Notes under the pieces: model-generated | What the model saw: only the letters and a program-made list of their open reading frames with translations | Database searches by the model: none | What the model was told of the DNA's origin: nothing | Virus record (IMG/VR): IMGVR_UViG_3300041409_001227 | Coordinates: 1-42,919 of that record | Strand: one strand, 5' to 3' | From: a virus | Length of the DNA: 42,919 nt | In this document: in pieces, positions 1 to 42,919 of the stretch | How the letters are laid out: every line of letters begins with the position of its first letter | Numbering within the stretch: position 1 is the stretch's first letter | Translations under genes and position numbers: made by a program

Positions 1-147
1 CTGCCCGAGATCGGCCGCCGCTTCGGCGGACGCGATCACACCACGGTGCTGCACGCCGTCCGCAAGATCACTCACCTTATAACACTCGCTCAATATGTCG
101 ATCTCGCCGCAGAAATCGATATCCTCGAAAAGTTGTTGAGAGACTGA
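1..147 (+). CDS. DnaA domain IV (DnaA-box-binding) protein, 3' part
   Basis: Open from the first base of the window to TGA at 145-147, so the N-terminus lies outside. The visible 48 residues carry the DnaA C-terminal signature ([20 protein letters not shown]), the domain IV helix-turn-helix that reads DnaA boxes in host DnaA. The reading stops soon after this motif, as in small phage proteins that keep only the DNA-binding domain and not the AAA+ ATPase; the missing N-terminus means a full DnaA cannot be excluded. It is coupled to the GcrA-like gene by a 1-nt TGATG overlap. A role in replication control or titration of DnaA sites is inference. Confidence 0.85.
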
Positions 148-674
148 TGGCCGCACCACTCAACACATTTTGGACCGAAGACAAGCTGTCAGAATTTCAG
201 CGACATCACGGCGCCGGGCTAGCTGACACCGCCATCGCAGCGGCAATGAACGTCACGCGCAATACTGCGGTCGCCAAGCGCAAGCGGCTTGGCTTGACGG
301 CGAATCCCGCGCCGGAACCTTCCGAGGAAGAGCGTGAGTTGAAGCGCCAACAGCGCAGCGCCGCCGCAGTCAAGTCTAATAGAGACAAGAGAGACAAGCG
401 CGCTGCGGAACGGGAGACGAAGATGCAAGACGCGCCCCCCCCTATGCCACAGCCGAAGTTTATAGGGTCTCTCGATATCCCGTTCGGCGAACTTCGGCCA
501 TGGCTGAGTGTCGGAGCAAATCAGTGTCGCTACATCGCGGCCGAACCACCCGGTCCCGACTATCTCGCATGCGGAAACGAGACTCTGCCGGGCGAGAGCT
601 GGTGCGGTCACTGCGAAGGTATCGTGTTCAATCGCGGGCAACCCTACGTCGCGAAGAAACAGGAGGCCGCGTGA
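147..674 (+). CDS. GcrA-like cell cycle regulator
   Basis: 175 aa. The N-terminus has the GcrA layout: a Trp-containing first helix (FWTED), a helix with AIAAAMN, then VTRNTAVAKRKRLGL, matching the family's VTRNAVIGKVHRLGL recognition helix. A charged linker (about residues 55-95) leads to a C-terminal cysteine region with CRYIAA, CGNETLP and WCGHCEG, corresponding to the GcrA C-terminal domain that contacts RNA polymerase sigma factor; the usual YC..H ending appears as WCGHC here. Host GcrA activates methylation-sensitive promoters with sigma-70. The gene follows the DnaA-like gene and is TGATG-coupled to the next. Family assignment is firm; the phage role is inferred. Confidence 0.85.
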   Translation: MAAPLNTFWTEDKLSEFQRHHGAGLADTAIAAAMNVTRNTAVAKRKRLGLTANPAPEPSEEERELKRQQRSAAAVKSNRDKRDKRAAERETKMQDAPPPMPQPKFIGSLDIPFGELRPWLSVGANQCRYIAAEPPGPDYLACGNETLPGESWCGHCEGIVFNRGQPYVAKKQEAA

Positions 675-985
675 TGCACAACACCTCGTGGACCCCGGAC
701 GAAACCGCAGTCGCACGGCAGATGCTCGCCGACAACGAACCGCCTGAAGCTTTCCTTACCAGGCTAGGGCGATCTGAATCGGCGGCGCGCGAGCATGTCA
801 AGAGAGTGGATGTGCGGGCGAAGACCAAAGCTAGGTCGGCCATCCCAAAAATTCCTGCAGGCGTCATTGAAGACGCCGTGCGGCGGGCTACGACTCCGCG
901 CTCACTAACGGCGCGGACATTCGGCGATCCGCCGTTTTTCGCAAGCGCGCTTGGAAAGAAACTCGCAGCAGAGGCCTCACTCTGA
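674..985 (+). CDS. small HTH-like DNA-binding protein
   Basis: 104 aa from ATG 674, which overlaps the TGA of the GcrA-like gene (GTGATG). The frame is open further upstream to 500, but that part lies inside the GcrA-like gene and looks like shadow sequence, so the coupled ATG is preferred. The N-terminus (SWTPDETAVARQML, then LGRSESAAREHV) resembles SANT/HTH proteins and the first helices of GcrA-like proteins. The rest is basic and Ala-rich. I do not recognise a named family. Position as the third DNA-binding-type gene in a row suggests a regulator. Confidence 0.65.
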   Translation: MHNTSWTPDETAVARQMLADNEPPEAFLTRLGRSESAAREHVKRVDVRAKTKARSAIPKIPAGVIEDAVRRATTPRSLTARTFGDPPFFASALGKKLAAEASL

Positions 986-1016
986 TGCACCCCACAACCT
1001 CACTCTGGCGATCGTG

Positions 1017-2132
1017 ATGGCTGGCAAATCCAATATCGAATGGACTGGTCACACCTGGAATCCGCTTGCGGGTTGCAGCGTTCTGACGCCGGGCTGCAAG
1101 CGTTGCTACGCCATGAAGATGGCGGCGCGCCTCGAAGCGATGGGGCAGGAACTTTACAAGGGGCTGACTGAGCCGTCGAAGGCGGGTCCGGTGTGGACCG
1201 GTGTTATGCGACAGGCACCGGAGCATGTTTTGCTCGCGCCGCTGAAGCGCAAGGTGCCGACGGTCTATTTCGTCAACTCCATGTCCGATCTTTTCCATGA
1301 GAATGTGCCGGACGAATGGATTGATCGCGTGTTCGCCGTCATGGCGTTATGTCCGCAGCATACGTTTCAAGTTCTGACGAAGCGCGCGGAACGGATGCGA
1401 ACCTATGTCTCTGCCGCGCGCGCGGTCCCGGTTGGCATGGAAGCAATGGGACTGACGCTTGATGCTCACGCTCGCGATGCCCGCTCAACCGTCGGCGCTG
1501 GCGTTATACTTACGGGCGATATCGCTCACTTGAAGGTTTGGCCGCTTCCGAACGTGTGGCTTGGCGTCTCGACCGAACGCCAGCAGGAAGCCGACGATCG
1601 GATTCGTCCGCTACTTGATACGCCGGCCGCCGTGCGCTTCATTTCAGCGGAGCCGCTACTTGGGCCAATCGATCTAAGCCGTCTTTGTATATTGCCTCAG
1701 AAGCCTGGAAGCGTTCGCGCTGGCATCCACATCAACGCCCTGCAGGGCCGATACTGCGAGAGCGGCGTTGCCTACACGGGCGATTGGGATGTCAACGGCC
1801 CGTCGCCGCCGGTTAGTGAGCGAAGGAAACTTGATTGGGTGATCGTCGGTGGCGAGAGCGGACCCGATGCGCGACCGATGCATCCGGACTGGGCGCGTTC
1901 GCTGCGGGATCAGTGTGCTACCGCAGGTGTGCCATATTTCTTCAAACAGCATGGGCAATTCATTCCGGAGAGTTGCGCCGCGCGCGATCATCAAGGCGCG
2001 CATACATCGCAAACTTTTGGGCGGTCGTTCGTTAGACAAAGTGGCGAAACATTTTGGAATGTGGGCAAGGCTAGGGCCGGTCGTCTGCTCGACGGCGTCG
2101 AATACAACGGCATGCCGGAGCTGCGCGCATGA
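1017..2132 (+). CDS. phage Gp37/Gp68 family (DUF5131) protein
   Basis: 371 aa. The N-terminus KSNIEWTGHTWNPLAGC followed by SVLTPGCKRCYAMK is the hallmark of the Gp37/Gp68 family (DUF5131): Cys20, Cys27 and Cys30 form a CX6CX2C cluster reminiscent of radical-SAM iron-sulfur sites. Other conserved stretches are NSMSDLFHENVP, FQVLTKRAERM, WLGVSTERQQEADDRI, FISAEPLLG, and WVIVGGESGPDARPMHPDWARSL near the C-terminus. Start chosen at ATG 1017 (MAGKSNIEW); upstream in-frame sequence overlaps the previous gene. The biochemical role is not established; location beside DUF4326 and DUF1937 genes suggests nucleotide or nucleic-acid modification, which is inference. It overlaps the next gene by 4 nt. Confidence 0.88.
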   Translation: MAGKSNIEWTGHTWNPLAGCSVLTPGCKRCYAMKMAARLEAMGQELYKGLTEPSKAGPVWTGVMRQAPEHVLLAPLKRKVPTVYFVNSMSDLFHENVPDEWIDRVFAVMALCPQHTFQVLTKRAERMRTYVSAARAVPVGMEAMGLTLDAHARDARSTVGAGVILTGDIAHLKVWPLPNVWLGVSTERQQEADDRIRPLLDTPAAVRFISAEPLLGPIDLSRLCILPQKPGSVRAGIHINALQGRYCESGVAYTGDWDVNGPSPPVSERRKLDWVIVGGESGPDARPMHPDWARSLRDQCATAGVPYFFKQHGQFIPESCAARDHQGAHTSQTFGRSFVRQSGETFWNVGKARAGRLLDGVEYNGMPELRA

Positions 2133-2599
2133 AGCCGCAACGCATCCAACGCAAGCGCGTGGCGGGTTTCGACCTGCAGGCCGCGTCCGTGGCGCTTAAC
2201 GGCCTGCCGGCGATTGTGGTGACGCGTCCCGGAAAATGGGGCAACCCGTTCAACTTCAAATCATCGGACAATTGCTGGAATGCGCTGGCGCTCGGATGCC
2301 GTGGCGACGCTGCGGGCAGACAAGAGGCTTCCGTGAGGGCGTTCCGGCAATGGGTTTGCGACCCGCGTGGACGCGTCAAGGAAATGGAATTCGGCGTCGT
2401 TATCGAAGGCCGTAGCAAAAAGACAGGCCGCAAGAAAACCATTCCGATCGGGGCGCGAGCCAAGGCTGGCGCAGCTCCCAGCATAACAGAAATTATAGAA
2501 GCGCTTCGTGGAAAAAATCTCGCATGTTTCTGTGCGCTCGATCAGCCGTGCCATGCCGACGTGTTACTTGAAATCGCCAACACTCCGGTGCCCGCATGA
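2129..2599 (+). CDS. DUF4326 domain protein
   Basis: 156 aa, ATGA overlap with the preceding gene. The signature of DUF4326 is visible: VTRPGKWGNPF near residues 31-41 and, at the end, LRGKNLACFCALDQPCHADV with CFC and CH residues that could bind metal. The middle (RSKKTGRKKTIPIG) is a basic insertion. The domain has no firmly known function to me; it recurs in phages beside Gp37/Gp68 and nucleotide-metabolism genes, as here. It overlaps the following small gene by 4 nt. Confidence 0.85.
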   Translation: MKPQRIQRKRVAGFDLQAASVALNGLPAIVVTRPGKWGNPFNFKSSDNCWNALALGCRGDAAGRQEASVRAFRQWVCDPRGRVKEMEFGVVIEGRSKKTGRKKTIPIGARAKAGAAPSITEIIEALRGKNLACFCALDQPCHADVLLEIANTPVPA

Positions 2600-2907
2600 G
2601 CACCCCCAACCATCGCAGTACGTCATCCGCATCTCTTGCCGCCGCGTTTCACGGCCTCGGATATCGCCCCGAAGACGATGCGTGGGAGTTGGATGGCCGA
2701 CGGACCTATTCGCATGAAGACGACGCAACGCGGGATTATCTCTCCGCACTGCGGGGGCGGTTGGGCGGTCATGGCTGGCATCGTGACACACATGCACTCC
2801 GGACATTTCGTCATGAAGCTACGGGCGAAGTGATCGAGATTGAGCCCGCCGGTTCGGATTGCTCCGGACATTACCTGCACCACATGAAAGCGGCGGTCGC
2901 ATGTTAA
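2596..2907 (+). CDS. hypothetical protein
   Basis: 103 aa, ATGA-coupled to the DUF4326 gene, ending inside the start of the SNF2-like gene (7-nt overlap ATGTTAA). The sequence is hydrophilic and His-rich (GGHGWHRDTHALRTFRH, HYLHHMK), with no signal peptide or membrane segment. I do not recognise a family. Tight overlaps on both sides support it as a real operon member. Confidence 0.6.
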   Translation: MSTPNHRSTSSASLAAAFHGLGYRPEDDAWELDGRRTYSHEDDATRDYLSALRGRLGGHGWHRDTHALRTFRHEATGEVIEIEPAGSDCSGHYLHHMKAAVAC

Positions 2908-4307
2908 GCGAAATGCAAAGTTACGATCAATTCATCGCGCGAAAGTCTGTGCAGGCTGCGCCCGTTGGGTTGTCTGTCATTCCAGATCTGGGCGACCCCC
3001 TAAAGCGCTTCCAGGCCGATATCGTTGAGTTGGGACTTCGCCGCGGGCGTAGCGCAGTGTTTGCCGGCACGGGCCTTGGTAAGACGCTCATGGAGTTGAA
3101 GTGGGCGGAGGCCATTCATCAAGAAACCAAGAAACCGGTTCTCGTATTTGAGCCGCTTGCAGTCGCGCATCAGACTGTGCAGGAAGCGCAGAAATTCAAC
3201 ATCGACTCGGTCGCATACGCTGCGGATCAAAGTGAGGCGCGAACGAATATCGTCGTTTCGAATTACGACCGGTTACACAATTTCGACCCGAGCAAATTCA
3301 GCGCCATTGTTCCCGGCGAGTCCAGCATCATCAAGGCGCACGACAGCAAGACGCGCGCGGCTCTGGGTGAATTCGCAAAGGGCATTCGATTCCATCTCCC
3401 CAACAGCGCAACGCCGGCTCCGAACGACTACGTTGAACTCGGTAGCCATGCGGAATTCTTGGGCGTCTGCAGCGCCAAGGAAATGCTGGCGACGTGGTTT
3501 GTTCATGACGGGTCGATGAAAGCAACCAACGTCGGCAATCACGGGAGCAAGCCAACCGCAGAATGGAGATTAAAGGGGCATGCTGAGCAGGAATTTTGGG
3601 CGTGGCTCTCGACGTGGTCAATCATGCTTCGCCATCCGCGCGAGCTTGGGTATGACGAGCCGGGATACGATCTTCCGCCACTGCGTAAAGAATTCATCAT
3701 CGTGCCGTCTGACTTGCCGGTTGCGCGGACTCTTCTAGAGCGATTGCGCGCGCGTCGCGAGAGCATGCCCGATCGCGTCCGTGAGGCCGCAGCGCTAGTC
3801 AACTCCATGCCGGATCGCCCGTGGCTGATCTGGTGTAATACGAATGCGGAATCGGAAATGCTGACCGCAGCAATCCGTGGCGCGGTCGAAGTCAAAGGCG
3901 CCGATCATCCGGACCTGAAAATAAAACGGCTAATGGGTTTCGTAAACGGCACTGTAGATCGGCTCGTCACGAAACCGTCGATCGCAGGATGGGGTCTGAA
4001 TTTTCAGCGATGTGCCGATATGGCGTTCGTTGGTTTGAACGACAGTTACGAGCAGCTTTACCAAGCCATTCGGCGTTGTTGGCGATTCGGTCAACTTAGG
4101 CCCGTCAATGCGTGGTTTCTCGCATCGACCGCAGAAGGTGCGGTTGTCGAGAATCTCGCGGCCAAAGAGGCGGCGGCAGACTACATGGCCGATGAAATGG
4201 CCAAGCACACCCGCACAATCATGACGCGGACGCTTCGCGGAATTCGCGTGCCGATCCCGCATCAAAACAAACTCATTATCCCCGACTGGTTGAAAGAAGC
4301 CGCATGA
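2901..4307 (+). CDS. SNF2/DEAD-like superfamily II ATPase with altered Walker B
   Basis: 468 aa; start ATG 2901 gives the MLSEMQSYDQF N-terminus, and the upstream in-frame sequence is shadow of the preceding gene. Walker A is GTGLGKT (56-62). Motif III region is NSATPAPND (S169-A170-T171), and the SF2 C-terminal lobe shows WGLNFQRC and YEQLYQAIRRCWRFGQ, the latter ending in a motif VI arginine cluster. In related phage proteins the Walker B box reads VLDESS; here it is VPGESS with Gly139 (codon GGC at 3315-3317) in place of Asp, one base from GAC. The glutamate is kept. The adjacent methyltransferase is a common partner. Likely a DNA translocase or remodeler whose ATPase activity may be impaired. 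Confidence 0.82.
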   Translation: MLSEMQSYDQFIARKSVQAAPVGLSVIPDLGDPLKRFQADIVELGLRRGRSAVFAGTGLGKTLMELKWAEAIHQETKKPVLVFEPLAVAHQTVQEAQKFNIDSVAYAADQSEARTNIVVSNYDRLHNFDPSKFSAIVPGESSIIKAHDSKTRAALGEFAKGIRFHLPNSATPAPNDYVELGSHAEFLGVCSAKEMLATWFVHDGSMKATNVGNHGSKPTAEWRLKGHAEQEFWAWLSTWSIMLRHPRELGYDEPGYDLPPLRKEFIIVPSDLPVARTLLERLRARRESMPDRVREAAALVNSMPDRPWLIWCNTNAESEMLTAAIRGAVEVKGADHPDLKIKRLMGFVNGTVDRLVTKPSIAGWGLNFQRCADMAFVGLNDSYEQLYQAIRRCWRFGQLRPVNAWFLASTAEGAVVENLAAKEAAADYMADEMAKHTRTIMTRTLRGIRVPIPHQNKLIIPDWLKEAA

Positions 4308-5407
4308 ACGTTATCGACCAGGCATCGGGCAAGAATTGGCATTTGTGGAACGGCGATTGCGTGACTGTGGCGCGCTCGCTTCCGGACGAGTCCGTTCACT
4401 ACACCATCTATTCGCCGCCGTTCATTTCACTCTACACCTTTTCGGATGATCCGCGCGATATGAGCAACTGTCGGACGGATGACGAGTTCTGGACGCATTA
4501 CAAATTCCTCATCGCAGAATGTTTTCGCGTCACGAAGCCCGGTCGGATGGTTTCGATCCACTGTATGAACTTGCCCACGTCTAAGCTGCGTGACGGCTTC
4601 ATTGGCCTGCGTGACTTCCGCGGCGACATCATCAAAGCCCATCAAGAAGCGGGTTTCTACTACCACTCCGAAGTCGTGATCCGCAAAGACCCTGTGTCTG
4701 CAATGCAGCGCACGAAGGCGATCGGACTTCTGCATAAACAAATCAAAAAGGACTCGACCATCAGCCGCATGGCGGTGCCGGACTACATCGTTTCGATGAG
4801 AAAACCGGGCGTTAATCCAGAACCCGTGTCCGGAGAGTTTGATGTTTACTACGGTTCGGAAGCGGAGCCCGATGGAATTCTGCCAAGCCGGCGTTGGGAC
4901 GAAGAGGCGCAAGAAATGGTCCCATGCGAAGTGGCACCGGGCGATCCGGGCTACAGTGTCGCCGTTTGGCAGCGCTACGCCGAACCCGTGTGGATGGACA
5001 TTGCGCAAAGCGATGTTCTCTCGCGGAAAGAAGCGCGCGAGGAAGCGGACGAGGCGCACATTGCGCCATTGCAACTAACGCCAATTCGCCGTTGCATCGA
5101 ACTTTGGTGCAACAAGGGTGACGTTGTTTTTTCACCGTTTGCCGGCATCGGATCGGAATTGTACGTGGCGCTGCAGATGGGGATGCGTCCCATTGGCGCT
5201 GAATTGAAGCCGTCGTATTGGCGCCAAGCTGTTCAGAATTGTGAAAGAGCAGAAGCGGGCGAGCAATCGCCGCCCAAGGCGTCAAAGCTGCACTCGCCAA
5301 ATGTCACGATGACAACCATCAAACCACGCAAGGCGCCCGTAGCGCCTACGACAGAACAGAGCGACCTCTTCGCTTTGATAGCAGAGCAACAGGAAGCCGC
5401 AGAATGA
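4304..5407 (+). CDS. site-specific DNA methyltransferase (N4/N6 amino-MTase family)
   Basis: 367 aa, ATGA overlap with the SNF2-like gene. The amino-methyltransferase motifs are in circularly permuted order: catalytic motif IV as SPPF (37-40) early in the protein, and the AdoMet-binding motif I as SPFAGIGSE near residues 276-284, followed by GAELKPSYW. SPPF points to N4-cytosine or N6-adenine amino-methylation; the motif alone does not fix the base. The C-terminus has a Pro/Lys-rich tail. It may protect phage DNA from restriction or alter methylation-sensitive regulation; the GcrA-like gene in the same operon makes the latter worth testing. Confidence 0.88.
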   Translation: MNVIDQASGKNWHLWNGDCVTVARSLPDESVHYTIYSPPFISLYTFSDDPRDMSNCRTDDEFWTHYKFLIAECFRVTKPGRMVSIHCMNLPTSKLRDGFIGLRDFRGDIIKAHQEAGFYYHSEVVIRKDPVSAMQRTKAIGLLHKQIKKDSTISRMAVPDYIVSMRKPGVNPEPVSGEFDVYYGSEAEPDGILPSRRWDEEAQEMVPCEVAPGDPGYSVAVWQRYAEPVWMDIAQSDVLSRKEAREEADEAHIAPLQLTPIRRCIELWCNKGDVVFSPFAGIGSELYVALQMGMRPIGAELKPSYWRQAVQNCERAEAGEQSPPKASKLHSPNVTMTTIKPRKAPVAPTTEQSDLFALIAEQQEAAE

Positions 5408-5460
5408 CAACTTTAAAATCACATACCGGCGCGGCCGGTCACAGGGTGGCGGCGGAATAG
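5404..5460 (+). CDS. 18-aa coupling ORF
   Basis: A minimal ORF (MTTLKSHTGAAGHRVAAE) starting with an ATGA overlap on the methyltransferase gene and ending in TAG directly against the ATG of the DUF1937 gene. No independent SD is visible for the downstream gene, so this peptide may act to carry ribosomes across the gap (translational coupling). It could equally be incidental. Confidence 0.35.
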   Translation: MTTLKSHTGAAGHRVAAE

Positions 5461-5883
5461 ATGAAACTCTCCGATCTCAAATGTTTTGACCTGATTTACG
5501 TCGGTACGCCGTACTCGAAATATCCGGGTGGCGTTGAACTGGCGTTTGTCGACGCGGCGAAGCTTACCGCGCGGCTCATGACTGAAGGGCTAAAGGTCTA
5601 CAGCCCGATCGCCCACACGCATCCGCTGGCCGTCCATGGTGGGTTGGACCCGTTCGATCATTCCATTTGGCTCCCATTCGACGCGACCATGATGGAAAAG
5701 TCAGACGCGATGATCGTCGCCATGATGCAGGGCTGGGAGTCATCGTTCGGTATTCGGCATGAAATTCAGGTGTTCGTTGAAGCTGGCAAGCCGATCTATT
5801 TTCTTGATCCTGCAGACCTCGGGGTTGAAGTCGCAACGGATGAGGAACGCGCGCAATTCGGCGCAGCGAAGGTGGTCGCATGA
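5461..5883 (+). CDS. DUF1937 family protein (nucleoside deoxyribosyltransferase-like)
   Basis: 140 aa. The N-terminus contains IYVGTPYSKYPGG, followed by YSPIAHTHPLAVHGG and, further on, MMQGWESSFGIRHEI and GKPIYFLDP. These are the conserved blocks of DUF1937, a small Rossmann-type family related to nucleoside 2-deoxyribosyltransferases; the GWE.S.G...E block contains the usual active-site glutamate region. Likely a nucleotide-metabolism or nucleobase-exchange enzyme, but the substrate is unknown. It starts immediately after a short coupling ORF and overlaps the next gene by 4 nt. Confidence 0.85.
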   Translation: MKLSDLKCFDLIYVGTPYSKYPGGVELAFVDAAKLTARLMTEGLKVYSPIAHTHPLAVHGGLDPFDHSIWLPFDATMMEKSDAMIVAMMQGWESSFGIRHEIQVFVEAGKPIYFLDPADLGVEVATDEERAQFGAAKVVA

Positions 5884-6179
5884 GGGCCCAGGCCATAGCG
5901 AAAGCCGGAGCTGCGGCAGTTGGCGGCGCTCGCCATCGGGCTTACGGCGACCCTGCCAACGGCCTACAGCGCGTCGCGGCAGTCTGGAACGGTATCTTAA
6001 CCGCGGCCGGAATTCCGACCACGGGTCGTCCGTTAGACGCGCATGACGTAGCCAATCTAATGGAGGGGCTGAAGATCGCGCGGCGCTACACCGGGCCGTA
6101 TCGGGCTGACAATTACATCGACGGTGCGGGTTGGGCATCTGTTGCCGGTGAAGTCGGCGCGAAAGTGGATCGCCCATGA
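5880..6179 (+). CDS. DUF6378 domain protein
   Basis: 99 aa, ATGA-coupled. Recognised by the order AYGDPANGLQRVAAVWNGIL, then LDAHDVANLMEGLKIAR, then DNYIDGAGWASVAGE. These match the phage DUF6378 pattern (YGDP, W..., DV..mM..lKiAR, D.y.D..GY.al). The all-helical family looks similar to MazG-like or dATP/dUTP pyrophosphatase-type helical proteins, but no function is established. The conserved aromatic in the last block is Trp instead of Tyr. Confidence 0.78.
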   Translation: MRAQAIAKAGAAAVGGARHRAYGDPANGLQRVAAVWNGILTAAGIPTTGRPLDAHDVANLMEGLKIARRYTGPYRADNYIDGAGWASVAGEVGAKVDRP

Positions 6180-6358
6180 CCGGCGTAACCGCAGAAATCG
6201 CCGCAGATCGTGAACGGCGGCAGGAAGCCAAGGCGAAAGCACGGCGCGAACATTCCGTCCGTCTCGGGCCGGAATCGCTTGGCCTTGCGCCCTTCGACAA
6301 CGGCGATTTGGAAACGATAGCGCCGGCTGCGGTTGTTTTGGGTGAGGAGCGGTCATGA
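6176..6358 (+). CDS. hypothetical small protein
   Basis: 60 aa with ATGA overlaps at both ends. The N-terminal half is strongly charged and likely helical (EIAADRERRQEAKAKARREH); the C-terminal half is acidic and hydrophobic. No family recognised. Confidence 0.55.
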   Translation: MTGVTAEIAADRERRQEAKAKARREHSVRLGPESLGLAPFDNGDLETIAPAAVVLGEERS

Positions 6359-6408
6359 GCACTGTTTCACAACTAACATCTGCATCAGATTTTGGTGTTT
6401 CACGATGA
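6355..6408 (+). CDS. 17-aa coupling ORF
   Basis: MSTVSQLTSASDFGVSR, overlapping the previous gene by ATGA and the RHH gene by ATGA. Like the 18-aa ORF at 5404-5460, it bridges two genes that would otherwise be separated by about 45 nt without an evident SD. Possible translational coupling element; may not make a functional peptide. Confidence 0.35.
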   Translation: MSTVSQLTSASDFGVSR

Positions 6409-6659
6409 GCTACGGGAACTACACCACGTACATGGCGCTACGCCGGTCGGGGTCGACCGCCGATTGCGCGGAAGGGCGGCGGCGCATCAGCGTCACCTTG
6501 AAGGAAGACACGTTCTACGCCCTTCGCAGCAGTGCTGATGCGTCACACCGGAGCCTGTCTGGCGAAGCCGCGACACTTCTGGATGAGGCGCTTTCGGGCG
6601 TCGTCGGGGAAGCAAAACCGGAAATTCCTGAATTTTCCTCGCATCGGGGAAAAACATGA
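6405..6659 (+). CDS. ribbon-helix-helix-like DNA-binding protein
   Basis: 84 aa from ATG 6405 (ATGA overlap). The central part RRRISVTLKEDTFYALRSSA followed by DASHRSLSGEAATLLDEAL follows the Arc/MetJ plan: a basic beta strand (RRISVTL), a first helix, and a second helix with SLSGEAATLL. Probably a small dimeric regulator. No toxin gene is seen next to it, so a toxin-antitoxin role is not supported. The frame is open upstream, but the coupled ATG is preferred. Confidence 0.65.
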   Translation: MSYGNYTTYMALRRSGSTADCAEGRRRISVTLKEDTFYALRSSADASHRSLSGEAATLLDEALSGVVGEAKPEIPEFSSHRGKT

Positions 6660-6982
6660 AACCCATCCGCACCTATGCCGTCACGGTTAAGGGCTACGGG
6701 GAGGCGCTGTATTCGGCGCGGTCTCCGGGGAAGGCACTCGCGCGGTCGTTCAAGGCGTTCGGTTCCGTGAGTGATGGCCCGTTTGGCGAATTCATGAAGA
6801 TTGCCACGGCTCGCAGGGTCAAGGACCCGCCCGGCTGCGGGGAGCGGATAGTCATCGGCGGTGAAACCGTGACGCGCGTAGCACCGCCGTATCGCGACCA
6901 TCAGGCCATTTTCTACATGCGCGACGATTCGGATGATGTGCTGTGTTCGCATCCGAGTGATGTTGCGGGAGTTGCGGCATGA
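6656..6982 (+). CDS. hypothetical phage protein
   Basis: 108 aa, ATGA-coupled. It begins KPIRTYAVTVKGYGEALYSA, consistent with a beta-strand-rich N-terminus followed by a helix (SPGKALARSFKAFG), then a segment with CGERIVIGGETVTRVAPP. No catalytic motif is evident. The order suggests a conserved phage protein of unknown role. Confidence 0.6.
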   Translation: MKPIRTYAVTVKGYGEALYSARSPGKALARSFKAFGSVSDGPFGEFMKIATARRVKDPPGCGERIVIGGETVTRVAPPYRDHQAIFYMRDDSDDVLCSHPSDVAGVAA

Positions 6983-7329
6983 TGGACGCTCCCGGGATCG
7001 TGAAGCTGCTTTTGTCGTCGCGGTTCTCGCTTGCGCGCGAGAAAGAAACGCAGGCTGAAATCGCAGTCGCGTTCGATACGGCAAAGCTGGCCTATCGCCG
7101 CGAGGTCGATCTTGGCGACCGGAATATTGTCGACTTCCTGATCGATGGCATCGGGCTTGAAATCAAGATCGGTGGTTCGAAGCGGGCGATTTTTTCGCAG
7201 TGCAAGCGCTACTGCGAAACCGGAAAGTTGTCATCGCTGATTCTCGGAACTAACGTCGCCATCGGCTTCCCGACGCAAATCGTCGGCGTGCCGTGCTACG
7301 TCGCCAGCCTTGGAAAGGCGTGGCTATGA
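6979..7329 (+). CDS. putative PD-(D/E)XK nuclease-fold protein
   Basis: 116 aa starting ATGATG at 6979. A restriction-endonuclease-like core is visible: Glu27 in a first helix (AEIAVAF), Asp52 in NIVDFLIDG, then Glu61-Ile-Lys63 in GLEIKIGGSK, with Gln74/Lys76/Tyr78 on the next helix (FSQCKRYCE). The D-x8-E-x-K spacing plus the helix Q/K fits small nucleases such as VRR-NUC or Holliday-junction resolvase-like proteins. Position just before a SNF2-type helicase suggests DNA processing in replication or recombination. Substrate not predictable from sequence. Confidence 0.65.
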   Translation: MMDAPGIVKLLLSSRFSLAREKETQAEIAVAFDTAKLAYRREVDLGDRNIVDFLIDGIGLEIKIGGSKRAIFSQCKRYCETGKLSSLILGTNVAIGFPTQIVGVPCYVASLGKAWL

Positions 7330-9041
7330 CGGCGCTCGCGCTCTTTCCAAATCCGGAACCCATCGCCGCAGTATCGTCGCGGCTTTACGGACGGCTGTGT
7401 TTTGATCCGGCTGGTGCGTGGCGCATTGAGGGTGTGCCGCCGCACATTTCGTTGCGGCTCAAGCAAATCTTCCCGCGCATCCCGCGAACTGCAATCGCGC
7501 CGTTCACGCTTACGGACTCGGATTCCGTTTGTGCCGACCTGCTCTGGTTTTGCGACCGCTATCCGCTTGCGATCAGTGACCGTGACGCTGACCATCTGCG
7601 ACACAAGAAGTCTTCCTTTGACCAAAGCCGCGCGTCGTTCGAGCGGATCATGAGCGCCGACTACAGCCCGCGCCATCAGGTCGGATTCCGTGAAGGAATG
7701 CAGCCGTATCCGTACCAGGCGCAAGCGATCGAACTCGCGAAACTCAAGAAACGCCTGCTATTATTGGATGATGTTGGTCTAGGCAAAACGATATCTGCGC
7801 TCGGAGTCGTCTGCGACCCGTCGCTACGGCCCGCGGCGATCGTGGTTGAGCCTCATCTCGCCGACCAATGGCTTGACGAATACATCGCGACGTTCACGAC
7901 ACTGACAGGTCACATCATCAAGAAAACGACGCCCTACGACTTGCCGTGGGCAGACGTTTATCTGTTCAAGTATTCGAACATCTTCGGATGGACAGATATC
8001 GCCGCTACCGGAATGTTCAAGTCCGTTGTGTTTGATGAAATCCAATCTCTGCGCGGTGGGACCGGAACTGCGAAGGGCACGGCAGCAAAGGTGTTCGCGG
8101 ATCACGCTGACTTGCGCATGGGGCTGACGGCGACGCCGATCTATAACTACGGCGCTGAAATATTTCAGATCATCGAATTCATCGAAAGCGGCGCGCTCGG
8201 CAGCGCAAACGAATTCTTTACTGAATGGTGCTCGCGAAGCCGCGATGGCGCTGTGAGCGATCCGAAAGCGCTCGGCACATATCTGCGCGAAGTGCAGTTG
8301 GTCATCCGCCGAACGGAAGGTGATGTTGACGGCCAGATGCCTCCGGTCAACGTTATTTCGCACACCGTCGCGCATGACGAGCAAGTCGCAGACGACGCAG
8401 AGGCCCGAGCGCATGAGCTGGCGATCAAGGTTACGTCCGGTTCATTTGTTGAGCGTGGCAGCGCTGCGCGTGAATTGGACGCGTTCGCACGGCACACGAC
8501 TGGAGTCGCCAAGGCTAAGAGTGTCGCGGCCTATGTGCGCGTGCTGTTGGAGGCTGGCGTTCCCGTCATTCTCGCGGGCTGGCATCGTGAGGTGTATGAT
8601 ATTTGGCTTGCTGATCTCGCGGCGTATCGGCCTGCGATGTACACGGGTTCGGAATCGGGACCGCAAAAGAATAAGACCAAGCGCGCGTTTATCGACGGTG
8701 CCACGAACCTCTTGATCCTTTCGCTACGTTCCGGTGCTGGGCTTGATGGTCTACAAAAGCGCGGCTCAACAGTGGTGTTCGGCGAACTCGACTGGAGCCC
8801 ACAAGTCCATAAGCAGGTAATCGGCCGGCTTCGCCGTCCAGGTCAATCGCAACAAGTCGATGCAATATATCTGCATAGCAACTTCGGCTCCGACCCGTTG
8901 ATGATCGAAGTTCTTGGCGTGAAGGCGAGTCAGGCGCGTAACATCGTTGACCCGCTCGCGGGCGCTGAAACCGTATTCTCGGATGAAAGCCGCATTCAAG
9001 CGCTTGCGCGTCAGTATCTCGAAAAGCGGAGCGCAGCATGA
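7326..9041 (+). CDS. SNF2-like DEAD/DEAH helicase
   Basis: 571 aa; ATG 7326 overlaps the previous stop (ATGA). Full SF2/SNF2 motif set: YPYQAQAIELA (Q-like motif, about 128-138), Walker A DDVGLGKT (148-155), Walker B VVFDEIQ (D237-E238), motif III LTATPIYN (267-274), motif V LSLRSGAGLDG, and motif VI QVIGRLRRPGQ (near residue 496). Unlike the first SNF2-like protein in this operon, all catalytic residues are intact. An unassigned N-terminal domain of about 120 residues precedes the helicase. Likely acts in phage replication, between a nuclease-like protein and the replication initiator. Confidence 0.88.
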   Translation: MTALALFPNPEPIAAVSSRLYGRLCFDPAGAWRIEGVPPHISLRLKQIFPRIPRTAIAPFTLTDSDSVCADLLWFCDRYPLAISDRDADHLRHKKSSFDQSRASFERIMSADYSPRHQVGFREGMQPYPYQAQAIELAKLKKRLLLLDDVGLGKTISALGVVCDPSLRPAAIVVEPHLADQWLDEYIATFTTLTGHIIKKTTPYDLPWADVYLFKYSNIFGWTDIAATGMFKSVVFDEIQSLRGGTGTAKGTAAKVFADHADLRMGLTATPIYNYGAEIFQIIEFIESGALGSANEFFTEWCSRSRDGAVSDPKALGTYLREVQLVIRRTEGDVDGQMPPVNVISHTVAHDEQVADDAEARAHELAIKVTSGSFVERGSAARELDAFARHTTGVAKAKSVAAYVRVLLEAGVPVILAGWHREVYDIWLADLAAYRPAMYTGSESGPQKNKTKRAFIDGATNLLILSLRSGAGLDGLQKRGSTVVFGELDWSPQVHKQVIGRLRRPGQSQQVDAIYLHSNFGSDPLMIEVLGVKASQARNIVDPLAGAETVFSDESRIQALARQYLEKRSAA

Positions 9042-9271
9042 CCACCTCAACGACCGCCTCAACCCGCCACCCTGTTTCGGTGCTTGCCGATGTTTGCGAC
9101 GCCATCCGTAAATATTTCGCAAGCGGCGTCAGATTCGCCGCAGAAGGCAACTGCTCTCCCGAAGATCTTGCGGAGTATATCGGGATTCCGCTGTTTGAAC
9201 GCGATGTGAAAGTCTATCGCGCATGGCGCCAGCACTACGCCGAAACATCGAATGTGCGAGCGCTTGCATAG
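9038..9271 (+). CDS. hypothetical protein
   Basis: 77 aa, ATGA overlap with the helicase gene. Helical content is predicted by eye (VLADVCDAIRKYFASG, CSPEDLAEYIGIPLFERDV). The DLAEYIGI stretch is faintly HTH-like, but the protein is too short to assign. It ends 2 nt before the replication gene. Confidence 0.55.
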   Translation: MTTSTTASTRHPVSVLADVCDAIRKYFASGVRFAAEGNCSPEDLAEYIGIPLFERDVKVYRAWRQHYAETSNVRALA

Positions 9272-9273
9272 AT

Positions 9274-10230
9274 ATGGCAAAGGCCGACAAAAAACAGCCT
9301 TGGTTCAAGTTCTACCCGTCCGATTGGGCTGGGGACCGGAAGTTGCATATGTGCTCAATCGCCGCGCGCGGGCTGTGGGCTGATCTTCTGTGCGTCATGC
9401 ATGAGGCTGAGCCATACGGTCACCTCGTCACGGATGGCCACGCCGTTACCAATCGTCAGATTGCAGCGCTCGCCGGCATCCAAATGGGTGAGTGCGGCAA
9501 GCTGATGGCTGAACTCGAAAGCGCGGGCGTCTACAGCCGGACGGACGAAAAGGTGATCTACTCCCGCCGGATGGTTCGCGATAAGGCAAAGGCCGAGCAG
9601 GATCGTACAAACGGTAAAGGCGGCGGTAATCCGGTTTTGACAGGAGACGATAACGGGGGGGTTAACCCCCCTATAAAGGGTAAGGATAAAGCCAAGAAGC
9701 CAAAGCCATCTTCCAGAATCCAGAATCCAGAACCCGCAGCAGCGCGCGAGCTTGATGAAAATGGTTTGAAGCAAGAAAACGCCTTGAAGGCACTATTTGT
9801 CTCGATAAGATCATCTCTGAAGTGGTCAATACCGAACCTTGATCAGATACAAATTTGGCTCGCTGACGGCGTCCCGCAGGGCATAATTTCCGCCGCGGTG
9901 ACGCCGATGCTGAAACGCAAAGAGGGCATGGCTTCACTGTCCTACTGCGATAGTGCTGTGCGCGAAGCTCACGCGGCGGTTTCTCACCTTCAGGTCATTA
10001 CCGGCGCGAGCAAGGTTTGGGTCGACGAAGGTACCCAGGAATGGTCCTGCCACCAGGCGGAAGCGTTCCGTAAGACCGGACGCGGCACGCCCGTAACCGA
10101 CCAACGAGACGAGGCCGGCCGCCCCACTGGGCGCCGCGGTTGGAATTTCTTATCGCGATGGCCCGAAGGCTTCAACGATTTCGGCGAACGCATCGAACTC
10201 CCATCTGAGGGGGAGGAAAGGGTGGCATGA
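9274..10230 (+). CDS. phage replication initiator/organizer protein
   Basis: 318 aa from ATG 9274 (MAKADKKQPWFKFYPSDW). The N-terminal block WFKFYPSDWAGDRKL, ARGLWADLLC, AEPYGHL and VIYSRRMVRD is typical of phage replisome organizers with a DUF1376-like winged-helix DNA-binding domain. A Gly/Lys/Pro-rich linker (about residues 112-150) leads to a helical C-terminal half that probably recruits the helicase. In lambda-type phages the origin lies within this kind of gene; here the linker coding DNA holds a palindrome and 7-bp tandem repeats. The gene ends with a 4-nt overlap on the next ORF. Confidence 0.8.
   Translation: MAKADKKQPWFKFYPSDWAGDRKLHMCSIAARGLWADLLCVMHEAEPYGHLVTDGHAVTNRQIAALAGIQMGECGKLMAELESAGVYSRTDEKVIYSRRMVRDKAKAEQDRTNGKGGGNPVLTGDDNGGVNPPIKGKDKAKKPKPSSRIQNPEPAAARELDENGLKQENALKALFVSIRSSLKWSIPNLDQIQIWLADGVPQGIISAAVTPMLKRKEGMASLSYCDSAVREAHAAVSHLQVITGASKVWVDEGTQEWSCHQAEAFRKTGRGTPVTDQRDEAGRPTGRRGWNFLSRWPEGFNDFGERIELPSEGEERVA
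9655..9732 (+). other. candidate replication origin inside the initiator gene
   Basis: Within the linker-coding part are a perfect 16-bp palindrome (six G, TTAA, six C; 9656-9671) and three tandem 7-bp units CCAGAAT, CCAGAAT, CCAGAA(c) at 9713-9719, 9720-9726 and 9727-9732. An A-rich stretch with GCCAAGAAGCCAAAGCC lies between them. Iterons plus palindrome inside the initiator gene is the lambda O arrangement. The repeats also encode the low-complexity linker, so coding drift is an alternative. Confidence 0.35.
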
Positions 10231-10427
10231 CGACATTCACTACAACATGCGCGGCTGGTCTGCAGATTGGAGATGTCATCAGCTATCCAGTTTACTTGTC
10301 GCGCTGGGCGAGGCTCTGGCGTGTCATCCGCTATATGCGCCACAACATGCCGCCGGAGCCTAGACGCTTCTGGCGCATCTCCGCTGTATCTGGAAATGTC
10401 TGTTTAGCTGAAGAGGATATGGTGTGA
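10227..10427 (+). CDS. hypothetical small protein
   Basis: 66 aa, ATGA-coupled to the replication gene. Contains a basic, aromatic middle (YLSRWARLWRVIRYMRH) and ends LAEEDMV. The first half looks like a small beta domain. No family recognised. Confidence 0.55.
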   Translation: MTTFTTTCAAGLQIGDVISYPVYLSRWARLWRVIRYMRHNMPPEPRRFWRISAVSGNVCLAEEDMV

Positions 10428-10666
10428 TGGTGTGGACACACAAGCCGTGGATAAATATCCCTGACGATCAGCGCTGCGAAGGTTTGGCACGGCCGGTAAT
10501 GCCTCCCTGCACGTATCAGACGTTTCTAAATCACGAGCGGCGCTGTTCGAAGAAGGCAACGCAATCGCGTGATGGTCGGGCTGTCTGTCATGTGCACGCC
10601 GAAGTTTGCGATGTTAAATACATCGCCCTACCGTCCCCTCCAGTGTCGGATGAGGCTGTGGCGTGA
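10427..10666 (+). CDS. Cys/His-rich small protein
   Basis: 79 aa from ATG 10427 (TGATG overlap; a GTG one codon upstream is an alternative). It contains PPCTYQTFLNHERRC and AVCHVHAEVC; the Cys/His spacing suggests a zinc-binding knuckle. It ends in a GTGA overlap with the next gene. Function unknown. Confidence 0.6.
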   Translation: MVWTHKPWINIPDDQRCEGLARPVMPPCTYQTFLNHERRCSKKATQSRDGRAVCHVHAEVCDVKYIALPSPPVSDEAVA

Positions 10667-10839
10667 GTGAACGAGAGCCGCAATTTGATCGGTTGATAAC
10701 CGACTTGCTACGCGCACGACGCTTATGGAAGGAAGGCGACCTTGCGCGGTCGCGTCGAGTACTCAAAGTCGTCGGATCAATAGCGCTTGCTGACTCTGAG
10801 GAGCCAAACGATTCCTTGCCTGTAGCAGAGACAAGGTGA
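10663..10839 (+). CDS. hypothetical small protein
   Basis: 58 aa with a GTG start in a GTGA overlap and an end in a TGATG overlap. The N-terminal half is basic and helical (FDRLITDLLRARRLWKEG); the end is acidic. Coupling on both sides supports expression. No family recognised. Confidence 0.5.
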   Translation: MSEREPQFDRLITDLLRARRLWKEGDLARSRRVLKVVGSIALADSEEPNDSLPVAETR

Positions 10840-10991
10840 TGGCCTTTGAAGCTGGAGCACGAAAAGAACACAACGGAGCAAAACACGGCAAGGGCGCGTG
10901 GTGCCGGAAGGTTGACGCGAAGAAAGCGGGCAAGAAATTTCGGCGCAGGAATGCGAAACGGGAAATCAAAGTTCAGTTATCGGGAGGGTAG
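10839..10991 (+). CDS. very basic 50-aa protein
   Basis: Starts at ATG 10839 overlapping the previous TGA. Sequence begins MAFEAGARKEHNGAKHGKGA and is Lys/Arg-rich (DAKKAGKKFRRRNAKREIK), so it could bind nucleic acid. An overlapping frame used by the next gene begins only at 10993, where a good SD is present. Confidence 0.5.
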   Translation: MAFEAGARKEHNGAKHGKGAWCRKVDAKKAGKKFRRRNAKREIKVQLSGG

Positions 10992-10992
10992 T

Positions 10993-11241
10993 ATGAGAAT
11001 TACAGGCGGGCGGCGAGGAGAAGACCCGGCACACTGGCAGTATCATTTCTCGAAATGTCCAACGATCAAGCTGGATGGCGTCGTAATCGAGCACGTCAAT
11101 GAAGCTGATGACGTTGCGGGCTATGTTGTCGTGACGTGCTACGGTCCCGACAACAATCTACTGCTGGATGAGACAGGGCAGAATATCAAAACCGAACGGC
11201 GCGAAGGTCGAGTTGAAATTGTAGAAATAAGTGAGGTTTGA
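10993..11241 (+). CDS. hypothetical protein
   Basis: 82 aa. ATG 10993 is preceded by GGGAGG (10982-10987), a strong SD, which is why this start is chosen over longer in-frame alternatives back to 10846. Sequence MRITGGRRGEDPAHWQYHFS then beta-rich segments (GYVVVTCYGPDNNLLL). Unknown function. Confidence 0.55.
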   Translation: MRITGGRRGEDPAHWQYHFSKCPTIKLDGVVIEHVNEADDVAGYVVVTCYGPDNNLLLDETGQNIKTERREGRVEIVEISEV

Positions 11242-11242
11242 T

Positions 11243-11521
11243 ATGGGCGAAATGATTGAGCGTGTCGCACGGGCGATAATCGCAACGCTTAAAACCGCCA
11301 AACCGGAGGACAACCTTTCGCACGATCCTTATATCGGAGGCGTGCGCGACTTGAGGCGCGTCACCATTGACGGCAGTTTCGATATGATTGCGGTGAGCCG
11401 CGCTGCAGTCGAAGCAACGCGCGTGCTGCCAAAAGCAGTATTGGACGATCTAAGTCAACACGCTGAACATGATGTTGAGTATTGGCACGGTCAATTGATC
11501 GACGCTGTCCTGAAATCCTAG
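11243..11521 (+). CDS. hypothetical protein
   Basis: 92 aa; ATG 11243 one base after the preceding stop, with GTGAGG upstream. Begins MGEMIERVARAIIATLKTAK, a common opening of small phage proteins seen in several copies per genome. Likely helical; no catalytic motif. Confidence 0.55.
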   Translation: MGEMIERVARAIIATLKTAKPEDNLSHDPYIGGVRDLRRVTIDGSFDMIAVSRAAVEATRVLPKAVLDDLSQHAEHDVEYWHGQLIDAVLKS

Positions 11522-11541
11522 TTCGCAATAGAGGAGACAAC

Positions 11542-11637
11542 GTGAGCAACCTTCCAGAAGCGATTTCCCAGACGGAATTTGTGGCGGTATTTGATGAGAT
11601 GATTGTAGCAGCCACAAAAGCGCGGGCTACGATCTAA
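11542..11637 (+). CDS. 31-aa small ORF
   Basis: GTG start at 11542 preceded by GAGGAG (11531-11536) at a suitable distance. The product is MSNLPEAISQTEFVAVFDEM plus 11 residues, mainly helical. The SD and spacing argue for translation; function unknown. Confidence 0.4.
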   Translation: MSNLPEAISQTEFVAVFDEMIVAATKARATI

Positions 11638-11665
11638 GGATTAGCCGCACACCCGCCCGTAGTGC

Positions 11666-11680
11666 ATCACAGGGGAGAGA
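11666..11680 (+). repeat. repeated SD cassette, copy 1
   Basis: ATCACAGGGGAGAGA, identical to 12001-12015; both lie just upstream of start codons and contain the GGGGAGAG ribosome-binding core. A related ATCACAGGGA occurs at 12707-12716, before the NusG-like gene. Confidence 0.6.
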
Positions 11681-11682
11681 AA

Positions 11683-12024
11683 ATGAGAGTCGTTGATCGT
11701 AAAACATTTCTGACCCTGCCGGAAGGAGTGGTCTACGCCAAGGGTCCGAAGTGGGCTCCTGGAGGTTTACTATTCAAGGGGCAAAGCCTCGAAAACGATT
11801 GGTTCTGTCTCAATCCATGTTGGGTGAGTGCGCGCGATTCAGGTGAAGCGGTAGATCATCTGGATGCGATGCTGGAGCAAGGCACGAGCTTTCCGATGGA
11901 AGATGCCTACGGGCGCGACGGCTACTTTGACGACAACGAAGTGTTTCTGATTTTCGAGCGAGCCGATTTGAAAACGCTTCGCCATCTGATCGATGCCGCA
12001 ATCACAGGGGAGAGATGGAAATGA
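11683..12024 (+). CDS. hypothetical protein
   Basis: 113 aa. ATG 11683 chosen because GGGGAGAG (11672-11679) sits directly upstream; an in-frame ATG at 11662 has no SD. Contains LPEGVVYAKGPKW, LLFKGQSLENDWF and an acidic C-terminal region (YFDDNEVFLIFERADLKTL). Possibly a conserved phage protein that modulates a host target, but nothing in the sequence names it. Overlaps the next start by ATGA. Confidence 0.6.
   Translation: MRVVDRKTFLTLPEGVVYAKGPKWAPGGLLFKGQSLENDWFCLNPCWVSARDSGEAVDHLDAMLEQGTSFPMEDAYGRDGYFDDNEVFLIFERADLKTLRHLIDAAITGERWK
12001..12015 (+). repeat. repeated SD cassette, copy 2
   Basis: Exact second copy of the 15-bp element at 11666-11680. It decides the start of the following gene: the GGGGAGAG core touches ATG 12015 but sits 6 nt from ATG 12021, so 12021 is the likely start. 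Confidence 0.6.
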
Positions 12025-12326
12025 CAGACAAGCGAAAACCTCTCGTTTTTGGGACCGTCAAGAATGTTGTTCCGGCCTACGTTGATGGTGTGTTTTGGGC
12101 CAACGATGGCAGAGTCGACTCCGCAAAGTTCTATGCGGGCGGGATGCCGCTGGATAATCCAGTCGTCGATCACAACGAAATTTCTGACTTGGTGGCCATG
12201 CCGGTACCGCCCGGTGCTTACGCGACTTGCAGCGCTTATGGTGCGATCAAGTTCGGCTCTCATCCAGACAAGCTTGTAACAGCAGATGTGGTGAATAACG
12301 AAAGCGGGAATGGCTTTGCCTCCTGA
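12021..12326 (+). CDS. hypothetical protein
   Basis: 101 aa from ATG 12021, set by SD spacing and an ATGA overlap with the previous stop. Features KPLVFGTVKNVVPAYVDGVF and KFYAGGMPLDNP; a small beta-rich domain is likely. The last 17 nt overlap the next gene. No family recognised. Confidence 0.55.
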   Translation: MTDKRKPLVFGTVKNVVPAYVDGVFWANDGRVDSAKFYAGGMPLDNPVVDHNEISDLVAMPVPPGAYATCSAYGAIKFGSHPDKLVTADVVNNESGNGFAS

Positions 12327-12666
12327 GTCTGAATCGGAAGCGCAAGGCTCGGCGTCGCAGCCTCGCGTCGCTGAGCCGGGAATGACGCCAGAAGAACGAG
12401 CAAAGGATATATTTCACGCGTTGCTGACAAGCCGCACGATGCGGGAAGGAAAAGAGGCAGACCAAGCGGCAGCATTCGCGATCATCGCTTCATCAATCCG
12501 GTCCGCAGAGAACGATGTGCTGGAGCGCGTCGCGTTTCATTACGATGCGGAAGCCAAAGACCATCGCGCCAAATACGAAAAGACGCGTGGTCTAGATGAT
12601 GGTTACGGCGCTTGGTGTTTTGAGAATGCAGCGGAGTTCGCGCGTAGTCTCAAACATAAAATCTAA
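12310..12666 (+). CDS. hypothetical protein
   Basis: 118 aa; ATG 12310 with AAAGCGGGA upstream. N-terminal 22 residues are Ser/Glu-rich and probably disordered. The rest is helical (GMTPEERAKDIFHALL, AAFAIIASSIRSAE, RVAFHYDAEAKDHR). A generic phage helical protein; role unknown. Confidence 0.6.
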   Translation: MALPPESESEAQGSASQPRVAEPGMTPEERAKDIFHALLTSRTMREGKEADQAAAFAIIASSIRSAENDVLERVAFHYDAEAKDHRAKYEKTRGLDDGYGAWCFENAAEFARSLKHKI

Positions 12667-12674
12667 ATCTAGAA

Positions 12675-12703
12675 TTGTGGCCCGCGTATCCGGCCAATAA
12701 TAT
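12675..12703 (+). promoter_or_regulatory. weak sigma-70-like promoter candidate
   Basis: TTGTGG (12675-12680), 17 nt, TAATAT (12698-12703), in the 69-nt gap before the NusG-like gene. Match to consensus is modest; it is listed because this is one of few gaps in the early operon. Confidence 0.25.
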
Positions 12704-12735
12704 CGCATCACAGGGACAATGTAGGGGATACGGAA

Positions 12736-13320
12736 GTGCAGACAGAACTTAAGGAATTGAAGATCGGCGATTTTGTAGGGTTCATGAAGCCCGAAGATCT
12801 GGCGCGATCAGAACGCATCACGCTCACCGGTACGGCGCGCTGGTTCTGCGCTATCGTCAAAGCGAACCGCCATAAGCGCGCCGAACTCGATTTAGGCCAA
12901 CTCGGCTTCAGGTCATTCTATCCTAGAAGCCGCAAGTGGACATCGCACGCACGCGTAAAGACGGCGAAGGAGTTTCCGATCCTTGGCCGTTACATTTTTG
13001 TGGAAATCGACTATCCGAGGCAATCGTTCCTCACGGTCGATCAGGTGATTTATATTGATGGCCTGATCAAAAACCAAGGCACAGCGATTCCATTCCCCTC
13101 GCACTGGATTGAAGGCCTGTTAATGCGCTACATGGCCGGCGAGTGGGACGAGATCGCTAACGGCAAGATTCCAGTCGGCGCCCGCATCCGTATCGTCGAA
13201 GGTGAATTCCAAGACCAGTTGGCGACCGTTCTGAGCACGAAGGGTCGACGCGTCAACTTCAAGCTTCTTGGCGATACCAAAGAGGCCAGGCTGGACCAAT
13301 CTAGCGTGAGGGCCGCGTGA
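12736..13320 (+). CDS. NusG-like transcription antitermination/processivity factor
   Basis: 194 aa with a GTG start (GGGGAT upstream at 12724-12729). The N-terminal domain has the NusG NGN pattern: ARWFCAIVKANRHKRAELDL, then GFRSFYPRSRKW, then PILGRYIFVEID and VIYIDGLIKN. The C-terminal part has KIPVGARIRIVEGEFQDQLA and a GRRVNFKLLG beta segment, i.e. a KOW domain. It sits downstream of the early genes and just before the packaging and structural operon. A late-transcription processivity role, analogous to specialised NusG paralogs such as RfaH and LoaP, is inferred. It overlaps the next gene by GTGA. Confidence 0.82.
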   Translation: MQTELKELKIGDFVGFMKPEDLARSERITLTGTARWFCAIVKANRHKRAELDLGQLGFRSFYPRSRKWTSHARVKTAKEFPILGRYIFVEIDYPRQSFLTVDQVIYIDGLIKNQGTAIPFPSHWIEGLLMRYMAGEWDEIANGKIPVGARIRIVEGEFQDQLATVLSTKGRRVNFKLLGDTKEARLDQSSVRAA

Positions 13321-13502
13321 TCAAGGTTGACGCATTCCCCATCGCGCCCGCCGTTCGCTCACTTTCTGATATCGAGCGCGACGACTTAGTGAGGCATGTG
13401 CTTGAACAGGCGGCTAAGCGTGTCGAGGCACACGGCGGCAATCCAACTTACGTGCTAGCTTGGAAGGTTGCCGCCAAGATTATACGTGGGATGAAGCCAT
13501 GA
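13317..13502 (+). CDS. hypothetical small protein
   Basis: 61 aa with a GTG start in a GTGA overlap with the NusG-like gene. Helical: SLSDIERDDLVRHVLEQAAK, then LAWKVAAKIIRGMKP. Coupling suggests it is co-produced with the NusG-like factor. No family recognised. Confidence 0.55.
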   Translation: MIKVDAFPIAPAVRSLSDIERDDLVRHVLEQAAKRVEAHGGNPTYVLAWKVAAKIIRGMKP

Positions 13503-13519
13503 AATTAAGAAAATACTAA

Positions 13520-13648
13520 ATGACGAACGGAACCAAATCAGCGTCTATCATCAACATGCCGGTGTGCATGTTTTCACCTGCAGGGACGTTAATGTCCAAA
13601 AACAATTCAGACAGACGGCAAGCCGCAAACATCAAGGCTAACGCCTAA
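13520..13648 (+). CDS. 42-aa small ORF
   Basis: ATG 13520 to TAA 13648; product MTNGTKSASIINMPVCMFSP then a polar tail with SKNNSDRRQAANIKANA. The SD is poor (A-rich leader). Codon use is not distinctive. The following 13649-13739 holds nothing I can identify. Confidence 0.25.
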   Translation: MTNGTKSASIINMPVCMFSPAGTLMSKNNSDRRQAANIKANA

Positions 13649-13739
13649 CTCAAAGGGCTTTCGCCGTCACTGCCCGCGCTGCTACATGGCCGGGCTTCAA
13701 TCATCGTAACCCGCGCAAAAAACCCACGAGGCGTTTCGC

Positions 13740-13893
13740 ATGGGTGAAGTCGTCCCGTTCCGCCGCAAGCCCAACACACCACAGGTCAACCCGATCATGG
13801 CTGGGATAGCAGGGTATTTTCATCGGGCTCGCGATTGTTGGGCTGGTGACGATCGCGATGATTGACGGGTTCATGGGCGAGCGAAGGCCCTGA
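13740..13893 (+). pseudogene. small membrane protein, +1 frameshifted
   Basis: ATG 13740 has a good SD (GAGG, 8 nt upstream). The zero frame reads MGEVVPFRRKPNTPQVNP and on to an unremarkable end at TGA 13863-13865. Shifting +1 after the TTT at 13818-13820 joins a perfect transmembrane segment (IGLAIVGLVTIAMIDGFMG) ending in TGA 13891-13893, giving a 50-aa protein with a basic N-terminus and one TM helix. The +1 frame is closed just upstream by TAG 13807-13809, so only a shift within about 13810-13822 works. Either a one-base indel, a sequencing error, or a programmed +1 shift. Confidence 0.55.
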
Positions 13894-13944
13894 CGACGAT
13901 ACCGCGCCGGACGTAATCCGGAATCAAAAAGAAGGAAGAGGCCG

Positions 13945-14181
13945 ATGACGGTCCGATGCAAGTTCCAATGTGTTGCGAAGAACCACACCCATCAACCCGC
14001 GCCTAGCGTGTACTGCGAAATCAAGCTTATCCCTGTTTGGACAGACGAAGACGGCGCAAACGCTTCGTGGTCGAAGGCAACTCCGCAAGGCGCGCTGACA
14101 ATGGGAATTACGAACCCGGCCGCCGTTGATGAATTCGATCTTGGAAAATACTACTTCCTTGATATCACGCCGTCCGACTGA
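13945..14181 (+). CDS. conserved phage protein of unknown function
   Basis: 78 aa; GAAGGAAGAGG lies just upstream of ATG 13945. It starts MTVRCKFQCVAKNHTHQ and ends EFDLGKYYFLDITPSD, a pattern I know from small proteins of alphaproteobacterial phages (N-terminal RCKF, C-terminal F..GK.Y..D.T). Mostly beta. No function is established. Confidence 0.65.
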   Translation: MTVRCKFQCVAKNHTHQPAPSVYCEIKLIPVWTDEDGANASWSKATPQGALTMGITNPAAVDEFDLGKYYFLDITPSD

Positions 14182-14188
14182 ACATCGC

Positions 14189-14383
14189 ATGACCGCAACA
14201 GTCCTCGCATTCCCCACACCAGCACCAAAGGATGGCGGGAAGGCGCGGATCAAACTTCGCCGCGAGAGATTCGGTCTAGCGGCACCAAGGCCAGACGACC
14301 TCACGCAGCGTCACGCGGACCCGGAAGATACGGGGATGCCGAGCGACTCACCTTATCGCGCGCCTGCACGCGACGGCGCATAA
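14189..14383 (+). CDS. hypothetical small protein
   Basis: 64 aa from ATG 14189. Contains TVLAFPTPAPKDGG and RIKLRRERFGLAAPRPDD; polar, probably disordered. An upstream in-frame ATG at 14126 overlaps the previous gene. Low information. Confidence 0.4.
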   Translation: MTATVLAFPTPAPKDGGKARIKLRRERFGLAAPRPDDLTQRHADPEDTGMPSDSPYRAPARDGA

Positions 14384-14388
14384 CCATT

Positions 14389-14454
14389 TCAGGCGGCGAG
14401 CAGACGACAGGTAGCTGAAGACCTGGACTCCGCAGTTCAGCCTAAACCGCCTGA
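14389..14454 (+). ncRNA. possible structured RNA with enclosed H-type pseudoknot
   Basis: Complementary segments: an outer stem TCAGGCGG (14389-14396) with CCGCCTGA (14447-14454). Inside it are CAGGT (14408-14412) with ACCTG (14421-14425), and GCTGAA (14414-14419) with TTCAGC (14436-14441). The two inner stems cross, giving an H-type pseudoknot. The element fills the non-coding gap between 14383 and the start of a small membrane-protein gene at 14474. No ribozyme or riboswitch class is recognised. Chance pairing is possible because inner stems are only 5-6 bp. Confidence 0.4.
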
Positions 14455-14473
14455 TTCATAAACCGAGGCAACC

Positions 14474-14656
14474 ATGAAACGCGCACAGTTCGTTGCGGCT
14501 GCTCTGTGTGCGCTGGTATGTGCGGTGCTCTCGGTCGCAGCCATCCATGAAGGTAAGTGGATCGCCGCTGGCTTCGCTGCGCTGGGGTTCGTGGGCTTCG
14601 CTGTAGCCGCGTTCTGCGCAGCGGTTCGGATCGAGATACCCAAGGGCGGGGTGTAG
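14474..14656 (+). CDS. small two-TM membrane protein
   Basis: 60 aa; GAGGCAACC precedes ATG 14474. Two hydrophobic segments (VAAALCALVCAVLSVAAI and WIAAGFAALGFVGFAVAAF) separated by a short HEGK turn, ending in a polar tail. Inner-membrane location is expected. It abuts the HNH gene (TAG then GTG). Function unknown; holins are found elsewhere in this phage. Confidence 0.6.
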   Translation: MKRAQFVAAALCALVCAVLSVAAIHEGKWIAAGFAALGFVGFAVAAFCAAVRIEIPKGGV

Positions 14657-14989
14657 GTGGCAGCACCACGGGCCACGGCACATCAGCGAGGATATGGCGC
14701 CGCCTGGAATAAAGCGCGCAAAGGATATCTGAAATCCCATCCGCATTGCGTTATGTGCGCAAAGCAAGGGTTGCAGGTCCAAGCGACGGTAATCGACCAC
14801 GTCAAGCGACATGGCGGCGACCAAGCTCTCTTCTGGGATAAGACAAATTGGCAGTCGCTTTGCGAGCCGCACCACAACTCGACCAAGCAAAGGGATGAGA
14901 GCCGAGGCTACGTATCGGGATGCGATGCATCGGGCAGGCCACTAGACCAAACCCATCCATGGAACGCCGCCGCGAAGGCGACGGGGTAG
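14657..14989 (+). CDS. HNH endonuclease (packaging-associated)
   Basis: 110 aa with a GTG start directly after the preceding TAG. The HNH fold is shown by Cys31-x2-Cys34 (HCVMCAKQG), the DH pair Asp47-His48 in VIDHVKRHGG, Asn64 (DKTNWQSLC), Cys69 and His72-His73 (EPHHN). HNH proteins encoded beside the terminase are components of DNA packaging in HK97-like phages, where they assist cos cleavage. Position immediately before TerS/TerL fits that role. The C-terminal GRPLDQTHPWN tail is also typical. Confidence 0.85.
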   Translation: MAAPRATAHQRGYGAAWNKARKGYLKSHPHCVMCAKQGLQVQATVIDHVKRHGGDQALFWDKTNWQSLCEPHHNSTKQRDESRGYVSGCDASGRPLDQTHPWNAAAKATG

Positions 14990-15015
14990 GGGGGTCAAAT
15001 CTCTGGCGCTAAGGG
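14985..15015 (+). other. candidate cos region
   Basis: At the end of the HNH gene lies GGGGTAGGGGGGTCAAATCT (14983-15002), between HNH and TerS, where cohesive-end sites are found in related HNH/P27-terminase phages. The G-tract followed by TCAAATCTCTGG resembles sequences I associate with this junction. No direct evidence of cleavage. Confidence 0.25.
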
Positions 15016-15027
15016 AGCGTAGACCGC

Positions 15028-15150
15028 ATGGATACCTCCGTTTGCATCGGGAACGGAAATCAAAGGCGACCCATCGAATTCAAAGATACAACAGAAGCCA
15101 AGCTTCTGTTTCTTAAAACGAAAATCGTCTGTTTGATTTCGGAAACGTAA
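15028..15150 (+). CDS. 40-aa small ORF
   Basis: ATG 15028 preceded by AAGGGAGCG (15011-15019). Product MDTSVCIGNGNQRRPIEF then KDTTEAKLLFLKTKIVCL. It fills the HNH-TerS gap. If cos lies here, this could be a non-coding spacer; confidence is low. Confidence 0.3.
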   Translation: MDTSVCIGNGNQRRPIEFKDTTEAKLLFLKTKIVCLISET

Positions 15151-15168
15151 GGCGGAATTCAAAAGTCA

Positions 15169-15681
15169 ATGCCGAGAGGTGGAAAGCGCGACGGTGCGGG
15201 GCGCAAGCCGAAAGAGCAGCCGGTGCTGCGGCGGGAGCCGAGGGTCGCTCCGGTCGCGTTCGCAGTTATTGAGGGCGGCGACCTGCAGATTGCAGAACCG
15301 GATTGGTCCGCACAGTTCACCGACGAACTAGACCAGGCGCTGGCGCATCAGCAGTGGCTCGTTATCGCGGGCGAGCTGCGCAACACCGAGAAGCTGGCGC
15401 ACGCCAACGAGAGGCAGATTAAACGGCTGATCGACTCCTATGTGCTTTACGAAGTCGCGATGCGGCACGTCGCGGAAGAGGGTGCCGTGTTTCCGTGCAA
15501 GGGCAAGAAGCAGCCTGCGTACAATCCATGGTTCACAGTTTTGAAGGACGCGAACGCGATGGCGTCGGCCGCTGAGGCCGAACTAACGATCACGCCGCGC
15601 CGACGAAACAATGGCGGAAAAGTCCAAAGGAAAAAGCCCTCGGTCATCGGCGGTGGTTACCTCAAGTCGACTGCCCGATGA
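15169..15681 (+). CDS. terS: terminase small subunit (P27 family)
   Basis: 170 aa. The N-terminus PRGGKRDGAGRKPKEQP is the classic P27-family opening. The middle is helical and ends with the conserved pattern YVLYEVAMRHVAEEGAVF, NPWFTVLKDANA and a short basic tail. The small subunit recognises phage DNA and regulates TerL. The gene overlaps TerL by 71 nt in another frame. SD is weak (GGCGGAA well upstream of ATG 15169). Confidence 0.88.
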   Translation: MPRGGKRDGAGRKPKEQPVLRREPRVAPVAFAVIEGGDLQIAEPDWSAQFTDELDQALAHQQWLVIAGELRNTEKLAHANERQIKRLIDSYVLYEVAMRHVAEEGAVFPCKGKKQPAYNPWFTVLKDANAMASAAEAELTITPRRRNNGGKVQRKKPSVIGGGYLKSTAR

Positions 15682-17596
15682 TCCGGTCACGCGCTGGGCG
15701 CGGGACGCGGTTAAAGGACAAATCGTTGTAGGCGAGTTGGTCCGATACGCGGCCGAGCGGCAACTGAAGGATTTGGTCGACGGCGAAGGCCGCGGGATTT
15801 TCTGGAGGCCGGAGCGCGCAATCCACGCGCTGGGGTTCTTCCCCAACGTACTTCCGATCACTGCCGGCGCGATGGTTGGCGAGCCGTTTAATCTTCTGCC
15901 GTGGACTTCGTTCTGTGTCGGGTCGCAATTCGGATGGCACATCGCGGACGGCCGACTGAGGTTCACGAATAGTTGGTGGGAGACTGGAAAGGGCCAGGCG
16001 AAGTCGCCCGCAATGGCGGCGGTCGGTCTCTACCTGATGGGTTATCGGGGAATCCGCCGATCTGAGATTTATGCAATCGCTTGGGATAAGGACCAGGCGA
16101 ACGTTCTGTTCAAAGACGCTGTGTCAATGTGCCGCGCGCCGATCCCAGGCACTGACGCGGACGACAACGACACACTTGAGGCTCGCGGGGAAGTTATTAT
16201 CCGCGGACGGCTAGACCACGCTTGGCGGATTGAGCACCCCGCAACAGAATCTAAATTTCAGTCGCTAGCGAACGGCGATGCGATCTCTGGTCCGCGCCCA
16301 ACGGCGGTGCTGGCGGACGAGATACACGAATTCAAAAGCGCCGAGGCAATCGAGCTTTGGAAGCGCGCCATCGCCAAAATGCCCGGCGACGCGATCATGG
16401 TGCTGGGCACAAACACGCCGGCCTCAACGCAGATCGTCGGTACGCAGTTCAGTGATTTTTACCAGAAGATCGTCAAGGGAGAACATAAAGACGATACCGC
16501 GTTCGCTTTCATCGCTCGCGTCGACAAGGCCGATAAACCGTTTGAAGACGAATCTTGCTGGCCTAAGTCGCTTCCCGCGCTCGGCATCACGTTCCCGATC
16601 GACAACATCCGGCGCGAAGTCAACACCGCGAAGATCCTGCTCTCGACGAAAATGTCGGTGCAGCGTCTCTACTTCGGGATACCTGTCGGGTCGGTTGATT
16701 TCTGGATTGCGGAAGAGGCATGGGCTGCGGTTCAAAGTGGACCTGATCGTCCGTTTAATCTGGCGCCGCTAAAAAAATGCAAATGCTGGTTGTCTCTCGA
16801 TCTTTCGCAGAAGAACGATTTGACCGCACTGAGCGCAGGCTGGCTCGATGACAACGCACACCTCTGGGTCAAAACTTGGTACTGGACGACGAAGGACGGA
16901 ATAGCCGAGCGCTCGCTGTCTGATAATGCCCCTTACGATCAATGGGCCGACCAGGAGTTTTTGACGCCGGTCCTTGGCGCAGTAATTGACAAGACGTTCG
17001 TTGCCGCCAAGGTCAAGGAGATCGTTAGCGAATACGACGTTCAGTTTATGGCCTTCGATCCCGCCGGTATGGGCGATTTCATGAAGGCCTGCGAGGACAT
17101 CGGGTTTGCGGTTTGGTTGTGGGAGGGGCCGGAGTCACAGGTTGGTATCGGCCTCAAGCTGATTTCGCATGGTCAAGGTCTTCGCGTTCTTTTCTACAAA
17201 GACCTAGACGAGAGCGGACAGCCCATTGAGCGGCTGTGCATGCCACGCTCGGTTGAGCGTCTTGAAGATCGGGTGCTCAACAAAACAATTACGATCGAGG
17301 CTTCGCCCGTTACTTATTCGTGCGCAGCTAACGCGATGCTGGCGGTTGATGGTCAAAAGAACCGAGCATTCGACAAGAAGCGATCTCGTGGTCGGATCGA
17401 TGGGCTCGTGACAATCGCAATGGTCAACGGTGCCGCATCGGCAACCGTTAAAGCCGACAAAAAGTCCGGTTGGGATACCGACGATCTCGACGCGCTGATG
17501 GCAAAGATCGACGCTGCAGCAGCCGAAGCCGACGAGGAAGTAAATGGGCAAGCGGTTGTCGAAGGTGTTGTCGGGTCTGCCGGGGGCTCTATGTGA
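15611..17596 (+). CDS. terL: terminase large subunit
   Basis: 661 aa. ATPase: Walker A-like WWETGKGQAKS (122-132), Walker B VLADEIHEF (D236-E237), and motif III LGTNTPAST. Nuclease: first acidic residue in WLSLDLSQKNDLTAL (about 393-407) and a second acidic site in FMAFDPAGMG (about 480), typical of the RNase H-like terminase nuclease. The pre-Walker region (PFNLLPWTSFCVGSQFGW) is also characteristic of the Terminase_1 family. This motor cuts and pumps DNA into the prohead. A small membrane protein gene overlaps its 3' end by 53 nt. Confidence 0.93.
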   Translation: MAEKSKGKSPRSSAVVTSSRLPDDPVTRWARDAVKGQIVVGELVRYAAERQLKDLVDGEGRGIFWRPERAIHALGFFPNVLPITAGAMVGEPFNLLPWTSFCVGSQFGWHIADGRLRFTNSWWETGKGQAKSPAMAAVGLYLMGYRGIRRSEIYAIAWDKDQANVLFKDAVSMCRAPIPGTDADDNDTLEARGEVIIRGRLDHAWRIEHPATESKFQSLANGDAISGPRPTAVLADEIHEFKSAEAIELWKRAIAKMPGDAIMVLGTNTPASTQIVGTQFSDFYQKIVKGEHKDDTAFAFIARVDKADKPFEDESCWPKSLPALGITFPIDNIRREVNTAKILLSTKMSVQRLYFGIPVGSVDFWIAEEAWAAVQSGPDRPFNLAPLKKCKCWLSLDLSQKNDLTALSAGWLDDNAHLWVKTWYWTTKDGIAERSLSDNAPYDQWADQEFLTPVLGAVIDKTFVAAKVKEIVSEYDVQFMAFDPAGMGDFMKACEDIGFAVWLWEGPESQVGIGLKLISHGQGLRVLFYKDLDESGQPIERLCMPRSVERLEDRVLNKTITIEASPVTYSCAANAMLAVDGQKNRAFDKKRSRGRIDGLVTIAMVNGAASATVKADKKSGWDTDDLDALMAKIDAAAAEADEEVNGQAVVEGVVGSAGGSM

Positions 17597-17738
17597 TGTC
17601 GCCGGCTTTGCCGGTGCCGCGCTTGTCGCTTACGGGTCGTGGCTGTTTTGGGAGCCTGCAGGTTTTATCGTCGGTGGAATTCTTCTCATCGCAATCGCAA
17701 TTCTATTCGGCAAGCGCTATAGCCCGGAGCCGTCATGA
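17544..17738 (+). CDS. small two-TM membrane protein
   Basis: 64 aa; GAGGAAGTAA lies before ATG 17544. Two hydrophobic stretches (LCDVAGFAGAALVAYGSWLF and AGFIVGGILLIAIAILFG) with a basic start (GKRLSKV). It overlaps both TerL (53 nt) and portal (4 nt). Small membrane proteins are common at this locus in HK97-like phages; role unknown. Confidence 0.65.
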   Translation: MGKRLSKVLSGLPGALCDVAGFAGAALVAYGSWLFWEPAGFIVGGILLIAIAILFGKRYSPEPS

Positions 17739-19036
17739 GTTTGTTCGGCTCGCTCGCGCGGGAATTCAAGGCTGCGGACGGGCTGTCATGGGGCCAAATC
17801 GATCAGTTATGGGCAGGGATGCTCGGAAGCTATCAATCGAAGTCAGGTCCCGCAGTTGGATGGAAAACCGCGCTACACGCCACGACGTTTCTAGGGTGCA
17901 CGCGGCGTATTGCTGAGGCGGTCTCGACGGTTCCGACGAAGGTCTATCAAAAACCGCGCGGCGGAAAACGGGTTGAGGCCTTCGACCACGCGCTCTACGA
18001 TCTTCTCGATTCTGAACCGAACGAATGGCAAGACTCGCTACAGTTCAAAGAGACGCTCGCGGTTCACTGCGCGGTCACCAGTAATGCGTATGCTTTCATC
18101 AATCGCGTGCGCGGCAAGATTGTCGAATTGGTTCCTATCATTCCGACGCATGTCCAGCCTCAATATGCGCAGGATCGAGCATCGGCCTTCTACCGCGTCA
18201 CGGCGCCGGATGGGACGCAAGCGGAGATACCGTACAACGACATTCTGCATATCCGCGGGCTGTCATGGGACGGCCTGAACGGGCTCGATATCGTCCAGCT
18301 TTTGCGCGAGCCTCTGGGCCTCGCGCTTGCGGCCGAGCAGACTCACGCGATGCTGCATGCTCATGGTGCGCGTCCAAGCGGCATTGTTTCGGTCAGCAAG
18401 AATTTGGATGAGAAAGAACTGATCCGCCTCGCGGCGTGGGTTCGCAAACACTATGGCGGGCTGGACAACGTTTCCCGCGTGATGATCCTGGACAACGATG
18501 CGAAGTTTACTCCTTTCGATATGAAGGGAGTCGACAGTGAACATCTGAAGACGCGGGAACACGAAATCGAAAGCATCTGCCATGGCATGGGCGTGCTACC
18601 GATCGTTCTTGGTTATCCCGCCGCCATTGCGGCGCGAGCTGCGGCGGAAACGCTGGTTGCGATGCATTTGGTGCACACGATCCGTCCGTGGCACCGGCGT
18701 TTTGAGAAAGCCTTCAACCGTCAACTGTTGACGCGCGAAGAGCGCAAGCAAGGCTTCTACACAAAATTCCTAGATGGCGAATTCCTGCGAGCAACTGCGA
18801 AGGACCGCGCCGAATACAACAAGGTCGCGCTCGGCGGTGCCGGCAGCGTCGGTTGGGCGACCATCAACACCGTTCGCGATTGGGACGATATGGACGAATA
18901 CGAATTCGGCGATCACATCTATGGACCTGTGAACGCTGGCCCGATCGGTGCGGACGGCATTCCAAAGGTGGCGGCGCCGGCACCTTCAGTTGCGGCTCCA
19001 ACCGTGAACCCTGACGATCCCGGAACGGTGCAGTAG
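17735..19036 (+). CDS. portal protein (HK97 family)
   Basis: 433 aa, ATGA-coupled. Recognised from the order SALHATTFLGCTRRIAEAVS-like N-terminal block (KTALHATTFLGCTRRIA), YDLLDSEPNEWQD, LAVHCAVTSNAYAFINR, VELVPIIPTHVQP, ILHIRGLSWDGLNGLD, then the helical ESICHGMGVLPIVLG region and HTIRPWHRRFEKAFNR. These are the crown-wing-stem segments of HK97-type portals, which form the dodecameric DNA gate at one capsid vertex. The C-terminus is Pro/Ala-rich. Confidence 0.92.
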   Translation: MSLFGSLAREFKAADGLSWGQIDQLWAGMLGSYQSKSGPAVGWKTALHATTFLGCTRRIAEAVSTVPTKVYQKPRGGKRVEAFDHALYDLLDSEPNEWQDSLQFKETLAVHCAVTSNAYAFINRVRGKIVELVPIIPTHVQPQYAQDRASAFYRVTAPDGTQAEIPYNDILHIRGLSWDGLNGLDIVQLLREPLGLALAAEQTHAMLHAHGARPSGIVSVSKNLDEKELIRLAAWVRKHYGGLDNVSRVMILDNDAKFTPFDMKGVDSEHLKTREHEIESICHGMGVLPIVLGYPAAIAARAAAETLVAMHLVHTIRPWHRRFEKAFNRQLLTREERKQGFYTKFLDGEFLRATAKDRAEYNKVALGGAGSVGWATINTVRDWDDMDEYEFGDHIYGPVNAGPIGADGIPKVAAPAPSVAAPTVNPDDPGTVQ

Positions 19037-19038
19037 AT

Positions 19039-19746
19039 ATGACTGAGCGAACCGAACACAGCTACGCGCCATTCGAATACAAGTTCACGGACACTAATGG
19101 TGATCCGGCCGGGACGTTCGAAGGGTACGGCGCGTTCTTTAATAACATTGATGAGGGTGGCGACAGGCTTTTGCATGGCGCCTTTGTTGACACGCTGGCG
19201 CAGTCGAAGGCGACCGGCAAAATGCCAAAGATGCTGCTTAATCATGGCGGCATCGGCATGTCGCCAGACGATCTTCTGCCGATCGGCAAGTGGAACGCGA
19301 TGAGCGAAGACACGCAAGGTCTCGCATCCAAGGGTCGCCTGATCAATCTCGATACTGAATCTGGCAAGCGCATTTACGGTGCGATGAAAGAGCGGGAGCT
19401 GGACAGCCTATCGATGGGCTACAAGGCAATTAAGTTCACTCGCGGCACACGAGCCGGCGAACCGAAGCGAACCCTTAGTGCGGTAAAACTTTACGAAGTA
19501 TCGCCGGTGACATTCCCGATGAATGGGCTTGCGGGGATCACAAGCGTCAAGTCCGGATCAATCAAAACCGTTCGTGAATTCGAGGACTTCCTACGGGACG
19601 TAGGAAAATTCTCGCACTACGCCGCGAAGGCAATTGCCGCTCGCGGATTCAAGTCGTCGGAGCCTCGGGATGAGGACGGCGCGTTCAACGACCTACTCGC
19701 AACGCTCAAGAGCGTTCGGGCTGGTCTTCCGCAATCCTCATCCTGA
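19039..19746 (+). CDS. HK97-type prohead protease (S78)
   Basis: 235 aa, 2 nt after the portal gene. The herpesvirus-assemblin-like serine protease shows FEGYGAFFNNIDEGGDRL (core strand), catalytic His69 in MLLNHGG, Ser125 in SLSMGYKA, and Glu153 in LYEVSPVTFPMN, in the spacing known for HK97 proteases. It cleaves the capsid protein's N-terminal scaffold domain during maturation. Located between portal and capsid as usual. The last 70 residues (FEDFLRDVGKFS onward) are a linker-like helical tail. Confidence 0.92.
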   Translation: MTERTEHSYAPFEYKFTDTNGDPAGTFEGYGAFFNNIDEGGDRLLHGAFVDTLAQSKATGKMPKMLLNHGGIGMSPDDLLPIGKWNAMSEDTQGLASKGRLINLDTESGKRIYGAMKERELDSLSMGYKAIKFTRGTRAGEPKRTLSAVKLYEVSPVTFPMNGLAGITSVKSGSIKTVREFEDFLRDVGKFSHYAAKAIAARGFKSSEPRDEDGAFNDLLATLKSVRAGLPQSSS

Positions 19747-19758
19747 AAGAAGGCTGCT

Positions 19759-21135
19759 ATGCCCGAACTCGAAGACGTTGTGGCGGAAGCCACGAAAGAA
19801 ATCAGAGCCATTGGCGATAACGTTAAGGGCCTCGATACTAGCATGAAAAAGGACTTGGCCGATCTTCGCTCGAAGGTCGAAGAGATCGGGACCAAGTCCA
19901 AGGACATGCAGACGAAGAAAGACCTGGAGGCGCTGTCGGCCGGCGTGCTGGAAAAGCACGATGCATTGGCCGCGACCGTCAAGGACATCCAGGAGAAAGC
20001 ACTCAAGTCTGCGGGTGACCGCATGGACGACCTGGAGAAGAAGCTCAACCGCGGTAAACTCGGCGGCGGCTGGGGCGATACGGACGAAGGCACCAAGGCC
20101 GCTCGCCTGTTTGCTCGTGATGCCAAGGCAATCCGCGGCGAACTCAAGACCGACTTCGATCCCGAGGCCGTCGATATTGCCGAGGTCAAGGCGTACAACG
20201 ATGTCTTTCCGATCGGCATGCGCCGCGACAAGGAACGGCTCACTGCCGACCAAACCAAGGCGATGTCAGTCGGCTCCGATCCTGACGGCGGCTACATGGT
20301 AACGCCGACCATCGGCGCGATCATCCAGGGTGTGAACTTCGAAACCTCGCCGATGCGCGCCATCGCGAATATCGAAACGATCTCCTCGGACGCTATCGAG
20401 TATCCGCGCGACGACGACCAGGCCTCTTGCGGTTGGGTTGGTGAGCAGGAAGATCGGCCGGCGACCAATACCCCTCAGGTCGGCATGCAGCGTATCCCCG
20501 TGCATGAACTCTACGCGATGCCGAAGATCACGCAGAAGCTTCTCGAAGACAATGCGTGGAATATCGAAGCGTGGATGGGCAACAAGATCGGTGACAAGTT
20601 CGGTCGCACTGAGGCGACTGCCTTCGTCTCCGGCAACGGCGTCAAGAAACCGCGCGGCTTCACCACCTACGCCAGCGGCACGTTTTCTGCGGGCGGCTCG
20701 GGCAAGATTGAGCAGGTCGCGGCCGGCACTGCGGCGGCCGTGTCTTGGGACGACTTTATCAACCTGCTTACGTCGCTCAAGGAGTTCTATTTGGGCGGCG
20801 CCAACTGGCTGATGCAGCGGTCGACGGTCGGCAAGGCGATGCTGCTTAAGAACGGCGAAGGGGAGTACATCTGGCAAACCAACCAGCAAGTCGGCAAGCC
20901 GAGCATTCTTCTCGGCTACGAGGTCCGTCAGGCGGCCGACATGGACGCCGTTGGCGGTTCCAAACTCCCGGTGGCGTTCGGCAACTTCAAGATGGGTTAC
21001 ACCATCGTCGACCGTGTCGGCATCTCGACCTTGCGCGATCCCTACACCGCGAAGCCCTTCGTCCAGTTCTACACGCGCAAGCGTGTCGGCGGCGACGTGA
21101 CCAACTTCGAAGCAATCAAACTGTTGGCGACCTGA
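19759..21135 (+). CDS. major capsid protein (HK97 fold)
   Basis: 458 aa; GAAAGAAGG (19745-19753) precedes ATG 19759. Residues 1-100 are a charged coiled coil (the delta/scaffolding domain removed by the protease). After a linker, the capsid body begins near DPDGGYMVTPTIGAII and continues with SPMRAIANIETI, IPVHELYAMPKITQKLLED, AFVSGNGVKKPRGF, LKEFYLGGANWLMQRST and NFKMGYTIVDRVGI, all conserved in HK97-like capsids. G/C-rich codon third positions are marked, as expected of a highly expressed gene. A stem-loop follows the stop codon. Confidence 0.95.
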   Translation: MPELEDVVAEATKEIRAIGDNVKGLDTSMKKDLADLRSKVEEIGTKSKDMQTKKDLEALSAGVLEKHDALAATVKDIQEKALKSAGDRMDDLEKKLNRGKLGGGWGDTDEGTKAARLFARDAKAIRGELKTDFDPEAVDIAEVKAYNDVFPIGMRRDKERLTADQTKAMSVGSDPDGGYMVTPTIGAIIQGVNFETSPMRAIANIETISSDAIEYPRDDDQASCGWVGEQEDRPATNTPQVGMQRIPVHELYAMPKITQKLLEDNAWNIEAWMGNKIGDKFGRTEATAFVSGNGVKKPRGFTTYASGTFSAGGSGKIEQVAAGTAAAVSWDDFINLLTSLKEFYLGGANWLMQRSTVGKAMLLKNGEGEYIWQTNQQVGKPSILLGYEVRQAADMDAVGGSKLPVAFGNFKMGYTIVDRVGISTLRDPYTAKPFVQFYTRKRVGGDVTNFEAIKLLAT

Positions 21136-21155
21136 TCGCGACGGTTCCGAAATGC

Positions 21156-21179
21156 GCCGCGCCCAATGACGGGCGCGGC
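21156..21179 (+). terminator. stem-loop after major capsid gene
   Basis: Perfect 9-bp stem GCCGCGCCC/GGCGGCGCC-type pair (21156-21164 with 21171-21179), loop AATGAC, followed only by TTCCC. Lacks a true U-tract, so partial terminator or 3'-end stabiliser is as likely as full termination. Confidence 0.45.
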
Positions 21180-21214
21180 TTCCCATCCATCCCAAATTTA
21201 CGGAGCACGTCGCC

Positions 21215-21646
21215 ATGTTGCGCGATCTTCACAACAATCTCGACTACAAGCGCGGTCTCTCGCCGGTAGCGGCTGGGACCGATAATACTGCTTACGTGTC
21301 GCAAATTCTCGACATGCAAGGACTCGCCGGAGCGGAGTTCGTCCTCCTCACTGGAGTGAATACCGACGCGGACGCGACCTTCGCGGTTCTGCCGGAAGAG
21401 GGAGAAATTTCCTCGCTTTCCGACAACACCACGGTCGGTGCCGGGGACCTGATCGGCACTGCGGCGCTCGCGGGCTTCACCTTCGCGGACGACAACAAGG
21501 TGTTCAAGCTAGGCTTCCAGGCCAGCGGCAAGCGCTACAAGCGCGTGACCGTCACGCCGACCGGCAACAACTCCGGCAACATCTATGTGGCCGGTTTGTG
21601 GGTCACCTCGCCGCTGGTTGCTCCGAGCGCCAACCCGCCTGCGTAA
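21215..21646 (+). CDS. capsid decoration/accessory-like protein
   Basis: 143 aa, preceded by CGGAG. Begins MLRDLHNNLDYKRGLSPVAA, then a beta-rich body (AEFVLLTGVNTDADATFAVL, GFQASGKRYKRVTVTPTGNN) and a Pro-rich end. Small beta proteins directly after the capsid gene are typically decoration or spike proteins; family not firmly identified. Flanked by two strong hairpins, as expected for a separately stabilised, abundant mRNA segment. Confidence 0.6.
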   Translation: MLRDLHNNLDYKRGLSPVAAGTDNTAYVSQILDMQGLAGAEFVLLTGVNTDADATFAVLPEEGEISSLSDNTTVGAGDLIGTAALAGFTFADDNKVFKLGFQASGKRYKRVTVTPTGNNSGNIYVAGLWVTSPLVAPSANPPA

Positions 21647-21659
21647 GCGCATATCGATA

Positions 21660-21684
21660 CGAGCGCCGTTGAAAGCGGCGCTCG
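21660..21684 (+). terminator. stem-loop after decoration-like gene
   Basis: Perfect 9-bp stem CGAGCGCCG (21660-21668) with CGGCGCTCG (21676-21684), loop TTGAAAG. Followed by CCCACTTTCCC, a weak U-run. Second hairpin of the same size in 500 bp. Confidence 0.45.
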
Positions 21685-21716
21685 CCCACTTTCCCATTTC
21701 GAGATAGGAGGCGGCG

Positions 21717-22157
21717 ATGTCCGCTCAGTCTGATACCCAAAACGTAAAAGTCGGAATCGAGCAGGGCGGCGCGCGGCTGTTCATCAAGAGCGGCGCCGAG
21801 ATCGATGTCGAGACCGGCGGCAAATTCAAAATCGGTGGCGTCGATGTGACTGCGACGGCGGGCGGTGGCGGTGTTGCCGGTGCCGCGGCGGGCTACAAGC
21901 TGGCGCGCAGCGCAGCGCCGGTAGCGCTGGATGGCAGCAATCCAACGTCGGTAGCGCACGGCCTCACGACTTGCGTCTCTGCCCATGTGCAGCTTGTCGG
22001 GTCTGTTGCGCCTGGGCTCGGCACGTCGACTCTGACTTGCGTCATCAACGGCGCGAATATCGACGTGTACGGATGGAAGCCAACCGGTGCCGGCGACACG
22101 ACGCTGATCGCGTCGACCGGGACCGACCAATTTAATTGGTCGGCGATCGGCACATAG
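21717..22157 (+). CDS. putative virion protein
   Basis: 146 aa; GATAGGAGG (21703-21711) is a strong SD. Contains VKVGIEQGGARLFIKSGAEI, DVETGGKFKIGG, a Gly-rich hinge (TAGGGGVAGAAAG) and a beta C-terminus (STLTCVINGANIDVYGWKPT). The N-terminal gel-like repeat pattern resembles small baseplate/decoration proteins. Family uncertain. Confidence 0.55.
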   Translation: MSAQSDTQNVKVGIEQGGARLFIKSGAEIDVETGGKFKIGGVDVTATAGGGGVAGAAAGYKLARSAAPVALDGSNPTSVAHGLTTCVSAHVQLVGSVAPGLGTSTLTCVINGANIDVYGWKPTGAGDTTLIASTGTDQFNWSAIGT

Positions 22158-22160
22158 GCC

Positions 22161-22541
22161 ATGAGCTTCATCCAACGCCTCCCTATTGCCGTCACGACCG
22201 CCGCCGATGGTTCGGCGACGGCGTACTCCGAGCGCATCACGGGCAAGGTGGTGAGCATCCGCTATGTCAAGCCCGTGAGCGGCGGATTCGACGACGGATC
22301 CACCATCACCCTCACCGCGGAGGCGACTGGAGAGACGATCTGGGGCGAGGCGAATGTCAATGCCAGCGCCACGCGCGCGCCGCGCGCCGCGACACATTCC
22401 ACGGCAGGCGCTGCCTCGCTCTACGCCGCTGCAGGTCAGGCGGTTGCCGACAAGATCGCGCTCGCAAACGATCGCGTGAAGGTCGTTATCGCATCGGGCG
22501 GGAACGTCAAGGCCGGTACGTTCTACGTCACTGTGGAATGA
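22161..22541 (+). CDS. putative virion protein
   Basis: 126 aa, 3 nt after the previous gene. MSFIQRLPIAVTTAADGSAT and GKVVSIRYVKPVSGGFDDGS are conserved openings in small phage structural proteins of this position; the remainder is beta-rich and ends KAGTFYVTVE. No enzymatic motif. Possibly a head or neck accessory protein. Confidence 0.6.
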   Translation: MSFIQRLPIAVTTAADGSATAYSERITGKVVSIRYVKPVSGGFDDGSTITLTAEATGETIWGEANVNASATRAPRAATHSTAGAASLYAAAGQAVADKIALANDRVKVVIASGGNVKAGTFYVTVE

Positions 22542-22544
22542 GCA

Positions 22545-23246
22545 ATGGAGTCCATCCTCAACATTGTCACACCCGCCGTTAAGCCGATGTTTACGACGTT
22601 GGCTCGGGTCAGGTCGGAATTGAATATCGCCGATGACGATACCAGCAACGATGATCTTTTGACGACCAAGATCGAAGAGGCAAGTTCCGATCTTAGAATC
22701 GCCATCGGGTATGGTGTTGCATCGGAAGATGTGACGGAGACGTTCTGGCATGATCACCCTCAGCGATATTCCTACGGATATGGCTGGACGCCGGACGGTC
22801 GAAATAACGAGGCTCTGTTTCTGCGGCGCACACCGGTCTCGGCTATCAGCAGCGTGACACTTGATGGTGACGTGCTTGATGCATCCGAGTATCGCCTAGA
22901 TGGTGAAACGGGAAGGCTATTTCGGCTCGATTCGTCAGGCTACGCAGCGCAATGGTGCTTCAGCAAATCTCTGATCGTCGCATATACGGGCGGCTACGTG
23001 TTGCCCGGGATCACCGGGGCTAACCTTCCTTCGACGTATGAGAGTATGGCGGTCGATCTTCTGGTTTCGTTTTGGTTGAGTCGCGGGCGCGATCCGGCAA
23101 TCAAAACCATCCAGACCAACGTTCCGGAAATGGAAGACCGCCGCGTGGATTATTGGGTTGGCGCGATCGGCGATCCTACGCAACTGCCGCCGAGCGTCCA
23201 AGCCAAACTGGCATTGGTCCGGCGTCCAAGAATGGCTGTGGCATGA
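22545..23246 (+). CDS. head-tail connector protein (gp6-like)
   Basis: 233 aa. The N-terminal helical block VKPMFTTLARVRSELNIADD and LTTKIEEASSDLRIAIGY, and the later LPSTYESMAVDLLVSFWLSR, match the phage connector (gp6/gp15, phiE125 gp8) family, which sits under the portal. An inserted beta region (RRTPVSAISSVTLDGDV) is also usual for this group. Overlaps the next gene by ATGA. Confidence 0.8.
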   Translation: MESILNIVTPAVKPMFTTLARVRSELNIADDDTSNDDLLTTKIEEASSDLRIAIGYGVASEDVTETFWHDHPQRYSYGYGWTPDGRNNEALFLRRTPVSAISSVTLDGDVLDASEYRLDGETGRLFRLDSSGYAAQWCFSKSLIVAYTGGYVLPGITGANLPSTYESMAVDLLVSFWLSRGRDPAIKTIQTNVPEMEDRRVDYWVGAIGDPTQLPPSVQAKLALVRRPRMAVA

Positions 23247-23482
23247 CATTGAAACTCCCCGAAGAAGATGTTGAGTTTCAGATCGCGAAACTCGACATGC
23301 GCCAAGGTGACGTTCTTGTTGCGAGGGCGATGCGCATCATACCGTCCGAAGCTGCAGCGCGCATCCGCGCGTATTTGGAGCGCGCGATGCCGGGAACGAA
23401 AGTTGTCGTGATTGATGGCAGTTTAGAGTTGTCGGTCGTGTCCAAAGCCGATGCGAAGAAACTCGAAGGCACCGCGAAATGA
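23243..23482 (+). CDS. hypothetical neck-region protein
   Basis: 79 aa with ATGA overlaps on both sides. The mixed alpha/beta sequence includes FQIAKLDMRQGDVLVARAMR and a C-terminal SKADAKKLEG. It lies within the neck module between the connector and tail-terminator genes. I do not recognise the family. Confidence 0.6.
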   Translation: MTLKLPEEDVEFQIAKLDMRQGDVLVARAMRIIPSEAAARIRAYLERAMPGTKVVVIDGSLELSVVSKADAKKLEGTAK

Positions 23483-23913
23483 CATCGCTTAGTGCCTTCG
23501 TCCTCGGTACGAAAAGCCAGATCACTGCGGCGTTGACCGATTCCATCATTACGGATGGCGTGTCGTCAGGCGGCGTTGCTCAGGCGTTCTGGGGCGGCTT
23601 CGACGGCATCAACGCGCTGACGGTCGAGGCGGACTTCGGTTGGGCATCAGGTGGCACGACGGCAATCCTGCGCATCGACACCGCGCAAGGGTCGGGCGCG
23701 CCATGGCGCAACGTGATGCGTTTCGATTTCGCAATGGCCGTGCGCGCGGTTGGGAAGACGATTGTTCGCGGCGCGGTCGAGACTGCGCTTGACGACCTTG
23801 GTGCGGAAGGTCTGAGACACTATCTCGGCGATCGCTTCCGGGCACGTCTAACGACAACCGGGACGTATGCTGGCGGAACATTGATCACGGTGCGCGCGAC
23901 GCCATCGAAATGA
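23479..23913 (+). CDS. putative neck/head-closure protein
   Basis: 144 aa, ATGA-coupled at both ends. Starts MTSLSAFVLGTKSQITAALT; the middle is beta-rich (ALTVEADFGWASGGTTAILR). The C-terminus has a helical stretch (FAMAVRAVGKTIVRGAVETA). Assignment rests on position only. Confidence 0.5.
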   Translation: MTSLSAFVLGTKSQITAALTDSIITDGVSSGGVAQAFWGGFDGINALTVEADFGWASGGTTAILRIDTAQGSGAPWRNVMRFDFAMAVRAVGKTIVRGAVETALDDLGAEGLRHYLGDRFRARLTTTGTYAGGTLITVRATPSK

Positions 23914-24269
23914 GCGAACTCGATTCCGCGCAGATCCTCCGCGATTGGGAAGAAGCGCTCAATCGCCGCGGAACGGTCATTGAAATATCGAGGCAGACGG
24001 GAACGAGCCCGAGCAGCGTGTTCAAGTATGCCTGCCGCGCTCGCGTAAAGGGCTTTCGGCCGACGGTTCTGATCGCGTCGGTGATTCAAGGCGAAAGTAC
24101 GGCGTGGGTGTTTTATCCGGACCTGATCAAAGTGCGTTTCCCGCTTCCTGTATTGCCGTCAGATAGTATCTGGGTTGGCGGCGCACCTTTCAAGATCAAC
24201 GCCGTCGACAACAACACGGGCCGCAACGGCGACACGCAGGTGTATGTGAAGATTTCGGCGGTCGGGTGA
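23910..24269 (+). CDS. putative head-tail joining protein
   Basis: 119 aa, ATGA overlap. The N-terminal half contains ILRDWEEALNRRGTVIEISR and a basic segment; the C-terminal half is a small beta domain (FPLPVLPSDSIWVGGAPFKI, then TQVYVKISAVG) like head-completion or stopper proteins. Not certain. Confidence 0.5.
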   Translation: MSELDSAQILRDWEEALNRRGTVIEISRQTGTSPSSVFKYACRARVKGFRPTVLIASVIQGESTAWVFYPDLIKVRFPLPVLPSDSIWVGGAPFKINAVDNNTGRNGDTQVYVKISAVG

Positions 24270-24375
24270 TGCCTTGCGAATCGAGCAACGTATGTCTGGC
24301 GAGTTCGCCGAAACCCTTGAGCGCTCGGCGAGATTAAATCGCCTTCTGTCGGCTCCTCTTCCCAAAGGATCGAAG

Positions 24376-24612
24376 ATGTCAACTGCGCTGACTATTGCAG
24401 AGCGCATCCGTCGCGTTCGTGAGACTCACGCTTCGCAACTTGCGGCGGTTGAAGCCAAGATCGATGTGCGCCTGAAAGGCGTAGCAGAACGCGCCGATCA
24501 GACGGTCAAGAAGCTGGATGCGAAACTCGAACGCGATGTCGCCGCGCATGAGGCAGAAGTTGTCGCTCTGGAAGACGAGCTCAACCAGATGACCAATGGC
24601 GATCCGACCTAA
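24376..24612 (+). CDS. small coiled-coil protein
   Basis: 78 aa from ATG 24376, chosen because AAAGGA (24364-24369) is at a good distance. In-frame ATG 24292 and TTG 24274 would give 106 or 112 aa and close the gap from 24270. The product is almost wholly helical with heptad-like spacing (ALTIAERIRRVRETHASQLA, then AERADQTVKKLDAKLERDVA). Probably a small structural or assembly protein. The start is the main uncertainty. Confidence 0.55.
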   Translation: MSTALTIAERIRRVRETHASQLAAVEAKIDVRLKGVAERADQTVKKLDAKLERDVAAHEAEVVALEDELNQMTNGDPT

Positions 24613-24613
24613 A

Positions 24614-24694
24614 ATGCCGCCCGCCGTTCAACAGGGACAGGGCTTCTATCCGGGTGGTGAGTTGTGCAGGATAGAGATGCGAGTCCTCGGGTGA
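24614..24694 (+). CDS. 26-aa small ORF
   Basis: ATG 24614 just after the previous stop to TGA 24692-24694, bridging the gap to the tail-terminator gene; product MPPAVQQGQGFYPGGELCRI plus six residues. Possibly a coupling peptide. Confidence 0.25.
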   Translation: MPPAVQQGQGFYPGGELCRIEMRVLG

Positions 24695-24698
24695 TGAT

Positions 24699-25181
24699 GT
24701 GAGCACAACATCTCATCAAGCGCGCGCGGAAATGCGCAGCAGAATTGAGAGCGGCGGTGTTGTCGATAGTAAATCGGCTCCCGTGCCGCTTCGTTGGCAA
24801 AACGAAAACGCCGACTCTCTCGGCAACACGTCGCTTCCGAGCGATCCTGTGCCTTTCGTCTATTGCGAATTTCTGACCGATAGACCGTTTCTTGCCGGGT
24901 ACGGCGGCGGCCAAGGTCAGAATCTATATCGGAACCCCGCAAGACTGGACGCTTATGTCTTCGTGCCGAACGGCAACGGCTTGGACGAAGCCGAGGCGAT
25001 AGCCGAGCAAATCGCGGCGCTATTCCGCTCCTATCGCAGTGCTGGCATTAGTTGCTTTGAAGCGTCCGTATATCCAGGTGGCGACGGTGCGAACCTGAAG
25101 CCACCCGGCCTCAGCTCGGTCGTCGGTAGTTACTTTTACGCTGTTGCAGAAGTCTCTCTGCACTTCGATCAAATCGGCTAG
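24699..25181 (+). CDS. tail terminator-like protein (DUF4128)
   Basis: 160 aa with a GTG start at 24699. It has an N-terminal helix (SHQARAEMRSRIESGG), a conserved PFVYCEFLTDRPFLAGYGGG core strand pair, an acidic helix (LDEAEAIAEQIAALFR), and ends in SYFYAVAEVSLHFDQIG. This fold and order match DUF4128 tail-terminator proteins, which cap the tail tube. It is followed directly by the tube gene. Confidence 0.75.
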   Translation: MSTTSHQARAEMRSRIESGGVVDSKSAPVPLRWQNENADSLGNTSLPSDPVPFVYCEFLTDRPFLAGYGGGQGQNLYRNPARLDAYVFVPNGNGLDEAEAIAEQIAALFRSYRSAGISCFEASVYPGGDGANLKPPGLSSVVGSYFYAVAEVSLHFDQIG

Positions 25182-25236
25182 CGCCGTCACTCGCCGCCGG
25201 CTAAGCGGCCCTCTCATAAAATGATGGAGAACTGCA

Positions 25237-26484
25237 ATGTCGCTTGCTGAAGGCGTACAAGCCCGCGTCACCTATAAGGCATATTCGACCGGTGTAATCA
25301 CAGCGGGAACGCAGCCGGTCTCGGCGTCTGATCCTGGCGCATCGGCTGGGCAAATCCTGCGCCGCACGACCTGTACGCTGGACCTGAAGAAAGACACCTA
25401 CACGGCATCCGAAGTCAGCACCGATCGGCAGATTTCGGATTTTCGTCACGGCAAAAAGCATGTTGACGGTTCGCTCAACGGTGAGCTGTCGCCCGGCACC
25501 TATTTCGATTTCTTCGAAGCGGCATGCCGCGGCACGAAGGGGGCGGCCGTCGCGCTGACTGAGTCCGACCTGACTAGCGCAGTATTGGACAACACCGCCG
25601 CGACCGTGGTGTTCGGCGGAGGCAATCCGCATACGCTGGGCCTGCGTGTCGGAGACGTGATCCGCTTTACCAATCTGGCGACGGCGGCGAACGATGGCAT
25701 TAACTTCCTCATCACCAGCATGTCCGCGGCGAACAACCGGACGGTCGGTCTCTATCCAGCGCCGACGACGGAAACGATCGATAGCGCGTTCAACGTGACG
25801 ACGGTAGGTAAGTCCATTTTTGTCCCGTCTTCTTCGTTCGTATCCCGCAAGTTCGGCGTGGAGGTCTATCACTCCGATGTTGACGTTCATCGGTTCTTCA
25901 CCGAACTGCGCGTCGGCGGCGTGAAGTTCAACCTTCCGCCGACTGGCCTTGCGACCCTCGAAATTCCGATGATGGGCCGCGATATGGAGACCGCATCTGG
26001 CGCGTCTTCGCCGTTCTTCACTTCGCCAACCGCAGCAACGTCAACCGGACTCACCGCCGCCGTCAACGGTCTGGTTCAGGTCGCTGGCGTAACGCAGGGC
26101 GTCATCACCGGGGCGTCGATCGACTTCAGTATGGCGATGAGCGGCGATGCTGTGGTCGGTCAGAACTTTATCCCGGAAATCTTTCTCGGGCGTGCCGATG
26201 TCAAAGGGCAACTCACGGCGTTTTTCCAAGACCTCACGTTGCTCAACTACTTCGTGAACGAAACCGAAGTGTCGCTGCTGTTCTATCTGACCAGTTCCAG
26301 TTCAGCCGCCGCAGATGCCATTACGATTTATCTGCCCCGCGTGAAGCTCGGCGGCGCCACGGTCGGCATCACGGGAGAGGCGGGCCAAGCCGTTACGCTA
26401 CCGTTCCAGGCGCTGAAATATGCGACCGCCGGCACCGGGATCGAGGCGACCACCATCCGCATCACGGATACCGCCGCAGCCTAA
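25237..26484 (+). CDS. major tail tube protein
   Basis: 415 aa; GGAG precedes ATG 25237. N-terminus MSLAEGVQARVTYKAYSTGV, TLDLKKDTYTASEVSTDRQI and DFRHGKKHVDGSLNGELSPG are hallmarks of the phage_tube_2 family. The C-terminal half contains a second tube-like repeat. At 415 aa it is longer than typical single-domain tubes, consistent with two tandem domains. G/C-ending codons predominate. It assembles the rigid tail tube around the tape measure. Confidence 0.88.
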   Translation: MSLAEGVQARVTYKAYSTGVITAGTQPVSASDPGASAGQILRRTTCTLDLKKDTYTASEVSTDRQISDFRHGKKHVDGSLNGELSPGTYFDFFEAACRGTKGAAVALTESDLTSAVLDNTAATVVFGGGNPHTLGLRVGDVIRFTNLATAANDGINFLITSMSAANNRTVGLYPAPTTETIDSAFNVTTVGKSIFVPSSSFVSRKFGVEVYHSDVDVHRFFTELRVGGVKFNLPPTGLATLEIPMMGRDMETASGASSPFFTSPTAATSTGLTAAVNGLVQVAGVTQGVITGASIDFSMAMSGDAVVGQNFIPEIFLGRADVKGQLTAFFQDLTLLNYFVNETEVSLLFYLTSSSSAAADAITIYLPRVKLGGATVGITGEAGQAVTLPFQALKYATAGTGIEATTIRITDTAAA

Positions 26485-26492
26485 AGCCTAAA

Positions 26493-26569
26493 TCCCCGCC
26501 GCTACGGGGAAAACCACTCGGCGCTGGCCGGGTGATTGCGCAATCGGACGGCCTCGCTGGCGGGCGAGG
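26493..26569 (+). terminator. hairpins after tail tube gene
   Basis: Stem-loop TCCCCG/CGGGGA (26493-26498 with 26505-26510) followed by AAACC, then a 12-bp palindrome GATTGCGCAATC (26534-26545), then CCTCGC/GCGAGG (26552-26557 with 26564-26569). No U-tract. Could tune expression of the chaperone relative to the abundant tube. Confidence 0.35.
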
Positions 26570-26599
26570 TCGTTCACCTTCCGCCAAAGGAAAACGGAT

Positions 26600-27079
26600 A
26601 TGAACAACAAATTCGGCTCTCTTGCCGCAGACGTTTCAAAACCATTCCGAGTTGAGTTGATCGACCCGACAACCGAAGACGTGATTCGGGACAAGGTCGG
26701 CAAAGCCTCCTATATCGATGTCTGGTCAACGGACGGCGAAGTTGCGCGCAACTACGGCAAGGCGCAGCGCAAGGATCTAAACCTTCGCATCAAGCAGTCG
26801 CGTAACGGCAAGGTTGAGCAGAACGATCAGCTTGAAGAGAACATAGCGATCACTGCCGTCGTTACCTCGGGCTGGTATTTGGTCGATCGCTTGACTGGCG
26901 AAGCTCTTGACGTTCCGTGCACGGCTGAAAACGCTGCCGATCTCTACTCGCCGCCTGGTATGGGCTGGATATTCGTCCAAGCCTTTACCGGCGCGTCAAG
27001 TGCAGCAAATTTTTTGCAGAAGCCCTCGAAGACCTTTGCACCTACGCCGACCCCATCTTCCGAGCAAGTCGCCAGTTAA
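26600..27079 (+). CDS. tail assembly chaperone, short (G-like) form
   Basis: 159 aa. ATG 26600 follows AAAGGAAAACGG. Contains KPFRVELIDPTTEDVIRD, KASYIDVWSTDGEVARNYGK and AVVTSGWYLVDRLTGEALDV, matching the small chaperone of siphoviral tails. A slippery A AAT TTT near its 3' end lets a fraction of ribosomes move to the -1 frame and make the longer form. The short form binds the tape measure during tail assembly. Family call is from position, size and the frameshift. Confidence 0.8.
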   Translation: MNNKFGSLAADVSKPFRVELIDPTTEDVIRDKVGKASYIDVWSTDGEVARNYGKAQRKDLNLRIKQSRNGKVEQNDQLEENIAITAVVTSGWYLVDRLTGEALDVPCTAENAADLYSPPGMGWIFVQAFTGASSAANFLQKPSKTFAPTPTPSSEQVAS

Positions 27080-27414
27080 GCGACGGGTCCACGGAGGGCG
27101 ATCACGCCGCATCAGCTGCTGCCCAATTCGCAAAACTCGGCAAGAAAGTTGAAGCGAAGAAGGTTGATCCCGACCTCCCGCCGTTTCCATGGGCGCTGGA
27201 TTATCTCTGGAATTTCTTTCTGAGATTTGCGGTTGGCCTGAAGTCCGATGGTATGGCACCCGTGCAAGCGGGGTGGCGTGACGTTCAGGATTGGTGCGCA
27301 GTGACGCTTCTTGATCTTGAGCCATGGGAAAAAGAAGCTCTGGTACGGCTCGCAAACTTGAGGGCTTCGATTCAGTCGGAAGAAAAGCCGAAACCTAGTG
27401 CCAATAAAAACTAG
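26600..27414 (+). CDS. tail assembly chaperone, -1 frameshift (GT-like) fusion
   Basis: Joined product: codons 26600-27013, slip -1, then 27013-27411, stop TAG 27412-27414; 271 aa. The T part begins FAEALEDLCTYADPIF and continues through KLGKKVEAKKVDPDLPPF, WNFFLRFAVGLKSDGM, AGWRDVQDWCAVTLLDLEP to NKN. It has no good start codon of its own (only a late internal ATG), so frameshifting is the natural way to express it. Lambda gpG/gpGT is the model, where the fusion recruits tube protein to the tape measure. Confidence 0.75.
27007..27013 (+). promoter_or_regulatory. -1 ribosomal frameshift slippery site
   Basis: A AAT TTT in the zero frame (X XXY YYZ) within the run AAATTTTTT (27007-27015). After the slip the A-site reads TTT then GCA. 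The next T's (27010-27015) form a second possible slip. Confidence 0.75.
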
Positions 27415-28108
27415 AATCGATCCGATCGCCACGAGCATTGATTTGATCGTGGCGAATACACTTTCGCCAGCAGATCAGAAGGCGGCGGTTGCGAACTTCG
27501 CCCGTACCGCAATCGCTGAAGCGGACGATACGAACAGACGAGTCCTGGGCCGCATACCACCGCGAACTATTACGGTTGATGGGAGCAAGGGCGCGGCGCT
27601 GGAGAGCGTGAAGCCGAACGGCGGAAGCATCATTGTCGAGTGGGAAATCGTCGGCGGCGTTCTGATCTGGATAGGCCAAACGCTCAGAGACAGAAGCCCG
27701 CACGTTTCGGGAGATTACCAGAGAGGATGGGTGCTTCTAGCGGACGGGGTTCTAGTACCCCTAAATGATCACGTTCCAAACGCGGAGGTATTCACCTTCG
27801 TCAATACGGTCGACTATGCAAGAAAGATCGAAGTCGGAAAAACGGAAAGCGGCAGGGATTTCGTAATTCAGGTGCCGAACCGAATTGCCGAGCGAACCGC
27901 TAAAGATGCGTCCGCCAAGTTCGGCAACATCGCACGGATCAAGTCGATCTGGATTTCACTGCAAGGTGCCTACGCGCTGAAGCATAACCAAGCCTCGCGA
28001 TCATTTGCGGGCGGCAAGATGCGAGTAAGCGCGAGGCAGCGACCGGATCGGGTCAGGGGCAGTGCGATAACGTATCCGGCGGTTGAAGTGAGGTTGAAAG
28101 GGGCGTGA
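27398..28108 (+). CDS. putative tail-assembly/structural protein
   Basis: 236 aa with a GTG start at 27398, overlapping the T part by 17 nt. Starts MPIKTRIDPIATSIDLIVAN; contains ADQKAAVANFARTAIAEADD, GDYQRGWVLLADGVLVPLND and ARKIEVGKTESGRDFVIQVP. It follows the chaperone and precedes the tape measure (interrupted by leftward genes). Perhaps a tail-shaft or neck protein, but no firm family. Confidence 0.65.
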   Translation: MPIKTRIDPIATSIDLIVANTLSPADQKAAVANFARTAIAEADDTNRRVLGRIPPRTITVDGSKGAALESVKPNGGSIIVEWEIVGGVLIWIGQTLRDRSPHVSGDYQRGWVLLADGVLVPLNDHVPNAEVFTFVNTVDYARKIEVGKTESGRDFVIQVPNRIAERTAKDASAKFGNIARIKSIWISLQGAYALKHNQASRSFAGGKMRVSARQRPDRVRGSAITYPAVEVRLKGA

Positions 28109-28290
28109 TTATTTCTTTGGCTTCGCTAAGGCCTGCTCGACGAGACGGCGGATGGCTTCGGGGGGGACGGACGGCCGGCATTTTTAGAATCGAGTACAAG
28201 ATCGAACCGGACGGCAAGGACTTGAAGCCGCGACTCGTCGTCGAGCTAAGTTGCCCCGTCATCTTCGAGATTAAGCCGGCGTCAGCCTGA
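28105..28290 (+). CDS. uncertain small protein
   Basis: 61 aa with a GTG start in a GTGA overlap. The second half (IFRIEYKIEPDGKDLKPRLV and on to IFEIKPASA) has marked G/C third positions and looks like coding; the first half (SLASLRPARRDGG) lies opposite a leftward sequence that itself looks like a gene end. Either a real short protein or an unrelated overlap. Confidence 0.35.
   Translation: MIISLASLRPARRDGGWLRGGRTAGIFRIEYKIEPDGKDLKPRLVVELSCPVIFEIKPASA
28109..28262 (-). pseudogene. leftward gene remnant broken at a C7 tract
   Basis: On the minus strand the frame ending at 28109 reads RPSVPPEAIRRLVEQALAKP then KK and stop, a very gene-like end, but it has no start: TAA precedes it. The adjacent frame has ATG (28262 or the internal MPAVRPP) and would join it by a +1 shift in the run of seven C (seven G on the + strand). 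Likely a decayed or phase-variable small gene. Confidence 0.4.
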
Positions 28291-28500
28291 AAGGTCTTCG
28301 GCTCTCGTCATACCGCGATCGGTCAATCTGGTTTGTCCGACTGCGAACCGATCATCCAAATAGCCATCGGTTGTCAGGCGTCGCCAAAGCTGGCTGAAGT
28401 CGTCGCCAGCCATCTTCTTCACCTCGTCAATCCCGCAAACGTGCAGCGGCTCGTCTTTGACGATGGCGTAAATCTTCAAGAGCAATTCGTCAGGTGTCAT
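28282..28500 (-). CDS. leftward winged-helix-like cargo protein
   Basis: 72 aa on the minus strand. GGGAGGGG is 4-11 nt upstream of ATG (28500), a strong SD. Sequence begins TPDELLLKIYAIVKDEPLHV and continues GIDEVKKMAGDDFSQLWRRL, then TDGYLDDRFAVGQTRLTDRG; the L..L..DGYL...LT.rG pattern is winged-helix-like. It reads against the tail operon, so it is probably a moron (lysogenic conversion or regulatory cargo). Function unknown. Confidence 0.6.
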   Translation of the reverse strand: MTPDELLLKIYAIVKDEPLHVCGIDEVKKMAGDDFSQLWRRLTTDGYLDDRFAVGQTRLTDRGMTRAEDLSG

Positions 28501-28503
28501 TTT

Positions 28504-28526
28504 CCCCTCCCTCGTTAAAAGAGGGG
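28504..28526 (-). promoter_or_regulatory. hairpin overlapping the leftward gene's SD
   Basis: CCCCTC (28504-28509) and GAGGGG (28521-28526) can pair. On the minus strand the 3' arm contains the GGGAGGGG SD of the 28282-28500 gene, so translation may be held down by the hairpin. Confidence 0.3.
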
Positions 28527-28569
28527 ATCATCACAGCTAGAGGGTGTGGAGTCTAGGTGAGGTGGTGGC

Positions 28570-28857
28570 TTATTTAGTCACCCCGAGAGAGAACGCTCTG
28601 GTTCTGTTGTTCTCAAGGTCGCAATCAAAAGTGAGAGTTGCATCAACGCCAGCGGCGTTTATGTCGATCTCAACTGTTCGATGTTTTGGGGCGGTCGACT
28701 TGACCCGACTCGCAACTATTCTCATTCCCGCGATGACAGGAAGTTGCGGGGCGGCATTCAAGATGCAGAGTTTATCTTGAAAGTCGATTTCTGCGACAGC
28801 GCTTTGGGTCATCTGAAGCAGCGCGAACAGTATCAATAGTAGCGTCGGCCTGAACAT
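28570..28857 (-). CDS. secreted/periplasmic leftward cargo protein
   Basis: 95 aa with a clear signal peptide: MFRPTLLLILFALLQMTQ followed by SAVAEI (likely cleavage after SAVA). The mature part is beta-rich (QLPVIAGMRIVASRVKST, TVEIDINAAGVDATLTFDC) with one Cys pair. AAGGGGGG precedes the start codon. Transcribed leftward inside the rightward tail operon; likely moron with a periplasmic function. No family recognised. Confidence 0.65.
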   Translation of the reverse strand: MFRPTLLLILFALLQMTQSAVAEIDFQDKLCILNAAPQLPVIAGMRIVASRVKSTAPKHRTVEIDINAAGVDATLTFDCDLENNRTRAFSLGVTK

Positions 28858-28937
28858 TGGTTCCCCCCTTTATTGGGTGGGAAGCTTCTCCCGTCCTGTT
28901 CACGCGCGCAACCCACTAAAACGGTAAAATCCCGCCC

Positions 28938-31900
28938 ATGGCAACTTCTCAAGAAGCCATCAGCCGTCTGACGATTCAGTCGACGCTTATCGGCGAAGCG
29001 CAGGTAACGGGTGGCCTGAACAATATCAAGGCTGCACAAGAGGGCGTTGCCGTAGCATCCTCTAAGACGGAGGGAGCAACCCTCTCGCTTGAGAAGTCGT
29101 TTGCGAATATCGAGCGGCGGTATGTTGCTGGCGTAGCAGCGCAGCAGCAGTACGAGAAAACCCAGCGTTTGGTTAACGCCGCCGTCGCGCAAAATCCGGC
29201 GTTGCAGGATCGCGCAAACGTCATTATGGCAGAAGCGGCGAAGCGGCACGACGCGCTGACGGGATCGCAGAAAGCGCTCGGCGTCGTCGCCAATGATCTG
29301 AACAGCCGTATTCAGGCCAATGCTGGATCGTTTGGTATACTCGGGCAGGCGTTGAGTGCCATTGGGCCGGTTGGCGTCGGCGTTGCTGCAGCGATCGGCG
29401 TTGTGATTGGTACGCTGTATGCTGCGTCCAGTGCAGCTCACGACCTTGCACAAAAAGCAAAAGAGATTCGCGAGTTCAGCGAAGCGACGGGTTTGACGAC
29501 AACGCAATTCCAAGCTCTGAGATCGGAGGCCGGAAAGTTCGGCATCGATTCCGAAACTCTCTCGCACGGTTTGTCCAAATTCACGGCCGGCTATGATGAA
29601 TTGCGCAAAGGTGGCGGCGCGCTTCTGACGGACATCAGAAAAATCAATCCGGCGCTCGCCGAGCAGATGCAAACCGCGACCGATTCTGCAACGGCGTTCA
29701 CACTGTTTGGAAAAGCGGTTCAACAAACCGACAACATCTTTCAACGAAACGCGCTGCTGAAGGCCGGTCTCGGCAAAGGCTCGGCAGTCTTCGGTGCTTT
29801 CTTCGAGAGTGCACCGGATGTTGCCAAGCTTACAGATGCGTTCGCTGCGGCCGGAAAGGGCCTCGACGAACACCTCATCAAAAAACTTGCGCAGCTTCAG
29901 GTTGATATCGACAGAACCCACAGGGCGGCTACCAACATATTCGCTTCGATGTTTGCGGAATCGACACTGAAGGCTGAACTCGAATTTGCCAAAGGCCTGC
30001 TGACGATCGCCGCGTATGCCAAGGAATTTAAGTTCTCTTCCGATCTGCAAAAGTTTATCGATTTCATGACCAACCCCGCGACGCTCGGGGTCTTGGCCGC
30101 ACTTGCGACTGTCGGCGCGGTCTCTGCTGGATTGACTGTGGGCGGAGCAGCGCTGGCCGTGGGAGCAGCGGGCCTAGTTGCTGGAGGCGCAGTGGGTAGC
30201 GTGAGAGGTGTTGGCGCGAACGCTATTGCCGCAGCGAGGTCTCCTGCTAATTTTATCTCACCGGCAAATTCGTATTCAACATTCCAAGCCGGCGCAACGT
30301 CTGTTCCGGCTAAAACGCCGGAGGCTAATGCGGCTGCTTGGAAAGATTATATTTCAATTCTCGGATCGGCGGCTACGCCGACAGAAAAACTAAATGCAGC
30401 TATAGCCGAACTCGGCATCAAGGCAAAAGAAGCTGGCCGCGAGGGATCGGATTTAGCGCGTGGTATCGCAGCCCTGAAGTTTGATGACGCGATTGCACGG
30501 CAGAGCGCCCATAATGCGGCGCTTGGGGCTGCGGCTTCCGTTACAGACATATTGAAGGAAAAAACGCTGACACATGCAAAGGCGAGACAGCAAGACTCCA
30601 CGATCACAGACGCGCAAGCCGCCAACGTGCTGCGTGTCGCGAAAGAGCAGGCTGAAGGCACTTATCAAATCCAGTCGCAGATAGACGCCGAGAAAATTCG
30701 CAGCACAACGCTGCTCATGGGCGCAGAAGCATCGCTTGCGTACTCGATCGCTCAAGACATCATCAACAAGAAAATCCAGGCCGGTCAGATACCGGAGGAA
30801 GATGAAATTGAAAGGATAAAGCGGAAGGCCGCAGAATTCGCGAAGCTGAAGGTCGAAACGGATCGCTACGACGATATCACAAAAACCGCGCGACAATCGG
30901 CCACCTCGTTTTCGGATGACCTGATCAAAGGCCTTGCCAGTGGTCAGACGGCAACCGAATCGCTACATAATGCCTTCAAGAATTTGTCAAGCAGCTTGAC
31001 GAGTGGCGCTCTAAAAAGCCTCTTCGAAGGAGACTTCCTTTCGGCGGGCATTAAAGGCATCGCCGCTATCGGTGCTGCGATCTTCAGCGCGAACACGTCT
31101 TCGTCCGGCGAGAAGTGGCTGGCGCAGCAGAAGGACGCGATGGCGACCCGCAACGCGGACTATGCGGGCCGGATTACGCTTGCAGGCGTAAATACCAATT
31201 CGCGCGAAGGTGCCGTCCTCGCGCAAGATCAGCAATTTCTCAGGGAGCGGATAGCGGAGAACAAGGCCGGCGGCCAGGCCATGAACGCGTTGCTTCAGGC
31301 GGAAGTCGAGGAGCGCAACGCGCTGCTGAAGGATTGGGATCAGAAGGATACCGATCTCTTAAAGGCAAACGCGGACGCGAAGCTGGCAATTGAAAAAGCC
31401 GCAGCGGATCGTTCGCTCGGATTCCAAAACAGATTGTTCGCAGCAACGAATGACTTCTCGACCCTGGAGGGGCAACTCGCCGCATTCGATCGCGCGGCGC
31501 AGCAAGAACGCATCACAGAAGCCGCCAACGGAAGTCAAGCGATAGTCGATCTTGAAGCTGCACAAGCCGCAGAGCGGTTCAACGTCATTCGAGATTACAA
31601 CAAAAAAATTGTTGCGGACACGGAGGCGACGGCTAAGGCGCAGCGGGACGCGCTGAACACGGCGGCGAGGACCGTGATCGACTACGTCAAGGGTCTTTCG
31701 GCGGGACCGAGTTCGACCGACTCGCAGCAGAACGTATTCAACGCAGCGCAGGCGGCGTATTTTACGAAACTGACGCTCGCGCAAAGCGGCAATGTGGATG
31801 CACAATCCACCATCACCCAGGATGCGGAGAACTATCGACTCGCCGCGCGCGCCCTCTTTGCGTCGGGCAGCGGCTATCAGGATATTCTTCTGGCGATCAA

Positions 31901-33329
31901 GACGCAATTGCTCGCGCTCCCTGCAGTTCAAACGACAACAGATCCCGTCCTGCAGGCGATGCGGGACGTGCTGGCGTCGATTAACGCAGGCAACGCAGCG
32001 CAGGCGACCGACGCGACGCTGCAAGGCATGATCAAGACCGCGATCGACGCCGGCAACGCGCAGCAGATCGCAGCGTTGCTGATTCCGAAATTCGACACGC
32101 TGAACACGACGACCGGGACGGGGTTGACGTTCACCGACTTCGTTAGAGGCCTTGGACCTTCATACGCAGCGGTTGCAACTAACGTAACCGTTGGCGGTCT
32201 TCTGACGAGCGCTCAGATTGCGGCGCTTGGTCTGTCGAAAGACTTAACGACCGGCGCGCTGTTCACGAACACTCAATTGCAGAATGCCGGTCTGTCGAAA
32301 GACGCCACTGTCGGCGGACTCCTCACCTCTGCGCAAATAACAGCGTTGGGACTATCGACCAACTCCACAGTCGGAGATGTCCGCACTTCCATCGACACGA
32401 TGAATGCCGGAAACATCCTTAGGATTTTCCAAGAACTCGACGGCAACGGCAACGGCATCCTGGAAAAGAGCGAAGCAATCAAGGGCGCCACGATCGGAAC
32501 TCAGAATGCCGCAGTCGGGACCAATGATAAAACCCAGATATCCATCGACCAAGTACATAACAACATTATTCTCCAAGATGCGGCGAATTCATTGGTTGCG
32601 TCTTCCAACAGCATAATGACCGTAGAGAAGGACTTACTTAACAATATCCAAAGTCTTACCAACTCGAGTGTCGAACAACTAATTCTTTTAAATAAAGCGT
32701 TTAATCCCGCGCTTAATCAAACGGTTTTGACATACATCGTCGCAGGAGCGAGCACCAGTGCGCCTTCGACAACGCATACAACATTTACCGATCAGATGCT
32801 TACTGCATTGTACAAGATTGAGTTGAACACTTGGGCGACCGCAGGTAATACGCGCGGCCTCGCAGGCGGCGCGGGGAGAGACGGCACGCTTGCTTCCGGC
32901 GGCTGGATCACCGGCGGGACTCCGGGTCGGGACAGCGTGCCACTCGCCGCTCCAGGCTGGATCGGGATGCCTGATGAATTCGTTATCCGCCGCGACATCG
33001 CGCAGGCTAATCGTTCATGGTTGCCGGACTTCAACGCCACGGGACGCCTGCCGTTCAACGATAATAATTTCAGGCCAGTTGTATCGGCGCCCAGCGTCTT
33101 GCCATTCCGGAGCAATAGCGCAGGGCCCGACAATTCGGCGCTGCTCGCACAAATCGTCAAGCTGACGGCAGAAGTCGAGAAGTTGCAGAAGATCGTTGCC
33201 GTCGGCGACAACATGAACGCCCAGGCGACGATGCAGAGCGGCGGTGCCGTGGTCGACGCGGTAGAGACTGGGATCAAGAAAACCGGCGAGACGCTGCGCA
33301 TGGCGAAGCGCGATCAGCGGGCGGCGTGA
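28938..33329 (+). CDS. tail tape measure protein
   Basis: 1463 aa, by far the longest gene, as expected of the length-determining tail protein. N-terminal coiled coils; hydrophobic segments near 130-165 (GILGQALSAIGPVGVGVAAA) and 380-425 (LGVLAALATVGAVSAGLTVG) are the membrane-active parts. Long helical middle; three 20-aa repeats at 1084-1143; an EF-hand-like loop at 1168-1179; a C-terminal GGWITGGTPGRDSVPLAAPG and PDEFVIRRDIAQAN domain. It ends with RMAKRDQRAA, a motif shared with the next gene. SD is poor. Within assembly it is bound by the chaperones. Confidence 0.92.
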   Translation: MATSQEAISRLTIQSTLIGEAQVTGGLNNIKAAQEGVAVASSKTEGATLSLEKSFANIERRYVAGVAAQQQYEKTQRLVNAAVAQNPALQDRANVIMAEAAKRHDALTGSQKALGVVANDLNSRIQANAGSFGILGQALSAIGPVGVGVAAAIGVVIGTLYAASSAAHDLAQKAKEIREFSEATGLTTTQFQALRSEAGKFGIDSETLSHGLSKFTAGYDELRKGGGALLTDIRKINPALAEQMQTATDSATAFTLFGKAVQQTDNIFQRNALLKAGLGKGSAVFGAFFESAPDVAKLTDAFAAAGKGLDEHLIKKLAQLQVDIDRTHRAATNIFASMFAESTLKAELEFAKGLLTIAAYAKEFKFSSDLQKFIDFMTNPATLGVLAALATVGAVSAGLTVGGAALAVGAAGLVAGGAVGSVRGVGANAIAAARSPANFISPANSYSTFQAGATSVPAKTPEANAAAWKDYISILGSAATPTEKLNAAIAELGIKAKEAGREGSDLARGIAALKFDDAIARQSAHNAALGAAASVTDILKEKTLTHAKARQQDSTITDAQAANVLRVAKEQAEGTYQIQSQIDAEKIRSTTLLMGAEASLAYSIAQDIINKKIQAGQIPEEDEIERIKRKAAEFAKLKVETDRYDDITKTARQSATSFSDDLIKGLASGQTATESLHNAFKNLSSSLTSGALKSLFEGDFLSAGIKGIAAIGAAIFSANTSSSGEKWLAQQKDAMATRNADYAGRITLAGVNTNSREGAVLAQDQQFLRERIAENKAGGQAMNALLQAEVEERNALLKDWDQKDTDLLKANADAKLAIEKAAADRSLGFQNRLFAATNDFSTLEGQLAAFDRAAQQERITEAANGSQAIVDLEAAQAAERFNVIRDYNKKIVADTEATAKAQRDALNTAARTVIDYVKGLSAGPSSTDSQQNVFNAAQAAYFTKLTLAQSGNVDAQSTITQDAENYRLAARALFASGSGYQDILLAIKTQLLALPAVQTTTDPVLQAMRDVLASINAGNAAQATDATLQGMIKTAIDAGNAQQIAALLIPKFDTLNTTTGTGLTFTDFVRGLGPSYAAVATNVTVGGLLTSAQIAALGLSKDLTTGALFTNTQLQNAGLSKDATVGGLLTSAQITALGLSTNSTVGDVRTSIDTMNAGNILRIFQELDGNGNGILEKSEAIKGATIGTQNAAVGTNDKTQISIDQVHNNIILQDAANSLVASSNSIMTVEKDLLNNIQSLTNSSVEQLILLNKAFNPALNQTVLTYIVAGASTSAPSTTHTTFTDQMLTALYKIELNTWATAGNTRGLAGGAGRDGTLASGGWITGGTPGRDSVPLAAPGWIGMPDEFVIRRDIAQANRSWLPDFNATGRLPFNDNNFRPVVSAPSVLPFRSNSAGPDNSALLAQIVKLTAEVEKLQKIVAVGDNMNAQATMQSGGAVVDAVETGIKKTGETLRMAKRDQRAA
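32187..32366 (+). repeat. three tandem 60-bp coding repeats in tape measure
   Basis: Units at 32187-32246, 32247-32306 and 32307-32366, encoding TVGGLLTSAQIAALGLSKDL and two variants (TTGALFTNTQLQNAGLSKDA, TVGGLLTSAQITALGLSTNS); a degenerate fourth follows. Alternating units 1 and 3 are nearly identical at the protein level. Confidence 0.75.
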
Positions 33330-33571
33330 TGTTCAAAATTCCAGACTCCGTCCTCGCCCAGCTACGCGCGGGCACTGCGTCCGCGCTGACGCCAGACGAA
33401 GCAAAAGAAGTCGCGCGTTACATCGACACGCTGGCAACGCTTGATCAGGTGCCGGCGTTGCTCAAGGTGTTGAGCGTCGATGTTCTCAGCCTGAAAACCG
33501 AAATCAAAACCGCTGCGGCGAAACAGGCGGAAGCGATACGCATGCAACGCCGTGATCAAAGGGCCGTCTGA
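33329..33571 (+). CDS. small tail-tip protein sharing a C-terminal motif with the tape measure
   Basis: 80 aa from ATG 33329 (GTG 33326 is an alternative). Sequence FKIPDSVLAQLRAGTASALT and EAKEVARYIDTLATLDQVPA; helical. Its end IRMQRRDQRAV parallels the tape measure end LRMAKRDQRAA, suggesting a shared docking element. It overlaps the next gene by a single base (TGATG). Likely assists tail-tip assembly. Confidence 0.6.
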   Translation: MFKIPDSVLAQLRAGTASALTPDEAKEVARYIDTLATLDQVPALLKVLSVDVLSLKTEIKTAAAKQAEAIRMQRRDQRAV

Positions 33572-35211
33572 TGTCATTCGGTTGGCTTGGCCCTCGCCCG
33601 TTCTCAACCATCATCGACCGGCCGCTTCCTGCCGCCGTCGCGGCGTTGGCGGTCACGTCTGGAATCGTTTTCACGGCCGAGATTTTTCCGGTTACTGGAA
33701 CGGCGATCCGCGTTGCTACGGAAGAATTCGCGACGGGTCCGACCGACTCGTCGCCGAATACATCTTTCTATGGCGACCTGGAGAAACCACTTCGTTACCA
33801 TCGCAGCATCATCGACGGCTCGAAAATCGGCGGCATGGCTTCCGGTTACGGCGAACTGATCATCGGCAATGCCGGCGGGGCTTACGACGCTTACGCAAAT
33901 ACGCTCGACGGCGCGCATGTCATTGTCCGTTATGGGCAGCGTAACTCTTCCTTCGACTCGTTCATCACGCTCTATGACGGACTTGTTGACGGTGTGGCGA
34001 CAGCAGACGAGGAAACCCTGACGCTGCACGTCTATGACGACAACAAGAGATTGGAAATTCCGGCGCAGCCGAATCTTTACGGCGGCACCGGGGGAATCGA
34101 CGGCGACGCCAATGTCAAGGGCAAGCGCAAGCCGATCATGCTCGGGCTTCCCCGCAACGTATCCGCTCCGCTGATCGACGCCGCCAATCTCGTGTACCAG
34201 TTTCACGACGGGGCGAGCTCGTTCGTCTCGTTCGTCTATGACCGCGCCCTGGCGATTCCGAGCAATGCCGACTACACCACTTACGCCGCGCTGATCGCAG
34301 CGACCGTCCCGCCCGGTTACTATTCGACATGCCTTGCGCTGGGGCTGATCAGGTTGGGCGCGAAGCCCGACGGCACGGTCACCGTTACGGCGTTGGGCGC
34401 GGTCAACAACGGGTTGGTCGCGGGCGCTGGCGCGGTCGGGGCCAACATCACCGATACCGCAAGCCTGATCCATTATCTCATCACGATTTCAGGGGCGAAT
34501 ATCGTGGTCGACTTCGGGTCCGTGATCGCCACCAAGGCAGCGCAGCCCGCGAGCATCGGCTACTGGATCGGCCCGGACGACAACAAGACGCTGCGCCGGG
34601 TTATCGATGACCTGACGTACGGGATTCTCGGCTGGGCAGGATTCAGGCGTGACCGCACCTTCGACATGGGGCTGATCGCGCTGCCGACGGATAGCCCGCT
34701 TGCTTCCTATACCGGAGACGGAACGGGGGAGGACTTCTTCACGCTGAGGCAGCTCCCGCTTCCATCCGTGATGTCGCCGCCGCCCTACTGGTTCCGGGCG
34801 GCGTACAGCAACAATTTCACCATACAGGCCGATGTAGACGCGACGATCGATGCGTTGACTCAGACGCTTCGCAAGGATCCTTACTCGATCGCATCTACAA
34901 CCAACGTAGCTCTGAGCGCGGCCATTTTAGCCGCTCATCCCCAAGCCCAAAACCCGGATGTCTGGCCGTCGTGGTTCGTGTATTCGGCCAACGCCGTGGC
35001 GTTCTGCGACGCGACGCTGACATTGTTCGGCGGCGCGGCGCGAAGCCTGTTCGAAGTCACGGTGCAGGCCACCGCATATTCGCTGAATCTCAGCAACCCA
35101 ATTCAGGTGGCGGACACCCGCTATGGGCTCTCCGGCGGCAAGGCTTTGGCACTGATGTCGATCGACGATAACACGGCTGATCAAGAAGCTATTGTGCAGG
35201 GGATTGGTTGA
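33571..35211 (+). CDS. tail tip/baseplate hub protein
   Basis: 546 aa. Opens MSFGWLGPRPFSTIIDRPLP; contains beta-rich stretches (SGYGELIIGNAGGAYDAYAN, ITLYDGLVDGVATADEETLT). A middle hinge carries VTALGAVNNGLVAGAGAVGA. It probably corresponds to a distal-tail or hub protein by position after the tape measure. No enzyme motif seen. Confidence 0.7.
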   Translation: MSFGWLGPRPFSTIIDRPLPAAVAALAVTSGIVFTAEIFPVTGTAIRVATEEFATGPTDSSPNTSFYGDLEKPLRYHRSIIDGSKIGGMASGYGELIIGNAGGAYDAYANTLDGAHVIVRYGQRNSSFDSFITLYDGLVDGVATADEETLTLHVYDDNKRLEIPAQPNLYGGTGGIDGDANVKGKRKPIMLGLPRNVSAPLIDAANLVYQFHDGASSFVSFVYDRALAIPSNADYTTYAALIAATVPPGYYSTCLALGLIRLGAKPDGTVTVTALGAVNNGLVAGAGAVGANITDTASLIHYLITISGANIVVDFGSVIATKAAQPASIGYWIGPDDNKTLRRVIDDLTYGILGWAGFRRDRTFDMGLIALPTDSPLASYTGDGTGEDFFTLRQLPLPSVMSPPPYWFRAAYSNNFTIQADVDATIDALTQTLRKDPYSIASTTNVALSAAILAAHPQAQNPDVWPSWFVYSANAVAFCDATLTLFGGAARSLFEVTVQATAYSLNLSNPIQVADTRYGLSGGKALALMSIDDNTADQEAIVQGIG

Positions 35212-35212
35212 G

Positions 35213-36229
35213 ATGTCGTCTGGTTCACTGCTTACATCATCGGGGCTGACCAAATTCACGGTGCCGAACGGCAAGCTAGTCGCCACTGTATCAGCCAACG
35301 CTTTGACTATCGCTCTTAAGGATACATCTGGAAACGACCCCAGCCCAACTAATCCTGTATTTGTTGCCTTTCCAACAGACCAAGCTAGCGGGGCTACTTT
35401 TTCTGGACGTCAGATAACCACGGCGCTATCGGTGACGGTGCCGAATAATATGGCCTTAGGAACTTTTAATAACGCGCCGTTCCGGCTTTGGGCAAAGATT
35501 TACGACGACGCAGGAACGTCGCGTATTGGTGTTGAGAATTGCTATAACTCGGCGAGCACGCAGATTTTTCCGATCACCGAAACTGGATTTGAGTCCACCA
35601 TCCTTATGGCTGCTTTGGGTCTTGGGCTGGCTGGCGTGGTCTACACCCCTGTCGCGGTCGTGACAAAGCCTTACCGTGTTCTCGGGTTTTTTGATTGGAA
35701 TTCAGGTCTCCCAACGGCAGGAAGTTGGTCGGCTGGCCCCGATAAAATCCAGATGTATTCCGGCGGAGTTTTGCCCGGTCAAATTGTTCAGGATGCACTG
35801 CAGACAATCCAAAATCTATATAGCACTTTGAGTGGCGTGATCCCGTTTGATGCCACCAAACCGCAATCGTCCGAAGGTTATCAAATCGGAAGCCGCATCA
35901 TTACGCCCCAATCCCCGATAAACTTAATTTTGAACGAAGCCAAAATACCTTGCAGTTATTCGATTCCGAACACTTTGACGATCGCCTTGTTCAAATCCCC
36001 TGCTGCCGATGCGATGGCAGCGGGTTGGGCTGATGTCCGTGCTGCAGACGTTCCCGCCGTCCTGCAGTTGATAGACTGCCGCCAAGCGCAGACGACATCT
36101 CAGACCACCTATCTCTACAATGTCGGCGGAAGCTCTGCCGGTACGTTTTATCTTAACGGCAACAGCGTAGGCGCAAGCTATGGCAATTTGCTTGCGCTGT
36201 TCCTGCGTTGCGCGGAGATCATGGTTTAA
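35213..36229 (+). CDS. tail protein, probable fiber/receptor module
   Basis: 338 aa; GTTGAG before ATG 35213, start chosen over upstream in-frame codons inside the previous gene. Beta-rich with Asn/Ser/Thr-rich stretches (TIALKDTSGNDPSPTNPVFV, SGRQITTALSVTVPNNMALG), a short hydrophobic stretch (TILMAALGLGLAGVVYTPVA) and GSSAGTFYLNGNSVGASYG at the end. A trimeric tail-tip protein is likely; its receptor is unknown. Convergent with the leftward gene at 36263. Confidence 0.65.
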   Translation: MSSGSLLTSSGLTKFTVPNGKLVATVSANALTIALKDTSGNDPSPTNPVFVAFPTDQASGATFSGRQITTALSVTVPNNMALGTFNNAPFRLWAKIYDDAGTSRIGVENCYNSASTQIFPITETGFESTILMAALGLGLAGVVYTPVAVVTKPYRVLGFFDWNSGLPTAGSWSAGPDKIQMYSGGVLPGQIVQDALQTIQNLYSTLSGVIPFDATKPQSSEGYQIGSRIITPQSPINLILNEAKIPCSYSIPNTLTIALFKSPAADAMAAGWADVRAADVPAVLQLIDCRQAQTTSQTTYLYNVGGSSAGTFYLNGNSVGASYGNLLALFLRCAEIMV

Positions 36230-36262
36230 GCGGAGCCGTTAGATCAGCGGGCGGGTTATTTT

Positions 36263-36478
36263 TTATTTGCGGGCGCGCTGGGAAGTCGCCCTAGGGATGC
36301 AAGCCCACTGTGCTTTCAGGGGTTGCCATTGGGACCGCTCATCTTTCATCATGGCTGCGTCAGCGGCCGCCCTACACCGCGGTTGATTCCTATACTCGCC
36401 AATCTCCAAAATCGGCCCGGATGCCAAATCCGTTCCGCTGCGCAGTACAAGAAATAAGACCCATACGGATGCTTTCAT
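36263..36478 (-). CDS. leftward secreted small protein
   Basis: 71 aa. Short positively charged start then hydrophobic segment (MKASVWVLFLVLRSGTDLAS), i.e. a signal peptide; mature part has EIGEYRNQPRCRAAADAAMM and ends with QWACIPRATSQRARK. The C.AA..A and WAC[IV]P elements recur in small periplasmic proteins carried by alphaproteobacterial phages. Its start codon overlaps the start of a plus-strand ORF in CATG. SD is weak. Probable moron. Confidence 0.6.
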   Translation of the reverse strand: MKASVWVLFLVLRSGTDLASGPILEIGEYRNQPRCRAAADAAMMKDERSQWQPLKAQWACIPRATSQRARK

Positions 36479-36569
36479 GTCGAGAATTAGAATTCAAAAC
36501 ATCGTTGCCGTCAAGGTTGAAGGTTGGGTTGTGGAACCCCCCTCAATTGAATGCGGATTTAGTCAATGA
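36477..36569 (+). CDS. 30-aa small ORF coupled to the next tail gene
   Basis: ATG 36477 to TGA 36567-36569, which overlaps the next ATG (ATGA). Product MSRIRIQNIVAVKVEGWVVE plus ten residues. Coupling suggests it helps translate the following gene; SD not obvious. Confidence 0.4.
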   Translation: MSRIRIQNIVAVKVEGWVVEPPSIECGFSQ

Positions 36570-37369
36570 CCCTCGCCTCCAACATCGCCGCCGCGTCGAC
36601 CAACATCGCCCTTAACGCTACGCTGACGGCCAGTTCCGAAGCCTCAGGCATGCTGGTCACTAAACTCCAGAACGAGCACACCAAGCGCAACTGGCGCACG
36701 GGCGCGGCGACAACCGCGACGATTTCCATAGACCTCGGCAGCGTCAAGTCCTTCGACACAATCGCACTGCTCAACACCAACCTGCTTGCGGATGGCACAT
36801 ACAGGGTCCGATCATCGATTGCGGACCCGACCGGCGTCATCAATGTCTATGACAGCGGCACGATAACCGGCGGCGTGGACCCGAATTACAAAGACCTGAT
36901 CGTAGTGATTGCTACGCCAGTCACGACCGCGCGGTATCTGGTCATCAATCTGGCGCAGCCAACAGTAGCGACGTACATAGAGGCCGGGTTTCTGTTCATC
37001 GGGACCCGGACGCAGTTCGCTTACAACTATTCCTATGGCGCCGGCCGAACCCGCGTCGATCCGAGCATTTTGAAAAAGACCAACGGCGGGCAAACCATAA
37101 TCAGGCCCAAGCCTGCCTTCTGGCAATGGGAAATCCCCATGGGGTGGATAACGGAAGTTCAGAAGAACGGTATAGTTGAGCAAATCAATCTTCTTAATGG
37201 TCGAATATTACCCGTGCTGTTCATCATGAACCCGGCTTCCACAAATCTCGGTAGAGATTCGATCTTCGGGCTGATCCAAGACTCGTTTCCGGTCGTCTCG
37301 TTATCGACCTTCGACTCTGCGGGCGGGATCATGTCCAGCGCGTCCTTAAAGGTCGAACAGCGGCTCTAA
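36566..37369 (+). CDS. tail protein with galactose-binding-like fold
   Basis: 267 aa. Begins MTLASNIAAASTNIALNATL; then NWRTGAATTATISIDLGSVK, FDTIALLNTNLLADGTYRVR and ARYLVINLAQPT follow the F5/8-type-C (discoidin) jelly-roll sequence order (N.R...W... DLG....I..I...). The C-terminal third is a separate region (WEIPMGWITEVQKNGIVEQI). Possibly carbohydrate-binding tail-tip or fiber protein. Family by pattern, not proven. Confidence 0.65.
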   Translation: MTLASNIAAASTNIALNATLTASSEASGMLVTKLQNEHTKRNWRTGAATTATISIDLGSVKSFDTIALLNTNLLADGTYRVRSSIADPTGVINVYDSGTITGGVDPNYKDLIVVIATPVTTARYLVINLAQPTVATYIEAGFLFIGTRTQFAYNYSYGAGRTRVDPSILKKTNGGQTIIRPKPAFWQWEIPMGWITEVQKNGIVEQINLLNGRILPVLFIMNPASTNLGRDSIFGLIQDSFPVVSLSTFDSAGGIMSSASLKVEQRL

Positions 37370-37402
37370 CTTTTCATTCTCAAAATCCAGGGGACGTGTC
37401 GT

Positions 37403-37419
37403 CTCGGGGTAAACCCGAG
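37403..37419 (+). other. small hairpin before the tail fiber gene
   Basis: CTCGGG/CCCGAG (37403-37408 with 37414-37419), loop GTAAA. The 68-nt gap before ATG 37438 contains no clear SD, so the structure could affect initiation of the fiber gene. Confidence 0.3.
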
Positions 37420-37437
37420 CGTCGCGCTATGTGCTGA

Positions 37438-38427
37438 ATGACATTCGTATTTGGCGACAATGTTCGCGAGACGGTCAATATCACGACCCCGACCGCGACT
37501 GTTCCTCTCGGCGGCGCGGTCCCGAATTCGCGAGCGTTTTCGGCGGTCGCGGCTAATGCCAATACATCGTGGACTGTTATTCGCGTAGGGGCATATCTAT
37601 CTGCCGGCGAATTCACGTTCAACACCGGGTCCCCGAACACGCTTACACAAACGACGGTTCGCTACAGTACCAATGCAAATTCGCCGGTAACGTTCCCAAG
37701 CGGCCCCGGCGAAGCCTTTATGGACATGCCGGCATACTATGCTCTGCCGCTGTATTTCTTCGGGCTCGGCGGCAATGTTTGGTCGGTCGGAATCAACCAG
37801 GGCACAAATCCCGTCCTCTCTGTTGACTTCAATACAGCTTCGGTCGCGACAGGAGTCAAGTTTACAGGCGCGGCTGCGGCTGGGGGCGCAGCGCTCGCCG
37901 TTACTTCGTCGGGTACTAATGAAGGGCTGAAGATCGACGCCAAGGGGTCCGGCACGATCTCAATCGGGAGCGTTTCGACGGGATCAATCTTGTTGGCCCG
38001 AGCCGTTGATATTTCCGGAGCATCGGCGGGCCAAATTATTTTCCCCGCCACGCAAAACCCATCCGCAGGCGCCAACACCCTCGATGATTACGAAGAGGGG
38101 ACATGGACGCCCGCGAACGCTTTCGTAACACTCACCGTTTCGTCGGCAAGCTATACGAAGGTCGGTCGTCAGGTGATGCTTAGTTACAAAGTGCAATGGC
38201 CCACTACAGCCGACACCCATGCCGCAGTGATTACGGGCGTTCCGTTCGCGGCCGGGAATCCCGGATCAGGCAGCATCGGCTACAATAGCTCGGGGATCGC
38301 CTTAAGTACTCTGGTCGATGCGTCGTTTTCAACCATCCAGATTTTTAACGCCACCACTTCGGCGACGATAACAAATGTCAATCTGACGGCCGCTTTCCAA
38401 TACGGCACCGTCACTTACAACACGTAA
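37438..38427 (+). CDS. tail fiber/spike protein
   Basis: 329 aa. The C-terminal part has the block IFPATQNPSAGANTLDDYEE followed by GTWTPANAF and ASYTKVGRQVMLSYKVQW, a very common distal module of phage tail fibers and spikes. The N-terminus (TFVFGDNVRETVNITTPTA) is beta-rich with alternating Ser/Thr/Gly, as in fiber shafts. Likely host-recognition component; receptor unknown. Followed by a possible chaperone gene. Confidence 0.8.
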   Translation: MTFVFGDNVRETVNITTPTATVPLGGAVPNSRAFSAVAANANTSWTVIRVGAYLSAGEFTFNTGSPNTLTQTTVRYSTNANSPVTFPSGPGEAFMDMPAYYALPLYFFGLGGNVWSVGINQGTNPVLSVDFNTASVATGVKFTGAAAAGGAALAVTSSGTNEGLKIDAKGSGTISIGSVSTGSILLARAVDISGASAGQIIFPATQNPSAGANTLDDYEEGTWTPANAFVTLTVSSASYTKVGRQVMLSYKVQWPTTADTHAAVITGVPFAAGNPGSGSIGYNSSGIALSTLVDASFSTIQIFNATTSATITNVNLTAAFQYGTVTYNT

Positions 38428-38442
38428 AAGGAAAACAGCCCC

Positions 38443-38775
38443 ATGATCGAAAAGAAAACCGTTATTGACCAGATTGAGGTCACCAGTGACGCGCATGTGA
38501 ATATCCGTTTCGCCATACAGGTGGTTGAGGGCGACCACGTGTTTTCCTCAACCTGGCACCGCGTCAGTATCGAGCCGGGCGCGGATGTAGAAGCAATTCT
38601 GGATCTGGTGGATGCCGATATTACAGCGCGACCGGAATTGCGCGCCACTGCGATGCATCGCGGTCGCGTTCCGGAACTCAAGTCCATTTGCGGCATCGCG
38701 CATACCCCGGAGGTTGTGAAGCGGCACCGCGATAAGGTTGAGGCGGCCCAAGCAAAACCTGCCCCTTCGGCCTAA
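38443..38775 (+). CDS. hypothetical protein, possible fiber partner
   Basis: 110 aa; AAAAGGAAAACAG upstream of ATG 38443. Contains VIDQIEVTSDAHVNIRFAIQ, a beta-rich N-terminal half, then a charged helix VKRHRDKVEAAQAKPAPSA. Small genes at this place are often fiber assembly proteins, but no motif decides it. Gap of 32 nt to the endolysin. Confidence 0.55.
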   Translation: MIEKKTVIDQIEVTSDAHVNIRFAIQVVEGDHVFSSTWHRVSIEPGADVEAILDLVDADITARPELRATAMHRGRVPELKSICGIAHTPEVVKRHRDKVEAAQAKPAPSA

Positions 38776-38807
38776 CCCCCCCATCGTCTTACGGCGAAGG
38801 ATTTGCC

Positions 38808-39611
38808 ATGACCGATACAAGTTTCGGCGCTGTCTTGACGCGCCTCTGGCCCAACGGGGACGAGAAGATCCCCGGCTTGCGTGCCGGCATGATCGAAACC
38901 GCAGGCAACGTATTCCAGCGCTACGGGATCAGCTCGCCTTTGCTCATCGCGCATGTCATGGCGCAGATCAGTCACGAATGCGGAGCGGGGCATGAAGTTG
39001 TTGAGGATCTGAACTACAGGGCGGAACGGATTCCGGAAGTTTGGCCAACGCGTTTCCCAAGCATCGCCAGCGCCGCGCCCTATGCTCATAATCCGCGGGC
39101 TCTAGCGAACAAGGTCTACAACGGCCGCATGGGCAACGCGCCCGGCTCGGACGATGGTTTCAATTTCAGGGGCAGGGGTGCATCGCAGACCACGGGGCGG
39201 GAAGGCTATGCGCGACTTTCGAAGGCAACCGGGCTCGATCTCGTCAACCATCCCGATCTGGTCAACGATCCGACGCGCTTTTTGGAATGCGGCGTGGCGG
39301 ATTTCATCCTATGCGGCTGTTTGCCGTTCGCCAAAGCCGACGATATCCTGAACGTCACCAAGCATCTCAACGGCGGCACGGTAGGGCTTGCGCAGCGCCA
39401 GGCGTGGCTTGCGAAATGGAAGGCGGCACTCGGCACCGGGCCAGTCATGGGCACGCCACGGGCTCCCACGGTCATCCTGCCCACATCCCCCGTACCGCCG
39501 CCTCCCGACGTGCCACGACGCGATCCGGTCCCGCAAGTCACGCCGGCACCCGCTCAATCCGCTTTTGCAAAATTCATCGCCGCGATGATCGCGGCATTCC
39601 GGAGGAACTGA
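38808..39611 (+). CDS. GH19 chitinase-like endolysin
   Basis: 267 aa. Core matches GH19 lytic enzymes: LLIAHVMAQISHECGAGHEV with catalytic Glu57, then EDLNYRAERIPEVWPTRFPS, NGRMGNAPGSDDGFNFRGRG and GLDLVNHPDLVNDP. It hydrolyses the peptidoglycan backbone. A Pro-rich linker (about 215-250) leads to a basic, amphipathic C-terminal helix (SAFAKFIAAMIAAFRRN), which may help membrane passage. No signal peptide, so release depends on the holin immediately downstream. Confidence 0.88.
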   Translation: MTDTSFGAVLTRLWPNGDEKIPGLRAGMIETAGNVFQRYGISSPLLIAHVMAQISHECGAGHEVVEDLNYRAERIPEVWPTRFPSIASAAPYAHNPRALANKVYNGRMGNAPGSDDGFNFRGRGASQTTGREGYARLSKATGLDLVNHPDLVNDPTRFLECGVADFILCGCLPFAKADDILNVTKHLNGGTVGLAQRQAWLAKWKAALGTGPVMGTPRAPTVILPTSPVPPPPDVPRRDPVPQVTPAPAQSAFAKFIAAMIAAFRRN

Positions 39612-39612
39612 C

Positions 39613-40002
39613 ATGGGATTATTCGATATCACGGGGCTTGGCGGGGTTACTGACGTTCTGAAAGAACTGATCCAGCTTTTCCCGAATGCAGAACAGCGTG
39701 AGCGTGCCGCAACTAAAATCCAGGACGCGGAATCGGCCATCGCCGCGTCTCAGTCGGCAACCAACACGGCGGAAGCAACCAACCCGTCGTTTTTCGTCGC
39801 GGGCTGGCGGCCGTTCATTGGCTGGGTATGCGGGTTCGGGTTCGTCTACACCATCATCGGGGCCGCCTTGCATCTGCCGCCGATCGACACCAACGCGATG
39901 ATCACCATCCTGACCGGCATGCTGGGCCTCGGCACGATGCGAACCGCGGAAAAGGCGATGGGCGTCCCGACTTCGACGGTTGGCAAGATTTTCAAGAAAT
40001 AG
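39613..40002 (+). CDS. holin (GTA-type, 3TM family)
   Basis: 129 aa, 1 nt after the endolysin gene. After an N-terminal amphipathic region (VTDVLKELIQLFPNAEQRER) come NPSFFVAGWRPFIGWVCGFG, FVYTIIGAALHLPPIDT and AMITILTGMLGLGTMRTAEK, the conserved blocks of the 3-TM holin family found in alphaproteobacterial phages and gene transfer agents. Makes the pore that releases the endolysin. C-terminus basic (STVGKIFKK). Confidence 0.88.
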   Translation: MGLFDITGLGGVTDVLKELIQLFPNAEQRERAATKIQDAESAIAASQSATNTAEATNPSFFVAGWRPFIGWVCGFGFVYTIIGAALHLPPIDTNAMITILTGMLGLGTMRTAEKAMGVPTSTVGKIFKK

Positions 40003-40009
40003 CCCAGAG

Positions 40010-40366
40010 ATGGCGGGGGACATCAAGCCGGACCTGGGCCAGTCGCTACAGCTCGAATTGCTGCAGCAAATGGGCGGGCTCTCACAGCAGATCGGCGTCG
40101 TCCAGGGCCAGAACAACATCATCATTAAGGAGCAAGAGCGCGCCGCCGCCGGACGCGCGGCTATGCATGAAAAGCTCAACAAGATCGACGCCCTATCGCA
40201 GACGGTCGACCGCATCGCCCCGCTCGTTCAAAAGCACGAGGACAGGCATAACCAAGCCATCGGGGCGATGTGGGCCGGCCGGGCGATATGGGGCATCAGT
40301 GCCGGCGCGATCGGCGCCGCGATAACGCTGCTCATCAACAAGCTGGGCTTTGGCCCGCCGCATTAA
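40010..40366 (+). CDS. DUF1515-like membrane protein
   Basis: 118 aa from ATG 40010. Helical N-terminal domain (LGQSLQLELLQQMGGLSQQI, then AMHEKLNKIDALSQTVDRI) followed by a single C-terminal TM segment (GISAGAIGAAITLLINKLG). The order resembles the DUF1515/phage accessory family common beside lysis genes in Rhizobiales phages. Perhaps a holin partner or spanin-like component; no lipobox is present. Confidence 0.65.
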   Translation: MAGDIKPDLGQSLQLELLQQMGGLSQQIGVVQGQNNIIIKEQERAAAGRAAMHEKLNKIDALSQTVDRIAPLVQKHEDRHNQAIGAMWAGRAIWGISAGAIGAAITLLINKLGFGPPH

Positions 40367-40380
40367 CCGAAAGCCCTCCC

Positions 40381-40818
40381 ATGCTCAAACCAGCCGCGCT
40401 CGCGGTCGCATCGCTGTGGAAATTCCTGTTCGGCAGTGAATGTCCACGCTGCAAGGGCGGCTCGTTCGCAAAGCGCTGGCAGCGCCATGACGGCTCGGGC
40501 TCATGGCGCATGCATCACACATGGATCGGTCCTGGCCATGATCCCCTGATCGATTACGGCGATGACTTCTGCGAGCGCAACGGCTGGTTCACTCGGCACA
40601 GGCTCTTGACCGTCGCGTTCGCAGTCGGGTTCTTTGTTATTGCGGGGATCGGCGCGGCGCACGCGGCCGATCGACCCGACAAGCCCTCGGTATGGTTCTG
40701 CGCTGCCGCTAGGGCGGCTCGTGATGCTGCGGGGAGCGAGCGGGCAGCGGAAGATGCGGCTCGTGCCCATGGCGTCTCAGAGGCGACCATACAACGCGCA
40801 AAGAGGTATTCAAGATGA
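40381..40818 (+). CDS. membrane protein with N-terminal CxxC and periplasmic tail
   Basis: 145 aa; start ATG 40381. N-terminal half has ECPRCKGG (C21-x2-C24) and an aromatic/His cluster (WRMHHTWIGPGHDP); TM/signal-like segment at about 75-97 (RLLTVAFAVGFFVIAGIGAA) ends in AHA-A. The C-terminal tail RAARDAAGSERAAEDAARAH resembles proteins that in other phages are separate short secreted proteins. It may be a fusion of two units. Lysis-related by position only. Confidence 0.55.
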   Translation: MLKPAALAVASLWKFLFGSECPRCKGGSFAKRWQRHDGSGSWRMHHTWIGPGHDPLIDYGDDFCERNGWFTRHRLLTVAFAVGFFVIAGIGAAHAADRPDKPSVWFCAAARAARDAAGSERAAEDAARAHGVSEATIQRAKRYSR

Positions 40819-41036
40819 ACCGCAGAAACTTGATCGCAACCATTATCGCCTTCCTGTCTGGCACCCCGTCAGTCAAGGCAGAGGACGCCGTGGCCTGCAG
40901 GTTGCTCGGTCACCAATGGGCGTTTGATCGCAACGAGCCTCGCAACGAGCAGCCTCCGGGCTGGTGGTGGGAATTCTTCAAATGCAAACGCTGCCCAGCA
41001 CACCGCCGCGAACTTGTTGCGAGCCCGCGGGGCTAA
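40815..41036 (+). CDS. small CxxC protein
   Basis: 73 aa, ATGA overlap. Short hydrophobic start (NRRNLIATIIAFLSGTPSVK) like a weak signal peptide, then a Trp-rich patch (PGWWWEFFKCKRCPAHR) with C-x2-C. Encoded immediately after another CxxC protein. Last rightward gene before a bidirectional-looking terminator. Confidence 0.55.
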   Translation: MNRRNLIATIIAFLSGTPSVKAEDAVACRLLGHQWAFDRNEPRNEQPPGWWWEFFKCKRCPAHRRELVASPRG

Positions 41037-41042
41037 GAAAAC

Positions 41043-41069
41043 CCCCGCGCCCTTTGGTAGAGCGCGGGG
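41043..41069 (-). terminator. rho-independent terminator (leftward)
   Basis: CCCCGCGC (41043-41050) pairs with GCGCGGGG (41062-41069) over an 11-nt loop. On the minus strand it is followed by G then TTTTCTT, so it terminates the leftward small gene; on the plus strand it has only a GGTTG tail but may still slow the lysis transcript. Confidence 0.75.
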
Positions 41070-41075
41070 TGGTTG

Positions 41076-41240
41076 TCAGGCGGCTCGGCGTTTGTCCGCA
41101 GCTTGGAATCGTTTCACGGCTGCTTTAGCTTCTGCGTTCGTGTTGTACGCACCCAGCAGGTCGTCATCCCCGGCCATGCGGACTCGCCACAATGTTCCCG
41201 GCCCGGCCTGCTCGATTACATAGTCACCTATTTGTTGCAT
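41076..41240 (-). CDS. 54-aa leftward protein
   Basis: ATG at 41240 chosen because GGAG (41247-41250) is 6 nt upstream; ATG 41246 touches the SD. Product MQQIGDYVIEQAGPGTLWRV continuing RMAGDDDLLGAYNTNAEAKA to RRAA. Mixed alpha/beta. It is followed by a strong terminator and preceded by a TATAAT-type promoter, a self-contained leftward unit. Function unknown. Confidence 0.65.
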   Translation of the reverse strand: MQQIGDYVIEQAGPGTLWRVRMAGDDDLLGAYNTNAEAKAAVKRFQAADKRRAA

Positions 41241-41262
41241 CTCCATCTCCAATTTTCAAACA

Positions 41263-41281
41263 GCGCACGCATCTCGTGCGC
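41263..41281 (-). promoter_or_regulatory. leader hairpin of the leftward gene
   Basis: Perfect 7-bp stem GCGCACG (41263-41269) with CGTGCGC (41275-41281), loop CATCT, lying between the TATAAT box and the SD of the 41076-41240 gene. Could be an operator or a 5'-UTR structure. Confidence 0.4.
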
Positions 41282-41289
41282 GTGAGACC

Positions 41290-41326
41290 ATTATAGCAAA
41301 TCGACTTTTGGGATTTTACGATTTGC
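41290..41326 (-). promoter_or_regulatory. leftward promoter with inverted repeat
   Basis: TATAAT on the minus strand (41290-41295), 50 nt from the start codon of the leftward gene. Just upstream is the inverted repeat GCAAATCG (41296-41303) with CGATTTGC (41319-41326), spacer 15 nt, abutting the -10 box and covering the -35 region. No consensus -35 hexamer, suggesting activator or repressor control at the repeat. Confidence 0.5.
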
Positions 41327-41400
41327 AGTGAAGAGCGTTCAAGTTAGGCCCGTCGTTATTGATGTTATGACGACGCTTTGGAAAACTTGACATAGGCGGA

Positions 41401-41505
41401 ATGCGGACAAGTGAAATGTTTTGCGATGATGCGATGAAAGAAACCCGCATGGCGGTAGGCTTCGAAAATCTGAAAATAAATTTTACCGAGCAGAGTCGAC
41501 GATGA
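41401..41505 (+). CDS. 34-aa small ORF
   Basis: ATG 41401 (MRTSEMFCDDAMKETRMAVG...) with GGCGGA next to it; internal ATGs at 41416 and 41434. TTGACA occurs at 41388-41393. It ends in an ATGA overlap with the next gene, which suggests coupling. Confidence 0.35.
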   Translation: MRTSEMFCDDAMKETRMAVGFENLKINFTEQSRR

Positions 41506-41660
41506 GAGCAGACCGGATCGGATGGGCGATTTTCGCGGTCGCGCTTCTCATTGCGATGTTCTTTGTTGCCGCCAGTTTTGCGCCGGCTCGAGCGCATGAC
41601 GACAACCATGGCGGTGTCAGCGACCCCGCCATCCGGCCGAACCTTCAACCCTCAGAGTAG
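41502..41660 (+). CDS. 52-aa secreted/membrane protein ending in a tRNA-like segment
   Basis: ATG 41502 in an ATGA overlap. Signal-anchor MRADRIGWAIFAVALLIAMF then FVAASFAPARA; mature tail HDDNHGGVSDPAIRPNLQPS. The final 8 codons lie antisense to a tRNA-Arg sequence, so the current C-terminus may be the result of recombination. GAGCAGAG precedes the start. Possible moron, role unknown. Confidence 0.5.
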   Translation: MRADRIGWAIFAVALLIAMFFVAASFAPARAHDDNHGGVSDPAIRPNLQPSE

Positions 41661-41695
41661 AAATCTGATGCTCTATCCAGTTGAGCTACGAGCGC
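41638..41695 (-). pseudogene. truncated tRNA-Arg(UCU), possible attachment-site remnant
   Basis: Minus strand from 41695: acceptor 5' strand GCGCTCG, TA, D arm GCTC-AACTGGATA-GAGC, anticodon stem TCAGA/TCTGA around loop TTTCTAC (anticodon TCT), variable GGGTT, then GAAGGTTCG. After that it diverges: there is no complementary T-stem arm, no CGAGCGC acceptor strand, no CCA. It is therefore a 5' three-quarters of a tRNA-Arg gene. Most likely from recombination at a host tRNA gene. Confidence 0.75.
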
Positions 41696-41705
41696 TTTAG
41701 TTCTG

Positions 41706-41816
41706 CTATTTCTGCCCTGCCAGCCCGCGCATAAACCAACCTCTACAATAACCAAGGGTATAGCCAAGCCCACCCATGCCGCAGGCCGTTAAAAAGATTA
41801 AAGCCGCATCTGCCAT
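41706..41816 (-). CDS. 36-aa leftward membrane peptide
   Basis: ATG 41816 preceded by GAGGAGGGGAAAG, and behind it a duplicated copy of the same SD. Product MADAALIFLTACGMGGLGYT continuing LGYCRGWFMRGLAGQK: one hydrophobic helix with GxxxG. Immediately downstream lies the tRNA-Arg fragment. Likely membrane-inserted. Confidence 0.65.
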   Translation of the reverse strand: MADAALIFLTACGMGGLGYTLGYCRGWFMRGLAGQK

Positions 41817-41820
41817 CTTT

Positions 41821-41857
41821 CCCCTCCTCAAATCATCCCCTCCTCAAATCATCAAGA
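41821..41857 (-). repeat. tandem SD cassettes (copies 2 and 3)
   Basis: Plus strand CCCCTCCTCAAATCAT occurs twice in tandem (41821-41836 and 41837-41852), i.e. ATGATTTGAGGAGGGG twice on the minus strand. Bases 41840-41857 are identical to 42017-42034. They provide two consecutive GAGGAGGGG ribosome-binding sites before the 36-aa gene. Confidence 0.75.
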
Positions 41858-42007
41858 TGATTTCTGTTTGTGCATCTCACTCACGATCTCAACCAACTCT
41901 TGCAGTTCTAGAAACAGCCGGTGATGCGGAGCGGCCGGGTCAATGGTTTTTGACTCGGCTTCGAGATTGGACAAAAGCGTTGCGAGGCGTTGTGCTACGG
42001 TTGGCAT
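41852..42007 (-). CDS. 51-aa leftward helical protein
   Basis: ATG 42007 to TGA 41852-41854. Upstream GAGGAG (copy 1 of the repeated cassette) at a suitable distance. Product MPTVAQRLATLLSNLEAESK, then TIDPAAPHHRLFLELQELVE and IVSEMHKQKSS; strongly helical. Its end overlaps the next SD repeat. Unknown function. Confidence 0.6.
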   Translation of the reverse strand: MPTVAQRLATLLSNLEAESKTIDPAAPHHRLFLELQELVEIVSEMHKQKSS

Positions 42008-42016
42008 TGCTGTTTA

Positions 42017-42034
42017 CTCCTCAAATCATCAAGA
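42017..42034 (-). repeat. SD cassette copy 1
   Basis: CTCCTCAAATCATCAAGA on the plus strand, an exact 18-bp match to 41840-41857; contains GAGGAG on the minus strand, upstream of the 51-aa gene. Confidence 0.75.
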
Positions 42035-42039
42035 CAAAA

Positions 42040-42240
42040 TCATAGCCGGAACACTTCATGCTCAATCGGAACCTGCACAGCGTCAATCCGCAGGAATCCG
42101 GGACAAGGGTCTAGCAGGTCTGCGCTACAGGCGTCGTTCATTGTCTTGAACGTAGCGCCGCAGCGTTCACAGATTATCTCATCGCCCAAGGCGGCGGCTA
42201 CGCGGTCGTTAACAATTTTTCGTTTCTCTGATGTTTTCAT
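42040..42240 (-). CDS. leftward zinc-ribbon-like small protein
   Basis: 66 aa from ATG 42240 (MKTSEKRKIVNDRVAAALGD). Has ICERCGATFKTMNDACSADL with C-x2-C and later DPCPGFLRIDAVQVPIEHEV; two Cys pairs suggest a single zinc site. An upstream in-frame ATG is ignored because CGGAATCGGAAA provides the SD at 42240. Possibly a nucleic-acid-binding regulator. Confidence 0.65.
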   Translation of the reverse strand: MKTSEKRKIVNDRVAAALGDEIICERCGATFKTMNDACSADLLDPCPGFLRIDAVQVPIEHEVFRL

Positions 42241-42259
42241 TTTCCGATTCCGTTTACTA
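42241..42259 (-). repeat. second repeated initiation cassette, copy A
   Basis: Minus strand reads AGTAAACGGAATCGGAAA before ATG 42240, almost identical to AGTAAAACGGCATCGGAAA before ATG 42496 (42497-42515). One substitution and one indel. Confidence 0.6.
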
Positions 42260-42496
42260 TGGCTCGCCGACAATCGCAGCATAAGCCTGACGCAGCGGCT
42301 CGGGCGTACAAAAGAAAAGATGATGCAGCGCGGAGTCCGGGGTTACCATTGCCCAGCCCTCGCAGATATCTTCTCCGCATGCACATGGCAAAGCGAATTG
42401 CGTCTTGCCGCCAATTTCGATTAAGCCGATGTCCGACCATTCGCCGGATAGGCCGGAGCGTTTCGCGTAGCTTCGAATGAACTCTGTCCTGGTCAT
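42257..42496 (-). CDS. leftward hypothetical protein
   Basis: 79 aa. ATG 42496 with GCATCGGAAA upstream. Product MTRTEFIRSYAKRSGLSGEW, DIGLIEIGGKTQFALPCACG, EDICEGWAMVTPDSALHHLF. Mixed alpha/beta with three Cys (C.CGEDIC), possibly metal-binding. No family recognised. Confidence 0.65.
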   Translation of the reverse strand: MTRTEFIRSYAKRSGLSGEWSDIGLIEIGGKTQFALPCACGEDICEGWAMVTPDSALHHLFFCTPEPLRQAYAAIVGEP

Positions 42497-42510
42497 TTTC
42501 CGATGCCGTT

Positions 42511-42579
42511 TTACTGCGAAGTGGAGTAGGCTTCTCGTGTGTCCAAAACCTCTCGGACCACCACGCGGGTGCGGTCAAT
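42511..42579 (-). CDS. possible 22-codon leftward ORF, start unclear
   Basis: Minus frame reading IDRTRVVVREVLDTREAYST to TAA 42511-42513 looks coding and follows GGGAGAGG at an SD distance, but begins with ATT (42579) or internal GTG. If real, an unusual start. Gap 42497-42607 otherwise holds nothing I can name. Confidence 0.25.
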   Translation of the reverse strand: MDRTRVVVREVLDTREAYSTSQ

Positions 42580-42607
42580 CCCAACCTCTCCCTGTCCTGC
42601 AATGAAG

Positions 42608-42919
42608 TTACGAACTGAATCTTTGTATTGCAATCTCGACCTCAGATAGCAGCTCATCTGTCACACCCGTCCGCCCGCCCATTGCTTCGACGATTTTTCT
42701 TTTCAAGGTGATCTCTGTGGGGTTGTTACGAATAAGACCGAATGCGCGCCGCAATAATTTTCTGCACTCAATGATATCGGCATTTTTGGCCCCGACCCGT
42801 CCTATCTTCTTGCGCGGACGAAAGGTCGGCCGGGAGTTAGACGTTGGCGGCCTGTAGCCGCTTACAAGATCGGCCACCTCATCTATCGTTCGATATGGTG
42901 TTAAAGGTTCTCTCGTCAT
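42608..42919 (-). CDS. leftward hypothetical protein, possibly cut by the window edge
   Basis: 103 aa if ATG 42919 (the last base) is the start; the gene may extend beyond the window. Contains TIDEVADLVSGYRPPTSNSR, a basic segment (RPTFRPRKKIGRVGAKNADI), then ECRKLLRRAFGLIRNNPTEI. The leading gene of the leftward operon in view. Not recognised. Confidence 0.55.
   Translation of the reverse strand: MTREPLTPYRTIDEVADLVSGYRPPTSNSRPTFRPRKKIGRVGAKNADIIECRKLLRRAFGLIRNNPTEITLKRKIVEAMGGRTGVTDELLSEVEIAIQRFSS

Follow-up and report, generated by a model that had tools for sequence, protein, structure and literature searches.

Does the short non-coding gap ahead of the packaging genes of this phage encode a structured RNA and, if it does, what might that RNA do? 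The window, by which we mean the whole stretch of viral DNA analysed (42,919 nt; IMG/VR record IMGVR_UViG_3300041409_001227), holds the candidate element in a 90-bp intercistronic gap at 14384-14473; all of the genes and stems described here lie on the + strand. Upstream of the gap is an ORF for a basic protein of 64 aa (14189-14383), whose TAA stop codon falls 5 nt before the outer stem of the element. Downstream are a small membrane-protein ORF of 60 aa (14474-14656), with a Shine-Dalgarno-like GAGG read from the sequence at 14465-14468, 11-14 nt past the outer stem, and then the HNH endonuclease that is the first recognisable gene of the packaging module (14657-14989; PHROG 2323, E 9.6e-39), the terminase small subunit TerS (15169-15681; PHROG 83, E 6.9e-9) and the large subunit TerL (15611-17596; PHROG 9, E 9.9e-102). 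This order agrees with an earlier, sequence-only reading of the locus, which had placed a candidate pseudoknotted RNA just upstream of a membrane-protein gene, an HNH gene and terminase. One concern there was that the segment might prove to be coding. The gap at 14384-14473, which lies between ORFs, is non-coding, but to call it the only one there slightly overstated the case, as a second gap with just a possible 40-aa ORF separates the end of the HNH gene at 14989 from the start of TerS at 15169.

The same gap lies between homologous genes in three other phage sequences, L207, L210 and L003, all of which encode homologues of the membrane protein. Homologues of the upstream ORF are found in these and in L211, L215, L216, L007 and L086, and searches of PHROG and Pfam returned no match for its product. 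The encoded protein (KARIKLRRERFGL ... HADPEDT) is seen upstream of HNH-terminase in many relatives, and could be a candidate RNA-binding partner. Separately, the region between HNH and TerS (14985-15090) contains a run of G and, near 15035-15085, a conserved stretch that is seen in many distant terminase relatives, and is a candidate cos or terminase-binding site.

The helices proposed from the window sequence, a 5-bp and a 6-bp stem that cross inside an 8-bp outer stem at 14389-14454, are all present. The outer stem P1 pairs TCAGGCGG (14389-14396) with CCGCCTGA (14447-14454), stem S1 (P2) pairs CAGGT (14408-14412) with ACCTG (14421-14425), and the pseudoknot stem S2 pairs GCTGAA, in the S1 loop (14414-14419), with TTCAGC (14436-14441). 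Taken by themselves, these stems are no more than chance level. Crossing stems of 5 and 6 bp turn up in 13% of the dinucleotide-shuffled gaps and in 24% of all 90-nt windows, and an 8-bp outer stem in 1.3% of gap shuffles. The full arrangement was found in 0 of 3000 gap shuffles, once on each strand of the actual window and 0-1 times in each shuffle of the whole window, with about 0.6 expected per strand of the window by chance. The fold of lowest energy is unexceptional (z -1.0), and energy minimisation favours a competing nested hairpin, CTGGACT-CCGC-AGTTCAG (14423-14440), over the pseudoknot; this hairpin is not kept in L207. Support for the element comes instead from its relatives.

The most direct support is provided by L207, a 55-kb contig found by a search with the membrane protein of the window, which shares both genes flanking the gap. 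Its gap reads TCAGGCGG-CGAGCGATTGAA-GGGC-A-GCTAAG-GCCC-GGATGCATCGCAA-CTTAGC-TTCAA-CCGCCTGA, so that the 8-bp P1 is unchanged while 21 of 51 interior columns differ. Between the window and L207, S1 changes from CAGGT/ACCTG to GGGC/GCCC, two of its pairs being compensated and its loop differing by a 1-nt indel, and S2 from GCTGAA/TTCAGC to GCTAAG/CTTAGC, with two of its six pairs altered on both sides and all six kept in register. L207 re-forms both crossing stems by paired substitutions. When 18 random substitutions were simulated, about 2e-4 of runs kept both helices and had two or more compensated pairs in S2. A shuffle control on the window and L207 (120/500) was without power because only two sequences were available, and the case for the pseudoknot is therefore carried by the simulation and by the reading of the pairs. 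Crossing helices, covariation and feasible loops are all those of an H-type pseudoknot (loop 1 of 1 nt, an interstem of 0-1 nt and loop 3 of 10-13 nt), a form seen in these two sequences only. A search of 392 genomes with a model of this form (R2) returned no match, and so no third example of it. This comparative evidence supports a genuine structured RNA in the gap.

A similarly placed structured RNA of a different build is present in ten or more further phages or prophages, at the same site as in the window or slightly upstream. In L003, whose terminase is 93% identical over the aligned part to that of the window, and in L210, the syntenic position holds an unrelated interior, preceded by TAACCAA and closed by a perfect stem of 7-8 bp. 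The L003 version also occurs in L211, L215 and L216, just ahead of HNH-type or other module genes. A covariance model built from these (R1) brought in L086, L007 and L163, a Tardiphaga contig, and a genome search with R1 added L233/L318, a prophage in another genome of this genus. The remaining genome matches of R1, a model without the third stem P3 that yielded many weak matches, look like chance in coding sequence. Pattern scans returned 78 stretches, among them one real new contig (L259) and five contigs already known.

In these relatives, P1 is 7-8 bp, P2 is 5-6 bp with a 9-nt loop (consensus AxYUxAUYG), and P3 is about 5 bp with a GACG loop. Alignment of nine sequences leaves 95.6% of cells paired, with 8 of 19 pairs changing on both sides, and P1 covaries across all nine three-way-junction members. 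The 27 both-side changes compare with 10.1 in shuffles (0/500), while slid controls gave 40-50% paired and at most one double change. RNAalifold, unaided, returned the same three-way junction. Helices of the nine members contain U-G and G-U pairs, which would become A-C mismatches on the opposite strand, and the RNA is thus that of the + strand; covariation in this way shows both the structure and its strand. We also considered the pseudoknot as a family-wide fold and rejected it, as the loop-to-junction pairing is short or absent elsewhere and P3 fits the conserved letters better. For this reason the pseudoknot claim is retained for the window and L207 and given up as a general fold, the other members forming three-way junctions.

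The final model (R3) recovers its nine members at E 3e-10 or better, as it must by construction, and L007, which lies outside the model, at E 0.007. Across 392 genomes of the family of L163, 397 of its order and 29 others, strong matches were confined to two Tardiphaga genomes, one of which holds a second copy of the element (L323). All strong matches fall in phage contigs or in terminase-bearing prophages or contigs of these same Tardiphaga genomes; in most of the related terminase phages searched, no element was found. R3 matches L320-L322, L324 and L325 were rejected as chance, as was an exact 18-mer match in L002, which lies inside coding sequence. Two related loci (L225 1501-1567 and L227 491-557) have a similar-looking CCGGCC..GGCCGG with a CCACGC/GCGTGG hairpin; their loop is shorter, no phage genes were found nearby, and they were left out of the family.

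How do the two structures relate to each other? The pseudoknot of the window and L207 (form A) occupies the same site as the elements of L003 (form B) and L210 (form C), and all three forms have the TAACCAA prefix and the outer stem. The P2 loops of form A (AGCUGAAG and AGCUAAG) are similar in pattern to AxYUxAUYG. R3 gives the window and L207 only 4.3 bits, so that homology of the forms is argued from synteny and the flanking TAACCAA rather than from sequence. By synteny, the position of form A is orthologous to that of the element in the relatives; the structures are related-looking, and their common descent is putative.

The sequence-only reading could name no ribozyme or riboswitch class for the candidate, and Rfam 15 bears this out. 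The window contains no gathering-threshold match; the window and L216 had no match up to E 10, and L163 gave chance-level scores only. The best score was 13.2 bits, to sul1, far below the cut-off of that model. Searching annotated phages for the element gave no close match, with E-values near 1-10 that amount to noise. The element as predicted from these alignments is a structured RNA family absent from Rfam 15.

Cis-regulation of late genes, one of the roles first suggested for the candidate, is the best general reading of an element that covaries, is non-coding and sits at the head of the packaging module, and the element probably serves a soil-bacterium phage as a hitherto undescribed switch or landing site by which its DNA-packaging genes are controlled. 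Most members have a stop codon no more than about 11 nt ahead of P1 and a start codon 1-38 nt after it, and this stop-to-start position recurs at the module head. The gene that follows varies between members (the membrane protein, HNH, or small ORFs of no assigned function). No intrinsic terminator was found on the + strand between 13300 and 15200, where P1 is followed by TTCATAAACC, and the other members are without a T-run; nor was a sigma-70-like promoter found on this strand near the element. More specifically, and tentatively, we infer an intercistronic RNA acting in cis, by which translation of the first genes of the packaging module would be tuned or coupled, a reading that we put at somewhat short of an even chance. 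The gap would be transcribed within a polycistronic phage message and act in cis as a structured RNA. A ribosome terminating on the upstream small gene would halt 5 nt before the P1-closed structure, which would itself lie where ribosomes bind for the next gene, at the start of the packaging module. With P1 folded, the downstream start would be poorly accessible, or its spacing would be set; the ribosome that has just terminated, or a protein of phage or host attached to the P2 loop, might then open or fix the structure, and expression of the packaging module would be tuned or coupled as a result.

The placement of the Shine-Dalgarno sequence bears directly on this translational reading. In L211, L215, L216, L259 and L318, bases resembling a Shine-Dalgarno sequence overlap P1 on its 3' side or directly adjoin it. 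The window, L207, L003, L210, L163 and L086 have 12-38 nt between P1 and the start codon (19 nt in the window), with the Shine-Dalgarno sequence outside the stem. Since P1 leaves it free in these six, occlusion cannot fully explain the element. A further limit is that the pseudoknot of the window has one independent relative, with energy minimisation favouring the nested fold. Among the closest parallels are translationally coupled intercistronic structures, which likewise lie between the stop and start of co-directed genes, can be opened by ribosomes and sometimes cover the Shine-Dalgarno sequence. The present case differs in that a pseudoknot or three-way junction whose architecture is conserved and whose helices covary appears repeatedly among phages, in front of different genes and without always covering that sequence. 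H-type pseudoknot operators such as the T4 gene 32 leader resemble the window in their 1-nt loop 1, coaxial stems and location upstream of a gene start. Here, however, the pseudoknot is enclosed in an 8-bp outer stem, has no known binding protein and is replaced by a P3 hairpin in relatives.

The rival that survives best, although we consider it unlikely, holds that the element is a nascent-RNA landing site for processive antitermination, with a polymerase modified by a NusG paralog, or by the RNA alone, reading through the packaging-head-tail operon. A phage NusG paralog that may be an antiterminator, and would be the candidate trans factor, is encoded at 12736-13320 (Pfam PF02357, E 2.3e-8, above its cut-off; PHROG 6386 'transcription antiterminator', E 1.1e-13). 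Such a gene lies 0.8-2.1 kb upstream of the element on the same strand in seven of the nine assessable cases (the window, L003, L207, L215, L259, L007 and the L318 prophage). HK022 put, which consists of two hairpins, is similarly a compact phage RNA that acts in cis and shares the strand of its target genes, without a sequence or structural match to the element. It is reported to act in early operons, and to suppress termination as an RNA by itself (PMC9378689). A further precedent is the NusG paralog LoaP, which binds a small leader RNA hairpin that is required for antitermination (PMC12691694). Like the element, the LoaP-dfn leader is a small RNA structure, and a NusG paralog is nearby in most members of our family, but the LoaP hairpin is of UNCG type, in contrast to a three-way junction with a GACG loop or a pseudoknot.

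Against antitermination, the type of NusG paralog does not track the element, and its presence shows no significant association with it. About 15 of 33 element-less relatives also encode one (Fisher p 0.13, with many records being fragments), and none was detected in L210 and L211, which have the element, although such absence calls depend on contig completeness. The window and L207 share one form of the RNA, yet their NusG paralogs are 29% identical, and the closest relative of the paralog in the window is that of the element-less L065. Furthermore, no terminator was found near the element for antitermination to suppress. We are equally doubtful of a broader proposal, namely an undescribed class of alphaproteobacterial-phage RNA in which pseudoknot and three-way junction are interchangeable at one syntenic site and act as a recognition element that would switch on the packaging/late operon, possibly via NusG paralogs.

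Two further observations concern the surroundings of these NusG genes, which this phage group often carries immediately ahead of its packaging module and whose sequences diverge strongly. Another conserved non-coding block, at 12679-12741 (GGCCCGCGTATCCGGCCAATAATATCGCATCACAGGGACAATGTAGGGGATACGG), shows 91-97% identity over 45-64 bp in L207, L215, L216, L003 and L211, and is partly present in L210. It sits ahead of differing genes (the NusG paralog or others), has a possible CGTATCC/GGATACG stem that is lost in L211 and no match in Rfam, and is possibly a shared promoter or leader. Additionally, a strong hairpin around GGTGATTTTCACC follows the NusG gene in the element-less relatives L019 (1645-1693), L017 (2305-2354) and L065 (1780-1878), directly after the stop codon in the first two and about 0.4 kb further on in L065. 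This is perhaps another RNA with the same role.

A role in mRNA processing or stability, through an RNase site or an exonuclease barrier that parts early from packaging transcripts, is rather unlikely. Phages are known to have RNA structures between cistrons that act in these ways, and the compact, GC-rich element does separate differently regulated gene blocks, with its shape conserved while its sequence varies. It lacks, however, the long regular duplex typical of RNase III sites, and the conserved loop letters (GACG and AxYUxAUYG) suggest specific recognition over a mere barrier. It is improbable that the stems are a product of chance, with the outer stem an incidental inverted repeat and the agreement of L207 luck or a DNA-level palindrome. 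The 0.6 arrangements expected per strand, the unremarkable fold energy and the lack of a close sequence match in annotated phages would fit this explanation, but it must contend with the compensatory retention in L207 and with L003 and L210, where independent structures covary at that syntenic position. A ligand-sensing riboswitch or self-cleaving ribozyme is very improbable: small pseudoknot or three-way-junction folds, conserved loops and a leader position are typical of both, but Rfam gave no riboswitch or ribozyme match at E-values as high as 10, the element is confined to phages and no metabolic gene is fixed downstream. A packaging-motor RNA, another of the roles first suggested and here compared with phi29 prohead RNA, is scarcely credible even with a position beside the terminase genes and a three-way junction in the relatives, as the phi29 RNA (about 110-170 nt) is part of a different motor, whereas the element measures 66 nt or less, belongs to a phage with an ordinary TerS/TerL pair, is missing from most related terminase phages searched and occupies a stop-to-start gap as cis elements do.

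To our knowledge, the activation of packaging and late genes in temperate phages of Rhizobiales such as Tardiphaga has been little studied. A compact, covariation-supported RNA at the head of the packaging module offers a defined and mutable handle on this control, and adds a structured RNA family to those in Rfam 15. More generally, the exchange of a pseudoknot for a three-way junction at a single site would be an instructive case of structural turnover in RNA.
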